Shown: piece by piece, positions 1-64,000 of the stretch
How the letters are laid out: each line of letters begins with the position of its first letter
How positions within the stretch are numbered: position 1 is the stretch's first letter
From: Allomeiothermus silvanus DSM 9946
GTDB lineage: Bacteria > Deinococcota > Deinococci > Deinococcales > Thermaceae
Assembly (NCBI RefSeq): GCF_000092125.1
Contig: NC_014212.1
Span: 1,012,001 to 1,076,000 of the forward strand
Direction of reading: 5' to 3'
Length of the DNA stretch: 64,000 bases
The notes under the pieces: generated by a model
Seen by the model: the letters and a program-made list of their open reading frames with translations, nothing else
What the model was told of the DNA's origin: nothing
Databases searched by the model: none
Translations under genes and position numbers: made by a program

Positions 1-1
1 C

Positions 2-169
2 TTCAGCGGACTATTCTTGCGCGAGGTGGGTCTACCGCCTTCGCAGTACCGCAAGTACGCCAGAAGCCAGTTCCCCATCCCTGTGGTTTACCGCAGCCTC
101 TTCGTGCCCGCGTGCTTTTTGCGGATGTATAGGGTCTTGGATCGGGAAGGCAATTTTGAAGAAGCATAA
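2..169 (+). CDS. AraC-family transcriptional regulator, C-terminal end (partial)
   Basis: The window opens inside this gene; the last 55 codons are visible, ending at TAA 167-169. The residues FSGLFLREVGLPPSQYRKYA match the second helix-turn-helix and conserved tail of AraC/XylS regulators, where FxRxFRxxxGxxPxxYR is the signature. It would bind DNA as an activator. The rest of the protein, including any ligand domain, lies outside the window, so its target is unknown. The downstream glyoxalase-fold gene, 43 bases away on the same strand, is a possible target or operon partner. Confidence 0.75.
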   Translation, partial: FSGLFLREVGLPPSQYRKYARSQFPIPVVYRSLFVPACFLRMYRVLDREGNFEEA

Positions 170-211
170 CCGGGGCTTTGATGTTATGCTCTAGGCAGAA
201 AGGAGCAGAAT

Positions 212-628
212 ATGCTTATTCGTCAGAGCCACACCACCATCTATGTGCTGGATCAGGACAGGGCCCTCGAGTTCTACCACGGCATCTTGGGCCTGGAGGT
301 GCGCACCGACATGCGCATGGAGCAGGGCTTTCGCTGGCTCACCGTGGGCCCCAAGGCCCAGCCCGACCTGGAGATCGTGCTGATGCCGGTCCAGGCGGGC
401 CCGGCGATGGATGCCGAGACCGCTGGGCACCTCCGGGCGTTGCTGGAGAAGGGCGCAATGGGAATAGGGGTCTTCGAGACCGACGACATCCAGCGGGATT
501 ATGCCGAGTTGAGCGCAAAGGGAGTTCATTTCACGGATCCCCCTAGGGAGCATTTCTACGGCATTGACGCGGGCGTGCGCGACAACTCAGGCAACTGGTT
601 CAGACTGGTGCAGCGGAAGAAGGGATAG
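212..628 (+). CDS. VOC/glyoxalase superfamily protein
   Basis: A 138-residue protein with the paired beta-alpha-beta-beta-beta layout of the vicinal oxygen chelate superfamily. The first module starts TTIYVLDQDRALEFYHGILGLEV, here given only as its key residues His7, Asp14 and the FYxxxLGLEV strand. The second ends GVRDNSGNWFRLVQ, a common glyoxalase/dioxygenase/bleomycin-resistance ending. The start is ATG 212 with AAAGGAG at 199-205. Members bind a divalent metal or act as small-molecule resistance proteins; the substrate cannot be read here. It follows an AraC-type regulator on the same strand. Confidence 0.8.
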   Translation: MLIRQSHTTIYVLDQDRALEFYHGILGLEVRTDMRMEQGFRWLTVGPKAQPDLEIVLMPVQAGPAMDAETAGHLRALLEKGAMGIGVFETDDIQRDYAELSAKGVHFTDPPREHFYGIDAGVRDNSGNWFRLVQRKKG

Positions 629-765
629 CTCGAGGTCTGTCTCGTTGATAAGTACCCCCATGGGAAGTGCGGAACCGTATACCGAAGCCGGTCATGTCTG
701 CAAAGCTTCCCGTGGGGATCCCAAAACGAAGGAAAGTCTCTGTTGGAGGCCCACGGGAGGTTTCT

Positions 766-1224
766 ATGAGCTCAGATAAAGATGTGCAAAAATCCCCTAA
801 GCGTCGCCGCGACCAGCAAGAAACTCAGGGATTTACCGCGGAGGAACGGGCTGCCATGAAGGAGCGCGCCCGGGAGCTGAAAGCGGGCAAGGCCGACGGG
901 GAAAGCGCCGTACTCGCGAAGATTGCCGAGATGCCGGAACCGGACCGCTCTATAGCCGAGCGGATTCATGCCATCATCAAGGCCAGTGCGCCGTCTCTCT
1001 CGCCGAAAACCTGGTACGGGATGCCCGCTTATGCCAAGGACGGCAAGGTCGTGTGTTTCTTCACCCCTGCATCGAAGTTCAACGCCAGGTACGCGACATT
1101 AGGCTTCAATGACGCGGCAAACCTCGACGAGGGCAACATGTGGCCAACCTCCTTTGCGCTGAAGGAGCTGACGCCTGCCGAAGAGGCCAGGATTGCGGCG
1201 CTGGTGAAGAAAGCGGTGGGCTAG
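766..1224 (+). CDS. DUF1801/YdhG-like protein
   Basis: A 152-residue protein starting at ATG 766 with GGGAGG at 755-760. The N-terminal 50 residues are charged and rich in Lys, Arg and Glu. The C-terminal 90 residues carry the DUF1801 (YdhG) pattern: [10 protein letters not shown], then [25 protein letters not shown] and a final [18 protein letters not shown] helix. Proteins of this fold include frataxin-like B. subtilis YdhG, but most are uncharacterised. No operon partner is visible; the next 250 bases are non-coding, followed by an IS remnant. Confidence 0.75.
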
Positions 1225-1470
1225 GGGCTGTGGCATGCCTGCTTCGCGCAAGGCTTCTGTATAGTGCGTTGAACACAACCGGGACCTACCGAGAACGCCT
1301 GACGATGGAGAAAAAGTGCTGTCGAGAGCGCTACCTTCTGAATAGAAGCCGATATATTGCGCTAGCCCGTGTTTCCCTGACCCTTCGATGCTACTTGCCA
1401 TGAAAGGCGGCGGATCATGTGCTTAGGGCGAAAAACACTGCGAACCTCGATAAAAAGGAGGAAATCTTGG
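1225..1470. other. Non-coding stretch before IS remnant
   Basis: I see no convincing gene, RNA or repeat here. The only notable feature is the purine-rich AAAAAGGAGG at its 3' end (about 1452-1461), which looks like a strong ribosome-binding site for the reading frame truncated at 1471. Confidence 0.5.
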
Positions 1471-1507
1471 GTGAGGATCGTTTCTGATCATCGGACATGT
1501 CAAATAA
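1471..1507 (+). pseudogene. Possible 5' remnant of a gene cut by the IS element
   Basis: AAAGGAGG at 1454-1461 is followed by GTG 1471 and an open frame that reads MRIVSDHRTCQI before entering the left inverted repeat of the IS element at 1508. It stops inside the element at 1531-1533. This looks like the first codons of a gene whose remainder was lost. It could be the start of the locus whose far end is the DUF499 remnant at 2520. Too short to identify. Confidence 0.25.
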
Positions 1508-2518
1508 CTGATTTTACGCGGTTGAGTTTATAGGGCATAAAATAGGGCTTCCTGTGGACACAGGAGGCCCGATATGAATCTACCACGCCCGATGGTAAAG
1601 GCTGTTGAAGCAATGATGAAAGCTGCGGATACCCGAAGCTGCTTGGGGATAGCAGAGGGATGTAAATATGCCCATGACAGCATTTATCGAGCTTTGGAGG
1701 TGGAGCTGGAGCGGTATTTCACGTGCTGTTTGGCCTTGTTGAAGCGGTTAGGAGGGTTAGGGAAGGGCTATCTGATCTTGGATGACGTGGTGATTGCCTG
1801 CTGGCAACGGGGGCTACTGGATTTACCTAAGGTTATGGACACTTCCACAGGGCAGTATGTGTGGGGTTTTTGTGTGGTGGTGCTGCTGTGGACGAATGGA
1901 TGGATTCGTCTGCCGCTGGCCTTTCGGGGGTGTTGGAGTGATGAAGGTGAAGGGCGAAACAAACACACTCTGGCCATGGAACTGCTGTTGTGGGCGGTGG
2001 AGCAAGGGTTCAAACCCGAGTACGTGCTGTTTGATGCAGGGTACGCCTCCAAGGAGCTGTTGAGAAAGATTCATGGACTCGGGTGGTCACCAGACTACGC
2101 AAGAACCGATTGCTGGACGGTCGCCAGCGCAAACACCATGGATCGCCTTTCTGGGTCAAAGAGGGCAGACTCAAAGGTCTAGGCTTCTTGGTCAAGGTAC
2201 TCCGCAGGGGTAACTTCTACCTCTGCACCAACGCAACAGAGCTCCCCAAGCATCTATCGCATCCGTCCCAACATCGAGGAAGCCTTTCGAGGCCTTCAAC
2301 TTCGAACTCGGCTGGCAGGGGCATCGCCACCACAAACGCGAGAAACTCGCTGCACATCTAGCCCTGGGCTTTCTTAGCTACGCGCTGATCGAGTTTCACC
2401 GCTCACGATCCAATCACAAGATGACCTTCTAGCAATACCGTCGTAACCTCATCTCTGGCGCTATACCCCCTGATTTATCCCCTTTGCTGGAGTTCGCAGC
2501 CTGACTGCGTAAAATCAG
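1508..2518 (+). mobile_element. Decayed IS4-superfamily insertion element
   Basis: About 1.0 kb bounded by inverted repeats CTGATTTTACGC (1508-1519) and GCGTAAAATCAG (2507-2518), a perfect 12-base match. It contains one transposase gene broken by at least two frameshifts. No clear target-site duplication flanks the ends, consistent with loss of adjacent DNA. The right end cuts straight into a DUF499 coding frame. Confidence 0.8.
1574..2432 (+). pseudogene. IS4-like DDE transposase, frameshifted
   Basis: The first segment (1574 to about 2090) reads from ATG with the first acidic site in ILDDVVIACW and the second in YVLFDAGYASKEL. The frame then changes near 2075-2090 (VTRLRKNRLLDGR) and again near 2230-2290, where IYRIRPNIEEAFRGLQ carries the Y-x2-R-x3-E signature of IS4 transposases, with Gln where Lys is usual. 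The last frame reads ELGWQGHRHHKREKLAAHLA and ends at TAG 2430-2432. All three catalytic acidic residues are recognisable, but split among frames, so no active enzyme can be made without recoding. Confidence 0.8.
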
Positions 2519-2519
2519 A

Positions 2520-3320
2520 TACCAGTGGCTCCTGGTGCCTGAGCAGAAGACGCCCCACGCGGCGGTCGAGTGGCAGGCGCTCCGGCTCACCGGAGCCGAC
2601 GCGTTGGCCGTTCGGGCGAGCAAAAAACTCAAAAACGACGAGCTGCTGCTGGGCAAGCTCGGTTGCACCATCCTGCGTAAGCACCTAGACGAGATACCAC
2701 TGTGGCGGGGGGATCACGTGATGGTGCGCCAGCTCGTCGAAGATTTTGCACGCTACCTCTACCTGCCCCGGCTCGCCCGGCCCGAGGTACTGGTGCAGGC
2801 TCTGCGCGAGGGCGTGGCTTTGCTGACCTGGCAAGCCGAAACCTTCGCCTATGCCGAGGGCTACGATGAAGCGAGCGGGAGGTATCGCGGCTTGCGGGCC
2901 GGGCAGGCGGTCTCGCTCACCGCCGAGGACCCCGGACTCATCGTCAAACCCGAGGTGGCCCGGCGGCAGCTCGAGCTCCCCCCGCTCGAGTCCATAGGGG
3001 GCGGTGCCACCCCGGCGGGTACGTCCAGGGCAGACACGAAGGACAGCAAGGACGGCAGGGAGCCAGAACCTGGCTCGCCGCCCTCTCCCCGCCGCTACTA
3101 CGGCACCGTGCGCCTCAATCCCCTTCGCGTCGGGGCAGAGGCGGGCCGCATCGCCGAAGAAGTGATCGCCCACCTGGCTGGGCAACCCGGCGCCGAGGTG
3201 GTGGTCACCCTGGAAATCCAGGTGCACTTGCCCCACGGGGCCAGTGAACAGACAGTTCGGACGGTCACGGAGAACAGCCGCACCCTCAAGTTCGAGAACT
3301 ACGGCTTCGAGACGGATTGA
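2520..3320 (+). pseudogene. DUF499 ATPase, C-terminal remnant
   Basis: An open frame runs from the IS right end (TAC at 2520) to TGA 3318-3320, about 266 codons. It begins mid-domain with YQWLLVPEQ and shows DUF499-type motifs: RASKKLKNDELL, PLWRGDHVMVRQLVEDFARYLYLP, TWQAETFAYAEGYDE, and the family ending RRYYGTVRLNPLRVG, EVVVTLEIQ, VRTVTENSRTLKF. Full DUF499 proteins are about 1,000-residue ATPases often found beside DUF1156 methyltransferases in BREX-like defence loci. Here the N-terminal ATPase part and all partners are missing, so this is a remnant. GTG 2535 could serve as a start but nothing indicates function. Confidence 0.75.
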
Positions 3321-3372
3321 GCGCTTGAGGAGCCTCGCTAGCCCTCCTGCTGCAGCATCGTTAGGTGCAGCG

Positions 3373-3397
3373 ACACCCAGCTGCTGAACTTGGGTGT
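3373..3397. terminator. Hairpin between DUF499 remnant and oxidoreductase
   Basis: ACACCCA (3373-3379) pairs with TGGGTGT (3391-3397). It lies between two convergent frames and touches the stop codon of the minus-strand oxidoreductase. No clear U-tract, so it is a weak bidirectional terminator candidate. Confidence 0.4.
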
Positions 3398-4611
3398 TAT
3401 AAGTGCCCTAACCCACTCCCCTCGAGCAACTCCCGCACCCACACCTTCTCCCCCCGCTTCGCGGACTCTTCGGCGGCCACCCCCACCACCACGCTCCAGA
3501 AGCCCTCTTCGGCGGTGGCGGCTGTAGAGGGCTTTCCGTCCATAGCCTCGATAAAGCGCAGGTGCTCGTAGTAGGTGGCCCCGCTATGGCCGCTTTCCTC
3601 GATGAGGGCGGGGTAGCTGGGGGTCATGGTGCGGGAGGTGCGGTCGGGGAGGCAGATGACCTCAAGGTAGTTTTCCCATTTGGAGTAGGCTTGGCCGTTC
3701 ACCCCCTCGCTGGCCTTGAGGCGGCCCTCGTCGCCACAGATGACGATCTCCTCGTAGACCATGGGCGCGAACATGCACAGGTTGAAGTTGGCCCGCACCC
3801 CGTTTTGGTACTCCACGATCACGAAGGCGTTGTCCAGGATGTCCGAGCGAAGGCCGCCGTACTCGAAGTCGCGGAAGTTCACCGCCTGGCTGCCCGAGGC
3901 ATACACGCTTACCGGCCTCGACTCGGCAAAGAGGTTGAAGAGGTCGAAGTAGTGGCAGCACTTCTCCACCAGGGTGCCGCCGGAGTACTTGGAGAACTTG
4001 TTCCACTGCTTGACTTTGTCCAAGAAGGGCTCGCGGTGCTCGAGGATGGTGATGGTCTTGATCTCGCCCAGGCTTTTGCGCACCTTGGCCTCGTGGATGG
4101 CCTCCACGTAGATGGGCTTGTAGCGGTACTGGAGCCCGATCTGCAGCACCTTGGGGTAGTTCTGGGCGATCTGCCAGATCGCGTAGGCGTCTGGCAGGTT
4201 GGTGGCCATGGGCTTTTCCAGCAGGATGTGCTTGCCCGACTGTACGGCAACCTTTAGGACATCCAGGTGGGTGTGGTTGGGGGTGCAGATGATCAGGGCG
4301 TCTACCGCCGGGTCGTTGCAGGCGGCCTCGAGGCTCTCATACACCACCAAAGGCTCGTCGGAGAACTGGGCCTTGACCCGGCGGGCGCCCTCCACGCTGG
4401 AGGGGTTGGGGTCGTAGACGCCGTGGACGGTGCAGCGCCCCTCGAGCAGGGTCACCCGGACGTGCTCCTGGCCGTTGACCCCCACCCCGATCACGTTGAA
4501 GCGGTACTTGAGGGGCCCGGGGTCCATCAAAAAACGGTCTTCCTTGGGTACGTAGGCGAATTTCGGCACCAGCGCGTGCAGGCGGTTGGCGAACTCTTTG
4601 TTTTTCTTCAT
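3397..4611 (-). CDS. Gfo/Idh/MocA family oxidoreductase
   Basis: A 404-residue NAD(P)-dependent oxidoreductase. The N-terminal Rossmann domain has FNVIGVGVNGQEH near residue 38, then ICTPNHTH and the family hallmark EKP in HILLEKPMA. The C-terminal domain has GGTLVEKCCHYFDLF, matching the conserved region with catalytic Lys/His in inositol dehydrogenase relatives. The C-terminal VWSV/VGVAAEESAKRGEKV region is also typical. Likely oxidises a sugar or cyclitol, substrate unknown. The gene stands alone. TATAAT lies 6 bases before ATG, so the mRNA is probably leaderless. Confidence 0.85.
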   Translation of the reverse strand: MKKNKEFANRLHALVPKFAYVPKEDRFLMDPGPLKYRFNVIGVGVNGQEHVRVTLLEGRCTVHGVYDPNPSSVEGARRVKAQFSDEPLVVYESLEAACNDPAVDALIICTPNHTHLDVLKVAVQSGKHILLEKPMATNLPDAYAIWQIAQNYPKVLQIGLQYRYKPIYVEAIHEAKVRKSLGEIKTITILEHREPFLDKVKQWNKFSKYSGGTLVEKCCHYFDLFNLFAESRPVSVYASGSQAVNFRDFEYGGLRSDILDNAFVIVEYQNGVRANFNLCMFAPMVYEEIVICGDEGRLKASEGVNGQAYSKWENYLEVICLPDRTSRTMTPSYPALIEESGHSGATYYEHLRFIEAMDGKPSTAATAEEGFWSVVVGVAAEESAKRGEKVWVRELLEGSGLGHL

Positions 4612-4617
4612 AGCGAG

Positions 4618-4623
4618 ATTATA
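4618..4623 (-). promoter_or_regulatory. Leaderless -10 box of the oxidoreductase gene
   Basis: Perfect TATAAT on the minus strand with exactly 6 bases (CTCGCT) to the ATG at 4611, and no Shine-Dalgarno sequence. This is the spacing of leaderless promoters known in Deinococcota. Confidence 0.65.
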
Positions 4624-4733
4624 AATCTTAGATTCAAAATATGGCAGGCTAGAAAGCGAAAGCCCACCGCGCGTCGTGGGTGAGAAAGTTCCTTCAGGGA
4701 TGGCGTACAGCGTACGACGTATAACCGCTTGAT

Positions 4734-5222
4734 TTAGCCTTGTAACCCTACGGTTGCCCGAATCTCCTTCAGGGTGTCCTTCTCGGCCTGGGAAACCTGC
4801 TCGCCGCCAATGCCCAAGAAGCCCCCCTCTTTTGCGGCTTGAGCCACCCGCTCCGCTACCCCTACCACGTACTGTTGGTAAGCGGCCAGGTCCTCCGGGG
4901 TGGCTTTGGCCTGGACGAGCCAGAAAGCGCTACGCAGGCGCTCGAGCATGGCGTTTTTGGCCTCTTCGAAGGACTTGAAGCGCGGGCGTTCCTCCCGGTG
5001 CCGCTCCTGGTCTTCGGGCTTGAGGCTGGCGGCGATGGCCTGGAGAAGCGGTGCGCTCGAGGCCTCGGCCAGCTCCTTCATGGCCTTCACGGTGGCGATC
5101 CCCTCGGCGATGATCCCGGTCAGCCCAGACGGGGAGGCTGCTAAGATCGCCGCCGCTGCCGTAGCGGGACCGCTCAGCACCTTATCCCATTCTTCTGGGG
5201 TGAAATTATCCTTGACGCTCAT
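4734..5222 (-). CDS. Conserved hypothetical alanine-rich protein
   Basis: A 162-residue soluble, largely helical protein, not recognised. It starts MSVKDNFTPEEWDKVL with GGAGGT 7 bases upstream of the ATG. The first half is small and hydrophobic (ATAAAAILAASPSGLTGIIAE), and the C-terminal part has a glycine patch GGFLGIGGEQVSQAEKDTLKEI. There is no signal peptide or membrane segment. It is divergent from glpK and single. The AAAS/GLTG stretch could form a helix bundle; no function is proposed. Confidence 0.7.
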   Translation of the reverse strand: MSVKDNFTPEEWDKVLSGPATAAAAILAASPSGLTGIIAEGIATVKAMKELAEASSAPLLQAIAASLKPEDQERHREERPRFKSFEEAKNAMLERLRSAFWLVQAKATPEDLAAYQQYVVGVAERVAQAAKEGGFLGIGGEQVSQAEKDTLKEIRATVGLQG

Positions 5223-5397
5223 GTTGACCTCCGGGTTCTAGCCTCACATATCCCGCCCACGGTAGGTGTGGGGTATGCAACGACGCCCAAAGGCACGTTT
5301 GACCAAGGCTGTATACGGGCAGAAGGGGGTCGCTCGCGGGTAGAGCTAAGTGCAAAGGCGAAACGGTAAAATCAGTCGTCGAAGTCTAGGAGGTCTT

Positions 5398-5451
5398 ATG
5401 CCGCTAGTAGCCCACGACAACCCCGGGGAGGCCGCATGCCCTACTTGTTAG
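5398..5451 (+). CDS. Small leader ORF overlapping glpK start
   Basis: A 17-codon frame ([17 protein letters not shown]) with a strong ribosome-binding site, TAGGAGGT at 5387-5394. It ends at TAG 5449-5451, so it overlaps the first 16 bases of glpK in another frame. The glpK ribosome-binding site GGGGAGG (about 5425-5431) lies inside it. Translation could couple to, or compete with, glpK initiation. It could also be chance. Confidence 0.4.
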
Positions 5452-6926
5452 CCCTCGACCAGGGAACCACCTCGAGCCGGGCCATCCTCTTTGACCTGGA
5501 CGGCAAAGTGGTAGCGATAGAGCAAAAGGAGTTCACCCAGATCTATCCGCAGCCGGGCTGGGTCGAGCACAACCCGCTGGAGATCTGGCTCACGCAGCTC
5601 GAGACGGCTCAGAAGGTGATCCAAAAAGCCCAGATCGAACCCGCCGAGATCGCCGCCATGGGGATCACTAACCAGCGCGAAACGGTGGTGCTGTGGGAGC
5701 GGGCTACCGGTCAGCCCGTGCATAATGCCATCGTCTGGCAGGACCGACGCACGGCAGCCCTATGTGACGAACTCAGGGCGCGAGGTTATGAGCCCCTGTT
5801 TCGCCAGAAGACCGGTCTGCTCCTCGATCCCTACTTTTCCGCGACCAAGCTGGCTTGGTTGCTGGATCATGTCCCGGGGGTACGCGAGCGGGCTGGGAAG
5901 GGCGAGCTGGCTTTTGGCACGGTGGATAGCTGGCTTATCTACAACCTCACCGGCGGCAAGGTGCACGCTACCGATGTATCGAACGCCTCCCGGACGCTTT
6001 TGTTCAACCTCGAGACCCTCCAGTGGGACGACCACTTGCTGGGCATCTTGGGTATCCCCAAGTCGGTGTTGCCCCAGGTGAAACCCTCCGCGGCACACTA
6101 CGGAACAGTGAAGGCTGAATGGCTGGGGGCTGAGATCCCCATCGCGGGGGTAGCCGGAGATCAGCAGGCGGCGCTCTTCGGGCAGGCTTGCTTTGAGCCA
6201 GGGATGGCCAAAAACACTTACGGCACCGGCTGTTTCCTATTGATGAATACCGGGCGTAAGCGGGTGGAGTCGGCTCGAGGGCTGCTTTCCACGGTGGCCT
6301 GGCAACTCGAGGGCCGTCCGGCCGAATACGCCCTCGAGGGCAGCGTCTTCATCGCCGGGGCGGTGGTGCAGTGGCTCCGTGACGGGCTGGGGATCATCCA
6401 CAACTCCGCCGACGTGGAAGCGTTGGCCGCTACCGTCCCCGATAATGGCGGGGTCTACCTGGTTCCGGCCTTCGTGGGGCTGGGGGCCCCGCACTGGGAC
6501 CCCTACGCGCGAGGAACCATCGTAGGGATCACCCGCGGCACCACCAAAGCCCACCTGGCGCGGGCTGCCCTGGAGGCCATTGCCTACCAGAGCAAGGACG
6601 TCCTCAAGGCGATGGAAGCCGATGCACGGCTCCGGCTGGCCGAGCTGCGGGTGGACGGCGGGGCCTCCCGCAACGACCTACTGATGCAGTTTCAGGCCGA
6701 CATCTTGGGGACCCCGGTAGTGCGACCCAAGGTCACCGAGACCACCGCGTTAGGTGCGGCTTACCTGGCCGGAATCGGGGCCGGGGTCTTGTCGGAGGAG
6801 CAGATTAGGGCGCGCTGGGCGCTAGAACATCGCTTCGAGCCGGGCATGGCCGAAGCGCAGCGCACCGCCCACTACCGGGGCTGGGCTCGAGCGGTGGAAC
6901 GGGCCAAGAGTTGGGTAGAGCCTTAG
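5436..6926 (+). CDS. glpK: Glycerol kinase
   Basis: A 496-residue FGGY-family kinase, the usual length for GlpK. It phosphorylates glycerol to glycerol 3-phosphate with ATP in the cytoplasm. Motifs include [14 protein letters not shown] at residue 7, NQRETVVLW near 80, WQDRRT, the glycerol-binding region [22 protein letters not shown], and the C-terminal FGGY-type segment [18 protein letters not shown] and [10 protein letters not shown]. The start ATG 5436 has GGGGAGG just upstream. No glpF or glpD is adjacent, unlike many glycerol operons. Its stop codon overlaps the stop of the convergent globin gene by a few bases. Confidence 0.95.
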
Positions 6927-7321
6927 AACTTTGGGCCGTCCTGGACTGCCAAAGGGAAGGGGGAAGCACCCAGGATGCGCGAGCGCAGGGTAGCGGCTAT
7001 GGAGCGGGCGAATTGTTTAGCAAGCTCGGCCTTCTCGCCGGAGAAGTGCTCGTCTACGGTCTGGGTGAAGAGTTCAAGCCAACGGACGAAGTGGGCCTCC
7101 TCCAGCGGCGTGCGGGCGTGGAGCCTGAGGTGCTTGTACATCATCCCACCCTTATAGGCCCCGGTGCGAAACAAAAGGTTTTCCCAAAAGTCGTGCATGA
7201 TGGGCAAATGAGCCTCCAGATCGAGCCCAGCGAACAGGTAGCCGATCAGCGGGTCGCGCGTAGCTTTGCGATAGAAGGCGTTGACCACGGTAGCGATATC
7301 GGCCCTCGAAGCGATGTCCAT
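6923..7321 (-). CDS. Group III truncated hemoglobin
   Basis: A 132-residue truncated globin (from [13 protein letters not shown]). Features include the N-terminal helix with [19 protein letters not shown], the distal [14 protein letters not shown] block, the conserved YKGGMMYKH with a candidate proximal His, and the [24 protein letters not shown] helix typical of group III. Such proteins bind heme and oxygen, NO or sulfide. ATG 7321 is preferred because AAGGAT lies 7 bases upstream; a GTG five codons earlier would overlap this site. The gene is tail-to-tail with glpK, with overlapping stops at 6923-6926. Confidence 0.9.
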
Positions 7322-7462
7322 AGGGGTATCCTTCACACTCTCAGGCTAAGGGGACTAGCGGGATTCCATGGTGAGCAAAGCTCCCTCGAGGCTTTTGGGC
7401 AACGGGACAAGCGAATGCGCGACTTAGCGGCCCGGGGCTTTGTTCGCTTACAATCGAGAGCG

Positions 7463-7690
7463 ATGGGCATCGGACGCTGGTTGATCGCCTTAGGGGTACT
7501 CCTGATCTTGCTGGGGCTGGTCTGGCTATATGCCCCCCGGCTCCTGGCCTGGTTCGGCCACCTGCCGGGGGATATCCGCATCGAGCGGGAGGGCTTCCGC
7601 TTTTACTTTCCCCTCACCTCGACGCTGTTGTTGAGCCTGGCCTTGAGCTTGGTGTTTAACCTGCTAGCCCGCTGGTTCCGGGAACCCTAG
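7463..7690 (+). CDS. DUF2905 family small membrane protein
   Basis: A 75-residue protein with two transmembrane helices (about residues 5-30 and 50-68) around the conserved loop GHLPGDIRIEREGFRFYFPL, which is the DUF2905 hallmark. Function is unknown. A TACAAT box at 7449-7454 lies 8 bases before ATG 7463, with no clear ribosome-binding site, suggesting a leaderless or nearly leaderless mRNA. The gene is divergent from the globin gene. Confidence 0.85.
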   Translation: MGIGRWLIALGVLLILLGLVWLYAPRLLAWFGHLPGDIRIEREGFRFYFPLTSTLLLSLALSLVFNLLARWFREP

Positions 7691-7835
7691 GTACTCCGCG
7701 GGCACAGCGTTGCTCCGCGATTGCACGAGCTGGGTCGGGCGGTGGATCGGCTCCTTAGTGCGCCACCCGGCATCTGGGGTCGGCGGAGCAAAGAACAGCC
7801 AATTAGTTGGGTATGGAATCCAGCACCCCCCTTTA

Positions 7836-8474
7836 TTACGGCAGGCGCACGGTGCTGTTTTGGTAAGGGCTGCACAGCTGCGGCCCGCAGACCCGAGCGC
7901 TGACCTCGAGCGCGTATACCTCCTCGCGGTTATTGACTAGGTCGTTGATCGCGGTGTTGACCTGGGCGTAGAGCCCGCTAGTGGTCTTGTCCAGGCCTAC
8001 CGCGGGGATGGGGATGCCCAAATAATTGCCCAAAGCAGCGGGGGCCAGCGAGAGCACTACCTTGAAGGTGCCCTCCAGGATTCGGCCCGTCACCCGGAAG
8101 AAGTTGCGATCCGGGACATATACCGGGAAGCTCGCGGTAGCTGGGGTATTGGGGCTTAAGGGGGCTTCGCCCTTGATCTCGCGGGTTTTGTTCTCATAGC
8201 GCGGAGAGAGGAGATTCCCCACCGGGGTGCGGTAAAAGAGGGTCACGGTGTACTCGGCCCGTACCGCGTCGCGGGCCACCGTCGGATAGACCACCAGGGT
8301 GCAGGCGTTGGGCCCGTACTCGAGCAGTGGCCCCGGACGGTTGAATTCGCCTACGCAAGCCACGTTGAGCCGCGGAGCCTGGGCGTAGGCGCTCAAGTAC
8401 TCGGGGTCGGTGTTGAGGTTGCGCGGAGCGCAGGCCACCAAAAGCAGCATCCCGGCTAGCAGCAGCTTTTTCAT
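7836..8474 (-). CDS. Secreted lipoprotein of unknown function
   Basis: A 212-residue protein starting MKKLLLAGMLLLVACAP, a signal peptide with lipobox LVAC and acylated Cys15. The mature part is predicted beta-rich with NACTLVVYPTVARDAVRAEYTVTLFYRTPVG and a C-terminal VYALEVSARVCGPQLCSPY containing two cysteines that could form a disulfide. No family is recognised. The start was placed at the signal peptide; TATGGT lies exactly 6 bases before this ATG. The gene follows leuS on the same strand but is separated by a strong hairpin. Confidence 0.8.
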   Translation of the reverse strand: MKKLLLAGMLLLVACAPRNLNTDPEYLSAYAQAPRLNVACVGEFNRPGPLLEYGPNACTLVVYPTVARDAVRAEYTVTLFYRTPVGNLLSPRYENKTREIKGEAPLSPNTPATASFPVYVPDRNFFRVTGRILEGTFKVVLSLAPAALGNYLGIPIPAVGLDKTTSGLYAQVNTAINDLVNNREEVYALEVSARVCGPQLCSPYQNSTVRLP

Positions 8475-8510
8475 GTTTTCACCATAACGTACCCGCCTGA
8501 GTAGTGGATT

Positions 8511-8539
8511 ACCCCCCTCGCGGCAGTACCGAGGGGGGT
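8511..8539 (-). terminator. Hairpin downstream of leuS
   Basis: ACCCCCCTCG (8511-8520) and CGAGGGGGGT (8530-8539) form a perfect 10-base stem between the leuS stop and the lipoprotein start. There is no long U-tract, so efficiency is uncertain. Confidence 0.6.
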
Positions 8540-8553
8540 CAAGGCAAGGGCGG

Positions 8554-11181
8554 TTAGCGCACCACAATGTTCAGCAGCTTCCCCGGCACGTAGATCTCTT
8601 TCACCACCTGTTTGCCCTCGAGGTGGGCTTGCACGTTGGGAATCTCTCGGGCAATGCGCCGAATCTCGTCCTCGCTGGCGCCTGTGGGTACGATGACTTT
8701 GCCGCGCACCTTGCCTGAGACCTGCACTACCAGCTCAAAGGAATCGGCTAGTAGAGCCTCCGGATCCACCTCGGGCCACCTGGCCGCAAACACCGACTGG
8801 CCTTGGCCCCAATCGAACCAGTGCCAAAGCTCCTCGGCGAGGTGGGGGGCGAAGGGGGCCAACATCTGAAGGTAATAGCGGATGGCGGTGCGGTAGACAG
8901 GGGAGACGGGGTTTTCCTTGCGATAGTCGTAGAGGGTGTTGAGGAGTTCCATCAACGCCGCCACGGCGGTGTTGAAGCGGAGCGCTTCGATGTCCTCGCC
9001 GACTTTCTTGAGGGTCTGGTGGAGCTTTTGGTACAGGGCTTTGTCGGCACCGCCAAGAGCTTGGGCCTCGAAGTGATCAGAAGTTTTCCCTAACTCGGCG
9101 CGGTCCTCCGCGACCCGCCGCCAGACCCGGTTGAGGTAGCGCCAGCTTCCCTGCACGCCCTCCTCAGTCCAGATCATCTCGTTCTCGGGCGGGGCGGCGA
9201 AGAGAATGGTGATGCGGGCGATGTCGGCGCCTTGCTCCTTCACGAAGGGGCCCACCATCACCCCGTTGCCCAGCGATTTTGACATGGTGGCGGGCTTCCA
9301 GAAGTGGATGCTGCCGTCGTCGTGGGTGCGCAGCTCGGCCCCGCTCTTCTTGGCCTCTTCTACAGAGAGCGTTTCCGGGAGATCCAGCTTGGCCCGACGC
9401 TCGGAACTCAGGAAGCGAATCTGCCCGTCCTTTACCTCTACCGCCCCCACGTCGGTCCAGCCCATTACCATGCCTTGGGTGAAGAGGCCCTCGAAGGGCT
9501 CCTCGACCTTGACCATGCCCAGGTCGTGCAAGAACTTGGTGAAAAAGCGTGAGTAGAGCAGGTGCAAGATAGCATGTTCCACCCCGCCGATGTACTGGTC
9601 TACGGGCATCCAGAAGTTAGCCCGCTCGGGGTCGAAGGGCAGGTGCTCGTTGTGGGCATCGGTATAGCGCAAGAAGTACCAGGACGAGTCAAAAAACGTA
9701 TCCATGGTGTCGGTGTCGCGCCGGGCTTTACCCCCGCACTTGGGACAGGTAGTCTCGTAGAACTCGGGGTGGGCGGCCAGCGGGCTCTTGCCCTTGGGCC
9801 TTATGTCCTCCACGTCTTTGAGGGTGGGGAGCACCACCGGCAATTGCTCGTACGGCACCGGCACGATGCCACAGCTATCGCAGTGGATCATGGGGATGGG
9901 CGTGCCCCAGTAGCGCTGGCGGCTGATGAGCCAGTCGCGCAGGCGGTAATTAACCTTGCCCTCGCCAATGCCCTTTTCCTGCATCCACTCGATGATCTTC
10001 TTCTTGGCCTCCTCGACGTGGAGGCCATTGAGGAAGCCGGAGTTGATGGCCGGGCCGTCCTCGGTGTAGGCCTTGCCCTGCCAGCCGGCGGGGGGCTCTA
10101 CGGTGCGGATGATCTCCAGCCCGAACTGCTCGGCGAACTCCCAGTCGCGCTCGTCCTGCCCCGGCACCCCCATGATCGCCCCGGTGCCGTAGCCCGAGAG
10201 CACGTAGTCGGCAATCCAGATGGGGATCTCCTTGCCGCTCGCCGGGTTGATGGCGTAGGCCCCGGTGAAGACCCCGGTTTTCTCGCGATCCTCGCGCTGC
10301 CGCTCGACCTCGCTCTTCATGCGGGTGGCCGCGACGTAGGCCTCCACAGCTTCCTTCTGCTCGGGGGTGGTGATCCGGGCGACAAGCTCATGCTCAGGGG
10401 CCAGCACCATGAAGGTGGCGCCGAAGATGGTGTCGGGGCGGGTGGAGAAGACCCGGATCTTCACGTCGTGGCCCTTGACCTGGAAGTCGAACTCGGCCCC
10501 GGTGCTCTTGCCGATCCAGGCCCGCTGCATGGCCTTGACCTTCTCAGGCCAGCGGGGAAGCTTGTCCAGGTCGGCCAAGAGCCGCTCGGCGTAGTCGGTG
10601 ATCTTGAGGTACCACTGCTCGAGCTCGCGCTTTTCTACCAAGGCCCCGCTGCGCCAGCCGCGCCCGTCGATGACCTGCTCATTGGCCAGCACGCTCTGCT
10701 CGACCGGGTCCCAGTTGACGTAGCTCTTCTTGCGGTAGGCCAGCCCCCGCTCGTACATCTTGAGGAAGATCCACTGGTTCCACTTGTAGTACTCAGGGGT
10801 GCAGGTGGTGACCTCACGGCTCCAGTCGTACTGGATGCCCATCAACGCCAGCGACTCCTTCGATTGCTGGATGTTTCCGAAGGTCCAGTCGGCGGGGCTC
10901 ACGCCAAACTTCAAGGCCGCGTTCTCGGCGGGCAGGCCGAAGGCGTCCCAGCCGAAGGGGTGCAAGACCGAGTAGCCCTGCTGGGTGCGGAATCGGGCCA
11001 GTACGTCGCCCATGGTGTAGTTCTTGAGGTGGCCCATGTGCAAGTCGCCCGAGGGGTAGGGGAACATGACCAAGATGTAGGACTTTTTCTCGCTGCCTTC
11101 GGTTGCTTTGAGCAGACCGATTTCCTGCCAGTAGCGCTGCCACTTGGGCTCGAGTTCGTGGGGATTGTATTTGTCGCTCAT
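8554..11181 (-). CDS. leuS: Leucyl-tRNA synthetase
   Basis: An 875-residue class Ia synthetase that charges tRNA-Leu. The HIGH motif is HMGH at residues 48-51 within [15 protein letters not shown]; the KMSKS loop is TMSKSLGNG. The CP1 editing domain has [11 protein letters not shown] and [15 protein letters not shown]. The aspartate that recognises mischarged amino acids is kept, but the His usual in VPxHDxRD is Gln here. Two zinc-type clusters, HCDSCG and CPKCGG, are present. The ribosome-binding site TGGAGAAA precedes ATG 11181. Upstream lies a leader peptide and a terminator/antiterminator pair, predicting attenuation by leucyl-tRNA supply. Confidence 0.97.
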
Positions 11182-11266
11182 GGGTTTCTCCAGACGGCTC
11201 TAGCGAGTCATTCTATGGGTTTCCAGGGGACCGGTGTAGGGGAAAGGTGAGGGAGTCTTCGGGAGT

Positions 11267-11295
11267 AAAAAAACCCCCTACGCGGGCGTAGGGGG
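11267..11295 (-). terminator. Intrinsic terminator in the leuS leader
   Basis: On the minus strand CCCCCTACG-CCCG-CGTAGGGGG forms a 9-base stem followed by seven T (positions 11273 to 11267). It is a textbook intrinsic terminator placed 86 bases before leuS. Its 5' arm overlaps the 3' arm of the upstream hairpin at 11292-11320, so the two structures exclude each other. Confidence 0.85.
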
Positions 11296-11320
11296 AGCTT
11301 CCCGAACTCGCGGGCTCCCC
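11292..11320 (-). promoter_or_regulatory. Antiterminator hairpin of the leuS attenuator
   Basis: On the minus strand GGGGAGC pairs with GCTCCCC, with an inner CCCG/CGGG stem. It begins exactly at the stop codon of the leader peptide and shares C residues 11292-11295 with the terminator. A ribosome stalled at the leucine codons would leave it free to form; a ribosome at the stop codon would cover its 5' arm. Confidence 0.7.
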
Positions 11321-11352
11321 TAGGTTAGCGCTAGGCGCTTCACAAACCTCAT
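11320..11352 (-). CDS. leuS leader peptide MRFVKRLALT
   Basis: A 10-codon frame, ATG 11352 to TAG 11320, coding MRFVKRLALT. Codons 7 and 9 are both CTA leucine, directly before the stop and the competing hairpins. TATCAT lies exactly 6 bases before the ATG, so the transcript probably begins at the leader start codon. This is the arrangement of amino-acid leader peptides such as E. coli leuL or pheST leader, here placed on leuS. Confidence 0.65.
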   Translation of the reverse strand: MRFVKRLALT

Positions 11353-11358
11353 GGGCTC

Positions 11359-11364
11359 ATGATA
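11359..11364 (-). promoter_or_regulatory. -10 box of the leuS leader transcript
   Basis: TATCAT on the minus strand, 6 bases before the leader peptide ATG at 11352. No good -35 hexamer is evident. Confidence 0.5.
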
Positions 11365-11410
11365 ACACGGTTTTGTACGTGAGGAAAAATAACCGTAGGG
11401 CACGGATCGT

Positions 11411-12181
11411 TTATGGGAACGGTTTTAAGCTATACCAAGCGATAGTTTGACCGTTCCACTCGCCCAGCATCTCCAGCCAACCGGGTTTGAAGCCTGTTGG
11501 AACCGGGACCAGTCCCGGCGGCAAGGCCGCCAAAGTTTTGCCGTCGAAGTAGGCCACGAGGCGGATTTGGTTGTTCGTCTCGGGGGATGCCCGGAGCGCT
11601 AAGAGGCGATCGTTGGGGTCGTCTTGCAGCCAGATTTCTGCGTACTGGTACGGGGCGAGGGGGCTGATAGAGTTCTGCCAGCGCAGCAGCGGGGTTACCG
11701 GCCCTCGGTAGAAGGCCCAGGCTTTGGGGCTTACGATCCGCACCTCATCGGCGCGAAAGACGTTGCCCTCCCAGCGCCCACTGGCCTCGAGCCACATCCC
11801 CGGAGCGACCAGGCGTAGCCAGGGAGAGTCGCTCAGCAAGCGGGTGGACCCGGTATAGACCTGTTTGCCGTCGTTGACGGTGACCTGAGCGTAATAGCTG
11901 CGGCGCTCTTGGTTATTGGAGCCCTGGGGATTTCCTCCGCCCCGGTTGGCGTTGTTGTCTTTATCGTTACCGCCGCTATCGTCCTTGCCGCCCTTATCCC
12001 CTTTGTCTCCTTTATCCCCCTTATCCCCCTTGCCTTTGTTATCTCCTTTATCCCCGTTCTTGTTGGTGTGGTCCTCGGCAAAGGCTACCCCCCAAGGGGC
12101 AAGCGGAACGAGCGGTCCCAGGCTGAGCCCCAACAGCAACAGGAGGGCGAGCGGGTGGCTAAGTGCGCGTCGCCCGAGCAT
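11411..12181 (-). CDS. Secreted protein with GDK-repeat linker
   Basis: A 256-residue exported protein. The start is ATG 12181 with GGAGG upstream. The signal peptide spans about residues 1-34 and ends GVAFA before EDHTNK. Residues about 38-80 are a low-complexity hydrophilic linker of repeated GDK/GDKGGK units, encoded by tandem GGGATAAAG-like 9-base words. The remaining 170 residues are beta-rich and include QVTVNDGKQVYTGSTRLL and VFRADEVRIVSPKAWAFYRGPV, loosely like DUF5666 units. It overlaps the 3' end of the disrupted kinase gene, so it was the last gene of a two-component operon. Exact function is unknown. Confidence 0.75.
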   Translation of the reverse strand: MLGRRALSHPLALLLLLGLSLGPLVPLAPWGVAFAEDHTNKNGDKGDNKGKGDKGDKGDKGDKGGKDDSGGNDKDNNANRGGGNPQGSNNQERRSYYAQVTVNDGKQVYTGSTRLLSDSPWLRLVAPGMWLEASGRWEGNVFRADEVRIVSPKAWAFYRGPVTPLLRWQNSISPLAPYQYAEIWLQDDPNDRLLALRASPETNNQIRLVAYFDGKTLAALPPGLVPVPTGFKPGWLEMLGEWNGQTIAWYSLKPFP

Positions 12182-12287
12182 GGGCTTCCTCCCGTGGAGG
12201 GTTGGCTTTGGGCAGGCTGAGGGTGACCTCGAGGCCGGGGCGGAGGTTTCTAAAGTGTACGTTCCCCGATAGCGAACGGGCAATATG
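12159..12287 (-). pseudogene. Histidine kinase 3' remnant
   Basis: In a different frame from the secreted protein gene, the minus strand reads LSGNVHFRNLRPGLEVTLSLPKA and ends at TAG 12159-12161. This matches the last strand of HATPase domains (GxVxxxNRPxGGLxVTLxLP). It runs from the ISAs1 left end, so it is the tail of the sensor kinase that should pair with the response regulator at 13538. Everything else of the kinase is absent. Confidence 0.65.
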
Positions 12288-13435
12288 GCCAGACTTGACC
12301 GATATACAGCCCTTGGGGTAGAGAAAGATCATGACTCTGCGCCAGGCGCTATCTCAGGTCCCGGACCCCCGGGCCCACAACCGGCGGTACCCCCTGTGGG
12401 GCCTTCTGGCCCTCATCCTGGTGGCCTTCCTGAGCCGCGTGGACTCCCTGCGCGGCGTGGAACGCTTTGCCCGCGCCAACCCCCACCTCTTGCCCCACCT
12501 GGGCCTGCGCAAGGCCCCAGGCCACACCGCCATCACCCTTCTCCTTCACCGCCTGGATCCTGAGAAGCTCCAGGCGGCCCTTGGCCAGGTCTTCCCCGAA
12601 GCCGACCTTGGGGAGGTCCTGGTGGTGGACGGGAAGCACCTGCGGGGAAGCGGCAAGGGGAAAAGCCCCCAGGTCAAGCTGGTGGAGGTCCTGGCCCTGC
12701 ACCTCCATACCACCCTGGCCCAGGCCCGGGCGGAAGGGAGGGAGGAGAAGGCCTTCCTGGAGCTTCTGGACCGTTTGGAGGCGAGGGAGCTGGAGGGCAA
12801 GGTGGTGGTGGGGGACGCGGGGTACCTGTACCCTGAGGTGGCGGCCCGGGTGCGGAAAAAAGGGGGGACTATCTCTTGGTCCTGAAGGGGAACCAGGAGG
12901 AGCTTTTGTCCTGGGCCCTGGAGGTGTTCAAGGGGATGGCGGGAAGGCGTCTTCCCGGGGAGACGGAGGCGACCTGGAGTGGGGTGCGGGACGGGGAGGT
13001 GTGGACCTACCGGGTTTGGGCTTCCCCCTACCTGCCGGAAGAGGTGCGGGCCTTCCCTGGGGCCAGGCAGGTGGTGCGGCTTTGGCGGGAGGTGAGGCAC
13101 AAGGGGACGGGGGAGGTGCGGCGGACGGTGAGCTACGCCCTCACCAGCCTGGGGCCGGAGGTAGCGGACGCAAAGCGGCTGGGGAGCCTGTTGCTTTCCC
13201 GATGGGAGGTGGAGAACCGATCGTTTTGGGTGCGGGACGTGTGCTTTGGGGAGGATGCCTGTCAGGTGCGGGGGGTGGGGGCGTGGGTGCTAGCGGTGCT
13301 GCGGGCCTTCCTGGTCTCCATGCTTCACCGAGAGGGGGTGAGGGAGAAGAAGGCAGCCCTAGAAATCTTCTCCTTCAACCCCCTCTCCGCCCTGCGCTTC
13401 CTGGGGCTCTATGCGGCATAGCGGTCAAGTCTGGC
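12288..13435 (+). mobile_element. ISAs1-family insertion element
   Basis: About 1.15 kb bounded by inverted repeats GCCAGACTTGACCG (12288-12301) and CGGTCAAGTCTGGC (13422-13435). It carries one ISAs1-type transposase gene. No clear target duplication is seen, suggesting that its arrival was accompanied by deletion of most of the host kinase gene. Codon use is even more GC-biased than the neighbours, closer to Thermus style. Confidence 0.85.
12331..13421 (+). pseudogene. ISAs1 transposase with one frameshift
   Basis: Frame one (12331 to about 12880) reads MTLRQALSQVPDPRAHNRRY and the motif LVVDGKHLRGS with the first catalytic Asp. It derails in the run AAAAAAGGGGGG (12857-12868), ending KKGGTISWS. 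In the -1 frame the protein continues as DYLLVLKGNQEELL to the typical ISAs1 ending RWEVENRSFWVRDVCFGEDACQVR and stops at 13419-13421. One extra base in the A6G6 run would restore a roughly 360-residue enzyme. It is either inactivated or expressed by slippage at the run. Confidence 0.8.
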
Positions 13436-13451
13436 TGCGTAGATGAAGCAT
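13436..13451 (-). pseudogene. Possible histidine kinase 5' remnant
   Basis: After the response-regulator stop, the minus strand has GGGAGAAAGGT then ATG 13451 with codons MLHLR before the IS end. Sensor kinases often start M-x-L-R-S/T-R. This is a very short remnant and rests mainly on context. Confidence 0.3.
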
Positions 13452-13537
13452 ACCTTTCTCCCATCCCGCGCCCAAGGCGTAGGTGTGTACAAGGAGAGGT
13501 GGGGTACGACGGTCGCAGGCGCTCATGGCAAGCGGGG

Positions 13538-14221
13538 TCAAAGCCCTAGCCGGTAGCCTCCGGGCATGGTCAAGATCACCTCGGGGGCGAGCTTTTCTCG
13601 CAGGCGATGCACATAGACCCGTAGGATGCGGTGACCGGAGGCAGCCTCTGGAAAGAAGCGCTCCAAAAGCTCCTCGACCGTGAACACCCGCTCCGGGTGC
13701 ATAGCGAGTAGCTCGAGCAGGGCGAACTCCTTTTCCGAGAGTTCTAGACGTTTGTAGTGCCACAGGGCTTGTCGGGCCACAAAATCCACCTGTAGAGGGC
13801 CACGCTGGAAGGTGGACTGCTTGTGGGAGGCGTTGCGGCGGAGTAGGGCCCGTACCCGCGCCAGGAACTCCGCAAGCGAGAAGGGTTTGAGCAGATAGTC
13901 GTCTCCCCCCAAGTCCAGCCCCCGCACCCGGTCCTCCACGGCGTCGCGAGCGCTGAGGAAGAGGATGCTGCCTCTATATCCCGCTCGGCGCACCGCTTGG
14001 GCGAAATCGAAACCGGCATCTACCCAGCGGGTGTCTCCGGACCAGGCCTCTCCCTGGGGAAACATGATGTCCAGCACGATGAGATCCGGCTCGAGGCTTT
14101 CGAGATGGGCATACGCCTCCTCCAGATTGCTGGCCCAAAAGGCCTGATAGCGCTCCTTTTGTAGCAGGGCCAAAAGGGGTTGAGCCAGCCCCGCCTCGTC
14201 TTCGACGATCAGGATGCGCAT
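13538..14221 (-). CDS. OmpR-family response regulator, orphaned
   Basis: A 227-residue regulator. The receiver domain has the acidic pair ED near residues 7-8, phosphoacceptor Asp51 in LIVLDIMFP, and Lys in YLLKPF. The C-terminal winged helix runs from about residue 125 and has ELSEKEFALLELLAMHPERVFT and HILRVYVHRLREKL. It should be phosphorylated by the kinase encoded next, but that gene was replaced by the ISAs1 element. It lies downstream of a DUF5666 lipoprotein gene on the same strand. Confidence 0.92.
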   Translation of the reverse strand: MRILIVEDEAGLAQPLLALLQKERYQAFWASNLEEAYAHLESLEPDLIVLDIMFPQGEAWSGDTRWVDAGFDFAQAVRRAGYRGSILFLSARDAVEDRVRGLDLGGDDYLLKPFSLAEFLARVRALLRRNASHKQSTFQRGPLQVDFVARQALWHYKRLELSEKEFALLELLAMHPERVFTVEELLERFFPEAASGHRILRVYVHRLREKLAPEVILTMPGGYRLGL

Positions 14222-14417
14222 CGGGGTTCTCCACCGTAGAAAGGACGCTGGAGATGGCTGTTGGTAACTCGCATACGCATGGGGGCGGCAATCACAAAGG
14301 GCAGGAGTTTCAGGTTGAGGGGTTGGTCCTTCCGGGGAAGCAGGGGTGCTGGCTAGATGGTGGCCCCATTCTGAAACCCCTGCCGCAAAAGTTCGCGTCG
14401 TTTCAGCCTGGGCGGCT

Positions 14418-15647
14418 TTATTTTAACTCGATCTTGCGGGCCAGCAGCGCGGTGCTACTGCTCGGAACCCCCTTGACCTCGACCCTTTGGCCGGTCCGGT
14501 CGCTGCCCCAGAACTCCTGGGCGGTGAGGTGTTTACCTTTATTTTCCTCGGCCAGGCTTTGGCCGCCCATCTTGTCCTGCTGGTACACGGTCTGATCGTT
14601 CACCGATACGGTGACCCCATTGACCGTGAACGTTTTGGCGGTGGCGTTGAAGTTGGCGATGGTCCCCTCGAGTTCGGCATTGCCGGGTTCTTCATCATCT
14701 TGCGCGGTTACTTTGACCCGAATTGCTTTGACGGTGGTGCCCGAAAGCGTCCCCTTTACCTCTACCTCGATCCCATTAGCGAGCGTGCCGATCACGGTGG
14801 CGGCGGAGTAATCCACGCTTAGCCCCTCGACCTGGAAGGTCTGGGTAGTGGGGTTGAGGTTACCGACCAGGCCCCGGAGTTCGATCCGGGTGCCGTCGGG
14901 GACATCCGGCTTCTCTTTCCCTTCGATAGCCCGCACCCGAAGGGCGGTGATGGTGGTGCCGGATTTGCTTCCCCTAAAGCGGACGACCGCGCCCTCCACC
15001 AGCGTCCCCCGCAGCGTGGCCTTGCTGTAATCTACAGTATAGGTCTGTAGCCCGTAGGTGAAAGTCTGGGCGGTCGGGTTCAGCTTGCGGATCGGAACCA
15101 TCAGCTCTACGCGGTTAGGATCATCGCTGCTTTCGCGCTCGAGCCGCGTCGCCAGGATGGCATCGTCGGGGTCTTGGGGTCGGGGAATTCCGGCTACTTT
15201 CAGGTAATCGCCCGCGGCCAGGTCGGCCAGGGTCAGGGCGGTTTCGGTTCCATCGGCGTTTTCCTGGAAGATCAGGGTCTTGTCGGTGACGAAAGCTTTG
15301 AGCCCAGCTACCACGACGAACTTCCCGGCTAGGTCCACCTGATCGGCCTGCCCTTGGGCCCGGTAGCGCACCTCGAGGTCGCGCACCTTGACCTTGCCGC
15401 CCTCCAGGGTGCCGCTTCCGGAGATCTCCATCCCGGCCTTGACCGCCGCCGCGCTGGCGTCTTCGCCGTTTAGGGTCACTTTAGCGCTGCTCAGGTCGAG
15501 CACCTGGCCGTTCAGGGTGAGCATGCTGGCGCTACCCCCTACCACCCCCGAGACGGCTAGGGCCGTGCTTTGTGTTTGTGGCGAGGTGCTGCACCCGGCC
15601 AAGGCCAGCAGCCCGCCGGCGCATAGGAATACTCCGATCTTTCGCAT
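14418..15647 (-). CDS. DUF5666 repeat lipoprotein
   Basis: A 409-residue lipoprotein: signal peptide MRKIGVFLCAGGLLALAGC with lipobox LAGC, acylated Cys19. The mature protein contains about four tandem beta-rich DUF5666 units, each with a pattern like (G)xVxNLNPTxQTFxVxGxxVDYSxAT followed by GxxVEVKGxxxGxTVxAxRV. These units are found next to two-component systems in many bacteria, and may act as envelope sensors or binding modules. The ribosome-binding site GGAGGT precedes ATG. It lies 196 bases upstream of the response regulator, probably in the same regulatory cluster. Confidence 0.8.
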   Translation of the reverse strand: MRKIGVFLCAGGLLALAGCSTSPQTQSTALAVSGVVGGSASMLTLNGQVLDLSSAKVTLNGEDASAAAVKAGMEISGSGTLEGGKVKVRDLEVRYRAQGQADQVDLAGKFVVVAGLKAFVTDKTLIFQENADGTETALTLADLAAGDYLKVAGIPRPQDPDDAILATRLERESSDDPNRVELMVPIRKLNPTAQTFTYGLQTYTVDYSKATLRGTLVEGAVVRFRGSKSGTTITALRVRAIEGKEKPDVPDGTRIELRGLVGNLNPTTQTFQVEGLSVDYSAATVIGTLANGIEVEVKGTLSGTTVKAIRVKVTAQDDEEPGNAELEGTIANFNATAKTFTVNGVTVSVNDQTVYQQDKMGGQSLAEENKGKHLTAQEFWGSDRTGQRVEVKGVPSSSTALLARKIELK

Positions 15648-15693
15648 AGGTGACCTCCGGGCCTAAGACTAGAACCCCGAGGTAAATGTGAGA

Positions 15694-16770
<1,077 letters not shown>

Positions 16771-16804
16771 TTACCAGGGGCTATACCCCCATTTGGGGGG
16801 GTGA

Positions 16805-17316
16805 GAGATTAATTGGCCGTTTACCTACGGTGCCTATTCTGAAAGCCCCGCGACACCGATTATCAAGCCCGCACCGCGCTCCTGGGGGTGACTCCCCTGG
16901 TCGAGCGGCAAAACGCTTCGTTGGTGGTGGAGAAGCTGGATTCCAGTGATACCCTGGGGGGCAACCTTGACCTGGACGGAAGCCTGCTCCCCGATGCGGC
17001 TGGGGGGAATGCGTACTTCCCCAACCACGTCTTGGCCGTGATTGCCGAGGGGGACACCTATCAGCGCGGCCAGTACGTGATGGCGCCGGTCTACTCCGGG
17101 GGCACCTTCCGCATTGTTAAAGATAACGTGCTGTTGGGTTCGGTGATCAGCAACATGTTCTGCACCACCAGCGCGGGTAACCAGGCCAGTTGTAACGCAG
17201 GCCAAAAATCCGAGGTGGTCTACATCAACACCGCCGGGAATGTGCCAGCAGCGCTACGGCCCATCCAATACCGTGGATCAGCCACGTTCAAGCTCCTCTC
17301 GTATGAGCGCCGCTAG
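16805..17316 (+). pseudogene. Remnant of a secreted or pilus-type protein
   Basis: An open frame without a good start runs from 16843 to TAG 17314-17316. It reads TDYQARTALLGVTPLVERQ, then SDTLGGNLDLDGSLLP, YFPNHVLAVIAEGDTYQRGQYVMAPVYSGG and a late part with two cysteines. In another frame just upstream (16805-16855) the phrase FTYGAYSESPAT would join smoothly, implying a frameshift. The pattern (small, beta-rich, disulfide pair near the end) is reminiscent of pilus or surface proteins of Thermaceae, but I cannot assign a family. The upstream part of the gene is missing. Confidence 0.45.
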
Positions 17317-17336
17317 ACCCGCCGCGGCGGGTCTAG
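17313..17336. terminator. Bidirectional hairpin at ispH end
   Basis: CTAGACCCGCC (17313-17323) pairs with GGCGGGTCTAG (17326-17336), a perfect 11-base stem. It lies between convergent frames; the ispH stop codon is inside it. Confidence 0.6.
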
Positions 17337-18364
17337 GGGTTGGAGCGACCGAGCAGGATTTCCTCCGGGGCCACCCGGCGCGGCTCGCGAAACTCGATAT
17401 CCTCCCACTCGCCTTGCTCGATGACCTCGAGGGCAGGGTTGTGGGAGCGGAAATACCCCACCACCTCCTGCACCAGGTCGTCCGGGGTGGAGGCCGCCGA
17501 GGTGATGCCGACACTTTTTACCCCCTCGAGCCACTCGGGTTTCAGGTCGGCCACGGTGTTGATGCGCTCGGCCCGGCCAACCAGCTGCTTGGCCAGCTCC
17601 AACAGCCGCATCCCGTTGGAAGAGGCGGTGCTGGTAAGCACCAGGAAGAGGTCTACGTGTGGGGCGATCTGCTTCACCGCGTCCTGGCGGTTTTTGGTGG
17701 CGAAGCACAGGTCGTCCCGGCTGGGCACCACCAGCTTGGGGAAGCGGGCTTTGAGGATCTCTATGGTGGCTAGGGTGTCGTCCACCGAGAGGGTGGTCTG
17801 GGTCAACACCACCACCTTCTCCGGGTCGGGGACCTCTACCCGGCGCGGGTCGGCCAGCCGAGGGTCGCGGCCTACGTGGGTATGCACCGAGACCAAGATG
17901 GTCCTTTCCGGGGCTTCGCCGCGGGTTCCCTTGATCTCCTGGTGATCAGCGGAGTCCCCGATGAGGAGGATCCAGTAGCCCTCCTTGGCGTAGCGCTTGG
18001 CCTCGCTGTGGACCTTGGTCACCAAGGGGCAGGTCGCGTCGATTTGGGATAAGCCCCGCTGGGCCGCCTCGGTGCGCAAGCGGGGGGGGATGCCGTGGGC
18101 GGAGAAGACCACCGTGTCGGCCAGCTTGGCTCCTGCCTTACGGCGCTCCTTGCGCAGGCGTTCCACCTCGGCCAGATCTTCCACGAAGTGGACACCCTGC
18201 TGCTCGAGCCGCTTTACCACCACGTCGTTATGCACGATGGCGTGGTAGACCACCAGCTCGCCCTCTTCTTTTAGCTCTTGGGCGGCTTTCTCCACCGCCT
18301 GGATGGCCATCACTACCCCGGCGCAAAAGCCGCGGGGTTTGGCCAGATACACCCGCTCGATCAC
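17333..18364 (-). CDS. ispH: 4-hydroxy-3-methylbut-2-enyl diphosphate reductase
   Basis: A 343-residue iron-sulfur enzyme, last step of the MEP isoprenoid pathway, making IPP and DMAPP. The three cluster cysteines are in [10 protein letters not shown] (residue 14), [12 protein letters not shown] and [12 protein letters not shown]. Substrate-binding histidines are in HAIVHNDVV and HTHVG, and [10 protein letters not shown] is the C-terminal substrate loop. The GTG start is supported by TAGAAT exactly 6 bases upstream (leaderless). Another MEP gene, ispF, occurs at 57.4 kb in this window. Confidence 0.95.
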
Positions 18365-18370
18365 CCTGTC

Positions 18371-18376
18371 ATTCTA
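18371..18376 (-). promoter_or_regulatory. Leaderless -10 box of ispH
   Basis: TAGAAT on the minus strand, 6 bases (GACAGG) before GTG 18364. No Shine-Dalgarno sequence fits. Confidence 0.55.
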
Positions 18377-18461
18377 ATCGCACCGCTTTGGCGTCATAGA
18401 AAGTTTGCTCACGCAAAGTGCGGGGGCCCCAAATAGCAGAACCCATCCAGGGAATTGCTTA

Positions 18462-19478
18462 TTATCCCGGTCCGTAGCGGCCCCCCGGTAGGCTTAGGGC
18501 GTGTCCTTTTAGCTCGAGCATGCTGAGCACCGCCAGCACCTCCGAGAGCGGGAGGTCGAGGGAGAGGGCCAGGTCGTCGGGTAGGGTTTCGCCCATCTCC
18601 AATAGGGTCCGGTACACCGAGGCTTCCCGGCCCTCCAGCGCCACCGGGGGGTTGCGCGGCGCAGCGAACCCCAGCGCCATCAGGATATCCTCGCTGCCCA
18701 TGACCAGCCCGGCGCCGTCCTGGATGAGCCGGTTGCAGCCCTCGGAGGACGCGTCGGCAGGCCTTCCCGGCACGGCCAGCACATCGATGCCCTGCTCGAG
18801 GGCAAACTTTGCGGTGATGAGCGCTCCCGACTTGGCCCCGGCCTCGGCCACGATCACCGCCCGCGCGAGCCCCGCCACGATGCGGTTGCGGCGGGGGAAA
18901 AACTCGGCCTTGGGTGAGGTACCCAGAGGGAACTCCGAGAGCAGGTTCATCCGCTCGGCAAGCCCCCGGTTGGCCGGAGGGTAGACCTGATCCACTGCGC
19001 TTCCCAGCACCCCCAAGGTGTACCCGCCCCCCTCCAAGGCCCCGGCGTGGGCCTCAGTGTCAATCCCCAGGGCCAGCCCGGAGATCACCCCCACCCCGGC
19101 TTCGGCCAGCTCACGGGCCACCTTGCGGGTCCAGGCCTTGGCCCACGCGCTCGCCCGGCGGGTTCCCACGATGGCCACCGAGCGGCCAGGATCGCCCAAG
19201 CTTCCTTTCAGATACAGCACGCTGGGCGGAGAGGCCAGGTGGCGCAGCGGCTCGGGGTATTCCGGATCCCACAGCCCGATGATTCGCACCCCTAGGGCCA
19301 GGGCCTTTTCGCGCTCTTGCTCGGCCCGGCCAGACCCGAGCACCTTTCGGTAGGCCGCCCCGATCTCCCGTCCCAATACTTGCTCCACCGCCTCCGGGCT
19401 CAAATCGGTGCGCTCGAGGGCTTGCTGTAGCCGTTTGGGGCCGACATTAGGGGTAAAGGCTAGGGCTAAGGCGTCCAC
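18462..19478 (-). CDS. dprA: DNA processing protein DprA
   Basis: A 338-residue DprA/Smf protein that loads RecA onto incoming single-stranded DNA in natural transformation. The Rossmann-like core has VAIVGTRRASAWAKAWT, GVISGLALGIDTEAHAGAL, LGSAVDQVYPPANRGLAERM, LSEFPLGT, FFPRRNRIVAGLA and VEAGAKSGALITAKFALEQG. A C-terminal winged-helix-like part (TLPDDLALSLDLPLSEVLAVLSMLELKG) follows. I set the start at GTG 19478 because TAGCAT lies 7 bases before it and the conserved sequence begins there. Its upstream region is shared with the divergent era. Confidence 0.93.
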   Translation of the reverse strand: MDALALAFTPNVGPKRLQQALERTDLSPEAVEQVLGREIGAAYRKVLGSGRAEQEREKALALGVRIIGLWDPEYPEPLRHLASPPSVLYLKGSLGDPGRSVAIVGTRRASAWAKAWTRKVARELAEAGVGVISGLALGIDTEAHAGALEGGGYTLGVLGSAVDQVYPPANRGLAERMNLLSEFPLGTSPKAEFFPRRNRIVAGLARAVIVAEAGAKSGALITAKFALEQGIDVLAVPGRPADASSEGCNRLIQDGAGLVMGSEDILMALGFAAPRNPPVALEGREASVYRTLLEMGETLPDDLALSLDLPLSEVLAVLSMLELKGHALSLPGGRYGPG

Positions 19479-19485
19479 TGTGGAT

Positions 19486-19491
19486 ATGCTA
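19486..19491 (-). promoter_or_regulatory. Leaderless -10 box of dprA
   Basis: TAGCAT on the minus strand, 7 bases before GTG 19478. Confidence 0.45.
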
Positions 19492-19570
19492 AAGGTAAGA
19501 CGCCAAACGATAAACGCTTTATGCACACGCTTGCTGCCCTAAAACAGCGGCGTGCTAGGCAAACAGCCCC

Positions 19571-19576
19571 TATACT
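19571..19576 (+). promoter_or_regulatory. Leaderless -10 box of era
   Basis: TATACT, 6 bases (TGAGGA) before GTG 19583. The GGAG in the gap could also be a weak ribosome-binding site but is too close to the start. Confidence 0.55.
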
Positions 19577-19582
19577 TGAGGA

Positions 19583-20476
19583 GTGAACGCTGGTACGACC
19601 TATTCCGGTTTCGTCGCCATCGTGGGTAAGCCCAACGTGGGTAAATCCACCCTCCTCAACGCCCTGTTGGGGGTCAAGGTGGCCCCCATCAGCCCCAAGC
19701 CACAGACCACCCGCAAGCGCATTCGGGGCATCTACAGCGAAGGTAACCGACAAATCGTCTTTGTGGATACGCCCGGTGTCCATGAGCCCGAAGACGCGCT
19801 AGGGGATTATATGAGCCAGCAGGTGGCCGAAGCCCTAGCCGATGTAAACGCGGTGGTGTGGGTGGTGGATCTGCGGCACCCGCCTACCCGCGAGGACGAA
19901 CTCGTCGCCCGGATGCTCCAGCCTATCCAGAACGTGCCCATTCTACTGGTAGGCAACAAGCTCGATGCGGCCAAGCGCCCTGAAGACGCTATGCAGGAGT
20001 ACCGCTCGTTGCTCCATCAGGCCGAGCCCCGGATGCTCTCGGCGCTTGACGAGCGCGCCGTGAAGAACCTACGCGACGAGCTGCTGGCCATGCTCCCCGA
20101 AGGCCCCTTCTTTTACCCCGAGGTGTTTTCCCGTTCGGACCAAAGCCCCGAGGAGTGGAGCGCCGAGATCGTGCGCGAAGAGGCTATGAAGCGGCTGCGC
20201 GAGGAGATTCCTTACGCCATCGCCACTAAGACGGAGGAGTTCACCGAGCGGGAAAAGGGTAAGCTCTATATCCGCACCGTGCTCTACGTCGAGCGCGATT
20301 CACACAAGCCGATTTTGATCGGCAAGGGCGGGCGGATGCTCAAGGAGATCGGCCAGGCTGCCCGCAAGCAGCTCGAGGTCTTCCTCTCCCGCCCGGTCTA
20401 CCTCGAGCTAGAGGTCAAGGTCTACCCAGGCTGGCGCAAGGATCCCGAAGCATTGCGCGAACTCGGGTACGAGTGA
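19583..20476 (+). CDS. era: GTPase Era
   Basis: A 297-residue GTPase needed for maturation of 16S rRNA and the small ribosomal subunit. G1 is [10 protein letters not shown] near residue 15, G2 includes the conserved [12 protein letters not shown]3 is DTPGVHEP, and G4 is NKLD. The C-terminal KH domain carries [24 protein letters not shown]. The start GTG is leaderless by its promoter spacing. The stop is followed after one base by the ATG of the LmbE gene, so the two are probably co-translated. Confidence 0.96.
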
Positions 20477-20477
20477 G

Positions 20478-21104
20478 ATGGACCTGCTCAAACTTTCCCC
20501 ACGCCGGGTGCTTTGCTTGGGTGCCCACTCCGACGACATCGAGATCGGCTGCGGGGGAACCCTTTTGCGGCTGGTAGAGCAAGGAAACCTCGAGGTTTAC
20601 TGGGTGGTTTTCAGTGCGGATTCCTCCCGTGCCGCAGAGGCCCACTCCAGCGCAGCGCGGTTCCTCGAGGGGGTGCCCTATAAGCTGCAGGTGCTGGAGT
20701 TCCGCGACAGCTTTTTTCCCGCGCAGTGGGCCTCCATCAAGGAGGTCTTCCGGCAACTCGCCGGGGGGTTCTCGCCCGACCTGATCTTCACCCACGCCCG
20801 GGCGGACCGCCACCAGGATCACCGGGTTCTCTCCGACCTCACCTGGAACACCTGGCGCGACCACCTCATCCTCGAGTACGAGATTCCCAAGTGGGACGGC
20901 GACCTGGCTACTCCCAATGTGTACGTGCGGCTCGAGGAACGGCATGTCCGGCGCAAGATCGAGATCCTGCTCGAGGCTTTCCCCAGCCAGCGGGGCAAGC
21001 ACTGGTTTGATAGGGAGACCTTTACCGCTTTGCTGCGCTTGCGCGGCCTGGAAGCCGCTACCCGCTACGCCGAGGGCTTTTACGGGCGCAAGCTGGTTTT
21101 TTAG
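20478..21104 (+). CDS. PIG-L/LmbE family deacetylase
   Basis: A 208-residue zinc-dependent N-acetyl hydrolase. The first metal motif is AHSDD (GAHSDDIEIGCGGTL, residue 16) and the second HARADRHQDHR (HxxDxHxDH), which together form the active site of GlcNAc-PI deacetylase, MshB and BshB relatives. The substrate is unknown. It is placed one base after era and followed by a hexapeptide-repeat acyltransferase gene; a joint role in acyl-sugar modification is possible but not shown. Confidence 0.88.
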   Translation: MDLLKLSPRRVLCLGAHSDDIEIGCGGTLLRLVEQGNLEVYWVVFSADSSRAAEAHSSAARFLEGVPYKLQVLEFRDSFFPAQWASIKEVFRQLAGGFSPDLIFTHARADRHQDHRVLSDLTWNTWRDHLILEYEIPKWDGDLATPNVYVRLEERHVRRKIEILLEAFPSQRGKHWFDRETFTALLRLRGLEAATRYAEGFYGRKLVF

Positions 21105-21175
21105 CCCCGCGGGGGTAAGTTCCCTCACCATTCGCCCAGCCCTCGGGGGCATACCCTAGGGGTCTAGGTGGTTTG

Positions 21176-22060
21176 ATGCCCTGGTTACTGCCCAAGACGA
21201 TCACGCCCGATGCCGACCAGATGCTCAAGCGCTGGTTGGGCGAGCTTTCCGAGAGGCTCTCTGACCCCGCCGTAGACCGCTACGCCCTGGTGCGCGATGA
21301 GCTCTCGCGCATCCTGCATGCCCGCCCGTACGCCGAGCTGGCTGAGGTAGCGCCCATGGCCGCGTTGGCCCTTGACCCGGCTAATGCGACGCTTGAGGCC
21401 GAATACTACATCGCCACCGACCCCGAGCAGTTCCGCCGGGTGAAGCCCTTGCTGTGGTTTTGGAAGGCCCTCGACCTCACCCCGCTGGGCCAGTCGGTGC
21501 ATAGTGGGGTGGCGATCCGCCGGGCGCTGGCCCCCTTTATCTTCAAGCGGGTGGGGAAGAACCCTAAGTTTTTCCAAAACGTGGAGTTTTCCGTGGGGTA
21601 TAACCTCGAGTTGGGCGACGACGTAGTGGTTCACCGTTACTGCCTGCTCGACGACATCGGCGGGTTGGTGATCGGGGATGGCACCTCGATCAGCGACTAC
21701 GTGGATATCTACAGCCACACCCACCACGTCTTGAACTCGCCGGATGTGACCCTCAAGCAGACCATCATCGGCTCGGGGGTGCGCATCACCACCCGCAGCA
21801 CCGTGCTGGCCGGGGTGACCATCGGCGACGACGCCCTGATCGGTACCGGAGCGCTGGTCAACCGCGACGTGCCTCCGCACGGGATCGCTTTGGGGCGGCC
21901 CGCCAAGACGGTGCGCTGCAAGCTGCGCCTGGACTGGCCCCAGCCCTACTTTCACGAAACCGTACCGCGCATCCCCGACCGCAAGCCCAACCCTGATTTT
22001 CCCCACTTTATCGCACCGGGGTACGGGACCTGCCAGCCGGAAGAAACGAAAGAGGCGTGA
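21176..22060 (+). CDS. Hexapeptide-repeat acyltransferase
   Basis: A 294-residue protein with an N-terminal helical region of about 130 residues and a C-terminal left-handed beta-helix. Hexapeptide repeats (I/V/L-G-x4) run from about residue 140: VVVHRYCLLDDIGGLVIGDG, ISDYVDIYSHTHH with the catalytic-type His, then TIIGSGVRITTRSTVLAGVTIGDDALIGTGALVNRDVPPHGIALGRPAK. Acetyl- or acyl-CoA-dependent transfer to a sugar is likely. ATG 21176 has AGGTGG close upstream. It is 71 bases after the LmbE gene on the same strand. Confidence 0.82.
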   Translation: MPWLLPKTITPDADQMLKRWLGELSERLSDPAVDRYALVRDELSRILHARPYAELAEVAPMAALALDPANATLEAEYYIATDPEQFRRVKPLLWFWKALDLTPLGQSVHSGVAIRRALAPFIFKRVGKNPKFFQNVEFSVGYNLELGDDVVVHRYCLLDDIGGLVIGDGTSISDYVDIYSHTHHVLNSPDVTLKQTIIGSGVRITTRSTVLAGVTIGDDALIGTGALVNRDVPPHGIALGRPAKTVRCKLRLDWPQPYFHETVPRIPDRKPNPDFPHFIAPGYGTCQPEETKEA

Positions 22061-22126
22061 TTGTTGGGGTTCCTCCTCGTGAGCCCGGTTATAATCTGAC
22101 CGCTAAAAATCTGCCAGCCTGAGCCC

Positions 22127-22762
22127 ATGGCTCGCTGGATGATGTTTGGCTGCTTCGGCTTGTTGCTGGTTGCAGGAGCGCTGAGCGTAGGGGCATACTT
22201 CTTTCTGATCCGCCCAGCCCAAGCCCTCTTGAACGAATTTACCCAGGTCTTCCGGCTCGACTCCGAGATCAAAAACAAAACCCCGTATACCCCGCCTGCG
22301 AGCGGCCAGCCCACCCTAGATCAGGTTCAGCGCTTTGTACGGGTAGCGCGCGAGGTACGCCAGGGTTTGGGCGTTCGGTTTAGCGCTATCGAGAACCGCC
22401 TCAACCAGCTCACCCAGCACGCGACCGGTCAGGCTCAGCTTGATTACCGGGCTGCCCTTGACCTCTTCCGGGACTCGGGGGCGCTCATCACGGAGGCTAA
22501 GCGCTTCCAGGTAGAGGCCCTGAACCGCCATAATTTCTCGGTGGAAGAGTACGCTTGGGTGCGCAGCCAGGTGTACTCGGCGCTGGGGTATGGGGTTCCC
22601 GCCCTGAACCCCCAGGAGATCCTGCGCCAGATCGGCTCCGGGGACTTCAACCCCAAGGTTGCTCTCAACCGCTCTCCCAGCTCTAAAGCCACCGCGCGGC
22701 TGGTGGAGCCGCACCGGCAAGAACTGGAGGCCTATTACCCCTTCACCTGGTTCGGGTTGTGA
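22127..22762 (+). CDS. Membrane-anchored protein of unknown function
   Basis: A 211-residue protein with one N-terminal transmembrane helix (about residues 4-28, MMFGCFGLLLVAGALSVGAYFFLI) and a helical extracytoplasmic domain. It has regularly spaced Gln/Arg-rich helices (FVRVAREVRQGLGVRFSAIENRLNQL, LDYRAALDLFRDSGALITEAKRF) and a proline-rich end. No family is recognised. TATAAT at about 22090-22095 lies 31 bases upstream and may be its promoter. Confidence 0.7.
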   Translation: MARWMMFGCFGLLLVAGALSVGAYFFLIRPAQALLNEFTQVFRLDSEIKNKTPYTPPASGQPTLDQVQRFVRVAREVRQGLGVRFSAIENRLNQLTQHATGQAQLDYRAALDLFRDSGALITEAKRFQVEALNRHNFSVEEYAWVRSQVYSALGYGVPALNPQEILRQIGSGDFNPKVALNRSPSSKATARLVEPHRQELEAYYPFTWFGL

Positions 22763-22836
22763 GGCGGGATGCCTGTAATTAGGGCGGGCGACCCATCGGT
22801 GCTGTGGGCTTCGGCTAGACTCTACATAGGGATTCC

Positions 22837-25800
22837 ATGGCCACCTTGCCGCACCCGCCCTTTCCCCGCAGTGGAGGAGTGTGGAGCCTCGAGCTGCTAG
22901 GGGTAGCCCGCCTGGTGCGCGGGGGGGTGGCGTTAGAGCCGCTCGAGCGCAAGACTGCGGCCCTTTTCGCGATACTAGCCCTGGAAGGCCCCACCCCGCG
23001 CTCTAAGATCGCCGGGCTCTTATGGCCTGAGGTAGACGAAGGAAAAGCCCGGCGCAATCTGCGCCAGCGGCTACACCGGCTCAAGGACGTGCTGGGGGTG
23101 AGCCTGATCATCCCCGAGGATACGCTGTACCTGGATCCCGCCCTCGAGGTAGACGCGGTGTGCCTGGAGTCGCTGGCTTTTACCGGGGATTACCCGGGGG
23201 CCCTCAGGAAAGAGGGGGAACTCCTGGGCACCCATGACTACGACGATTGCCTCGAGCTGGCCGAGTGGGTGGAACTCGCGCGGGAACGGGTGCGCCGGGT
23301 GCGCCGCGAAGCGATGCTAGCCGAGATCCAACGCCTGGAGGCGGCAGGGGATTACCCGGCGGCGCTGCCTTGGGCTGAGCGGCTTTTGAATGACGACCTG
23401 GTTTCGGAGGAGGCCCATCGCCGGGTGATGCGGCTGTTGTACCTGATGGGCGAGCGAGCCGGGGCGCTCAAAGCCTACCACCGCTGCGGCGAGATCTTGC
23501 GGCGCGAGCTGGGGCTGGAGCCCCTACCCGAGACCGCTGAGTTAGCCCGTACCATTGACCAGGGTGCAGCCTTGCCTCACCCTCCCGCCGCCCAGCGCCC
23601 GCGGATTCCGCTCCAGGTGCTGCGCCCGCCCACGCTGGTGGGCCGCGAGCGGGAATGGTCCTTGCTGGAAGAGGCCTACCAGCAGGGCAAGCTGGTGTTT
23701 TTGCGCGGTGAGCCAGGAGTGGGCAAGACCCGGCTGGCGCTGGACTTCGCGGCATCCAAAGGCAGGGTTTTGCTGCTGGCGGCCCGCCCGGGGGATGCTG
23801 GGATTCCCTTCTCGAGCTATGCCCGCAGCTTGCGCGAGTCCTTGGCTGAACACCCTGAGTGGGTCGCCCATATGCTGCCCTGGGTGCGCGCCGAGATTTC
23901 GCGCATACTCCCTGAGCTGGCCGAGGGGGTGCTTCCGCCCCCGCTGGCCTCTGAGGCCGAGAAGATGCGGCTTTTTGACGCCCTGGGGACCCTTACCCTA
24001 AGTACCTACGCTGACGGTGAGCGGGTTTTGGTGAGCGATGACGCCCAGTACCTGGACCAGGCTTCCATCGAGGTGATGCTCTACCAGCTCAACAAGTTCG
24101 GCAGGCTGGGCCATCCGGGGGGCTTTCCCTTCACCATCGTCACCTACCGGCGCGGTGAGATGGATCCCGAGGTCGAACAGAATGTTTTCTTTCCGCTCCT
24201 CGAGGCCGGAGCGGCCACCCTCATCGATGTCGAGCCCCTCGAGCCGGATGCACTCAAAGCCTTGCTGCACAGCCTGGAGGACCCGCTGTTGGATAGATTG
24301 TCCCCGGCGCTTGAGCGCTACAGCGGCGGCAACCCCATGTTCGTGCTGGAGCTGCTCAAAAGCCTCTACGAAACTGGGCAGATCCAACGGGGCCTGCCGC
24401 AGCAGCTAGGGGTGCCGGGCAAGATCGGCTTTGTGGTCCAAAGACGCCTCGAGCGCCTCTCCCCGGCGGGTTTGCGCCTGGTCCGTACCGCCGCGGTAGC
24501 CGGGGTGGACTTCAGCTCCGAGTTAGCTGGAGCGGTGCTGGGGGTGAGCCCCTTGGATTTGGTAGAGCCGTGGGCTGAACTCGAGGCCGCCCAGCTGATT
24601 TTTGGCTCTGGTTTTGTCCATGACCTCGTCCATGAGGCAACTTTGGCGGGAATCCCGGTGCCCATCAAGGCCCTCCTGCACCGCCGCATCGCCGAGTACC
24701 TAGAAGCCCACCGGGCCGAGCCGGCCCGCATTGCCCAGCACTGGCTCGAGGCCGATGAGAGCAACGCCATTCCCTATCTGCTAGAAGCGGCCCGAGCGGC
24801 CCAGGTCACCTACCGGCTTTCTGAAGCCTCCCGTTTTTACGAGCAGGCTGCCTGTATCCTCGAGCGTTTGGGGCGTTCGGAGGAGGCCTTCGCGAGCTGG
24901 CAGCAGGCTTGTGCAACCCTGCTGCGCTTTGACACTGGCCCACGCCACGAAGCTGCTCTGGAGCGGCTTTTTGCCCTGGCCGAAAGCCCCCAGCAGCGGG
25001 CCCAAGCCCACTTGGCCGAAGCCAGCTTGGCCGGCGAACGCCATGACCGTGAGCGGGCTGAGCAGAGCGCGAGGGAGGGCTATAGGTTGGCGCTCGAGGC
25101 CCAAGACCCATCCCTCCAGGCCAAGCTGCTCACCGCCTTAGGCCAAGCCCTGTGGTTGCAGGGGCGAACCGAGGAGGTGGTGCCTCTACTCGAGCAGGCC
25201 GCCGAGATCTATCGGCAGACCGGCGACGAGCGCGGTCTGGCTGGGGTGGAGTCCAATCTGGGCACGGTGCTCGACCAGCTCTTTCGCCACCAGGAAGCCA
25301 TCGTGCACCATGGCCGGGCCGCCGAGCGCTTCGCAGTTTTCGATGACCGGCTGGGCACGGTCAAAGCCTTGCACAACCTTGCGGTGAGCCACGCCTATTT
25401 CGGCCTGGCCCACCTAGCGCTGGAATACCAGCGTAGGGCCGAGGCCTTGCTGAGCGAGGTAGAGGATGCTCAGATCTTGGCGCTGCGCAGCGCGGGAAAC
25501 CTAGCCGCCCGCTACGCCGACCTGGGGGAGTACACCCGGGCTTGGGCGGAGTTGGAGCGCGCTTTGGGTCTGGTCCCGGAGGGCTGGGAGTGGGCGCGGG
25601 CCCACTACCGCACCGAAAAGGTTAAGCTGCTCCTGCTATTGGGGGCGCTGGAGGAAGCCCAGGCCGAACTGGGGGCGGTGCTCGAGCTGCGCGCTCAGGG
25701 ATTAGGTCTGCCAGACGACATCTTCAAAGTAGCCCTGACCCTCCAGGCACAGATCAAGGCATGGCGGGGGGAATCACCCCACCCTGAGCTAAGCCAGGCC

Positions 25801-26268
25801 CAACCGCTGTCCGATGCCCACCGTCCCTATAACAAAATCCGCTTCATGCTGGTCAAGGCCACCCTCCTGAACCCCCAGGAGGCCTTGCCGTTGGCTCAGG
25901 AAGTGCTCGAGTTTGCCCTCGAGCACCAGCTTCCTGCGGTCGAGTTGGCGGCCCGGACCCGAGTGGCGCAGGTTTTGCTGCGGGTGAAGAAGCAGCGCCG
26001 GGCCCTCGGGCATACCGAGGCGGCGATGAGCCTGCTACGAACCTACGATCCCACCGATTTCTACCGGGGGGAGATTCTCCTGACCCACTGCTTGGCCCTG
26101 GAGGCCGCCCGGCAACCGGGAAGGCTGGGCCACCTCGAGGCCACCCTGAAATGGCTGCTCGAGACCGCCGAGGGAAAGGTTCCGCCCTTGTACCAAAAAA
26201 GCTTCCTGTGGCAAAACCCCACTAACCGAACCATCCTCGAGATGGCGAGCCAGCAGGGGATCGCCTGA
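22837..26268 (+). CDS. Large BTAD/AAA/TPR transcriptional regulator
   Basis: A 1,143-residue protein. Residues about 17-105 resemble a winged helix of OmpR/SARP type (FAILALEGPTPRSKIAGLLWPEVDEGKARRNLRQRLHRLK). Residues about 105-235 form a bacterial transcriptional activation domain (BTAD) ending GALKAYHRCGEILRRELGLEPLPET. A STAND-type ATPase follows with Walker A GEPGVGKT at residues 291-298 and VLVSDDAQYLD as Walker B. The C-terminal 500 residues are TPR-like helical repeats. The target genes are unknown; the following small gene and lipoproteins are candidates. Confidence 0.85.
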   Translation: MATLPHPPFPRSGGVWSLELLGVARLVRGGVALEPLERKTAALFAILALEGPTPRSKIAGLLWPEVDEGKARRNLRQRLHRLKDVLGVSLIIPEDTLYLDPALEVDAVCLESLAFTGDYPGALRKEGELLGTHDYDDCLELAEWVELARERVRRVRREAMLAEIQRLEAAGDYPAALPWAERLLNDDLVSEEAHRRVMRLLYLMGERAGALKAYHRCGEILRRELGLEPLPETAELARTIDQGAALPHPPAAQRPRIPLQVLRPPTLVGREREWSLLEEAYQQGKLVFLRGEPGVGKTRLALDFAASKGRVLLLAARPGDAGIPFSSYARSLRESLAEHPEWVAHMLPWVRAEISRILPELAEGVLPPPLASEAEKMRLFDALGTLTLSTYADGERVLVSDDAQYLDQASIEVMLYQLNKFGRLGHPGGFPFTIVTYRRGEMDPEVEQNVFFPLLEAGAATLIDVEPLEPDALKALLHSLEDPLLDRLSPALERYSGGNPMFVLELLKSLYETGQIQRGLPQQLGVPGKIGFVVQRRLERLSPAGLRLVRTAAVAGVDFSSELAGAVLGVSPLDLVEPWAELEAAQLIFGSGFVHDLVHEATLAGIPVPIKALLHRRIAEYLEAHRAEPARIAQHWLEADESNAIPYLLEAARAAQVTYRLSEASRFYEQAACILERLGRSEEAFASWQQACATLLRFDTGPRHEAALERLFALAESPQQRAQAHLAEASLAGERHDRERAEQSAREGYRLALEAQDPSLQAKLLTALGQALWLQGRTEEVVPLLEQAAEIYRQTGDERGLAGVESNLGTVLDQLFRHQEAIVHHGRAAERFAVFDDRLGTVKALHNLAVSHAYFGLAHLALEYQRRAEALLSEVEDAQILALRSAGNLAARYADLGEYTRAWAELERALGLVPEGWEWARAHYRTEKVKLLLLLGALEEAQAELGAVLELRAQGLGLPDDIFKVALTLQAQIKAWRGESPHPELSQAQPLSDAHRPYNKIRFMLVKATLLNPQEALPLAQEVLEFALEHQLPAVELAARTRVAQVLLRVKKQRRALGHTEAAMSLLRTYDPTDFYRGEILLTHCLALEAARQPGRLGHLEATLKWLLETAEGKVPPLYQKSFLWQNPTNRTILEMASQQGIA

Positions 26269-26364
26269 AATCCCGCCTTCCCTTACCGCTCAACCGGGTT
26301 GTCACGCTCCGGTAACGCTGGGCGTCCTAACCTTGTGCGGGTAGGCACCGGGACCGGGAAGGAG

Positions 26365-26562
26365 ATGGCCGCGAAACCACACACCTACATCGTGCGGGTC
26401 TGGGCCGAACCCAACCCCGGAGGCCCGAGCGCTTGGCGAGCCTCGGTGCTGGACACCCTGAGCCAGGAACGGTACTACTTCTCCACGCCGCAGGACTTGG
26501 CTCGCTTCTTGCAGGAGATCGAGGGGATCGGAGCGCGAGAAGACCCGCCGGAGGAGGGCTGA
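26365..26562 (+). CDS. Small uncharacterised protein
   Basis: A 65-residue protein (MAAKPHTYIVRVWAEPN...). It has an early beta strand TYIVRVW, WRASVLDTLSQERYYFS and an acidic end. It is placed after the large regulator with 96 bases between. AAGGAG abuts the ATG directly, which is closer than usual, so GTG 26338 upstream could be the true start. Family unknown; the strand-strand-helix pattern (QDLARFLQEI) resembles small regulatory domains. Confidence 0.5.
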   Translation: MAAKPHTYIVRVWAEPNPGGPSAWRASVLDTLSQERYYFSTPQDLARFLQEIEGIGAREDPPEEG

Positions 26563-26673
26563 TATGCACCCGCCCCAAGCGTTCGGCCAAGGTTTGGCTG
26601 CATCTCAGGCGCTTCTGGCGGGGATCCCCAAAGGCAAAACGAATCCGGCGGACTTCTAAGACGGGAGGGATAT

Positions 26674-27075
26674 ATGAGAAAAGGGGTTTGGAGGTTGGTT
26701 GGTTTGGGACTTTCGGCTTTACTGGCGGCTTGCGGGGGAGCGGCGGGTGGCGGCGGTTTTTCCGGCACGGTGACAGCACCCCAAGGTTTCACCATACAAG
26801 GCACGGAGGTGGTGGCTTGTTTTTACATTCAAAGTAGCGATAGCTGCGACGAAAGCAAGAGCAAAACCACCACCCTCAGCGGATCGGGCCCAAGCGCCAG
26901 CTTTGCCATAGATGGCTTGGCCTCGGGGGATTACGTGATTATCGCGGTCAAGCAAGGGCTCCTGGGGGCATTTGTAGACAACCAGGGCAACCCGGCGATC
27001 GTGCGGCCCCCGCGTAGTGGGATCAACATTGAGCTGAAGCAAGTAAGCGGCGGCTCATTACCGAGAAGCCCTTGA
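26674..27075 (+). CDS. Small lipoprotein, carboxypeptidase-regulatory-like fold
   Basis: A 133-residue protein with signal peptide MRKGVWRLVGLGLSALLAAC (lipobox LAAC, Cys20). The mature part has a Gly-rich linker, GFSGTVTAPQGF, and ASFAIDGLASGDYVIIAVKQG, the beta-sandwich pattern of carboxypeptidase regulatory or SpaA-like domains. GGGAGGG lies 7 bases before ATG. It precedes a larger lipoprotein of similar type, 63 bases away. Confidence 0.75.
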   Translation: MRKGVWRLVGLGLSALLAACGGAAGGGGFSGTVTAPQGFTIQGTEVVACFYIQSSDSCDESKSKTTTLSGSGPSASFAIDGLASGDYVIIAVKQGLLGAFVDNQGNPAIVRPPRSGINIELKQVSGGSLPRSP

Positions 27076-27138
27076 GGGCTCGAGCGTAGACCCCTATAGC
27101 GGGTTCGGTAGACAGGGAAATAAGCAGGGGTTCCTCCC

Positions 27139-28692
27139 ATGAAACCTTATTGGAAAAGCCTTCTGGGTCTGCTGATAGGGTTAGGGCTGGCGGCGTGTAG
27201 CCGATCGGTATCCGCCCCGCCGCACTGGGTTTTGGTCAGCCAAGCCGGCTCGATCCCGCTGCTCCCAGTGACCTTCGCAGAGTTCAGCATCCTCGATAGC
27301 AGCGGGAAAAAGGTCAACCTCAAGCCCAGTGCTTCGGCCATCGTAGAACTCCCGATACCGCCGGAGCTACGCCAGGCCTACCCGCTCGGCTCCAAGATCC
27401 ACTGCTACGCCTACAACCCCCAGACCGGCCAGTGGGAGGACTTCGTGGAGGGGACGGTGGAGACCTCGAGCGTGGACGGCTCGACCCCGGTGCTCCGGGC
27501 CAGCATCCGCCACTTCTCCTGGTACGGCGGAGCCCCCGAGGGGACCAAGTGCCGCAACGGGGCGGTGCAGGTGATAGATGCCAACGGGAAGCCCTTGCAG
27601 GGGGCTACGGTGGTGGTGCAGCCCGGGGTGAACGGCACCACCAACGCCGAGGGGGTGGCGACCGTCTGGATTCCCGAGGGCACCTCAAACCCCAAGATGT
27701 ACGCCTACAGGGTTTCAGATAACAGCGACGGTCGTATCCCCGACCTACCCAAGACAGCCAAGGTCATTGATATCGGCTACTTCGTGCTTGACGACCTCGG
27801 GGCTATCCTCCCCGGTCTCAATCAGGCCGACTGTGCCAGCGTGACGCCCTCGAGCCTGGGCCAGCTCAACCTACGCCCCCAAGCGGCTTACGGCACCCCC
27901 GCTAACCCCTTCGTCATCAAGCTGGCCCCGATTGGCCAGGCGGTGTACAAGGTAAACGCTCTGTTGCTAGCGAGTGGGACCGCAAACCGTGCGCTCGGCC
28001 AACTGAAAGCTGGTGTGCGTCCCTCCGCCGCTGGCAGCTTCGTGAGCGTGACCCTCGAGCGGGGCATCCCCAACCCCGACGGCGGATTCGATGTCACCGA
28101 GCCAGTGGACGGGGCCAAGATCACCCTCTCCGACGGCAAAGGAGGGTCGGCTCAGCTCACTGGAGTCGGCAGCGGTAGCTACTATCTGCAAAGCGGCCTC
28201 GACATCACCCCCGGTACCCGCTATACCCTGATCATTGACGCTGACGGCAACGGCACCATAGACGGTAGCGGTTCGATCTACGCGGTGGGGAACGTGGCCT
28301 GGGACCAGGGCCTCGGTGGCTCGGTCCAGCCCGCCCAGGGCTTCGTAGCGCGCTGGACCGATTCTGCGGGCGGCACTCCCGGTTACGCCGCGGTCTACTA
28401 CGCCGTCCTGAGCAGCAAGAGCAGCGACCCCAACAGCTTCGACTTCGACTACTATATCGGCCCGGACCTGAGCTTCACCCCGCACTCGAACGCCCAGGGG
28501 ACAACCGGCGGCACCGCTCCGCTTAAGCCGGGTGACTACAGCGGCTCGCTGTGGGCTTTTAGCGGGGCGTATAGCCCGGCGGGGAACAATAACTTCACCG
28601 TGAGCAACAACATCACTGGGGTGGGCATCAGCGGCGAGTTCTCCAGCTTCAGCGCAGCCCAACCGGTGGGCTTCACCCTCACCGGCCCTTAG
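27139..28692 (+). CDS. Large lipoprotein with carboxypeptidase-regulatory-like domains
   Basis: A 517-residue lipoprotein: MKPYWKSLLGLLIGLGLAAC signal with lipobox LAAC, Cys20. A predicted domain at residues about 140-185 has GAVQVIDANGKPLQGATVVVQPG and TNAEGVATVWIPEGT, the typical carboxypeptidase regulatory-like pattern. A further beta-rich part contains ERGIPNPDGGFDVTEPVDGAKITLSDGKGG. Likely cell-surface; binding partner unknown. It ends at a strong terminator, so it is probably the last gene of its transcript. Confidence 0.8.
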   Translation: MKPYWKSLLGLLIGLGLAACSRSVSAPPHWVLVSQAGSIPLLPVTFAEFSILDSSGKKVNLKPSASAIVELPIPPELRQAYPLGSKIHCYAYNPQTGQWEDFVEGTVETSSVDGSTPVLRASIRHFSWYGGAPEGTKCRNGAVQVIDANGKPLQGATVVVQPGVNGTTNAEGVATVWIPEGTSNPKMYAYRVSDNSDGRIPDLPKTAKVIDIGYFVLDDLGAILPGLNQADCASVTPSSLGQLNLRPQAAYGTPANPFVIKLAPIGQAVYKVNALLLASGTANRALGQLKAGVRPSAAGSFVSVTLERGIPNPDGGFDVTEPVDGAKITLSDGKGGSAQLTGVGSGSYYLQSGLDITPGTRYTLIIDADGNGTIDGSGSIYAVGNVAWDQGLGGSVQPAQGFVARWTDSAGGTPGYAAVYYAVLSSKSSDPNSFDFDYYIGPDLSFTPHSNAQGTTGGTAPLKPGDYSGSLWAFSGAYSPAGNNNFTVSNNITGVGISGEFSSFSAAQPVGFTLTGP

Positions 28693-28706
28693 ATCTTTTG
28701 CGCCTG

Positions 28707-28736
28707 GCACCCCAGGGCTTCCCTGGGGTGCTTTTT
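28707..28736 (+). terminator. Intrinsic terminator of the lipoprotein genes
   Basis: GCACCCCAGGG (28707-28717) pairs with CCCTGGGGTGC (28721-28731), followed by TTTTT (28732-28736). Loop of three bases. Confidence 0.9.
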
Positions 28737-28783
28737 GCTCCCGCCGCGATAAGTCTTCCCTCAATCGCCAGCCAGCTGTCGGC

Positions 28784-28789
28784 TACAAT
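28784..28789 (+). promoter_or_regulatory. Leaderless -10 box of the NarL-type kinase gene
   Basis: TACAAT, 6 bases before ATG 28796. The spacing favours ATG 28796 over GTG 28793. Confidence 0.6.
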
Positions 28790-28795
28790 AGAGTG

Positions 28796-30268
28796 ATGCT
28801 GGCTTTAGCGCGGCGCTTCTTTGCCGGTCGCCCAGTGGCGCAGGCGGTGGCGGTGTTCACCGCTTTGAACCTCCTGATGTTGCTAATTTTTACTCTGCTG
28901 GTACCTTCGCGTCCAATCGTGCTGCCGGTAGAGGTACCCATCCTAAAGCCTGGGGAAGTGGCGCTGCGGGTGGGTCTGGTTCTGGCCGTATATGCCTGTG
29001 TGTTATGGGCTTTGCGGCCAGGCCAGCGGCACTTTGGGGAGTTCTTGCTACTGGGAGGAGTGGGTATAGCCACCGTGTGGGCGCTCACCCAGTACTATCT
29101 ACCTCTTTTGGCGCTGGGGCTGGTGCCCGTAGTAGCCCGTTACTGGCTCTCGCTACGCTGGACACTCTTGGTTGCCGCTGCTTTGATTGCTCTTTCGGGC
29201 TGGTGGAGCCTCCGGGAACCCCTGCAACTCACCCTCGAGGTTACCTTCACCCAAGGCCCCGGCGGCTCAGTGACCTGGAGCGCTCTGCCCCAAGGCACCG
29301 ACTACCCCAACATCGAGACCAGCTTTTTCGTCTTCATGGCGATGCTCTTCGCCGGGTACTCACTGTTCGCCCTGGAAGTGTTGGTACGCGAATCGCAGGC
29401 CCGGATGGCTTTGGAGTCCACCCAGCGCAAGCTCGAGGAGAAAAGCCGCCAGGCTGGGGTGTTGGAAGAACGCCAGCGTTTGGCCCGCGAGATCCACGAC
29501 ACCTTAGCCCAGAACTTCACCAGCATCGTAATGCACCTCGAGGCGGCTGAAGCGGCCATCACCGGTGAACTGACCCCGGTAGCGGCTGGGAGGGCCGAGT
29601 CGCTTGTTTCGCCGCAAAGCGGGGAGGCGCTTGTTTCGCCGCAAAGCGGGGAGGCGCTTGTTTCGCCGCGAAGCGGGGTGGAACCCCCCCCAGGCCGCTC
29701 GCTGACGTCCGAGTCAGGGTCGCTCAACCAGGTGCGGGCTTATCTCGACCAGGCCCGGGCTACGGCTCGGGAGGGACTCTCTGAAGCACGGCGGATGGTG
29801 TGGGCGCTGCGGCCTGAGGTACTCGAGGGGGCTTCGCTGCCCCAGGCGCTCGAGCGGGTGGCCCAGCGCTGGGCCGAGGAGAGTGGGGTTCGCACCGAGT
29901 TTACCCTCACCGGCGAGCCCCAGCCCTTGCATCCGGCGCTCGAGGTCGCCTTGCTGCGGGTAACCCAAGAGGCGCTGGCCAACGTGCGCAAACACGCCCA
30001 GGCCCGGCGGGTCAACCTAACCCTTTCCTACCTGGACGACCTGGTACTGCTGGATATCCAAGACGATGGGGTAGGGTTGCAGACCGGGGCACCCTCGATG
30101 ACCGGGGGGTTTGGGCTGCGCTCAATCCGCGAGCGGGTCGAGGCTTTGGGCGGCTACTGTGCCATCGAGAGCGAACGCGGGGTGGGCACTACGGTGGCGG
30201 TATCGTTGCCGGTTGCGCCCGCCTGGCAAAGCCCAGGGCGGACCGGGCTCGAGAGCAGGAAATCCTAG
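28796..30268 (+). CDS. NarL-type sensor histidine kinase with 9-residue repeats
   Basis: A 490-residue kinase. About five hydrophobic helices occupy residues 17-135, followed by an extracytoplasmic stretch and a helix near 178-195. The HisKA_3 dimerisation domain has phosphoacceptor His234 in REIHDTLAQN; the HATPase domain has ANVRKHAQA, DDGVG and GFGLRSIRERV. Between the two DHp helices, residues about 268-295, lie three tandem copies of [E/S]xLVSPxSG followed by VEPPPGR. This insertion comes from a 27-base DNA repeat. The partner regulator follows at 30333. Confidence 0.9.
   Translation: MLALARRFFAGRPVAQAVAVFTALNLLMLLIFTLLVPSRPIVLPVEVPILKPGEVALRVGLVLAVYACVLWALRPGQRHFGEFLLLGGVGIATVWALTQYYLPLLALGLVPVVARYWLSLRWTLLVAAALIALSGWWSLREPLQLTLEVTFTQGPGGSVTWSALPQGTDYPNIETSFFVFMAMLFAGYSLFALEVLVRESQARMALESTQRKLEEKSRQAGVLEERQRLAREIHDTLAQNFTSIVMHLEAAEAAITGELTPVAAGRAESLVSPQSGEALVSPQSGEALVSPRSGVEPPPGRSLTSESGSLNQVRAYLDQARATAREGLSEARRMVWALRPEVLEGASLPQALERVAQRWAEESGVRTEFTLTGEPQPLHPALEVALLRVTQEALANVRKHAQARRVNLTLSYLDDLVLLDIQDDGVGLQTGAPSMTGGFGLRSIRERVEALGGYCAIESERGVGTTVAVSLPVAPAWQSPGRTGLESRKS
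29599..29679 (+). repeat. Three tandem copies of a 27-base repeat inside the kinase gene
   Basis: Units at 29599-29625, 29626-29652 and 29653-29679, nearly identical, begin GGCGCTTGTTTCGCCGC and end AAAGCGGGGA. Each unit adds 9 codons and keeps the frame. CGCTT and AAGCG within a unit can pair. A related unit lies at 35889-35928 in an intergenic region. Confidence 0.9.
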
Positions 30269-30332
30269 ACCGAGGTGCTAGGGCTTCCGGCCAAGGGGCC
30301 AGGCGGTGGAGTTGTACACTCGAGGAACCCGT

Positions 30333-30968
30333 ATGAACCCTTTGCGTATTTTGATTGCCGATGATCACCCGATTGTGCGGGCCGGTTTGGTAGGGTTACT
30401 TTCGACCCAGGAGGGCTTTCAGGTGGTGGGGGAAGCCAGTAGTGGGCTCGAGGCCGTGCAGATGGCCGACGCCTTGCGCCCTAACGTGGTGCTGATGGAC
30501 CTCAGGATGCCCGGCATGGGCGGCACTGCCGCTACCCGCGCCATCCGCAGCCGCTTCCCCGAGGTGCAGGTGCTGGTGCTCACCACCTACGACACCGATA
30601 CCGAGATCGTGCGGGCTATCGAGGCGGGGGCCATCGGCTACTTACTCAAGGACGTGCCCCGCGAGGAACTCTACAAGGCCATCTACGCCAGCGCCCACGG
30701 TGAATCGGTGCTCTCCCCGCCGGTGGCGGCCAGGCTTCTTGGCCGGATGCGGGCCCCCAGCGACGAAAGCCTCTCCACCCGGGAACTCGAGGTGCTTTCC
30801 CTAGTCGCCAAGGGCCTCTCCAACAAGGAGATCGCGCGCGAACTCAAGATCAGCGAGGCCACGGTCAAGACCCATCTCTTGCACACCTTTGGCAAGCTGG
30901 GCGTCGACGACCGTACGGCTGCGGTAACGGTCGCGCTCGAGCGGGGGATTTTGCGGCTGGATAGCTGA
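30333..30968 (+). CDS. NarL/LuxR-type response regulator
   Basis: A 211-residue regulator. The receiver has DDH at residues 10-12, phosphoacceptor Asp56 in VLMDLRMP, and Lys in GYLLKDVP. The C-terminal LuxR helix-turn-helix is LSTRELEVLSLVAKGLSNKEIARELKI followed by ATVKTHLLHTFGKLG. ATG 30333 is chosen because GAGGAA lies 6 bases upstream and the conserved sequence starts there. It pairs with the kinase encoded just before it. Confidence 0.93.
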   Translation: MNPLRILIADDHPIVRAGLVGLLSTQEGFQVVGEASSGLEAVQMADALRPNVVLMDLRMPGMGGTAATRAIRSRFPEVQVLVLTTYDTDTEIVRAIEAGAIGYLLKDVPREELYKAIYASAHGESVLSPPVAARLLGRMRAPSDESLSTRELEVLSLVAKGLSNKEIARELKISEATVKTHLLHTFGKLGVDDRTAAVTVALERGILRLDS

Positions 30969-31038
30969 AGGACCCAGCGCCGCTGACGCTATTCCCACTA
31001 GCCCCAAGAGCCCGGTGTAGCATTTGGGGCAACCGCCC

Positions 31039-31262
31039 TCACGCCTGGATGCTACGGGGAGCCGTGGCCGGGATTGCCTCGGTTCGTACACCCTGCTGGA
31101 TCCCCAGCAAATAGCCCATCTTCATCAGCGAGATGATCTGCTCGGTCTGACCGGACTGCACCAATTGGTCCACGTACTCCGCCAGGTCTGGGGGAAGGGC
31201 ATCTGCTGCAAAGCTTCGCGGTTGGCCTCGATCATGTGTTGGATCCACTCGAGCGGCGTCAT
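31039..31262 (-). pseudogene. Small helical protein, frameshifted
   Basis: From ATG 31262 the minus strand reads MTPLEWIQHMIEANREALQQ, then the sense continues in another frame as ALPPDLAEYVDQLVQSGQTE, QIISLMKMGYLLGIQQGVRTE to TGA 31039-31041. The break is near 31190-31208. One base change in length would give a protein of about 75 residues. It may be a recent frameshift or a sequencing error. Family unknown. Confidence 0.5.
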
Positions 31263-31423
31263 ACCTACTTAACAATATAACACTCAAGTTTCCTGACACA
31301 AAGTCTTTTGCCACATTGCCGAAAGATCGGTTAGTAGATCCCCACTGGAGATCAATAAAACTGTCGGCTTGAGATGCAGTATTGGGTATACCTGACCCTA
31401 GGGCTCGCCCGATTTGAGGGGGG

Positions 31424-32899
31424 TTACGCCTGCTCGAGCGCTTCCTTTTGCCCCTCGCCCTCGGGGGTTCCCGCCGGGTAGAGCCCGTTGAAGCAGGCCA
31501 GGCACACCGGCCCCCCCACCGCCCGGCGCACCCCCCCCTCGGAGAGGAAGTGAAGCGAGTCCGCCCCGATCAACTCGCGGATCTGCTCAATAGAGTGGGT
31601 GGCGGCGACGAGTTCCTTGCGGGCGGCGGTATCAATGCCGTAGTAGCAGGGGTGCTTGATGGGTGGCGAGGAGATCCGCACGTGGACCTCGGTGGCCCCG
31701 GCGTCGCGCAAGAGTTGCACGATCCGGCCCGAGGTGGTTCCGCGCACGATGGAGTCGTCTACCAGCACTACCCGCTTGCCCCGGACGGCGGGAGTGGGGG
31801 CTAGCTTGAGCTTGGTCTTGAGGTCGCGCAGTTCCTGGGTGGGCTGGATAAAGGTGCGTCCGGCATAGGGGTTCTTGTACAGCCCGTAGTCGAAGGGGAT
31901 GCCGGAGGCGCGGGAATAGCCGATGGCCGCCCCGATGCCCGAATCCGGCACCGGAACCACCAGGTCGGCTTGGGCGGGGGCCTCGAGTGCCAGCTGTTCG
32001 CCCATACGCACCCGGCTTTCGTGGACTCCTACCCCGTCCAAGAGGGAGTCGGCGCGGGCGAAGTAGATCCACTCGAAGGCGCAGGGGGTGGGGGAGGGCT
32101 CGAGGACCTGCATCGAGCGCAGTTCGCCCCCTTCTACCCACACCAGTTCTCCAGGCCGGACATCCCGTACCCACTCCGCCCCCAGCAAGGTCAGCGCGGG
32201 GGGCTCCGAGGCAAAGACCCACCCTCCACCCGACAAACGCCCGATCACCAGTGGGCGCACCCCGTTCCCGTCGCGCAGGGCCAGCACGGTTTGGCGGTCC
32301 ATCAATACCACGCTGAAGCCGCCCTTGAGTTCGCGCATCGAGCGGGCGGTGGCCTCGATAAGGTTGAGCTTGGCATAGCGGGCGATGAGGTTGATCATCA
32401 CCTCGGTATCGTTGGTAGTCTGGAAGACCGCGCCGTGCTCCAAAAGCTGGGTACGGATCTCCATCGCGTTGACGAAGTTGCCGTTGTGGGCGATGGCCAG
32501 GATGCCCTTGGAGGAGCGCACATTCAGTGGCTGTGCGTTGAAGCGCAAGTTGGAGCCGGTGGTGGAGTAGCGGGTATGCCCGATGCCCAGCTTAGCTCCC
32601 GGAATCCGCAGCTTTTGCATGCGGGCTTCGTCAAAGACCTGACTGACAAGGCCCAAGTCTTTCTCGATTACCAAATCCTTTCCGTTGGAAACACAAATCC
32701 CCGCGGCTTCCTGTCCCCGGTGCTGCAGGGCGAACAGCCCCAGTTGGAGCATACCCGCCACGTCTATGGGCTCGGGGCTCCATACCCCGATAACGCCGCA
32801 TTCCTCGCGGGGTTTGTCGTGATCGCAAGACGCAAGACGCAAAACGCTAGACGCCCTAGAGAATTCTTCTGGTGTCGGTGGCGTTCGGCGTTCCCTCAC
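31424..32899 (-). CDS. purF: Amidophosphoribosyltransferase
   Basis: A 491-residue enzyme for the first step of purine synthesis, PRPP plus glutamine to phosphoribosylamine. The glutaminase Cys34 (EECGVIGVWSPEP) becomes N-terminal after removal of a propeptide. The phosphoribosyl-binding loop is VVLVDDSIVRGTT. Cysteines in HPCYYGID and VCLACFNG suggest the iron-sulfur cluster of the Bacillus type. The start GTG 32899 overlaps the purL stop (GTGA) and has GGAGGT upstream. The 33-residue propeptide is unusually long and part of it is encoded by GCGTCTTGCGTCTTGCG-type word repeats. Last gene of the operon. Confidence 0.95.
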   Translation of the reverse strand: MRERRTPPTPEEFSRASSVLRLASCDHDKPREECGVIGVWSPEPIDVAGMLQLGLFALQHRGQEAAGICVSNGKDLVIEKDLGLVSQVFDEARMQKLRIPGAKLGIGHTRYSTTGSNLRFNAQPLNVRSSKGILAIAHNGNFVNAMEIRTQLLEHGAVFQTTNDTEVMINLIARYAKLNLIEATARSMRELKGGFSVVLMDRQTVLALRDGNGVRPLVIGRLSGGGWVFASEPPALTLLGAEWVRDVRPGELVWVEGGELRSMQVLEPSPTPCAFEWIYFARADSLLDGVGVHESRVRMGEQLALEAPAQADLVVPVPDSGIGAAIGYSRASGIPFDYGLYKNPYAGRTFIQPTQELRDLKTKLKLAPTPAVRGKRVVLVDDSIVRGTTSGRIVQLLRDAGATEVHVRISSPPIKHPCYYGIDTAARKELVAATHSIEQIRELIGADSLHFLSEGGVRRAVGGPVCLACFNGLYPAGTPEGEGQKEALEQA

Positions 32900-35127
32900 G
32901 GCAACACCTCCCGCAAGGGGGCCTGCCAAGCCGATTTCAGCGCGTTCACACCCCAGTGTAGCTGCGCCCGGGGCAGTAAGACTGTGAGTTCGGACCCGCC
33001 GGTTTGCCCCAGGATGCGGTACGGGAGGCCAGCTTTTTCCAAAAGCCGTGTCGCTTCGTGTAGGCGAGCTTGCCCCACGGTGAAGAGGACGCGGCTAGGT
33101 GCTTCGCCGAAAAGCAGCGCATCAGGGCGGTCTTGCTCGCGGATCTCGACGGTAGCCCCCACGCCATAGGGAAAGGTCATCTCGGCCAAGGCCACCGCCA
33201 AGCCACCCTCGGCCACGTCGTGCGCGGTACGGGTAAGGCCCAACCGGATCAGTTCGCGGATAGCGGCCTGGGTTTTGGCCTCGAGCCCGAGGTCGAGCCG
33301 GGGGGGGCTTCCGGCCTCGAGCCCCTGGGTCACCCATAGATACTCGGAAGCCCCCAGTTCGCCCCGTGGCTCCCCGATCAGCACGATGAACTCCCCCGGC
33401 TTTTTGAAGCCTAGCTCAGCGCGCCTTTCCACATCCTCTAGCAAACCCACCACCCCCACCATCGCCGTGGGGGGGATGCGGTAGCTGGGCCCCTCGTTGT
33501 ACAGGGAGACATTGCCCGAGACTACCGGGATCCCCAGCGCCTTCGAGGCCTCGGCCAGCCCGCGGATAGTCTCGGAAAGCTCGAAATAGCCGTGCGGTGT
33601 CTCGGGGTTGCCGCAGTTGAGGCCATCGGTATAGGCCAAAGGCGTACCCCCCACTACCGAGACGTTGCGGGCTGCCTCGGCCAGGGCGTGCATGGCTCCC
33701 AGGTAGGGGTGTAACTTGGAGTAGCGCGGGTTGGCATCCACCTTGACCGCTATGGCCCGGCCCGTGCCCTTGATGCGCAGGATCGCCGCATCGCCCTTGC
33801 CGGGAACGAGCACGGTATTGGTTCCGACCTGCTGGTCGTAGCGCTCGAAGATCGGGGCCCGCGAGCACAGGTTGGGCGAGGAGAGGAGCTGGGGAAGGAT
33901 GGGCTCGAGGTCAGCAGGAATCGGAAGGTCGGAGAGGTCTTTGCTGCGAAGCGATTGAACTTCCGGGCTCTCCTGCATCTCGCGGGTGTAGGTCGGCGCG
34001 TCGGCTAGGGCGTCGGTGGGCACTTCGGCCACCACCGCGCCTCCCGCCTTGATGCGGAACACCGGCTCCGGGATCACCTGCGCCACCGGGACACAGTCCA
34101 GCCCGTAGTGGGCGAAGAGGCCCTCGAGTTCCCCCTCTTTCCCCGGGCGCGGCACGAAGACCATGCGCTCTTGCGACTCGGAGAGCATCAGCTCGAGGGG
34201 GTTCATGCCCCGCTCGCGCTGGGGGACTTTGTCCAGGTCAAGCTCGAGCCCAAGCCCCGACTTGTGCGCTAGCTCGGAAAGGGAAGAGGTGAGCCCTGCC
34301 GCGCCCATATCCTGTACGCCCTCCACGAGGTCCAGACGGATAGCCTCCAGGGTCGCTTCCATCAACAGCTTGCCCAAGAAGGGATCGCCGACCTGCACGT
34401 TGGGCCGTTTGGCTTCGTTGTCTTCGGAAAGTTCCTCACTGGCAAAGGCTGCCCCACCGATCCCATCGCGCCCGGTCTTGGCCCCGGCGTAGTAGACCAC
34501 CCGGCCCAGACTGGCTCGGCTTCTTTTGAGCTCGTCGGTCTTCAGGAGGCCCACGCACATCGCATTCACCAAAGGGTTCTCCTGGTAGTCGGGATGAAAG
34601 TAGACTTCACCCGCCACGGTAGGGATCCCGATAGCGTTGCCGTAGTGGGCGATTCCGCTTACCACCCCGCCTACCAAGTAGCGGGTACGCAGGCCTTCTT
34701 CGCCCTCTAGTTGGCCGAAGCGCAGTGAATTCAACAGGGCGATCGGCCGGGCCCCCATGGCCATGATGTCGCGGATGATCCCGCCTACCCCCGTAGCCGC
34801 TCCTTGTACTGGCTCCACCGCCGAGGGGTGGTTGTGCGATTCGATCTTAAAGGCCACCGCAAAGCCCTCGCCGATCTCCACCACGCCTGCGTTCTCGCCG
34901 GGGCCTTGGAGTACGGCGGGGCCTTCTTTGGGAAGCATCCGCAGGAGCGGGCGAGAGTTTTTATACGCGCAGTGCTCGCTCCACATCACCTTGAAGAGGT
35001 AGAGCTCGAGCCGGTTCGGCTCCCGCCCCATCCTCCGCACGATCTCGCGGTACTCGTGGAGGGGGATGCCGGTTTCTTGGAGCAACGCCTCGGCGCTAGC
35101 GCTGATGGGGGTCAGGGTTTCTTCCAT
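32896..35127 (-). CDS. purL: Phosphoribosylformylglycinamidine synthase, large subunit
   Basis: A 743-residue small-type PurL, the ATP-dependent synthetase subunit that converts FGAR to FGAM with PurQ (glutaminase) and PurS. Motifs include RMGREPNRLELYLFKVMWSEHCAYK near the N terminus, ESHNHPSAVEPVQGAATGVGGIIRD, and DVAEGGLAVALAEM near the end. The stop overlaps the purF start. A HAD gene lies just upstream; purQ and purS follow further upstream, so all three complex members are in one operon. Confidence 0.96.
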   Translation of the reverse strand: MEETLTPISASAEALLQETGIPLHEYREIVRRMGREPNRLELYLFKVMWSEHCAYKNSRPLLRMLPKEGPAVLQGPGENAGVVEIGEGFAVAFKIESHNHPSAVEPVQGAATGVGGIIRDIMAMGARPIALLNSLRFGQLEGEEGLRTRYLVGGVVSGIAHYGNAIGIPTVAGEVYFHPDYQENPLVNAMCVGLLKTDELKRSRASLGRVVYYAGAKTGRDGIGGAAFASEELSEDNEAKRPNVQVGDPFLGKLLMEATLEAIRLDLVEGVQDMGAAGLTSSLSELAHKSGLGLELDLDKVPQRERGMNPLELMLSESQERMVFVPRPGKEGELEGLFAHYGLDCVPVAQVIPEPVFRIKAGGAVVAEVPTDALADAPTYTREMQESPEVQSLRSKDLSDLPIPADLEPILPQLLSSPNLCSRAPIFERYDQQVGTNTVLVPGKGDAAILRIKGTGRAIAVKVDANPRYSKLHPYLGAMHALAEAARNVSVVGGTPLAYTDGLNCGNPETPHGYFELSETIRGLAEASKALGIPVVSGNVSLYNEGPSYRIPPTAMVGVVGLLEDVERRAELGFKKPGEFIVLIGEPRGELGASEYLWVTQGLEAGSPPRLDLGLEAKTQAAIRELIRLGLTRTAHDVAEGGLAVALAEMTFPYGVGATVEIREQDRPDALLFGEAPSRVLFTVGQARLHEATRLLEKAGLPYRILGQTGGSELTVLLPRAQLHWGVNALKSAWQAPLREVLP

Positions 35128-35147
35128 AAAAAGTTGGTACGTAGGCG

Positions 35148-35882
35148 TTACGGCTGCTTTTGTGCAAAGAGCAGGTTGATTAGCTCACGGTGATCGCCCA
35201 CCCGCGCGGTGGGCTCGGGTCCGCCGTTGAGGTAGCGGTGGCCGGTGTACTGCACGGCCCAGGGGTAGCCAGCGGCGAAGGCCCCGGCGATGTCGGTGCG
35301 GGGGATATCCCCAATATGCAAGGCGTTTTGCGGTTCTATGCCCATTTCCTCCAGGGCAGCCATGAAGGCTTCGCGGCGGGGTTTGACCGAGCCGGTCTCG
35401 TCAGAGAAGGAAAACCCGGTGAAGTAATCCAAAAGCCCATGCCGCCGGAGGTGTTCGCGCAGCAGGCGGCCTGGGGTCACCCCGGTGTCGCAGACGATGC
35501 CCAGGATGTGGGTTTTAGCCAGTTGGGGCAGCGCTTCCTTGACCCCCGGCAGGGGGAGAAGGTCGAAGCTTAGGGAGGTCTCCTCGAGCTTTCGGGCAGT
35601 CAGGGCGATCAAACCCTCGTCGAATTTGACCCCCAAGAGCTTGAAGATGTGGCCCACGCGGTCATAGACGGTCATGACTTGAAGGGCCTTCCAGGCATCG
35701 TCAAAAGCCATTTGGGCCTGCCGGTAGGCCTCCCGGACCTGCCCCTCGTCGGCGGGGGTACCCGCTTCCGAGAGGGCATCGAGCAATACCTCGTAACGCG
35801 CACTCAGAATATCCTGTGCAGAACTCGGGTTTTCCATGAAGAGCGTGCCCCAGAAGTCGAAAGTGATGGCTTTCGGTTTCAT
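35148..35882 (-). CDS. HAD-family hydrolase in the purine operon
   Basis: A 244-residue HAD protein with motif I FDFWGTLF (residues 7-14), motif II in the VCDTGVTPGRLL region, Lys in SVKPRREAF and motif IV HIGDIPRTDIAGAFAAG. ATG 35882 has GGGGAGGA upstream, and this ribosome-binding region is part of a 27-base repeat unit. It lies between purQ and purL, 20 bases before purL. In such a place a phosphatase for a purine intermediate or nucleotide is possible, but the substrate cannot be read from sequence. Confidence 0.85.
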   Translation of the reverse strand: MKPKAITFDFWGTLFMENPSSAQDILSARYEVLLDALSEAGTPADEGQVREAYRQAQMAFDDAWKALQVMTVYDRVGHIFKLLGVKFDEGLIALTARKLEETSLSFDLLPLPGVKEALPQLAKTHILGIVCDTGVTPGRLLREHLRRHGLLDYFTGFSFSDETGSVKPRREAFMAALEEMGIEPQNALHIGDIPRTDIAGAFAAGYPWAVQYTGHRYLNGGPEPTARVGDHRELINLLFAQKQP

Positions 35883-35888
35883 GTGTCC

Positions 35889-35928
35889 TCCCCACTTTGT
35901 GGCGAAACAAGCGCCTCCCCGCTTCGCC
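35889..35928 (-). repeat. 27-base repeat unit plus partial copy
   Basis: On the minus strand 35915-35889 reads GGCGCTTGTTTCGCCACAAA then GTGGGGA, matching the repeat inside the kinase at 29599-29679 with two differences. A shortened copy, GGCGAAGCGGGGA, precedes it at 35928-35916. The last unit supplies the ribosome-binding purines of the HAD gene. Confidence 0.8.
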
Positions 35929-35975
35929 TGCCCCGCCACGGCGGGGCGGAAAGCGTCACCTCGAGGAAGCAGAGC

Positions 35976-36019
35976 CCGCCAGGGTGGAGAGCCGCTCTCC
36001 CCACGCTCCCTGCTGGCGG
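35976..36019. repeat. Interrupted palindrome upstream of the HAD gene
   Basis: CCGCCAG (35976-35982) and CTGGCGG (36013-36019) enclose GGAGAGC (35986-35992) and GCTCTCC (35994-36000). The element lies between purQ and the HAD gene and could form a branched RNA hairpin in the operon transcript. An adjacent CCCCGCCACGGCGGGG (35931-35946) is a further palindrome. Confidence 0.6.
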
Positions 36020-36034
36020 CCTGCCATCCCCACC

Positions 36035-36721
36035 TCACGCCACAATCTCCAAAGCCCGCTTCAAGCTCTCGAAGAGCCCTCTGCCGTCCACCGAGCCCAG
36101 CGCGTCCTCCACCGCCCGCTCGGGGTGCGGCATCATGCCCAGCACGTTGCCGCGCTGGTTGACGATTCCTGCAATGTCGGCCAGGCTTCCGTTAGGGTTG
36201 CCGCCGTGACCCTGGTGCTCCACGTAGCGGAAGACCACTTGGCGGCCCTCCTCGAGCTGGTGCAGGGTTGCTTCGTCGGCGTAGTACCGCCCCTCCCCGT
36301 GGGCTATAGGAAGCTGCAGAATCTGCCCTGGTTGGTATGCCGACGTGAAGGGCAGGTCGGTGCGCTCAACGCGCAAGAACACGTCCTTACAGGTGTAGTG
36401 CAGATTGGTGTTGGCGAGCAAGGCCCCAGGCAGTAACCCCGCTTCGGTGAGGATCTGAAAGCCGTTACAGATACCCACTACCGGGTAGCCCTGATTAGCC
36501 AGGCGCTTGACCTCGGCCATTATCGGCGAGAACTTGGCCAGGGCCCCGGCTCTCAGGTAGTCGCCGTAGGAAAAGCCCCCCGGTACCAACACCGCTCCGT
36601 AGCCTTGCAGATTTCCCTCGGTGTGCCAGACCAGCTCGGCTTTGCAGCCGCTGTGCTCTAAAGCCCACTGGGTATCGCGGTCGCAGTTGGAGCCGGGGAA
36701 GACGATAACCGCGACTTTCAT
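36035..36721 (-). CDS. purQ: Phosphoribosylformylglycinamidine synthase, glutaminase subunit
   Basis: A 228-residue class I glutamine amidotransferase that supplies ammonia to PurL. The nucleophile is in [11 protein letters not shown] (Cys near 86), with the His/Glu pair in [12 protein letters not shown]. The oxyanion region is [29 protein letters not shown] lies 6 bases before ATG 36721. It is preceded by purS after a 118-base gap that carries degenerate word repeats. Confidence 0.96.
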
Positions 36722-36780
36722 GGCACCTCCGGCAGGGGACGATCCCCTTTGGGACGGAGCAGGCTCCGTGCACCCGGGCG

Positions 36781-36838
36781 AAACGCTAAACGCCCTACGC
36801 CATAACCGGCTTTTTGCGTTTTGCGTCTTGCATTTGGC
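36781..36838. repeat. Degenerate word repeat between purS and purQ
   Basis: The spacer reads as variants of AAACGC, CCTACGCC and TTTTTGCGTTTTGCGTCTTGC. The same words occur inside the purF propeptide region at about 32826-32865. Confidence 0.5.
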
Positions 36839-36839
36839 A

Positions 36840-37100
36840 TCACAACACCTCCTGCAGCGGCTTCAAGGCTTCCAGGGTGTAGACTTCCATCACCGGGTTG
36901 GCTAGGGCCCCCGCGATAGCGAGGGCGGTTTCTTTGGCTTGGGCTTCGCTCTCGGCCTCGAGTTCCATCTCCAACACCCGCCCCACCCGGACCTGCTCCA
37001 CCGCGTAGCCCAGGCCCTTGAGCACGCCCTCTACGGCCCGTCCTTGCGGGTCCAGGATCCCTTCTTTGAGTTCGATCAGGATGGTCGCATGAAACTTCAC
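36840..37100 (-). CDS. purS: Phosphoribosylformylglycinamidine synthase subunit PurS
   Basis: An 86-residue small subunit of the FGAM synthase complex. The sequence [32 protein letters not shown] and [13 protein letters not shown] matches PurS throughout. The GTG start at 37100 overlaps the purC stop (GTGA) and AGGAGG lies 6 bases upstream. Typical family length is 80-85. Confidence 0.95.
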
Positions 37101-37804
37101 GCTGGTCCTCCTGTCACCCGCCGCAAGACCTCCTGATAAGCCTCCTCGACCCCGCCAAGGTCGCGGCGGAAGCGGTCTTTGTCCATCTTCTCACCCGTGC
37201 CTACCTCCCACAACCGCATGGTGTCGGGGCTAATCTCATCGGCCAGCACGACGGTGCCGCCGGGGAGGCGGCCAAACTCGAGCTTGAAGTCGATGACCTC
37301 GAGGCCCCGCTGAGAGAAGAATGCCTTCAGCAACTCGTTGACCTGTAACGCCAGTTCCTTGATCCGGGAAAGCTCGTTCGCGCTAGCCAGACCTAAAGCC
37401 AGCACCGCGTCGTCGTAGATGAGCGGGTCGCCCAGGGCGTCGTTTTTGAGCGAGAACTCCACCAGAGGCTTGGCGAGTGGGGTGCCCTCTGCTACCCCGT
37501 AGCGCTTGGCAAAGCTACCGGCGGCCCGGTTTCTGATGATGACCTCGAGCGGGATGATCTCCACCTGCCGTACCAGCATCTCCCGTTCCGAGAGTTCACC
37601 CAGGAAATGGGTGGGAACCCCGTGGGCCTCGAGGTAGCGGAACAGCGTGGACGAGACCCGGTTGTTGACCACTCCCTTTCCACCGATCTGGGCCCGTTTC
37701 TGTCCGTTAAAAGCGGTGGCGTCGTCTTTGTAGTAGACCCGGTAGGTTCCGACCTCCGGCCCGGTGTAGACGATCTTGGCTTTCCCCTCGTAGAGCTTTT
37801 CCAT
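37097..37804 (-). CDS. purC: SAICAR synthase
   Basis: A 235-residue phosphoribosylaminoimidazole-succinocarboxamide synthase, ATP-dependent, joining aspartate to CAIR. Motifs are [13 protein letters not shown] at the N terminus, [21 protein letters not shown] and [36 protein letters not shown] lies 8 bases before ATG 37804. Its stop overlaps purS, giving tight coupling. Upstream there is a hairpin, 37832-37856. Confidence 0.96.
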
Positions 37805-37831
37805 ATTTTTCCTTTTCAAAACCAGCCTTCT

Positions 37832-37856
37832 CCGGGCGGGAAATCTTGTTGCCCGG
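37832..37856 (-). promoter_or_regulatory. Hairpin between purB and purC
   Basis: On the minus strand CCGGGC (37856-37851) pairs with GCCCGG (37837-37832) around a 13-base loop, ahead of purC by 27 bases. It lacks a U-tract and may stabilise or modulate the transcript. Some of the rest of this 140-base spacer is unassigned. Confidence 0.35.
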
Positions 37857-37944
37857 TTCTTCTCATCTGCTCCCCCCACGATTCCCACTGACCGAGGCTT
37901 AGGGTCGTCTGCCGATTGGCCCTAATTCTACCCCAAGTAGGGCC

Positions 37945-39255
37945 TCATAAGCCAAAGCGGGCATAGATCGCCTCGACATGGCGCAGAAAATAAACCGGGT
38001 CGAAAGCTTTTGCCAGTTCCTCCCCCTTGAGGGGGTTGTCGGGGTCGGCTTCTAGCAGTTCACGGAAGGAAGCCCCCCGCTCCCAGCTTTTCAGGGCGTT
38101 GCGCTGCACGACCTCGTAGGCTTGGGTGCGGTTCATACCCGATTCGATGAGCAGCCCCAAAACCCGCTGAGAGTAAACCAGGCCGCGGGTCAGCTCGAGG
38201 TTGCGCCGGAGGTTCTCCTCGTAGACCACCAGCCCCTCGAGTATCCCTCCCAGCCGCCGCAGCATATAGTGCGCCAGGGTGGTTGCGTCGGGCAGGATGA
38301 CCCGCTCTACCCCCGAGTGGCTGATATCCCGCTCGTGCCACAGGGCCACGTTCTCTAGCGCAGCCTGCAGGTGCGCGCGCAACAGCCGGGCCAGGCCAGA
38401 TACGTTCTCCAGGCTCACGGGGTTTTTTTTGTGGGGCATGGAGGAGGAGCCAGTCTGGCGGTAGCTGAAAGGCTCTTGGGTCTCCAAGACTTCGGTGCGT
38501 TGCAGGTGGCGCAGTTCCACTGCGATACGCTCGAGGTTGGCCCCCAAGATGGCCAGAGCGCTCAAAAGCTCGGCGTGGCGGTCGCGGGGGACCACCTGGC
38601 TGGAGACCGGCTCGACCGCGAGGCCTAAGCGCTGGGCGACGTAGGCTTCGATGTGGGGCTCGAGGTGGGCATAGTTCCCCACGCTCCCGGAGAGCATGGC
38701 CACCCCGATCCCCTCCCTGGCCCGTGCCAGCCTCTCCCCGTCGCGTAGCAAGGAGGCATAAAAGCTCAAAAAGCGCAGCCCAAAGCTGGTGGGTTCGGCG
38801 TGGACCCCATGGGTGCGCCCTACCGCCGGGGTGTGCTTGTAGCGCACCGCCAGGCTCTTGAGCGCGTCTTGCACCCTGCGCAGTTCGGCCTCGATAAGCC
38901 GCAGGGCTTCTTGCAGAAGGATGTTTTGGGCGGTGTCCACCACGTCGGTGCTGGTGAGCCCTAGGTGCAGCCAGCGGGCTATCTCCGGGTCTTGGGTCCA
39001 TTCGCTAAGGGCTCGGGTAAAGGCCACGATGTCGTGCCGGGTCTCGGCTTCAATCTCCTCCACCCGCCGGGCGAAGGCGGCGTCAATGGGCTCCTGCTCG
39101 AGGGCCGCTTGTAACCGCGCGGCGATTCCCTGGGGAACCACGCCCAAGTCTTCCCAGGCCTCGAGGGCTAGCCGCTCCACCAAGGCCCAGGTCTGGTACT
39201 TGCGGGCCTCGCTCCACAGAGCTTTCATCTCGGGGGTCTGGTAGCGTTCTATCAC
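37945..39255 (-). CDS. purB: Adenylosuccinate lyase
   Basis: A 436-residue fumarase/aspartase-superfamily enzyme acting twice in purine synthesis, on SAICAR and adenylosuccinate. Signature SSSMPHKKNP is present; catalytic His is in VGRTHGVHAEPTSFG. The N-terminal ERYQTPEMKALWSEARKYQTW is typical. GTG 39255 is chosen because conserved sequence starts there; GGGGTGAAG lies just upstream. First gene of the purine operon on the minus strand. Confidence 0.96.
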   Translation of the reverse strand: MIERYQTPEMKALWSEARKYQTWALVERLALEAWEDLGVVPQGIAARLQAALEQEPIDAAFARRVEEIEAETRHDIVAFTRALSEWTQDPEIARWLHLGLTSTDVVDTAQNILLQEALRLIEAELRRVQDALKSLAVRYKHTPAVGRTHGVHAEPTSFGLRFLSFYASLLRDGERLARAREGIGVAMLSGSVGNYAHLEPHIEAYVAQRLGLAVEPVSSQVVPRDRHAELLSALAILGANLERIAVELRHLQRTEVLETQEPFSYRQTGSSSMPHKKNPVSLENVSGLARLLRAHLQAALENVALWHERDISHSGVERVILPDATTLAHYMLRRLGGILEGLVVYEENLRRNLELTRGLVYSQRVLGLLIESGMNRTQAYEVVQRNALKSWERGASFRELLEADPDNPLKGEELAKAFDPVYFLRHVEAIYARFGL

Positions 39256-39291
39256 GTCTTCACCCCCGCTCTTGGTTGCAGACGAGGGAAT

Positions 39292-39346
39292 GGGGAGGTA
39301 AGAACCAACCCGCCGGGCAGCCGCACCCAGCGGGCACACTCCTCCC
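39292..39346 (-). ncRNA. Structured leader upstream of purB
   Basis: On the minus strand GGGAGG (39346-39341) pairs with CCTCCC (39298-39293). Inside is a 9-base stem, CCCGCTGGG with CCCGGCGGG (one G-U pair), and an 8-base loop. The structure ends 37 bases before the purB start. It does not match the riboswitch classes I can recall. It could be a regulatory leader for the purine operon. Confidence 0.4.
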
Positions 39347-39471
39347 GGGAAAATTGGGGGAGATCAGTTCGGGATTCGCGCACTCGGTATCACTCGCCAT
39401 CCTTCGCCGCTTCACCGAACGGCCTGGTGGATGACCCTGCGAGCCTACCACGCCGGATGAGCAGCCTGCAA

Positions 39472-40065
39472 TTACCTCTTGGAAAGCAGAGCGATAAGCT
39501 GTTGGAGACCCTCGGCGGCCCGGCCCTCTTTGAAGGGGTTGAAGGGTTTGCCCTGCTGAATGGCCTGGAAGAGGCCGCCACGCTGGCCACCGGCTCCACC
39601 TTGGCGGTTGCCGCCATTGGTTCCCTGGCCACCCGGCCCAAAAAACCTGCCCCCGGCTGGACCCTGCGGAGCTTGCGGGGCCCGTTGGCGGGTTTCTTGC
39701 TGCCGCTTGAGCTGGGTTTCGTCCATCCATTTGAGCTGGGCGGGGGTGAGGATGGTGTCCTCGATGGTGGCGAGGATCTTCTCCGCATCGGCGGGCTTGA
39801 GATCGGGGCGGGTCTGCAGGTCTTTGAGGATAGGTAGCAGTTTCTGGGCCTGGGCCTTGGTGAAAGCCAAACCTTTTTGTCCGTCGAGCTCGAGCATCAG
39901 CCGCAGGCTACCCATGAGGTCGAAGACCGGGCGGTACTGCTCTAGGCGCTGCCGTACCTCGGGGTCTATTTGCCGGTTGGGGGTCTGCTGGACGAAATCT
40001 TGGGCCAGCGCTAGCGAGGGCAGCAAGGCAAACACCGTAACAAGAACTGTTCTTACTCTTACCAT
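39472..40065 (-). CDS. Periplasmic Spy/CpxP-like protein of the export operon
   Basis: A 197-residue exported protein with a signal peptide (about residues 1-22, ending LALAQ). The mature part is helical with LMLELDGQKGLAFTKAQAQKLLPILKDL, and DTILTPAQLKWMDE, an LTxxQ-like motif typical of Spy/CpxP relatives. The C-terminal 70 residues are Gly/Gln/Arg-rich (RFFGPGGQGTNGGNRQGGAG). ATG 40065 is favoured because AGGAG is 5 bases before it. It is the last gene after the permease gene and may be a chaperone or metal-binding sensor for the export system. Confidence 0.7.
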   Translation of the reverse strand: MVRVRTVLVTVFALLPSLALAQDFVQQTPNRQIDPEVRQRLEQYRPVFDLMGSLRLMLELDGQKGLAFTKAQAQKLLPILKDLQTRPDLKPADAEKILATIEDTILTPAQLKWMDETQLKRQQETRQRAPQAPQGPAGGRFFGPGGQGTNGGNRQGGAGGQRGGLFQAIQQGKPFNPFKEGRAAEGLQQLIALLSKR

Positions 40066-40080
40066 ACGCACTCCTGTACA

Positions 40081-41376
40081 CTACTCGTACCTAAGCGACT
40101 CCACCGGGTCGAGCCGGGCAGCGCGCAAAGCGGGGTAGTAGCCAAAGAACACCCCCACCGCTGCGGAAAAAGCGAAAGCCAACAACACGCTGCTAAGAGA
40201 GAAGAGGGGGGTGATGTGCATCAGGTTGCCTACGCTACGCGCCATCCCCAATCCTAGGGCGATGCCTAGCAGGCCGCCGCCCACCGAAAGCACCACCGAC
40301 TCCACCAAAAACTGGGTGAGGATGTCGCGGGGCTTAGCCCCTAGGGCTTTGCGGATGCCGATTTCGCGGGTGCGCTCGGTGACCGAGACCAGCATGATGT
40401 TCATGATCCCGATGCCCCCCACCAGCAGGCTGATCCCCGCTACCCCGCCCAAAAAGAGGGTGAGGGTCTGGGTGACCTGGTTCACCGAGGCCAAGGCGTC
40501 GGCTTGGTTTTGCACACTGAAGTCGTATTCATCCGGGTTGGAGATCTTATGCCGCTCGGCCATGAAGTCGGTGATCTGGTTTTGCAGGTCCTTGAGGGTG
40601 TCTTTGCTCAAGCCTTGTATATATACCTGGTTCACCGTGGGCTCGCCGCGGTTGTTGCTGCGGCCTAAGCGCTGGAGGTAGGTGTTCAGCGGCACTAGAA
40701 TCTGCGAGTTGGGACTGGCAAAGCCGGAGTCGCCTTTATCGGGTAGCACCCCCACTACCGTGAAAGAGACCCCGGCGATCTTGATCTTCTGCCCCAGCGG
40801 ATCGCTTCCTCCAAACAGGTCCTGGGCCACCTGGTAGCCCAGCACTGCTACCCGCTTGCGGGCTTGATTGTCGGCTTCGGTGAAGAAGCTACCTTGGGCG
40901 GGTTGGGCGTTGCGCACGCTGGCGTAGTCGGGCCAGGTGCCGATGACGGTGGCGTTGGTGTTATTGGCCTCGAACTTGATCTGGTGGTTGCCCTGGGCGA
41001 CGGGGGCTATGCCAGCGATCTGAGCGGCGAAGTGCTCTCGCAGGGCTTGGACGTCTTTGAGGGTGATGGTCGGAGGGCCACCAAAGCGCACCAGCCCGGG
41101 AGGGCCGCCCCCCCGCCCGCCGGAGACGGTGAGCAGGTTGGTCCCCAGGCTCTCGAGCGAACGGGTGATGCTGGCGGTGGAGCCTTGGCCGATCCCGGTA
41201 AGGGCGATCACCGCAGCTACTCCGATGATTACCCCCAGCGCGGTGAGCACCGAGCGCAGTGGGTTGGCCAGGATAGCCCGCCAGGCGATGCTTACCACCT
41301 GCAGCGGGTTCATTCCGGCGAGGCTTCTCCGGACTTTAGCAGGATGGGTTTGGGGAACGTTCTTGGCTGGGGTCAC
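40081..41376 (-). CDS. MacB-like ABC transporter permease
   Basis: A 431-residue permease of the MacB/FtsX type. The N-terminal helix follows the conserved LQVVSIAWRAILANPLRSVLTALGVIIGVAAVIAL. A roughly 200-residue periplasmic domain follows, then three transmembrane helices near 300-420, including LLVGGIGIMNIMLVSVTERTREIGIRKALGA. GTG 41376 overlaps the stop of the ATPase gene (GTGA). In MacAB-TolC systems this part drives efflux of macrolides, peptides or lipopeptides across the outer envelope. Confidence 0.9.
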   Translation of the reverse strand: MTPAKNVPQTHPAKVRRSLAGMNPLQVVSIAWRAILANPLRSVLTALGVIIGVAAVIALTGIGQGSTASITRSLESLGTNLLTVSGGRGGGPPGLVRFGGPPTITLKDVQALREHFAAQIAGIAPVAQGNHQIKFEANNTNATVIGTWPDYASVRNAQPAQGSFFTEADNQARKRVAVLGYQVAQDLFGGSDPLGQKIKIAGVSFTVVGVLPDKGDSGFASPNSQILVPLNTYLQRLGRSNNRGEPTVNQVYIQGLSKDTLKDLQNQITDFMAERHKISNPDEYDFSVQNQADALASVNQVTQTLTLFLGGVAGISLLVGGIGIMNIMLVSVTERTREIGIRKALGAKPRDILTQFLVESVVLSVGGGLLGIALGLGMARSVGNLMHITPLFSLSSVLLAFAFSAAVGVFFGYYPALRAARLDPVESLRYE

Positions 41377-42089
41377 GCCACACCCCCCACGGCGCGCTTG
41401 CGATGGCGGTTAGGCTGATCCGATTCGAGCATACCGTCGCGGATGCGCACGATGCGCCCGGTATACTCGGCGATGTCGGCTTCGTGGGTGACGATGATGA
41501 CGGTGGTGCCTTCGTCGTTGAGTTCTTGAAAGAGGCTCATCACATCCACCGCGGTCTTAGAGTCAAGGTTGCCGGTAGGTTCATCGGCTAGGAGGATCGC
41601 CGGGCGCATGGTGAGGGCCCTGGCCACCGCTACCCGTTGTTTTTGTCCCCCGGAAAGTTGCGAGGGGAGATGATGCTCTTTACCGGCCAACCCTACCTTT
41701 TCGAGGACCTCCAAGGCGCGTTCGCGCCGCAGAGCGGCGGGCACTCCAGCGTAAGTAAGGGGAACCTCGACATTCTCCAGCACGCTCAGCCGGGGCAGCA
41801 GGTGGAAGGCTTGGAATACGAAACCGATCTCCCGGTTGCGGGCTTCAGCCCGCTCGTTTTCACTGAGGGTAGTTACGTCCTCCCCGGCCAGCATGTACCT
41901 CCCGGTGGTGGGTCTATCCAAAAGGCCGATGATCTGCATCAGGGTGGTCTTACCCGAGCCCGATGGCCCCATCAAGGCCACCATCTCTCCCTCGCTGATC
42001 TCGAGCGTGATCCCTTTGAGCGCTTCAAACTCGATCTCCCCCATGCGGTAGACCTTGCGGATGCCCTCGAGGGAGACTACCGGTTTCAC
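41373..42089 (-). CDS. MacB-like ABC transporter ATPase
   Basis: A 238-residue ATPase of the LolD/MacB group. Walker [12 protein letters not shown] (residue 41), Q-loop, signature [15 protein letters not shown], Walker [14 protein letters not shown] and H-loop IIVTHE are all present. GTG 42089 overlaps the stop of the membrane-fusion gene; its stop overlaps the permease start. The ATPase and permease are separate proteins, as in many Gram-positive and Deinococcota homologues, rather than fused as in E. coli MacB. Confidence 0.95.
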
Positions 42090-43432
42090 CTTCCACCTCC
42101 CAAAGGGATGCGCAGGCCGCCGGTGGTGTTGCGGGTAGGGGAGGTGGTTGGGACGCGGGCGGGCAGGACTACTATCTGCCCGGCTTGCAGCCCACTTCGG
42201 ATGACCTGATTGGTTCCGTCGTCCGGTCCCAGTTCGACCCGTACGGTTTCCGTGCTTCCGTCGGGCTTTTGTACGTTCACGTAGGCCCGTTTGCGCACGG
42301 TCTGCACTGCCCGCTTGGGGATGATGAGGGCGCCCTCGATCTCCTGGATGAGAATCTCGCCCTCGGCGGTCATGCCGGGGCGGAGCCGGCCATCCGGGTT
42401 GGGGATATTCACCGTCACGTAGAAGACCGCGATGTTCGAAACCACCGAGGCGCTAGGGCTGATGGCGGTTACGGTGCCCTGGAAGGTCTGGTTGTTGAAA
42501 GCGTCGAGGGTCACGTTCACTTTTTGCCCCACCTTGACCTGGGAGATCTCGGTCTCGTCGATCTGCACGGGCAAGTCTACGCTCGAGGTGTCGATGAGGG
42601 TGAGCAAGGCGCTGCTGCCGCTGACGCCCGCGCTTACCCCCACCCCCCCTACCTGGGCGTTCACCGCCGAGACTATTCCGCTGAAGGGAGCATAGAGCTT
42701 GGTGTTGGCTAGATCTTGCTCCGCGTTTTTGAGGGTTAGCGCGGCCTGATCCACGGCTAGTTGCAGGTTACGCAAGTCCTGGGCGTTGCTGGCCTCTTTG
42801 AGGGCAAATGAGCTATGGGCGGTCTCGAGGGCGACGCGGGCGCTATCGAGCTGGGCTTGGGCCTGTGCTACGGCGCGCTGGGCGGAGGTTAGCTCCTGCT
42901 GGGTAGCCCCTCCGGCTGCATAGACCCGCTGGGTAGCGGCGAGGTTAGCGCGGGCCGTCTCGAGCTGGGCCTGGGCGCTTGCATAGGCGGCTTCGGCGCT
43001 GGCGATGGCCTGTCGCTGGCCGGCCAGCGCGGTGGCTTGCGTAGCGCGGGCGCTCTCGAGCTGGGCTTGGGCTTTTTGCAGCGCTAGCCGGGCATTATCC
43101 ACTGCACGCTGGTAGCTGGTAGGGTCGATCTGGACCACCAACTGGCCCTTGGTTACACGGTCGCCGACCTTGGGCAAGTAGATGATGGTGCCCTGCACTT
43201 GGGCTTTGAGGTCTACAGTCTGGTGGGCTACGAGGGTGCCCGGTCCGCTCACCGAGACGCGGAAGGGACCTTGTTCCACCTGAGCGGTCTCCGGGCTCGA
43301 GGTGGTCTGGGGTTGGGCCGCCGGCCGCCGCAGCACGACTGCTGTCCCGATGCCGACCAGGATGATCAGCAAGAGCCAGCGGGCCCAGACCCAGCGCTGG
43401 CTGCGGCTACGTTTGACTTGGGCTGCATTCAT
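42086..43432 (-). CDS. MacA-like membrane-fusion protein
   Basis: A 448-residue adaptor. Residues about 16-35 are one transmembrane helix; conserved lipoyl-domain residues are in VSGPGTLVAHQTVDLKAQVQG, and VGDRVTKGQLVVQID. The long coiled coil spans about residues 120-240 (KAQAQLESARATQATALAGQ and similar). The beta-barrel part has VNVTLDAFNNQTFQGTV. ATG 43432 has GGAGAG 7 bases upstream. It forms a bridge from the MacB permease to TolC. A two-part operator and -10 precede it. Confidence 0.93.
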   Translation of the reverse strand: MNAAQVKRSRSQRWVWARWLLLIILVGIGTAVVLRRPAAQPQTTSSPETAQVEQGPFRVSVSGPGTLVAHQTVDLKAQVQGTIIYLPKVGDRVTKGQLVVQIDPTSYQRAVDNARLALQKAQAQLESARATQATALAGQRQAIASAEAAYASAQAQLETARANLAATQRVYAAGGATQQELTSAQRAVAQAQAQLDSARVALETAHSSFALKEASNAQDLRNLQLAVDQAALTLKNAEQDLANTKLYAPFSGIVSAVNAQVGGVGVSAGVSGSSALLTLIDTSSVDLPVQIDETEISQVKVGQKVNVTLDAFNNQTFQGTVTAISPSASVVSNIAVFYVTVNIPNPDGRLRPGMTAEGEILIQEIEGALIIPKRAVQTVRKRAYVNVQKPDGSTETVRVELGPDDGTNQVIRSGLQAGQIVVLPARVPTTSPTRNTTGGLRIPLGGGR

Positions 43433-43465
43433 GCGCACTCTCCGGTATTTACTGTGGGTGTTCAA

Positions 43466-43505
43466 TGGGTAGAACCGCAAAATGAATCGTGTAGTTTTTG
43501 TGAAG
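43466..43505 (-). promoter_or_regulatory. Direct-repeat operator and -10 box of macA
   Basis: On the minus strand CTTCAC-AAAAA-CTACAC (43505-43489), then 17 bases, then TACCCAT (43471-43465). This is 56 bases before the macA ATG. The repeat takes the position of a -35 box. The same arrangement occurs before tolC1 and before the secreted-protein gene. Confidence 0.65.
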
Positions 43506-43509
43506 ACCT

Positions 43510-44601
43510 TTAGGGGGTAGCGGCCTGCACCAGGCCGGTGAAGTCCTGGCCAGCCGCTACCGAGAACGCCGCCAGGGCTTTCCAATAGCCGTCTTGGGCC
43601 TGGATCAGGCTATACTGGGCGCTTTTGAGCGAGACCTGATCGGTTTGGAGCTGCACTGCCGAGATGGTGCCCGCTTTCAAGGCTGCTTGATCCTGGTCCA
43701 CCACCTTCTGGGCGTTGGCGACGTTAGCCTGGGCCAGAGCGATGCCTTTGAAGGCGTTCGTTGCGGTCTGGTAAGCGTTGGCGAGGCTGGTCTGGGCGTT
43801 TTGGCGGGCAGTTTGTAGCGCGCGTTGGTTATTTTCCAGCGAGGTCTTGGCCGATTGCAGATTCACCGCAGGGGTGTAGTCGTTATCGGCCAGTTTTACG
43901 TTGAGTTGCGCCAAATCCACCGCTTGTTGGGCTTGCACGACGTTGGGCAGACGGCTAAAGAGGTCTTTAGAAAGCGCGGCGAGGTCGGCTTGCAGGGCTG
44001 GAGCCGGAGGCGGAGGGTCTAGGGCAACGTTGCCCAGATCGCTCACCCCCAAAAGCGTGGCTAGCTGCGCGGCTAGCACCGGGAGTTGGGCTTGGGCGTT
44101 GGTAAGGGATTGCCGCGAGCTATCCAGCGTGGTCTGGGCGCGGGCAACCTCCAAGGCAGTGGCGTTCCCGGCGGCTTGCCGAGCTTTAGCCACGTTCAGG
44201 TTGCGCTCGTTCAGGGCGACCTGGGCTTGGAGTAGCTCCACGTTTTGTCGGGCTTCATAGAGCCCCAAATACGCGTCTAATACGTCTTTCATCACCTGAA
44301 GGTGGGCAGCCTCGAGGTTTACCCGGGCCAGCTCGGCGCTTTGCCGGGCTTGGGTCAGCGCTACGATCAACGTGCTGGGATCGGCCTCGAGGGCTTGTAG
44401 TTGCAAGGTGGCGTTTTGCAGTGTGGCTTGGGCGCTTTGGACTGTAGGACCGTTGGTGTACGCTTGCTGAAGCGCTTGGAGCAAGGTTAGCGAGGGCTGC
44501 TTTTGCGCCCAGGCGGGAAGCAAACCGAAAGCGAGAAGCAAAAGACCAAAAACCATCGGGGATCTCATCGGCCAAGGATGGGCGACAGACCATAGACGCA
44601 T
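43510..44601 (-). CDS. TolC-family outer membrane efflux protein (second copy)
   Basis: A 363-residue outer-membrane efflux protein. It has a signal peptide ending PAWAQ and long helical hairpins typical of OEP proteins, with LDAYLGLYEARQNVELLQAQVALNERNLNVAKARQAAGNATALEVARAQ and its equivalent in the second half (key residues given only). Family proteins form the trimeric channel through the outer membrane. ATG 44601 overlaps the stop of tolC1 in TGATG; a GTG 3 bases upstream is an alternative. It is shorter than the first copy. Confidence 0.88.
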   Translation of the reverse strand: MRLWSVAHPWPMRSPMVFGLLLLAFGLLPAWAQKQPSLTLLQALQQAYTNGPTVQSAQATLQNATLQLQALEADPSTLIVALTQARQSAELARVNLEAAHLQVMKDVLDAYLGLYEARQNVELLQAQVALNERNLNVAKARQAAGNATALEVARAQTTLDSSRQSLTNAQAQLPVLAAQLATLLGVSDLGNVALDPPPPAPALQADLAALSKDLFSRLPNVVQAQQAVDLAQLNVKLADNDYTPAVNLQSAKTSLENNQRALQTARQNAQTSLANAYQTATNAFKGIALAQANVANAQKVVDQDQAALKAGTISAVQLQTDQVSLKSAQYSLIQAQDGYWKALAAFSVAAGQDFTGLVQAATP

Positions 44602-45932
44602 CACAAACCCCCTTCATGGGTAAGATCGGCCCCCAAAGCGTTTTGCAAGGCCAAGGCGGCCAGTTGTGCTTGGGCGATGGCGCTTTCAAGGTTGCGGAGA
44701 GCTTGTTGTTGGTTGAGTTGTGCCGATTGGACGTCGAGAGCGGTACCGGTTCCCGCGCTCAGTCTGGCCTGGGCCGTGCGCAGATTTTGTTCGGCTGCGC
44801 TCAGCGCAGTCTTGGCTGCTGTAACAGTGGCCTTGGCGGTTTGTAGGGCCTGATATTTTTGCCGTATATCCATTTCGGCAGACCGCCGCGCGGTCTCGAG
44901 GGCTTGCTGTGCGCTGTCTACGGCAGTCTGGGCCGAGCGGATTTTGACATCGCTGACCGGATCAAACAGCGGCACGCTGGCCTGAAGGTTCAGGCTCCAA
45001 GCGGGGCTTTGGCTACCAATCCCAGGACTCACCAGCGGCAGCGATCCGGTGAGCGAGGCAGTGCCGCTTTTGAAGTTGAGCCCTGCCGAGAGCGAAGCTG
45101 TACCGCTCGAGCTGCCTCCGTAGGCCACGCTAAGGGTGGCGTCGGGGATTAGGCGGTCGCGCTGGGCGCTGGCCAGGCTGTCTTGCGCGTCCTGGAGTTG
45201 GGACTGGGCTTTGAGTACGTCGGAGCGGCGGGCGTAGGCCTGCTGCACTAGGTCCTCGAGCGTCCCGCTCGGAAGCTCCGGCTCGCTGGGGGCGGTAGCG
45301 GGCTGCCCCAGGTTCTGCGGGTTTACCCCTAAGGTGCCCGCCAGGGTGAGCCGAGCGATCGCCAGGGCCCCCGTGGCGCTTACCAAGTTGGAGCGGGCAG
45401 CGTCGAGGTTTTGCTGCGCCTCGAGCACATCGCTCCAGGTGGCGTTCCCGGCTTGGTGGCGGGCTTGGGTAACCTGTAGCTGGCGTTCGCGCAGGGCTAA
45501 GGTAGCCTGAGCGATGGCCGTGTCGTTAGCAGCTTGGCGCAGGTTGAAATACTGCGTCACCAAGTTGATATAAAGCGTGTTGCGGGCATCGCGGCGGGTC
45601 AGTTCCGCCCGCTCCAGGGCCCGCTGGGCGCTACGGATGGCATCTTGGGTGGGCGACCAGGGCAGCACCCCCACAGAAGCCGTGCTCGAGAGCACCAGGG
45701 CGTTGCTTTGGCTCAGGGTGTAGCTTCCTGCTGCGGAAAGTTTGAAGCCTGTAGCGGCCTGAGCGGCCTCGAGGCTGCGTACTGCGCTCTCGTAGGCCAG
45801 ATCGGCGCTTCGCCAGTCGGGGCTATTCGGCAAGGCGCGCAGCGCGTCGTTTAGGCTGAGCGAGGTATTTTGCCCCAGAGCGGGAGGAGCCAGAGCCAGC
45901 AGGATACCGACGATAGATAGGCTGGTTTTCAA
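44601..45932 (-). CDS. TolC-family outer membrane efflux protein (first copy)
   Basis: A 443-residue outer-membrane efflux protein with a signal peptide (start LKTSLSIVGILLALAPPALGQ) and two helical-hairpin repeats: VTQYFNLRQAAND..., ARHQAGNATWSDVLEAQQNLD and a second set ending QAQLAALALQNALGADLTH. The start is TTG 45932, because GGAGGTGAT is a near-perfect ribosome-binding site directly upstream and no ATG fits in frame. First gene of the export operon; two TolC genes in tandem are unusual for one pump. Confidence 0.88.
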   Translation of the reverse strand: MKTSLSIVGILLALAPPALGQNTSLSLNDALRALPNSPDWRSADLAYESAVRSLEAAQAATGFKLSAAGSYTLSQSNALVLSSTASVGVLPWSPTQDAIRSAQRALERAELTRRDARNTLYINLVTQYFNLRQAANDTAIAQATLALRERQLQVTQARHQAGNATWSDVLEAQQNLDAARSNLVSATGALAIARLTLAGTLGVNPQNLGQPATAPSEPELPSGTLEDLVQQAYARRSDVLKAQSQLQDAQDSLASAQRDRLIPDATLSVAYGGSSSGTASLSAGLNFKSGTASLTGSLPLVSPGIGSQSPAWSLNLQASVPLFDPVSDVKIRSAQTAVDSAQQALETARRSAEMDIRQKYQALQTAKATVTAAKTALSAAEQNLRTAQARLSAGTGTALDVQSAQLNQQQALRNLESAIAQAQLAALALQNALGADLTHEGGL

Positions 45933-45965
45933 AACATCACCTCCGACGAGCAATCTGCTGGGGCC

Positions 45966-46005
45966 ATGTGTAGCCGTCGGGTACAGAATGTGTAGGTTGT
46001 GTGAA
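45966..46005 (-). promoter_or_regulatory. Direct-repeat operator and -10 box of tolC1
   Basis: On the minus strand CTTCAC-ACAAC-CTACAC (46005-45989), then exactly 17 bases, then TACACAT (45971-45965), 56 bases from operator to the TTG start. Spacing equals that of the macA promoter base for base. Confidence 0.65.
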
Positions 46006-46053
46006 GGGTAGCCGGGCGGGAGCCGAATCCGCCGGGCCAGAGAGCAACAATAC

Positions 46054-46076
46054 ACCAGCCAAGAGGCTGGTTTTTC
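46054..46076 (+). terminator. Orphan plus-strand terminator
   Basis: ACCAGCC (46054-46060) pairs with GGCTGGT (46065-46071), followed by TTTTC. No plus-strand gene ends here. It could end an unseen small or antisense RNA, or block read-through from tolC-region antisense transcription. Confidence 0.55.
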
Positions 46077-46196
46077 TTTGTGTCAGCTAGCTAACCGTGA
46101 AGGCGATTTGAAGACGCAGTACTTTTGCGGTCCGGTTTACCTCGAGCCATACAGGAAAAACTTGATACTTACCGGTGTGGCTTGTCTAAACATAGC

Positions 46197-46248
46197 CTAC
46201 ATCCACCCTCCACTACCCCTACACCGCTTGGCAGCATGCTCTATCCGT
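46197..46248 (+). promoter_or_regulatory. Three-part direct-repeat operator and -10 of the secreted protein gene
   Basis: CTACAT (46197), CTCCAC (46208) and CTACAC (46219) are spaced exactly 11 bases apart. The last is followed by 17 bases and then TATCCGT (46242-46248). The pattern equals that at the tolC1 and macA promoters. Confidence 0.6.
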
Positions 46249-46283
46249 AGGAGCGGTATACCCCGCCCGAAAAGGAGAAGATC

Positions 46284-46742
46284 ATGAAACGTTCGATTCT
46301 TTTGGCTTTCCTGGCAACGATTTTGACCCTCGGCTTGGCAGGGGCGCAGGGGCTGGTGGCCCCGGTGGGCTCGGTCCTCACTTCCCCCATCCAGCTCAGC
46401 GAAGGCGAAAACGGTTTCACCGCCAAGGCTGGTCAGGTTACCTACGTCGAGATGGTGCAAAGCAAGCTTGATGTCACCCCTCCCGAGGGCGAAAGCGCCG
46501 TCGCCAGCGACGCAAGTGACCGCTTTGCTATCGCTGACCAGAACGTACCCCAAGGCTGGGGGGTAGCGATCGCTCACGCCCAGGTGACCGAGGACGCGGA
46601 CGGGAACGCCGTCGCCTCGAATATTTACGCGGTCACGGTTCCCGTCGGTACGCCTGCTGGGACCTACACCCTAGAGGTCTCGGTGCGCAACCTAGAAACC
46701 CACACCGTAACCACTTTTCCGCTCGAGGTGACGGTACTGTAA
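46284..46742 (+). CDS. Small secreted protein next to a two-component system
   Basis: A 152-residue exported protein: signal peptide about residues 1-21 (MKRSILLAFLATILTLGLAGAQ). The mature domain is beta-rich with AKAGQVTYVEMVQSK, GWGVAIAHAQVTEDADG, NIYAVTVPVGTPAGTYTLEVSVR and FPLEVTVL, a pattern of immunoglobulin-like or NPCBM-type folds. AAGGAG is 8 bases upstream. It is followed by a terminator and then the response regulator gene, and its promoter carries the shared CTWCAC operator, so it is probably a target of that system. Confidence 0.75.
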   Translation: MKRSILLAFLATILTLGLAGAQGLVAPVGSVLTSPIQLSEGENGFTAKAGQVTYVEMVQSKLDVTPPEGESAVASDASDRFAIADQNVPQGWGVAIAHAQVTEDADGNAVASNIYAVTVPVGTPAGTYTLEVSVRNLETHTVTTFPLEVTVL

Positions 46743-46758
46743 GAAACTGATCGCCGCT

Positions 46759-46796
46759 GGCTAATCCCAACCTCTGGGATTAGCCACTGGCTTTTT
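46759..46796 (+). terminator. Intrinsic terminator of the secreted protein gene
   Basis: GGCTAATCCCA (46759-46769) pairs with TGGGATTAGCC (46775-46785); CTGGCTTTTT follows. The operator upstream of the response regulator begins in the next base. Confidence 0.75.
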
Positions 46797-46851
46797 CTAC
46801 ACAAAATCTTCACGCAACCGACCCACCCCCTTCATTCGCCCATCGCATATT
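46797..46851 (+). promoter_or_regulatory. Operator and promoter region of the response regulator
   Basis: CTACAC-AAAAT-CTTCAC (46797-46813) matches the shared direct repeat. CATATT (46846-46851) lies 6 bases before ATG 46858, so the mRNA is likely leaderless. The distance from repeat to this -10 is 32 bases, not the 17 seen elsewhere; a weaker TTCATT lies at the 17-base position. Suggests autoregulation. Confidence 0.45.
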
Positions 46852-46857
46852 GGCCTT

Positions 46858-47556
46858 ATGGCTAGTCCTACAATGAGCTTTGTGGCGATGGTCTTGGTAG
46901 TCGAGGATGAGCCCGAGATCGCCGAGATCCTCGAGGGCTACCTGCGCCGCGACGGTTACCGTACCGAGCGAGCCGCTGATGGCAAGGCGGCGCTGGGTTT
47001 GTACCGCGCGGCTAAACCAGACTTGGTGCTTTTGGATATTCAGCTACCCGAACTGGATGGCTTGGAGGTGCTGCGCCGCATCCGCGCAGATGGCAATACC
47101 CCGGTAATTTTGGTGACCGCCCGTTCTGAAGACCTGGACAAACTGCTGGGGCTCGAGCTAGGGGCCGACGATTACGTGACTAAGCCCTTCAGCCCGCGCG
47201 AGGTGGTGGCTCGGGTCAAGGCGGTGCTGCGCCGGGCGAACCCGCTGGAGAGCGCTGCTACGGTGCTGCGGGCGGGGCCTTTGGAAATAGATACCGAGTG
47301 GGTGATGGCCCGTGTCGGCGCCAGCCGGCTCGAACTTACCCCTACCGAGTTTCGGCTGCTCGAAACCCTCGCGCGTACCCCCGGCCGAGCATTTACCCGC
47401 CAGGAACTTCTGGAGGCAGCTTTGCCCGATTCCGATGCTCTGGAACGGGTGATTGACGTGCACCTCAAAAACCTGCGCAAGAAGCTGGAGGCTGCCGGGG
47501 CTACTGGGCTTCTGGAGACGGTGCGGGGAGTGGGCTACCGGTTGTGGGTGGAATAA
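46858..47556 (+). CDS. OmpR-family response regulator
   Basis: A 232-residue regulator. Receiver: EDE at 16-18, phosphoacceptor Asp60 in LVLLDIQLPELDG, Thr in ILVTAR, and Lys in YVTKPFSP. The winged helix (about 135-232) includes LTPTEFRLLETLARTPGRAFTRQELLEA and RVIDVHLKNLRKKL. It is followed 9 bases later by its histidine kinase. The 11-base direct repeats in four nearby promoters are the type of site OmpR/PhoB regulators bind. Confidence 0.95.
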   Translation: MASPTMSFVAMVLVVEDEPEIAEILEGYLRRDGYRTERAADGKAALGLYRAAKPDLVLLDIQLPELDGLEVLRRIRADGNTPVILVTARSEDLDKLLGLELGADDYVTKPFSPREVVARVKAVLRRANPLESAATVLRAGPLEIDTEWVMARVGASRLELTPTEFRLLETLARTPGRAFTRQELLEAALPDSDALERVIDVHLKNLRKKLEAAGATGLLETVRGVGYRLWVE

Positions 47557-47565
47557 AGCGCGTAT

Positions 47566-48843
47566 ATGAAGTGGTTTAACCGCATCGAAGTTCGGCTGAT
47601 TGGCCTCATCGTGCTGGTGGTGGTGGCGACCAACCTCATCACCCTGGGAATAAATGTGTATTCTACCCAGCGCAATATCCGCGAGCTTCCCCGGGAGCTG
47701 CGCGATGTGCTACAAGCGGAACGCGGCGAGGGAGCGGCGCTGCCTTGGTTGGTCTCCAAGCGGATCAATGGGTTGTTGCACTCCGGCACGGAGGTAGTGG
47801 TTCGCCTCGAGACGGCTGCGAATGGTTCGCAGGATCGGGTCTTTTGGCTACGCGTACCGGGCAGTGACCCCCAGCCCATCCGGATCGCGCTGATGCCGCC
47901 CTCCCCTCGGCCCGACTTCCGTACCCGCTTACAGCAGAGCCTGTTGATCGCTACTTTGGCCTCGAGCGTGCTGGGGATTTTGCTGGCGTTGATCTTTGCA
48001 CGCCGCTTGGCCCGGCCTATCGAGGCGGTTTCTGTAGCGGCCACCCGCTTGGCCAGCGGCGACCTTTCGGCCCGCATTCCGGCGCCTAAAGGCAACGACG
48101 AGACCGCTTTGCTGGCCCGCAACTTCAACCGCATGGCCGAGTCCCTGGAGAAGCTCGAGACCGAGCGCAAGGCCATGATCGCCGACATCGCCCACGAACT
48201 GCGCACCCCCCTCACCATCATGCAAGGCCGCTTGGAGGCCATCCAGGACGGGGTAGCCTCGCTGGAGATGCGCGAGATCGACCGCCTGCACCACCAGACC
48301 CGGCTCCTTTCGCGGCTGGTGGAGGATCTGCGCACCCTATCGCTGGCCGATGCCGGAAGACTCACCCTAGAGCGCCGTCCGCTGGACCTGTGCGCGGTGG
48401 TGCAGCACACCGTAGCCGGGTTCCAAGGCCAAGCCCAGGACAAGGGAATTAAGCTCCAGCTTCGCCTTCCTTCCCCACCGCTCGAGGTTGAGGCTGATCC
48501 CGATAGACTCACCCAGATCATCAGCAACCTCTTGCACAATGCCGTGGCCCACACCCCCGCGGGCGGAACCATCACCGTGGAAGTGGAAGCTAGAGGTAAG
48601 GAGGTAGCGGTACGGGTTAGCGATACCGGTCCGGGTATTCCCGAGGAAGCCTTGCCTCGGGTTTTTGACCGCTTTTTCCGGGCCGAGGCTTCGCGCTCGC
48701 GCCAGAGCGGGGGCAGTGGGCTGGGCCTGGCCATCGTCAAGGCCCTGGTGGAACTCCATGGGGGAATGGTAGAGGCCAAAAATCGCAGCTCCGGCGGGGC
48801 CGAGTTTCGTTTTTTGCTTCCGAAACTGGAAACCCAGGGCTGA
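47566..48843 (+). CDS. Sensor histidine kinase
   Basis: A 425-residue kinase. Transmembrane helices at about 9-31 and 125-146 enclose a roughly 90-residue extracytoplasmic sensor. HAMP runs about 147-200, and phosphoacceptor His210 is in DIAHELRTPLTIMQ. The HATPase domain has ISNLLHNAVAHTP (N box), VSDTGPGIPEEALP (G1), FDRFFRAE (F) and GGSGLGLAIVKALVELHGG (G2). The sensor stretch is basic and Gly/Ser-poor with RTRLQQ near the second helix. It pairs with the upstream regulator; stimulus unknown. Confidence 0.95.
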   Translation: MKWFNRIEVRLIGLIVLVVVATNLITLGINVYSTQRNIRELPRELRDVLQAERGEGAALPWLVSKRINGLLHSGTEVVVRLETAANGSQDRVFWLRVPGSDPQPIRIALMPPSPRPDFRTRLQQSLLIATLASSVLGILLALIFARRLARPIEAVSVAATRLASGDLSARIPAPKGNDETALLARNFNRMAESLEKLETERKAMIADIAHELRTPLTIMQGRLEAIQDGVASLEMREIDRLHHQTRLLSRLVEDLRTLSLADAGRLTLERRPLDLCAVVQHTVAGFQGQAQDKGIKLQLRLPSPPLEVEADPDRLTQIISNLLHNAVAHTPAGGTITVEVEARGKEVAVRVSDTGPGIPEEALPRVFDRFFRAEASRSRQSGGSGLGLAIVKALVELHGGMVEAKNRSSGGAEFRFLLPKLETQG

Positions 48844-48898
48844 TCTTGCGTAGCGCACCGCTCGATCGCTGTATGACCTCCTTCTAACTTTTCCAAGG

Positions 48899-48904
48899 TA
48901 CTAT
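48899..48904 (+). promoter_or_regulatory. Leaderless -10 box of HAD gene
   Basis: TACTAT, 7 bases before ATG 48912. TATAAC overlaps it. No ribosome-binding site is present. Confidence 0.45.
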
Positions 48905-48911
48905 AACCTTC

Positions 48912-49571
48912 ATGAAGCGCGCCGTACTTTTCGACGTGGGGGATACCCTGATCCTGGGACATCCCAAGTTCTGGCTGTGGCCGTTGCTGCTCGAGCGCGG
49001 CCTAACCCCTGACACCTCCCGGCTCCGCGAGGCCATCGCAGCGGCCTATGCCGAGTACAACCGCCGCCACCTAGAAGCCATCAGCCCCGAGTTGGCCCTG
49101 CCTGTCTGGCGCACCTTTCACCGGCGGCTTTTGGAAGGGCTAGGGCTGCAAGACCACGCCGAGGAGATCAGCAGCTATCTGGCGGAGAACTGGCAAAACC
49201 CCAAGGTCTGGCCAATTACGCCGGGGGCGGTAGAGGTGCTTACCGAACTCAAAAAGCGGGGATACAAGCTGGGGGTGGTTTCCAACTGGGATGGGCTGTT
49301 GCCAGGGGTGCTCGAGGCGGTAGGGTTGGCCCCTTACTTCGATTACGTGGCGGCTTCGGCTTTAGAAGGAGTCGCCAAGCCTGATCCGCAGATATTCCGA
49401 GTGGCTTTGCACAAGCTGGGGGTGGCTCCCCAAGAGGCCGTGCACATCGGCGACTCTCCCGACGACGTCGCCGGGGCCGAAGCAGCGGGTGTTACACCGC
49501 TTCTGTTCGACCCCTACCGGCAGAATCCCCAGGCCATCCACGATTTGCGTGAGGTGCTGGAGCGGGTCTAA
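48912..49571 (+). CDS. HAD-family hydrolase
   Basis: A 219-residue HAD enzyme with motif I FDVGDTLILGHP (residues 8-19), motif II VVSNWDG, Lys in GVAKPDPQIF and motif IV HIGDSPDDVAGAEAAGV. The alpha-helical cap lies between residues 25 and 90. It resembles haloacid-dehalogenase-like and phosphoglycolate-type phosphatases; the substrate is not deducible. Confidence 0.88.
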   Translation: MKRAVLFDVGDTLILGHPKFWLWPLLLERGLTPDTSRLREAIAAAYAEYNRRHLEAISPELALPVWRTFHRRLLEGLGLQDHAEEISSYLAENWQNPKVWPITPGAVEVLTELKKRGYKLGVVSNWDGLLPGVLEAVGLAPYFDYVAASALEGVAKPDPQIFRVALHKLGVAPQEAVHIGDSPDDVAGAEAAGVTPLLFDPYRQNPQAIHDLREVLERV

Positions 49572-49579
49572 TGGGGGTC

Positions 49580-49680
49580 GTACGTCTTACGCTGTAGGTT
49601 CCACGTCAAACGCCGTACGCCGATGGCTTTGCGGTAGGACGCGCGGCGACCCTTGACGTCCGACCTTCGACCCTCGACAG
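49580..49680. repeat. Degenerate intergenic word repeat
   Basis: The spacer before the CMD gene is built of variants of GTACG, TTACGC, AACGCCGTACGCC and then GACCTTCGACCCTCGAC. Similar words precede the surE and HD genes and occur at 4700-4725. Confidence 0.45.
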
Positions 49681-49688
49681 TATCCATC

Positions 49689-50045
49689 ATGAGCATTCGC
49701 AAAGCGATCTGGGGTGAGCAGCTCGAGGCCATCGAGCAGAACCTCTCCGAGGTGGACCCCGACCTCTACGGTTACATCCGTGACTTCGCCTACGAAGAAG
49801 TACTGGCCCGAGAGGGCCTAGACCTCAAGACCCGCGAACTGCTGGCGATTACTAGCCTGATTGCCCTCGGTGCTCCCAAGGAACTCGCTACCCACCTCGA
49901 GGGTGCTCTCCGTAACGGGGCTACCGAGCGGGAGATTCGCGAAACCATCATTCAATCCGCTTTGTTTGTGGGTTTCCCCAAGGCTTTAGGGGCTATGAAA
50001 ATGTTCCATGCTACTTTACGCAAGCTCCTTTCCGAGGAACGATGA
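49689..50045 (+). CDS. Carboxymuconolactone decarboxylase-family protein
   Basis: A 118-residue AhpD/CMD-fold protein, starting MSIRKAIWGEQ. It has ELLAITSLIALGAPKELATHLEGALRNGATEREIRETIIQSALFVGFPKAL, the CMD family core with the conserved His in LATHLEGAL and Glu in EIRETI. No CxxC is present, so it is not an AhpD-type disulfide reductase. The stop overlaps the start of the Nudix gene (ATGA). Confidence 0.85.
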   Translation: MSIRKAIWGEQLEAIEQNLSEVDPDLYGYIRDFAYEEVLAREGLDLKTRELLAITSLIALGAPKELATHLEGALRNGATEREIRETIIQSALFVGFPKALGAMKMFHATLRKLLSEER

Positions 50046-50509
50046 CCCTTTGCGCCGAGGTTTTCGTGCTCGACCGACCGAACGGGCGGATGCTCTTAGG
50101 GCGTAAGAAGTTAGGGCTAGGCGCGGGCAACTACCAGGGTTTTGGGGGCAAGCTCGAGCCGGGGGAGACCTTGGCCCAGTGCGCGGTGCGCGAGCTTTGG
50201 GAGGAATCCGGGCTCAAGGCTAAAGAGGATAACCTCTGGTATATGGCCCACCTGATTTTCCTCTTTCCCAATAAACCCCAGTGGAGTCAGGATGTGCATG
50301 TGTTTCGGCTCGAGCACTGGGAGGGTGAGCCCCAGGAGACCGAGGAGATGAAGCCGGAGTGGTTCGACTTAAAAACCTTGCCCCTGACCCAGATGTGGGA
50401 CGACGTGCAGTATTGGCTGCCCCAGGCCCTAGAGGGAGCCAGGCCCAAGCTGCGCTTTATCTACGCGGCCGATGGCCGAAAAGTGGAGCGGATAGAGGGG
50501 CTCGAGTAG
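50042..50509 (+). CDS. MTH1-like Nudix hydrolase
   Basis: A 155-residue Nudix protein with box GKLEPGETLAQCAVRELWEESG (positions 39-60; GxxxxxExxxxxxxREUxEExGU intact). The surrounding sequence resembles MTH1 rather than MutT: NYQGFGGKLEPG before the box, and DVHVFRLEHWEG, EEMKPEWFDL and LTQMWDDVQYWLP after it. In MTH1 these sites form the 8-oxo-dGTP pocket, so oxidised-nucleotide clean-up is likely. It overlaps the upstream CMD gene. Confidence 0.88.
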   Translation: MTLCAEVFVLDRPNGRMLLGRKKLGLGAGNYQGFGGKLEPGETLAQCAVRELWEESGLKAKEDNLWYMAHLIFLFPNKPQWSQDVHVFRLEHWEGEPQETEEMKPEWFDLKTLPLTQMWDDVQYWLPQALEGARPKLRFIYAADGRKVERIEGLE

Positions 50510-50616
50510 CTCCAAGGTCGCGCTGGCCGGGGTCTGCTGGAGGTGTCTAGGCCCATGGGGAGCCGCTTAATTGTTTGAACCGAGTGTAACCATCCGCCGA
50601 TTTGGGTTCAGAGCAT

Positions 50617-51803
50617 TGAACCCGGACAAACACATGTGAGACTCTAAGCTGGGATAAAAAGAGGGGAACCGACCAGGAAAGGAGGTTCCCCAGGTGCAGT
50701 TTACCACCGTTGGCCGAGAGATATGGAGAGGCGCTAGACAAGCACAGAGGCTGGCCGAGGCCAACGCAAGCGACCCAGAGGTCCAGGAACGTCTGCGCAA
50801 GCTCCGACTGGTCAAAGCCCTGCGTGAAAGTAAAAAGAGCTGGAAGGAGATCCAGGACCTGGTCGGGATCAGCCGGGCCACCTACCACCGCTGGCAAAAA
50901 GCCCTAAAAGAAAAGGGCCTGGCTGGACTCAAACCCCGCTCCCGCCGCCCTAAGCACCTGCGCACAAAGGTCCACTGGACCCCAGGGCTGCTCATTAGAA
51001 TAGAAACTCTCCGCAAGGAAAACCCCACCTGGGGACGCTGGTCCATCTGGCTTACCCTCCGCAAGGAGGGTTTCCAGATGAGCGAACGCACGGTGGGGCG
51101 CATCCTGGCCTACCTGGAGAAGCACCGACGTATCGAGAGCGTGGCCGGCTACCTGGCCCGGACTCAAAGAGGGAAGCTAAAGCGAAGGGTAAACCGGCCC
51201 TACGCCAAAAGGAAGCCCCGAGGATACGAGGCCAGGGCTCCTGGGGACCTGGTCCAGGTGGACACCCTCACCCTGACCTTAGGACCGGGAAGCATGGTCA
51301 AGCACTTCTCGGCGATTGACCTCCATAGCCGGTTTGTCCTGGCGGAGGTGCACAGCCGGGCCACGGCTAAGCTTTCTGAGGGGTTCTTGTCCTTGCTTCT
51401 GGCCAGGGCCCCTTTTCCCATCCGGGCCATCCAGGTGGATGGGGGCAGCGAGTTCATGGCCGAGTTTGAGGAGGCCTGCTGTGCTCTGGGGATTGCCTTG
51501 TTTGTGCTACCGCCGAGGAGTCCTAAACTCAATGGTCACGTGGAGCGGATGCAGCGGACCTTCAAGGAGGAGTTCTACACCCGGCCTTTGCCCACCCCGC
51601 TCAGCGAGCTGCAGGCAGAGCTGGATACCTACCTGGACTACTACAACCGCCGAAGGCCTCACATGGCCCTGGGGGGTCTTGCTCCGCTGGAGTTTTTGGC
51701 TAAGATGCAAGAGGAGTCGGTTCCTCAAAGAGTCTCAAATGTGTTGACCGATTACAAGCATTTGACTTTGGACGAGCACCATGCTACTTTCAATTGTCCC
51801 TAG
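50617..51803 (+). mobile_element. IS481-like insertion element
   Basis: Contains an intact 369-residue transposase gene. Subterminal inverted repeats are seen at 50629-50645 and 51729-51745 (AACACATKTGAGACTCT, one mismatch). Outer bases TG...CA fit ends near 50617 and 51756, but the transposase frame runs on to 51803, so the right end is uncertain. It lies about 40 bases upstream of the cold-shock gene. Confidence 0.65.
50694..51803 (+). CDS. IS481-like transposase
   Basis: A 369-residue integrase-type transposase. The N-terminal helix-turn-helix is SWKEIQDLVGISRATYHRWQKALKEKG (about 45-75). The DDE core is LVQVDTLTL (first D), IQVDGGSEF (second D) and LNGHVERMQRTFKEEFY (E), as in IS481 and related rve elements. 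GTG 50694 is the start; AAGGAGG lies 9 bases upstream. Full length and no frameshift, so it may be active. Confidence 0.88.
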   Translation: MQFTTVGREIWRGARQAQRLAEANASDPEVQERLRKLRLVKALRESKKSWKEIQDLVGISRATYHRWQKALKEKGLAGLKPRSRRPKHLRTKVHWTPGLLIRIETLRKENPTWGRWSIWLTLRKEGFQMSERTVGRILAYLEKHRRIESVAGYLARTQRGKLKRRVNRPYAKRKPRGYEARAPGDLVQVDTLTLTLGPGSMVKHFSAIDLHSRFVLAEVHSRATAKLSEGFLSLLLARAPFPIRAIQVDGGSEFMAEFEEACCALGIALFVLPPRSPKLNGHVERMQRTFKEEFYTRPLPTPLSELQAELDTYLDYYNRRRPHMALGGLAPLEFLAKMQEESVPQRVSNVLTDYKHLTLDEHHATFNCP

Positions 51804-51843
51804 AAAAACCAGTAGAGGTTTTGCGGGTCGTAAGGAGAAGTAA

Positions 51844-52050
51844 ATGAAGACAGGTACCGTGAAGTGGTTCAACGCTGAAAAGGGCTACGGGTTCATTGCG
51901 CAGGAAGACGGCCCCGACGTATTCGTTCACTATAGCGCCATTGAAACCGACGGCTTCCGCACCCTCCAAGAGGGCCAGCGGGTACAGTTCGAGGTCGAGC
52001 CGGGCAAGAACGGCAAAGGCCCCCAGGCCGCCAAGGTTCGCCCTGCTTAA
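51844..52050 (+). CDS. csp: Cold-shock domain protein
   Basis: A 68-residue cold-shock protein: single OB fold with RNP1 KGYGFIAQ and RNP2 VFVHYSAI. It binds single-stranded RNA/DNA and melts structures. AAGGAGA is 6 bases before ATG. The gene lies right after an IS481-like element in the same direction, so its native 5' leader, often long in csp genes, was probably replaced. A terminator follows. Confidence 0.95.
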
Positions 52051-52071
52051 AGCTGAAACCAGCCAACGTCG

Positions 52072-52103
52072 GCCCCCCAATTGGTTGGGGGGCTCGTGTT
52101 TAT
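52072..52103 (+). terminator. Terminator of the cold-shock gene
   Basis: GCCCCCCAA (52072-52080) pairs with TTGGGGGGC (52085-52093); TCGTGTTTATT follows. Confidence 0.75.
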
Positions 52104-52245
52104 TCCAACCCAAGGTGGGTTCAGCAACAAAACCTTCACCATCGAGGCCCCTAAAATAATCCCAAGCTACCTTCTGCTCCGCTTGAGCCTTTCACCCTCG
52201 CACGTCTGCGTTTTCGGGCGGAGGTTGTAGCGATAAGGAGCGCTC

Positions 52246-53334
52246 ATGACCGAAGAACAACATCTACGCGAGTACACCAAGGCCCTCAAGGCAATTCTGC
52301 CCAAGCATTTTTTCGAGCCAGTACCGGCCCGGATGATGTACCTGCCGATCTTTGTAGGGCTGTTTGTTCTGTGTGCCTGGGGCATCGTGGCGACCCCTCT
52401 GGTGCTGCTCAAGCTGCTTTTGTCCTTCGGGGCGGGCTATGCCTTCGTCGGAATGGGCTTTCTGGCCCACGAAATCCTGCACGGAGCGGTAACCAAAAAC
52501 CCGGTGGTACGTTCGATCGCCGGGACGATCGCTTTCCTGCCGCTCTTGGTAGGGGCCCGGCTCTGGCGCAAGTGGCACAACGTTGAGCACCACGGCCATA
52601 CCCAGCACCCCCACGACGACCCGGACGCGATGGGAACACTCGAGGTAGCCCAGCAGAAACCCATCTTCCAGTGGTTCTTCCGCCAAGCCCCAGCCTTCCG
52701 CAGCCTGTTTTTATTCAGCTCCTTCACCTTCTGGTTTAGCTTCCACGCCCATATGATGCTCAGGCGCTTCTTGCCCGAGTTCAAGCCCCACGAGCGACGG
52801 GTAGTGATATTTCAGGCCATCCTGCCGTATCTGGTCTGGCTAGGTGTGTTTTTGCTGGTAGGGCCGCTCAACTTTCTCTTTGTGTTCGTGCTGCCCTGGG
52901 TGATTGCTAACTTTATCGCCATGAGCTTTATAGCCACCAATCACCTCCTCAACCCGGTTACCGAGACCAACGACCCGCTCATGAATAGCCTCACGGTCAG
53001 GAACCCCAGGTGGCTCGAGTGGCTCACCCTGGGGTTTGGCCTGCACGTTGAGCATCATATCTTCCCGGTCCTCTCGCCCAAGTACGCCCATATTGTAGCG
53101 GCCAAGATCAAAGAACTCTGGCCCCAGCGCTACAACGAGCTTCCGCACTGGAAAGCCCTCTACTACCTGTGGAAGACGCCACGCCTTTACCGTGACCACC
53201 GCAATTTGATCGAGCCCACCAGCGGCAAGGTCTTCGGCACGATGGGCTTTGGCTTGCCCGAACGGGTTCAGCAGCACAAGCGGGCCAGGATCAACGCTCG
53301 GGCGGTAGGGAAGAAGAGGCGACGCTCGAGCTAG
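52246..53334 (+). CDS. Membrane fatty acid desaturase family
   Basis: A 362-residue di-iron membrane enzyme. Three His boxes are present: HEILH (HxxxH), HNVEHHGHTQH (HxxxHH) and HVEHH (HxxHH). Four or more transmembrane helices surround them (about 30-75, 160-180, 185-230). The RBS AAGGAG is 7 bases before ATG 52246. It resembles delta-type acyl-lipid desaturases or a related hydroxylase or ketolase; substrate not certain. It follows the cold-shock gene but with its own 195-base spacer. Confidence 0.85.
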   Translation: MTEEQHLREYTKALKAILPKHFFEPVPARMMYLPIFVGLFVLCAWGIVATPLVLLKLLLSFGAGYAFVGMGFLAHEILHGAVTKNPVVRSIAGTIAFLPLLVGARLWRKWHNVEHHGHTQHPHDDPDAMGTLEVAQQKPIFQWFFRQAPAFRSLFLFSSFTFWFSFHAHMMLRRFLPEFKPHERRVVIFQAILPYLVWLGVFLLVGPLNFLFVFVLPWVIANFIAMSFIATNHLLNPVTETNDPLMNSLTVRNPRWLEWLTLGFGLHVEHHIFPVLSPKYAHIVAAKIKELWPQRYNELPHWKALYYLWKTPRLYRDHRNLIEPTSGKVFGTMGFGLPERVQQHKRARINARAVGKKRRRSS

Positions 53335-53429
53335 ACCTACGGCTTGCGCAGGGCGAAGGCGCGCCGCCGGGCAGGGAGTATTCTATCCGGCCCTGTACCT
53401 AGCCCCCCGAACCCTGTACCCTATTCCTC

Positions 53430-54227
53430 ATGCGGATTCTGATCACTAACGACGACGGCATCTTTTCCCCCGGAATCAAGGCTTTGGCTTTCGCCCTGCG
53501 CACCTTGGGCGAGGTGATGGTGGTGGCCCCTGACGTGGAGCAGTCGGCGGTAGGGCATGGGATCACCGTACGGCGCCCCTTGCGCTTCAAGCACACCGCA
53601 GCCGCGGGGTTTGGCGAGATCCCGGCCTACCGGGTAGACGGAACCCCGGCCGATTGCGTGGTGCTAGGCTACCACTTGCTAGGCAAGCCCGATCTGGTAT
53701 GTTCGGGGATCAACATTGGGGTAAATTTGGGTCTCGACCTGACCCACTCGGGTACGGTGGCGGCGGCGCTGGAGGGCACCAGCCTGGGCATCCCCTCGAT
53801 CGCCTTCAGCCAGGAGGTCTCCGAGGAGGAACTGCGCTTTGAGGAGGCCGCTCGGCTAGCGGTTCCTATCGCCAAGTGGGTACTCGAGCAGGGCTTGCCC
53901 AGCGGCATCCTCCTGAACGTCAACTTTCCCAAAAGCACTCCCAAGGGCATCAAGATCACTCGGCTCTCCAACCACCACTGGCAAGACACCGTGCTCAAGC
54001 GCGAAGACCCCGAGGGTAAGTCCTACTACTGGGTAGCTGGGCAACAAACCGGGCTCGAGGATGAAGGTACCGACCTCTGGGCGGTCAAACAGGGGTATGT
54101 CTCGCTTACCCCGGTCACCATGGACTATACCGCCTATAGCTTCAAAGGGAAGCTCGAGGCGTCTTTTCCCGATAGCTGGGTAGCAACTCCGCCAGCAACG
54201 GCGAGCCGAGGGCCTGCTGACGTATAG
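53430..54227 (+). CDS. surE: 5'-nucleotidase SurE
   Basis: A 265-residue survival protein, a metal-dependent nucleoside monophosphate phosphatase. The N-terminal motif is LITNDDGIFSPGIKAL, with the two acidic metal ligands in the NDDG motif; further ligands are in VEQSAVGHGITVRRPLR and SGINIGVNLGLDLTHSGTVAAALEG. TACCCT lies 7 bases before ATG, matching the leaderless spacing, though the same word repeats nearby. Confidence 0.95.
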   Translation: MRILITNDDGIFSPGIKALAFALRTLGEVMVVAPDVEQSAVGHGITVRRPLRFKHTAAAGFGEIPAYRVDGTPADCVVLGYHLLGKPDLVCSGINIGVNLGLDLTHSGTVAAALEGTSLGIPSIAFSQEVSEEELRFEEAARLAVPIAKWVLEQGLPSGILLNVNFPKSTPKGIKITRLSNHHWQDTVLKREDPEGKSYYWVAGQQTGLEDEGTDLWAVKQGYVSLTPVTMDYTAYSFKGKLEASFPDSWVATPPATASRGPADV

Positions 54228-54264
54228 CCATCCGTGGGGTAGGAGTCTGCTGAATTCGTATTGC

Positions 54265-54320
54265 CCCTGCCCGAAGCGCCTGGGAGGCAGCCAAACCTAG
54301 GCCGAACGCTTCGGGTAGGG
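54265..54320. terminator. Long inverted repeat at convergent gene ends
   Basis: CCCTGCCCGAAGCG (54265-54278) pairs with CGCTTCGGGTAGGG (54307-54320), 14 bases with one G-U pair, and the loop can fold further (GCCTGG with CCTAGGC). It lies between surE (+) and the TPR-membrane gene (-) and may terminate both. Confidence 0.6.
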
Positions 54321-54321
54321 T

Positions 54322-55812
54322 TCATAGCAACGTCCGCACCAGCGGTAGATTGGCGATCAGGGCCAGGATGATCCCGACCAACACCCAAGCGGTCACCCCG
54401 CCCCAGACCCCCCCGGCCCGTCCACGCAGCCAGCCCAGAAAGAACCCCGCGGCCACCAGGAATAGGGTTGGCCCCGGCACGGCCAGCGCGCCCAGCAGCG
54501 AGGCCATGGGCAGGGCCAGCTCCTTGTAGCGTTCGCGCAGGGCATCGGTAGCCACGCCCCGCAGTACCGGCTCCAGCAGGGCGAATCCTACGAAGGTCAG
54601 GAACATCGGCGGAACTTCGCCCAGGCCCAGTGGCTTGCGCACCAGGCTGTACAGGCCCAGCAGCGCCAGCAGCACCACCCCGGCCCACAATCCCTCGATC
54701 CAGCCCCGGGGGAGGCCTAGGTGGATGGCCAGGTGACGTCGCAGACGATTGTAGGTGATCAGCAGGACGAAAGCACCCAGCAGGAAGTAGAAGACTGGGC
54801 GGACCAGTGCAGATTGTACCGGGGTGAAGATGGCCAGCCAGTTGCCATAGAGCGAGAAACCCACCCAGCCGCTGACGATAGCCGCCAGGACCAATCCGCC
54901 GGTTAACCATACGTAGAGGGTGCCGGGCCCATAGATAGGCTCGCCGCTCATTTCTATGGTGCGCATTGGCTCGATGCGGCTTTCTCCGTAGAGGACGATA
55001 CCCAAAAAGATCAAAAAGGTCAGCAGCCAGGGCCAGGTGCGCAGGAAAAGCTCGTTGGCCAGACCCACTCGGGCCGAAAGCTGCCGTAGCACCCAGCCGC
55101 CTTTGGTCCAGACACCCTGGCCATAGTAGATCATGGCCAAAAGCCCCAAGGCCCGATTGTAATCGGGCTCGAGCGGTCCTAGCCGGGGCAGGGTGGCTTC
55201 CAGACCCGCAGCGGCCTCACCTAGTTGTCCTGCCGCCCATTGCAGCTCGGTGCGCAAGACGCTCTCGGCAGGGCTATCCCCCAGCAGGGTGATGCCCTCT
55301 TGGAGCCGCCCCATACGTTGATACAGACGGGCCGCCCCCAAGCGTCCCTCGGCATTGGCAGTAGCTCGCAGATAAAGGGGTAGGGCTTCTTCGTAACGGC
55401 CCAGAGCCTCGAGGGCTTGCCCGCGCAGTATTAGGGCTTGGGTGGAGCCCTGGTTACCCAAAAAGACCAGGGCGTCGGCGGGACGGCCCTCTAAGAGCCG
55501 AGCCCAGCCGGTGAGCAACTGCACCTCGGGGTCATTGGGGGCTAAGCGGTCCAGTTTTTCCAGCGTGGGTTTGGCCGCTGCCAGGTCTTTACGCTCGAGA
55601 TAAATGCTAGTGAGGAGCTTAAGGCTCGGTAGATACTCGGGGTCGGTTACTAGGGCTAGCTCGCAGGTGGCCCTGGCGCTGTTCAGATCACCCTGCGCAT
55701 ACAGCGCCTGGCATTGCTGGTGATATTGTTGGGGGCCGAGGCCAGCTTGGGCCCAAGCCAGCGCTGCACAGACCCAACTGAGGCCGAGCAGCACGGCCCA
55801 TACGCGCTTCAT
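54322..55812 (-). CDS. TPR protein with CPBP-like membrane domain
   Basis: A 496-residue protein. A signal-like helix (MKRVWAVLLGLSWVCAALAW) is followed by about 220 residues of TPR-like helices (ALYAQGDLNSARATCELALV, LLEGRPADALVFL). The C-terminal 250 residues contain about seven transmembrane helices. One carries FALLEPVLRGVATDALRERY, similar to the EExxxR motif of CPBP/CAAX-type intramembrane proteases but with EP in place of EE. Function as a protease is therefore doubtful. It may be a scaffold. Confidence 0.7.
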   Translation of the reverse strand: MKRVWAVLLGLSWVCAALAWAQAGLGPQQYHQQCQALYAQGDLNSARATCELALVTDPEYLPSLKLLTSIYLERKDLAAAKPTLEKLDRLAPNDPEVQLLTGWARLLEGRPADALVFLGNQGSTQALILRGQALEALGRYEEALPLYLRATANAEGRLGAARLYQRMGRLQEGITLLGDSPAESVLRTELQWAAGQLGEAAAGLEATLPRLGPLEPDYNRALGLLAMIYYGQGVWTKGGWVLRQLSARVGLANELFLRTWPWLLTFLIFLGIVLYGESRIEPMRTIEMSGEPIYGPGTLYVWLTGGLVLAAIVSGWVGFSLYGNWLAIFTPVQSALVRPVFYFLLGAFVLLITYNRLRRHLAIHLGLPRGWIEGLWAGVVLLALLGLYSLVRKPLGLGEVPPMFLTFVGFALLEPVLRGVATDALRERYKELALPMASLLGALAVPGPTLFLVAAGFFLGWLRGRAGGVWGGVTAWVLVGIILALIANLPLVRTLL

Positions 55813-55878
55813 GGGGTTCAGTTTAACATGCAAGGTTGCTTGGGCCTGGTAATATTTGGCTTGCAAGCGGAGGAGATA

Positions 55879-56571
55879 ATGAGGAAAAGTTTTGTAGGTC
55901 TATTACTTTTGCTATGGGTAGGGCTAGTCTGGGGTCAGAGCGACCCTATCTCGCGTCTGATCGATGACGGCAAGTACCTAGAAGCCTATGCTGCCGCGAT
56001 CAAGTTGGGAACCTCCGAGGGGTGGACCCAGGCCGCCAAGGCCGCGAGCTTTTACGCAAGCTATCAAGCCAAGGAGGGGGAGCGCGGCCCCTGGTACGAC
56101 CGGGCCGAGGATGCCGCGCAGAAAGCCATCGCCTCCGACAAGAACAACCCTGAGGCCTATTTTGAGCTGGCCCGAGCTGATGGGCGTTTGGCGCAGTTCC
56201 GCGGCATCTTGCAAAGCCTCAACCTGGCGGCTTCGGTGCGCGACAACCTCAATAAAACCTTGCAGCTCAACCCCAAACACGCGGGGGCGCGGGTGGCGTT
56301 GGCCTTGTGGAACCTCGAGCTGACCCAAAAGGGAGTGGGCTGGTTATACGGGGCCGATGGCGGGCGGATCATCCCGCTTTTTGAAGAAGCGATCAAGCTC
56401 GAGCCCGAGGAGATCATCCATAAAGTCGAGTATGCTGGCGCCCTCGCCAAGCTGGGCCGTGTGGCCGATGCACGCAAACAATACGAGGCGGCTTTGGCCC
56501 TCACCCCCAAAACGGCGGCGGATCGCTACGACCTCGAGCGGGCCAAGCGGGAACTGGCCGCGCTTAAGTAA
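55879..56571 (+). CDS. Exported TPR-like protein
   Basis: A 230-residue protein with a signal peptide (MRKSFVGLLLLLWVGLVWGQ) and repeated TPR-like helices: KYLEAYAAAIKLG, AEDAAQKAIASDKNNPEAYFELARADG, LNKTLQLNPKHAGARVALALWNLE, VADARKQYEAALALTPKTA. The start ATG 55879 has GGAGGAG upstream. It is divergent from the TPR-membrane gene with only 66 bases between, and may function with it in the envelope. Confidence 0.8.
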   Translation: MRKSFVGLLLLLWVGLVWGQSDPISRLIDDGKYLEAYAAAIKLGTSEGWTQAAKAASFYASYQAKEGERGPWYDRAEDAAQKAIASDKNNPEAYFELARADGRLAQFRGILQSLNLAASVRDNLNKTLQLNPKHAGARVALALWNLELTQKGVGWLYGADGGRIIPLFEEAIKLEPEEIIHKVEYAGALAKLGRVADARKQYEAALALTPKTAADRYDLERAKRELAALK

Positions 56572-56702
56572 CCAAGAACGCACCGTGTCGGGGCGCGCAG
56601 ATGCGCGCCCCGTCTTGTTTGTCCGCGGGAGCGCATGTTGGGCGGGCATGGCGGGTGGCATCGGGCCTGCTCTGCCGTTAGAGGATGCGGGGGATTCGAC
56701 GC

Positions 56703-57350
56703 TCATCTCGGGGTAGGCAGGCGCAGACCCAGCCAGCGGCTTGAGAGCCTCAGGGCGATGGTTGTGAGGGCTCCAATCAGCAAAGCCAGGTCGGGGGAGA
56801 GGGGGTAGAGGAGAAATACAGCGATGGCGCCCCCAGCCGCTGCCGAGGCGTATAGGTCGCGGTTACGGTAGAGGATGCCCGGAACCTCCCCGGCCAGCAC
56901 ATCGCGCAGGATGCCCCCACCGACCCCCGAGATAGTCCCGGCAAACACCGTTCCCCAGAACCCCAGCCCGAAGGCCAGACCGCGCTCAGCTCCCAGGGCG
57001 GCGAAAAGGCCCAGCCCCAGGGTATCGAGGTAGTAGATGGGGCGCTCGAGGTAGGGGTTCAAGCGGCCCGGTTCTAGCTGTCTCGAGATCCACCAGACCA
57101 GCAGCGAGACCCCCAAAATAGCCCACAGAATCGGTTCGTTGCGGAACACCTGCGGCGGCAGGGAGCCCACCACGATATCCCGGATCGAACCCCCACCGAC
57201 TGCCGTCACCCCAGCCAGGACGATGATCCCCACCAGATCAAAGCGCTTCTCCACCGCTATCAGGGCACCGCTCACCGCGAAGGTCAGCGTGCCGACCCAG
57301 GCCAGAATGTCCACCAAGGTGGGGCCGAAGGTGTGCAGAGCGCCTTCCAT
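56703..57350 (-). CDS. TRIC-family cation channel (UPF0126)
   Basis: A 215-residue membrane protein of about seven helices with two repeats. Key sites are AVSGALIAVEKRFDLVGIIVLAGVTAVGGGSIRDIVVG in the first half and AGTISGVGGGILRDVLAGEVPGIL in the second; GGGxxRD is the hallmark of TRIC channels. Prokaryotic TRICs conduct K+ and related cations. Placed at the 3' end of ispF, 20 bases away, on the same strand. Confidence 0.9.
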   Translation of the reverse strand: MEGALHTFGPTLVDILAWVGTLTFAVSGALIAVEKRFDLVGIIVLAGVTAVGGGSIRDIVVGSLPPQVFRNEPILWAILGVSLLVWWISRQLEPGRLNPYLERPIYYLDTLGLGLFAALGAERGLAFGLGFWGTVFAGTISGVGGGILRDVLAGEVPGILYRNRDLYASAAAGGAIAVFLLYPLSPDLALLIGALTTIALRLSSRWLGLRLPTPR

Positions 57351-57370
57351 ACGATGCGGATAGCCGATGG

Positions 57371-57874
57371 CTAGAGGCTTTGGGGCTCGAGCAGCACCAA
57401 CACCCGGCACTGGACGTGGTCGGGAGCGAGTTTTTCCGAGGTCTTGCAAGTGATCCCCACCCGGTCTTGGGGTAACTCGAGCAGCCGCGCCAGGTTTTGC
57501 TGGATCGCTGAGCGGTGGGGTGCTAGTTTGGGCCGATCGAGCATCACTACTGCGCTCACCTGGGCGGCTCGGTAGCCCTGTGCCCGGACTTGTTCGAGCA
57601 CCGCTCCCAGGATCACCCGGCTTGCCAAGCCTCTCCACTGAGGGTCGGTATCGGGGAAGAGGCTACCGATGTCCCCCAAGGCAAAAGCCGAGAGCAGGGC
57701 GTCAGAGAGAGCGTGGAGCAGCACGTCGCCATCAGAGTGGGCTACTGCCCCACGCTCGCTGTCGATCCTGAGACCCCCTAGCCAGAGTTCGCGGCCTGCT
57801 TCCAATGGATGCGAGTCTTCCCCGTAACCGATCCGAAGGGAGGTAGGCAGTAGGGTTGTAGGGTCGTTTCCCAT
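57371..57874 (-). CDS. ispF: 2-C-methyl-D-erythritol 2,4-cyclodiphosphate synthase
   Basis: A 167-residue zinc enzyme of the MEP pathway. The zinc ligands are in GYGEDSHPLE (Asp/His), and HSDGDVLLHALSDALLSAFALGDIGSLFPDTDPQW holds further active-site residues. The C-terminal TCKTSEKL and VQCRVLVLL are usual. The N-terminal 10 residues are extra. The start ATG 57874 is used because no later Met fits. The next gene is a TRIC channel; ispH of the same pathway is at 17.3 kb. Confidence 0.95.
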   Translation of the reverse strand: MGNDPTTLLPTSLRIGYGEDSHPLEAGRELWLGGLRIDSERGAVAHSDGDVLLHALSDALLSAFALGDIGSLFPDTDPQWRGLASRVILGAVLEQVRAQGYRAAQVSAVVMLDRPKLAPHRSAIQQNLARLLELPQDRVGITCKTSEKLAPDHVQCRVLVLLEPQSL

Positions 57875-57934
57875 CTTTCACATCCTACTTCCTGCTGCCC
57901 TTGACCCCCGCCCCCCGACTCTCGACAATGCGGT

Positions 57935-58525
57935 ATGGCGATCTACATGACCTACCCGGATGCCCTCAACCTGATGCAAAGCTGGACTACCTCAGAGAGC
58001 TTGCAGCGGCACATGTTGGCGGTTGCAGCGGCCATGCGGGCGTATGCCCGTAAATACGGTGAGGACGAGGAGAAGTGGGCGATGACCGGAATCCTCCACG
58101 ACTTCGACTACGAAAAAGCACCCGAGACCCACCCCTACAAAGGGGTGGAGATGCTGCGCGAGATGGGCTACCCCGAGGACGTGCTGGACGCCATCATGGG
58201 TCATGCCGACGACCCCCAGTACCCCCGCAAAACCCGGATGGCCCAAGCTTTGTACGCGGTGGATGAGCTGACCGGGCTCATCACGGCGGCGGTGTACGTG
58301 CGGCCCGACAAGAGCATCTACGGCCTCGAGCTTCCCAGCTTACAAAAGAAGTTCAAAGACAAGGCCTTCGCGGCCCGGGTGGACCGCCAAGGGATCATCC
58401 AAGGAGCCGAGGAGTTGGGGGTTCCCCTGGAGGAACATCTACAGTTCGTGCTCGAGGCAATGAAGGCCGAAGCCGAGGTGCTGGGATTAGTGGGGTCGCT
58501 GCGCGGGGAGAGCCGGGAGGGATGA
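57935..58525 (+). CDS. HD-domain phosphohydrolase
   Basis: A 196-residue HD hydrolase. The first His is in LQRHMLAVAAAMRAYARKYG, the HD pair in GILHDFDYEK, and the later metal site includes GHADDPQYPRKT and DELTGLI. It resembles YfbR/YqeK-type nucleotidases; substrate unknown. The stop overlaps the start of a truncated GNAT gene in TGATG, showing the two were once an operon. Confidence 0.85.
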   Translation: MAIYMTYPDALNLMQSWTTSESLQRHMLAVAAAMRAYARKYGEDEEKWAMTGILHDFDYEKAPETHPYKGVEMLREMGYPEDVLDAIMGHADDPQYPRKTRMAQALYAVDELTGLITAAVYVRPDKSIYGLELPSLQKKFKDKAFAARVDRQGIIQGAEELGVPLEEHLQFVLEAMKAEAEVLGLVGSLRGESREG

Positions 58526-58635
58526 TGCAGATCATGCAAGCTGCCCCTGAGCACCTGGACCTCTCCGTCCCGCTTTTCGACGGCTACCGGCAATTTTATC
58601 GGCAAGCCTCCCGCGCGCAACTACAGACTGGGTAA
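58525..58635 (+). pseudogene. GNAT acetyltransferase, N-terminal remnant
   Basis: ATG 58525 starts a 36-residue frame: MQIMQAAPEHLDLSVPLFDGYRQFYRQASR and a stop TAA at 58633-58635. The segment IxxAxPEDLDxxVPLFDxYRxFYxQxS is a typical GNAT N terminus. The acetyl-CoA site of the family is missing, so only the start of the gene remains. It overlaps the HD gene by one base (TGATG). Confidence 0.6.
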
Positions 58636-58671
58636 CCTTTACATCTGCTGCTGCGCTCGAGATGGCAAGAT

Positions 58672-58992
58672 ATGGATGTGGACTGGATACAGCCTTACAT
58701 TGGCCAACTTACCTTCGGCGGGATCGCCGGGTTTGCCACCGGCTACGCCCTGAAAAAGATCGGGAAGATCGTCGCTATCGCCTTCGGCTTGATCTTTATC
58801 GTGGTGCAGGTGCTGGCTCAGATGGGCTATGTCAGTGTGGACTGGACCCGGGTGCAACGGGATGTGGAGCCCTTGCTCAAAGAAGAGCAGGTGCGCAGCG
58901 CCTGGGATCAACTGGTGGCCGTACTAACCCGTAATCTACCGTTTGGCGGTGCGTTCGTGGCCGGGCTGGTAATTGGGTTACGGCGGGGTTAG
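58672..58992 (+). CDS. FUN14 family membrane protein
   Basis: A 106-residue protein with two to three helices: LTFGGIAGFATGYALKKIGKIVAIAFGLIFIVVQVLAQMGYV (about 13-55) and FGGAFVAGLVIGLRRG at the C terminus. The GGxxGFxxGxxLKK...GxxFxxxQ pattern is the FUN14 hallmark. Bacterial functions are unknown. Ends tail to tail with the next minus-strand gene, with no spacer. Confidence 0.85.
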   Translation: MDVDWIQPYIGQLTFGGIAGFATGYALKKIGKIVAIAFGLIFIVVQVLAQMGYVSVDWTRVQRDVEPLLKEEQVRSAWDQLVAVLTRNLPFGGAFVAGLVIGLRRG

Positions 58993-59553
58993 TTAGCGGA
59001 CGAATACCTCGAGCGGTGTGGCGATCACATCTATTCTGCGCTCGGGCTCGGCGTAGAGTTCTTCCATCAGCATCATAGGGTGGGCCAGGGTTGCCCAGGG
59101 AGCGGCGGCCTCGAGGTGCTTGGAGGGAAAGCCATATCCCTTGCCGATCCAGCCAAACTGTTTATCCACCGCTACCGAGCCTACCAGCACCAGGTCTATC
59201 GGTGTATCGTGCAGCTCGATTGGCTTGCCGTGGTAGGCCACGTCGCGTACCCGTTTTAGCACTTGGGGGGAAAGGCGCTCGAGCAGCAAAAACGTGTGGG
59301 CTTTGTCGGGGTGGGGCATGATGAGGCGTTTCCCCGATTTTAGGATCGCCTCGCGCAGGGGTTTTAAAACCTGGTCCGGCCCGGCCAGGATGGTTTCGGC
59401 CTTGAGGAAAACTTCCAGCGCCATCAATTTTTCCGCGGCCCGGCTAGCCCCTACAAAGTTGGGGTGGTGACCATGCGGCGGGGTCGGGTAGGCGGCTGCC
59501 CGACGAGAGTGGAGGGTGTTCCAGACGTATTCGCGCAGTTCGCCTTGGGTCAT
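58993..59553 (-). CDS. 5-formyltetrahydrofolate cyclo-ligase-like protein
   Basis: A 186-residue protein of the MTHFS-like (COG0212) fold. It has VWNTLHSRRAAAYP at the N terminus, RLIMPHPDKAHTFLLL, and DLVLVGSVAVDKQFGWIGKGYGFPSKHLE. The last matches the IGKGxGYxD-type substrate loop of cyclo-ligases. It lacks the full ATP-site pattern of true MTHFS, so its activity is uncertain. Single gene, convergent with FUN14. Confidence 0.75.
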   Translation of the reverse strand: MTQGELREYVWNTLHSRRAAAYPTPPHGHHPNFVGASRAAEKLMALEVFLKAETILAGPDQVLKPLREAILKSGKRLIMPHPDKAHTFLLLERLSPQVLKRVRDVAYHGKPIELHDTPIDLVLVGSVAVDKQFGWIGKGYGFPSKHLEAAAPWATLAHPMMLMEELYAEPERRIDVIATPLEVFVR

Positions 59554-59602
59554 TGACCTCTACATGATATCTGCCCAGGGGAACGGTTGGATGGCAGGCT
59601 CG

Positions 59603-60613
<1,011 letters not shown>

Positions 60614-60615
60614 GG

Positions 60616-61251
60616 CTAGGCGTGTTTGAGCACGATGTTCTTCAGGCTACGGGCCACGTCTTGGGCACGGTCGGTAGCGTCCTCGAGGTACTGGTAAAGC
60701 TCTCCCCAGCGGATTGCCGCCACCAGTTCGCGCACCTCCTTTACCTGGTCGAAGAGGCCGCTGGAGGCCTGATCCATCAGAGCGTCGCCTTCGTCCTCGA
60801 GCTCTTCCACCTGGCGGATTTTAGCCAGCAACTCGTCGTTACGCTTGAAACCCTCCAACAGCGGGATGGACTCGGCCAGTAGCCGGGCCTGCCGGGCGAT
60901 GACCTGGGCCATCTGACGGGTCAGGGGGGTGGGTTTTTCGATCCGGTAAAGCCACATTCGCCGGGCTGCTTCCTCGAGGGTGTCAATAAAATCATCGAGT
61001 CGCCCGGAAAGCTCTATGATGTCCTCGCGGTCAATGGGGGTAACGAAGGTCTGGGTAAGGGCCTGGGATACTTGTCGGGAGATCTCGTCGCCACGGTGCT
61101 CGAGATCACGGATTGCACGCACCTTGCGTTCTACATCGCTGAAGTGCTCGACCAACTCGAGCAAGGCCTGGGCCGTCTGATCGGCCACCTGGGCAGCCTG
61201 GGCGAAATAGTCGAAGAAGCGCTCGTTCCTGGGGAGGAATCGGTTTAGCAT
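60616..61251 (-). CDS. DUF47 (PhoU-like) protein
   Basis: A 211-residue helical PhoU-domain protein (UPF0111). Typical residues are RFFDYFAQAAQVADQTAQALLEL, RDLEHRGDEI, FVTPIDREDIIELSGRLDDFIDTLEEAA and VEELEDEGDALM, in which the acidic ExxxD sites bind metal. It partners the downstream permease gene pit. A TACAAT box is 9 bases before ATG. Confidence 0.93.
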   Translation of the reverse strand: MLNRFLPRNERFFDYFAQAAQVADQTAQALLELVEHFSDVERKVRAIRDLEHRGDEISRQVSQALTQTFVTPIDREDIIELSGRLDDFIDTLEEAARRMWLYRIEKPTPLTRQMAQVIARQARLLAESIPLLEGFKRNDELLAKIRQVEELEDEGDALMDQASSGLFDQVKEVRELVAAIRWGELYQYLEDATDRAQDVARSLKNIVLKHA

Positions 61252-61260
61252 ACCGGGCTA

Positions 61261-61304
61261 ATTGTATCCCCCGGTTGAGGGGGGGGTTGACAGTTCGCTG
61301 ACAA
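61261..61304 (-). promoter_or_regulatory. Pho-box-like repeat and -10 of the DUF47-pit operon
   Basis: On the minus strand TTGTCA-GCGAA-CTGTCA (61304-61288) repeats with the 11-base period of a PhoB box (CTGTCAT-like). TACAAT (61266-61261) follows 21 bases later, then 9 bases to the ATG. Phosphate-limited expression is plausible. Confidence 0.5.
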
Positions 61305-61344
61305 AACCCAGGGGCGTTTATAGCCGATACGCGGTCTACCTCTT

Positions 61345-62466
61345 TTACCGGTACAATTCCCGCGCGATCACCATCTTCTGGATCTCGCTGGTCCCCTCGT
61401 AGATCTCGGTGACTTTGGCGTCACGGTAATAGCGTTCGACCCGGTAGTCGCGGTGGTAGCCATAGCCCCCTAAGACCTGCACGGCCTGCCGGGTCACGTC
61501 CACGGCGGTTTCGGAGGCGAAGAGTTTGGCAGAGGAGGCCTCCAGCGTGAAGCGCTCGCCGCGGTCTTTTTTGGCGGCGGCCTCGAGGGTAAGGGCCCGC
61601 GCCGCAGCAATTTTGGTGTGCATCTCAGCCAGCTTGAAGCTCACCCCTTGGAACTCGCGGATGCGCTGCCCGAATTGGGTTCGCTCATCGGCGTACTGCT
61701 TGGCCAGTTCGAAAGCGGCTCGGGCCATTCCTACGGCCTGTGCGGCAATACCCAACCGCCCGGAGTCTAAGCCTGCTAGAGCCTGGGCTAAGCCCTCGCC
61801 CTCTACTCCCAGGAGGTTTTCCTCCGGGACGAACACCCCATCGAAACGGGTTTCGGTAGTGTGGGCGGCGTGAAGGCCCATCTTTTCCTCGGGGCGGCCA
61901 AAACTGAGCCCGGGGGTGTCTTTCTCCACTAAAAAGCTACAGATCCCGGCCTCGCCTCGAGCCATCACCACGTAGAGGTGGGCCTGGCCACCGGAGGTGA
62001 TCCAGCTTTTTACCCCGTCAAGCTGCCAACCCCCGGGCACCCGCTTAGCCGTGGTTTTCATCGAGGCCGGGTTGCTGCCCGCGTGGGGTTCGGTAAGGCA
62101 GAAAGCCCCAATCCATTCGCCTTTGGCCAGCGGCACCAGATACTTTTTCTTCTGCTCCAGCGAGCCGAACTTACCCAGCATGTATTGAGGTAGGCCGCTC
62201 GTCACCGAGAGGATAACCGCCACGCTGGGGTCGGCGGCGGCGATTTCTTCCATCGCCAGTACCCAAGTCACGCTGTCGAGGCCTGCCCCACCCCACTCCT
62301 CTGGAGTGGTCATGCCTAGCAGCCCGAGTTCGGCTAGTATCCTAAGCTGCGGCCAGGGATACTCCCCCGACTTGTCGTACTGTGGGGCTTTCTCCCACAA
62401 CACTTCGCGGGAGACCTGCCGCACCAGGTCCAGGACCATTTTCTGGTCGTTGGTCAAGACCGCCAC
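61345..62466 (-). CDS. Acyl-CoA dehydrogenase
   Basis: A 373-residue flavoenzyme with the middle-domain signatures LTEPHAGSNPASMKTTA and GGWQLDGVKSWITSGGQA. The C-terminal domain has DERTQFGQRIREFQGVSFKLAEM, VLGGYGYHRDYRVERYYRDAKVTEIYEGTSEIQKMVIAR, with the catalytic Glu in IYEGTSE. It oxidises acyl-CoA to the 2-enoyl form, probably in fatty-acid or branched-chain breakdown. The start is GTG 62466; TACGAT lies 7 bases before it, so the mRNA is leaderless. Confidence 0.93.
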   Translation of the reverse strand: MAVLTNDQKMVLDLVRQVSREVLWEKAPQYDKSGEYPWPQLRILAELGLLGMTTPEEWGGAGLDSVTWVLAMEEIAAADPSVAVILSVTSGLPQYMLGKFGSLEQKKKYLVPLAKGEWIGAFCLTEPHAGSNPASMKTTAKRVPGGWQLDGVKSWITSGGQAHLYVVMARGEAGICSFLVEKDTPGLSFGRPEEKMGLHAAHTTETRFDGVFVPEENLLGVEGEGLAQALAGLDSGRLGIAAQAVGMARAAFELAKQYADERTQFGQRIREFQGVSFKLAEMHTKIAAARALTLEAAAKKDRGERFTLEASSAKLFASETAVDVTRQAVQVLGGYGYHRDYRVERYYRDAKVTEIYEGTSEIQKMVIARELYR

Positions 62467-62473
62467 AGAAAAT

Positions 62474-62479
62474 ATCGTA
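62474..62479 (-). promoter_or_regulatory. Leaderless -10 box of acyl-CoA dehydrogenase
   Basis: TACGAT on the minus strand, 7 bases before GTG 62466. Confidence 0.5.
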
Positions 62480-62553
62480 TCACGCGCTTGGTGGAGAAAA
62501 ACCGTAATAGTTGCTATCGCTTATGGCGCGGGCAATCCCGTAACAACATAGAT

Positions 62554-62576
62554 GCCCTCCCCGTTTCGGGGAGGGC
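62554..62576. terminator. Hairpin between secreted protein and acyl-CoA dehydrogenase
   Basis: GCCCTCCCCG (62554-62563) pairs with CGGGGAGGGC (62567-62576). It is placed right after the stop of the secreted protein (minus strand). The U-tract is absent. Confidence 0.6.
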
Positions 62577-62594
62577 GTTGCGTTTGCCAGAGGT

Positions 62595-63044
62595 TTAGTA
62601 AGGGTCGCCCTCGAGAACCTTTTTCTCTTGCTCGAGGCTCACCAGCACCAACTCAAAGTGCACATGAGGCTTATCTACACCGGGGTGGGCACCAGAAGGG
62701 ATGATGTTGACGTGGTCTACCTTGGCGTTCACACCCAGCCCTTTAAGCGCGGCGGTGCCGATATCCACGTAGCTCTTTTTGCCCAGGTTCTCCAGGGGAA
62801 CCATGAATACCACCTTCACCAGCCGCCCTGACTTGTCGTAAGCCAGGAAAGGGCCTTCGGGCAGGTTCTTGGCGTCTACGTAGAGGGTACCCAGCCCAGG
62901 GATAAAGTTAGGCAGCGCCCCCTTGAGCGCCTCGCTCACGTTGACATAAGGCGCCATAGGAGGGGCCTTCATCACGTTTTGTGCTAATACCGCGCCGATA
63001 CTAAGGGCGGCTACTGCTGCTATAACGCTGATCCAACGTTTCAT
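62595..63044 (-). CDS. Secreted protein of unknown function
   Basis: A 149-residue protein with signal peptide MKRWISVIAAVAALSIGAVLAQ. The mature part includes PNFIPGLGTLYVDAKNLPEGPFLAYDKSGRLVKVVFMVP, and a His-rich end VDHVNIIPSGAHPGVDKPHVHFELVLVS. The HPGxxxPHxHF motif suggests metal binding. Related proteins occur in Thermaceae, possibly like the DUF5602/TTHB210 group, but I am not sure. RC upstream has GGGAGGAT 8 bases before ATG. Confidence 0.65.
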   Translation of the reverse strand: MKRWISVIAAVAALSIGAVLAQNVMKAPPMAPYVNVSEALKGALPNFIPGLGTLYVDAKNLPEGPFLAYDKSGRLVKVVFMVPLENLGKKSYVDIGTAALKGLGVNAKVDHVNIIPSGAHPGVDKPHVHFELVLVSLEQEKKVLEGDPY

Positions 63045-63158
63045 GTAGATCCTCCCGAACTCTTTTGGGAACCATCTCTTGGCTCCACCCTACCGTACGC
63101 ATGGAGGGGGGCGGTTGGATCTCGGTGTGCGGGGGGGCGAGTGGGCCCGGCCAGGGTT

Positions 63159-64000
63159 TTATTCCGCGTACAAAGCGGTAGAGAGGTACTTAGCCCCCGA
63201 GTCGGGGCTGATGCAGACCACCCGCTTACCTGGGCCTAGCTCACGCGCTACCTGCAAGGCAGCCCAGACGATGCCCCCGCTGCTCATGCCCAAAAAAAGC
63301 CCTTCCTCGCGGGCGAGGCGGCGGGCCAGTGGAAAGGCTTCCTCCTCCCAGACCTGGATCACCCGGTCGAGCATCTTCACGTCTAGGTTCGGAGGGATGA
63401 AGCCTGGCCCCATTCCCTGGAACTGGTGCTGGCCCATTTGACCGCCCGAGAGCACGTTAGAACGGGCGGGCTCGCAGGCAATGACCTGCACGCCCGGGAT
63501 GCGCTCGCGCAGGTAGCGGCCCACCCCCATGATGGTTCCTCCGGTACCTGAGCCATAGACGAACGCATCGATCTTTCCCTCCATGGCTTGGTAGATCTCG
63601 GGAGCGGTGGTCTCGTAGTGGGCCTGGATGTTAGCCGGGTTAGCGAACTGATCGGGCATGAAGCCTCCGGTCTCCTGGACAATCTCCTGGGCCTTTTCGC
63701 GCGCGGCCAACATGCGCCGTGCCGGGTCGGTGAGCACCAGTTCAGCCCCGTAAGCCCGCAGGGTGCGTTTGCGTTCCTCCGACATCTGCGCAGGCATGCA
63801 CAGGATAAGCCGGTAGCCTCGGCTAGCTGCGACCATGGCCAGGCCGATGCCGGTGTTGCCGCTGGTGGGCTCTACGATCACCTGGCCTGACCCTGGCTGG
63901 AGGATCCCCCGCGCCTCGGCGTCTTTGATCATGTACCAGGCTGCCCGGTCTTTGATGGACCCGCCAGGGTTGGTGCCCTCGAGTTTTACCCAGACCTCAG
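63159..64000 (-). CDS. Cysteine synthase (partial, 5' end outside window)
   Basis: A PLP enzyme of the cysteine synthase/CBS fold, cut by the window end at 64000. The last 280 residues are visible. The PLP lysine is in NPGGSIKDRAAW; TSGNTG binds the substrate; GSGTGGT holds the PLP phosphate; SSGGIVWAAL and SPDSGAKYLS are C-terminal. O-acetylserine sulfhydrylase (CysK/CysM) is most likely, although CBS-like or phosphoserine-dependent enzymes share these motifs. Confidence 0.9.
   Translation of the reverse strand, partial: EVWVKLEGTNPGGSIKDRAAWYMIKDAEARGILQPGSGQVIVEPTSGNTGIGLAMVAASRGYRLILCMPAQMSEERKRTLRAYGAELVLTDPARRMLAAREKAQEIVQETGGFMPDQFANPANIQAHYETTAPEIYQAMEGKIDAFVYGSGTGGTIMGVGRYLRERIPGVQVIACEPARSNVLSGGQMGQHQFQGMGPGFIPPNLDVKMLDRVIQVWEEEAFPLARRLAREEGLFLGMSSGGIVWAALQVARELGPGKRVVCISPDSGAKYLSTALYAE

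Follow-up and report, generated by a model that had tools for sequence, protein, structure and literature searches.

We report that leuS of Allomeiothermus silvanus DSM 9946 is very probably controlled by a ribosome-mediated, leader-peptide transcription attenuator, which, judged from sequence, almost certainly raises production of the synthetase when charged leucine tRNA is short. The element lies on the minus strand of the window, by which we mean the whole 64,000-nucleotide stretch analysed here (contig NC_014212.1, positions 1,012,001 to 1,076,000). Comparison with other Deinococcota strongly backs this reading.

In minus-strand order the locus consists of TGtTATCAT-GAGCCC-leader ORF, hairpin A, terminator B with its seven T, 85 bases, and leuS (Table 1). 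The leader reads ATG AGG TTT GTG AAG CGC CTA GCG CTA ACC TAG (11352-11320), with a spacer of 6 nt (GAGCCC) between the -10 box and its ATG, and the 5' arm of hairpin A begins on the last base of the leader stop codon (11320). The perfect terminator B is formed by CCCCCTACG-CCCG-CGTAGGGGG at 11295-11274 followed by T7, and a terminator scan of the window recovered it at this site. The parts described by the first-pass annotation were all found where it had placed them: a TATCAT box, six bases, the ATG of MRFVKRLALT with two CTA codons, a stop codon abutting the 5' arm of hairpin A, and a 3' arm shared with a terminator ending in seven U, in front of an ORF (11181-8554) that is indeed leuS. The annotation had missed a conserved promoter-like TAnAAT between the terminator and leuS. 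Elsewhere in the window, at 12331-13421 on the plus strand, a transposase-like gene is split across overlapping frames (12331-12885 and 12876-13421); its first part matches DDE_Tnp_1_assoc and DDE_Tnp_1, and it may be a frameshifted or programmed-frameshift insertion sequence.

Table 1. Parts of the leuS leader region, in window coordinates
Feature	Position	Strand	Remark	Basis
Leader promoter -10 box, TATCAT	11359..11364	-	TGt just before (extended -10)	sequence
Leader ORF MRFVKRLALT, 10 codons + TAG	11320..11352	-	predicted leaderless	sequence; kept in relatives
CTA codon 7	11332..11334	-	predicted sensing codon	footprint model: last A-site position at which hairpin A is not weakened
CTA codon 9, second Leu codon	11326..11328	-	ribosome stalled there already disrupts hairpin A	footprint model
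Hairpin A, antiterminator	11292..11320	-	GGGGAGC 11320-11314 pairs with GCTCCCC 11298-11292	
Hairpin B (11295-11274), intrinsic terminator, + T7 (11273-11267)	11267..11295	-		fold and terminator scan
TAGAAT, promoter-like, possible second promoter	11210..11215	-	between terminator and leuS; no clear -35	
leuS, leucyl-tRNA synthetase, 875 aa	8554..11181	-		TIGR00396 (leuS_bact), 1076 bits, cut-off 548

When folded, terminator B of the window reached -16.7 kcal/mol (z -3.25) and hairpin A -16.3 kcal/mol (z -1.9). Because CCCC is common to both, the two hairpins are mutually exclusive. The segment spanning A and B had a z of -0.84 and the whole leader fold a z of -2.0; the window alone is thus only modestly beyond chance, and we therefore turned to its relatives, comparison with which places the element far beyond chance.

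We searched for the element with a rule that is blind to codon identity: TAnnnT, 4-8 nt, a start codon opening an ORF of 5-34 codons, and downstream of it a hairpin followed by a T-tract. Our sample comprised 96 distinct Deinococcota leuS upstreams, with no locus named Deinococcus among them. An ORF and terminator matching the rule were present in 65 of the 96, and in 63 the ORF contained CTA. Control rates were low: 3/58 leuS upstreams of other phyla (1/58 with CTA), 7/480 shuffled sequences (3/480 with CTA) and 6/538 overlapping pieces of the window (2/538 with CTA). Of 68 leaders picked out by the rule, 56 had the spacing seen in the window, with 6 nt between the end of TAnnnT and the start codon.

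Both genomes of the window's own genus carried the element, as did both of genus g2, 13 of 17 in genus g3 (Meiothermus by its named members), all 27 in genus g4 (Thermus by its named members) and the one genome of g5. Family f4 had it in 7 of 11 examined, and families f2, f3 and f5 in part; plausible CTA leaders seen by eye in f5 genomes G082, G083, G091, G093, G095, G098 and G102 fail the rule and were left out of the counts. Named carriers include M. granaticius (L002), T. composti (L004), T. tenuipuniceus (L005), T. parvatiensis (L006) and T. caliditerrae (L016). The first-pass annotation had made its proposal depend on conservation of the leader ORF and of the hairpin pairing, and on this point it was borne out: leader, CTA and both hairpins recur in Meiothermus, in Thermus and in further family-level groups. 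The element is not essential, however, because it is missing from M. rufus (L003) and some others, among them g3 genomes G009 and G010, and because two further g3 genomes, G007 and G014, keep the CTA leader and have lost the T-tract. In the leuS upstreams of the latter pair (in L098 and L100) the hairpins are also retained, followed by degenerate T-tracts (GGGGGGTTGGC and GGGGTTAATTC), possibly reflecting decay or a different mode.

Within the window's own genome, a search with genome-wide patterns for further leaderless attenuators gave leuS as the sole clear case by eye. A separate observation concerns locus L241 (G000:C1, minus strand), upstream of leuA, where a leader GTG at 2160097 precedes the ilvB ATG at 2159950 in an operon with ilvB-like, ilvN-like and ilvC-like ORFs. 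The leader peptide, MSRAYTRISSLSLVLVVATRGGLVQ followed by a stop codon, includes CTA TCC CTA GTC CTA GTA GTA, and a strong GC-rich hairpin comes after it. L241 is likely a second, branched-chain attenuator that also uses rare CTA and GTA codons.

The leaders are rich in leucine codons, and 50 of 53 distinct leader ORFs contain CTA. This codon accounts for 69 of their 100 Leu codons, against a background of 9.1% in ORFs of the window and 1.9% in leuS genes (binomial P about 6e-48, an overstated value in that shared ancestry is ignored), and it occurs 69 times in frame, the two remaining frames having 6 and 2 occurrences. The residues flanking CTA differ by group, as in KRLALT, ARLIP, TGLPPA, SGLPRL and QRLLLAEG. 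That neighbouring residues vary between genera while CTA stays argues for selection on the codon. We found five tRNA-Leu genes, with anticodons UAA, UAG, CAA, CAG and GAG; CUA has its own tRNA-Leu(UAG) gene. The window leader carries CTA GCG CTA, and Thermus leaders have a single CTA, so that neither contains a run of adjacent Leu codons.

The codon is also held in register with the antiterminator. In a footprint model we placed each codon in the ribosomal A site, treated 16 nt from the first P-site base as covered, and folded the remaining sequence through the terminator's 5' arm. The switch position, taken as the final codon that still leaves the antiterminator 75% of its strength, lay no more than one codon from the first CTA in 54 of 60 distinct leaders (56 of 60 at 60 C), compared with a mean of 21 and a maximum of 36 in 5000 trials with random codon positions. 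Across the 60 leaders the antiterminator averaged -17.0 kcal/mol when the first CTA occupied the A site and -2.2 kcal/mol at the stop codon, the terminators averaging -15.5 kcal/mol, and in 60 of 60 the antiterminator weakened by more than 3 kcal/mol from first CTA to stop. A shuffle test of antiterminator energy gave a median p of 0.05. In the model, stalling at the control codon thus leaves the antiterminator free, and it is blocked once the ribosome has reached the stop codon.

In the window itself the antiterminator stood at -17.1 kcal/mol for a ribosome waiting at the first CTA, -10.3 at the next codon, -5.4 at the second CTA and -4.9 at the stop. The first-pass annotation had supposed that stalling at the Leu codons would favour hairpin A, which by this model holds for the first CTA but not for the second; its further claim that completing the leader would cover the 5' arm of hairpin A agrees with the value at the stop codon. 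Since hairpin A keeps its full strength with the ribosome at the first CTA and is disrupted at the second, the sensing codon is most likely the first.

An antiterminator that excludes the terminator, through a shared arm in the window, was present in the distinct leaders folded. Among 15 Meiothermus-group leaders, 95.5% of the pair cells of hairpin A were kept. No covariation was obtainable in this group, whose arms are nearly invariant, and we therefore made use of exchanges of arms between groups. The arm sequences differ from group to group, and both pairings are kept in each; arm 2 gave -18.0 with its own arm 3 and -13.4 with the arms of other groups. In Thermus there is a third pairing, between the leader segment GGCCAGGC and GCCTGGCC, the latter situated past the 5' antiterminator arm. 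With no ribosome present this pairing forms together with the terminator (z -2.9), an arrangement resembling the four-arm trp layout; the equivalent 1:2 pairing in the window is weak (-6.0). Taken at the level of sequence and comparison, these data establish the leader, its codon, the two exclusive hairpins and their register.

We infer a response to leucine supply that would run as follows. As the -10 box lies 6 nt from the ATG, transcription is predicted to start at or beside that codon, giving a leaderless mRNA with essentially no 5' untranslated region, and a ribosome would read MRFVKRLALT behind the polymerase. If charged tRNA-Leu(UAG) were scarce, the ribosome would wait at the rare CUA codon 7, hairpin A would be free to form and capture the 5' arm of the terminator, and leuS would be transcribed. 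If leucyl-tRNA were plentiful, the ribosome would reach the stop codon and cover the 5' arm of hairpin A, so that terminator B would form and transcription would stop. Leaderless transcription from TANNNT near an ORF is common in Deinococcota and has been shown experimentally in D. radiodurans (PMC12340547).

Other explanations of the same features were weighed against attenuation. The hairpin and T-run could be the plain terminator of the upstream gene (11411-12283), with the short ORF there by chance; that gene shares the leader's strand, and about 115 bases separate its end at 11411 from the terminator. Such a reading is extremely unlikely, as a promoter-like -10 box intervenes between the upstream gene and the leader, and as leader, codon and register recur before leuS where the upstream gene differs, at rates far above those of the controls. 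A riboswitch binding tRNA or a metabolite, with the ORF incidental, is barely credible. T-box control of leuS does exist in other phyla, and a T-box-like GGGTGGTACCGCGG lies upstream of leuS in L017 and L031. Yet a T-box would not fit in so short a leader, and what is conserved between groups is a codon and a pairing, not a sequence motif. Nor did Rfam return any family, T-box included, at the window leader at gathering score, or anything relevant, again with no T-box, in the window leader region at a relaxed threshold. No T-box architecture was thus recognised there by covariance model, in keeping with the first-pass annotation, which had seen no T-box motif.

It is also conceivable that the peptide itself acts, either as a nascent-chain arrest peptide or in trans, and that the signal is something other than the supply of leucyl-tRNA. 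The Thermus peptide MxxARLxP is well conserved, and a trans-acting leader peptide, peTrpL, is known elsewhere (PMC7298713). We nevertheless regard this as very unlikely. The peptide is conserved in Thermus because the GGCCAGGC RNA pairs with GCCTGGCC, the CTA codon is the sole stable feature across genera while adjacent residues change, and a fixed synonymous codon points to tRNA supply rather than to peptide sequence.

An attenuator sensing leucyl-tRNA need not govern all transcription of leuS. Past the terminator, with about 30 nt left to the start of leuS, a TAnAAT is found in genomes of the window's genus and of the Meiothermus group, and also in genomes without the leader, including M. 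rufus. Since the promoter-like TAGAAT of the window comes after the terminator, part of the transcription of leuS may escape the switch, and the motif may provide a basal supply of leuS.

We lean slightly towards the broader view that the attenuator is ancestral and phylum-wide in Deinococcota and that a rare CUA codon, single in Thermus, on a leaderless mRNA constitutes the whole sensor. If so, leuS would read the charging of one isoacceptor, tRNA-Leu(UAG), and the codon would hold its register with the antiterminator even as the sequences of the peptide and the hairpins drift. Attenuation would give leuS of Thermus and Meiothermus a simple logic of regulation. The findings suggest that attenuation on a leaderless mRNA with one rare codon can work, and they bear on the coupling of transcription and translation at high temperature when the ribosome loads directly on the 5' end.

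Ribosome-mediated control through rare CUA codons, as proposed here, also operates in the attenuator of the enterobacterial leucine operon (Rfam Leu_leader), which governs leuABCD biosynthesis and has four adjacent Leu codons in an SD-led leader. Rfam gave no match to Leu_leader at the window leader at either the gathering or the relaxed threshold. For an aminoacyl-tRNA synthetase operon, leader-peptide attenuation is known from E. coli pheST (pheM), with Phe codons and again an SD-led leader. The pheST attenuator is cited in PMC1262725, in which Seliverstov et al. (2005) predicted leader-peptide attenuators for Streptomyces leuS; the S. lividans leuS leader (LeuL2) is leaderless by RNA-seq (PMC8079986). 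The trpL attenuator of Sinorhizobium meliloti (PMC7298713) has a transcript that begins at the ATG of the leader ORF, the same as predicted in the window, although it serves tryptophan biosynthesis through Trp codons in an alphaproteobacterium and is in this unlike the window leuS.

The Streptomyces leuS attenuators have the same gene, a short leader with Leu codons, and an antiterminator and terminator as in the window. The actinobacterial layout of Leu-codon leader, antiterminator and terminator directly upstream of leuS is found in the window, and a scan of the same kind detected a similar layout in 7 of 30 actinomycete leuS loci. Codon usage sets the two apart: the actinomycete leaders have two or three adjacent Leu codons (CTG, CTC, CTT), with no CTA in the loci examined, whereas Deinococcota leaders have isolated CTA codons and lack such a run. 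Among the actinomycete loci, L268, L269, L276 and L278-L281 have leaderless leuS leaders whose Leu run mostly ends in CTT, for example MRAATLLLTGPHRPSRR; they agree with the published Streptomyces attenuators and differ from Deinococcota in codon choice.

Because leader-peptide attenuation had already been predicted on Streptomyces leuS, both this kind of control and its use on leuS are known, and the first-pass suggestion that it appears unreported on leuS of this lineage calls for care (PMC1262725, PMC8079986). Outside Lopatovskaya et al. 2010 (Mol. Biol. 44:128), a survey cited in PMC4833913 that may hold a prior prediction, our literature search turned up no account of attenuation at leuS in Thermus, Meiothermus or Deinococcus. 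A 2010 survey described leader-peptide systems as then known only in Proteobacteria and Actinobacteria and added the Firmicutes (PMC2965389). What is new here, as far as we found no description of it, is the spread through Deinococcota and the reliance on rare CUA codons, one or a few per leader, in place of adjacent Leu codons. With a conserved example from a separate phylum, the known range of leader-peptide attenuation becomes wider.
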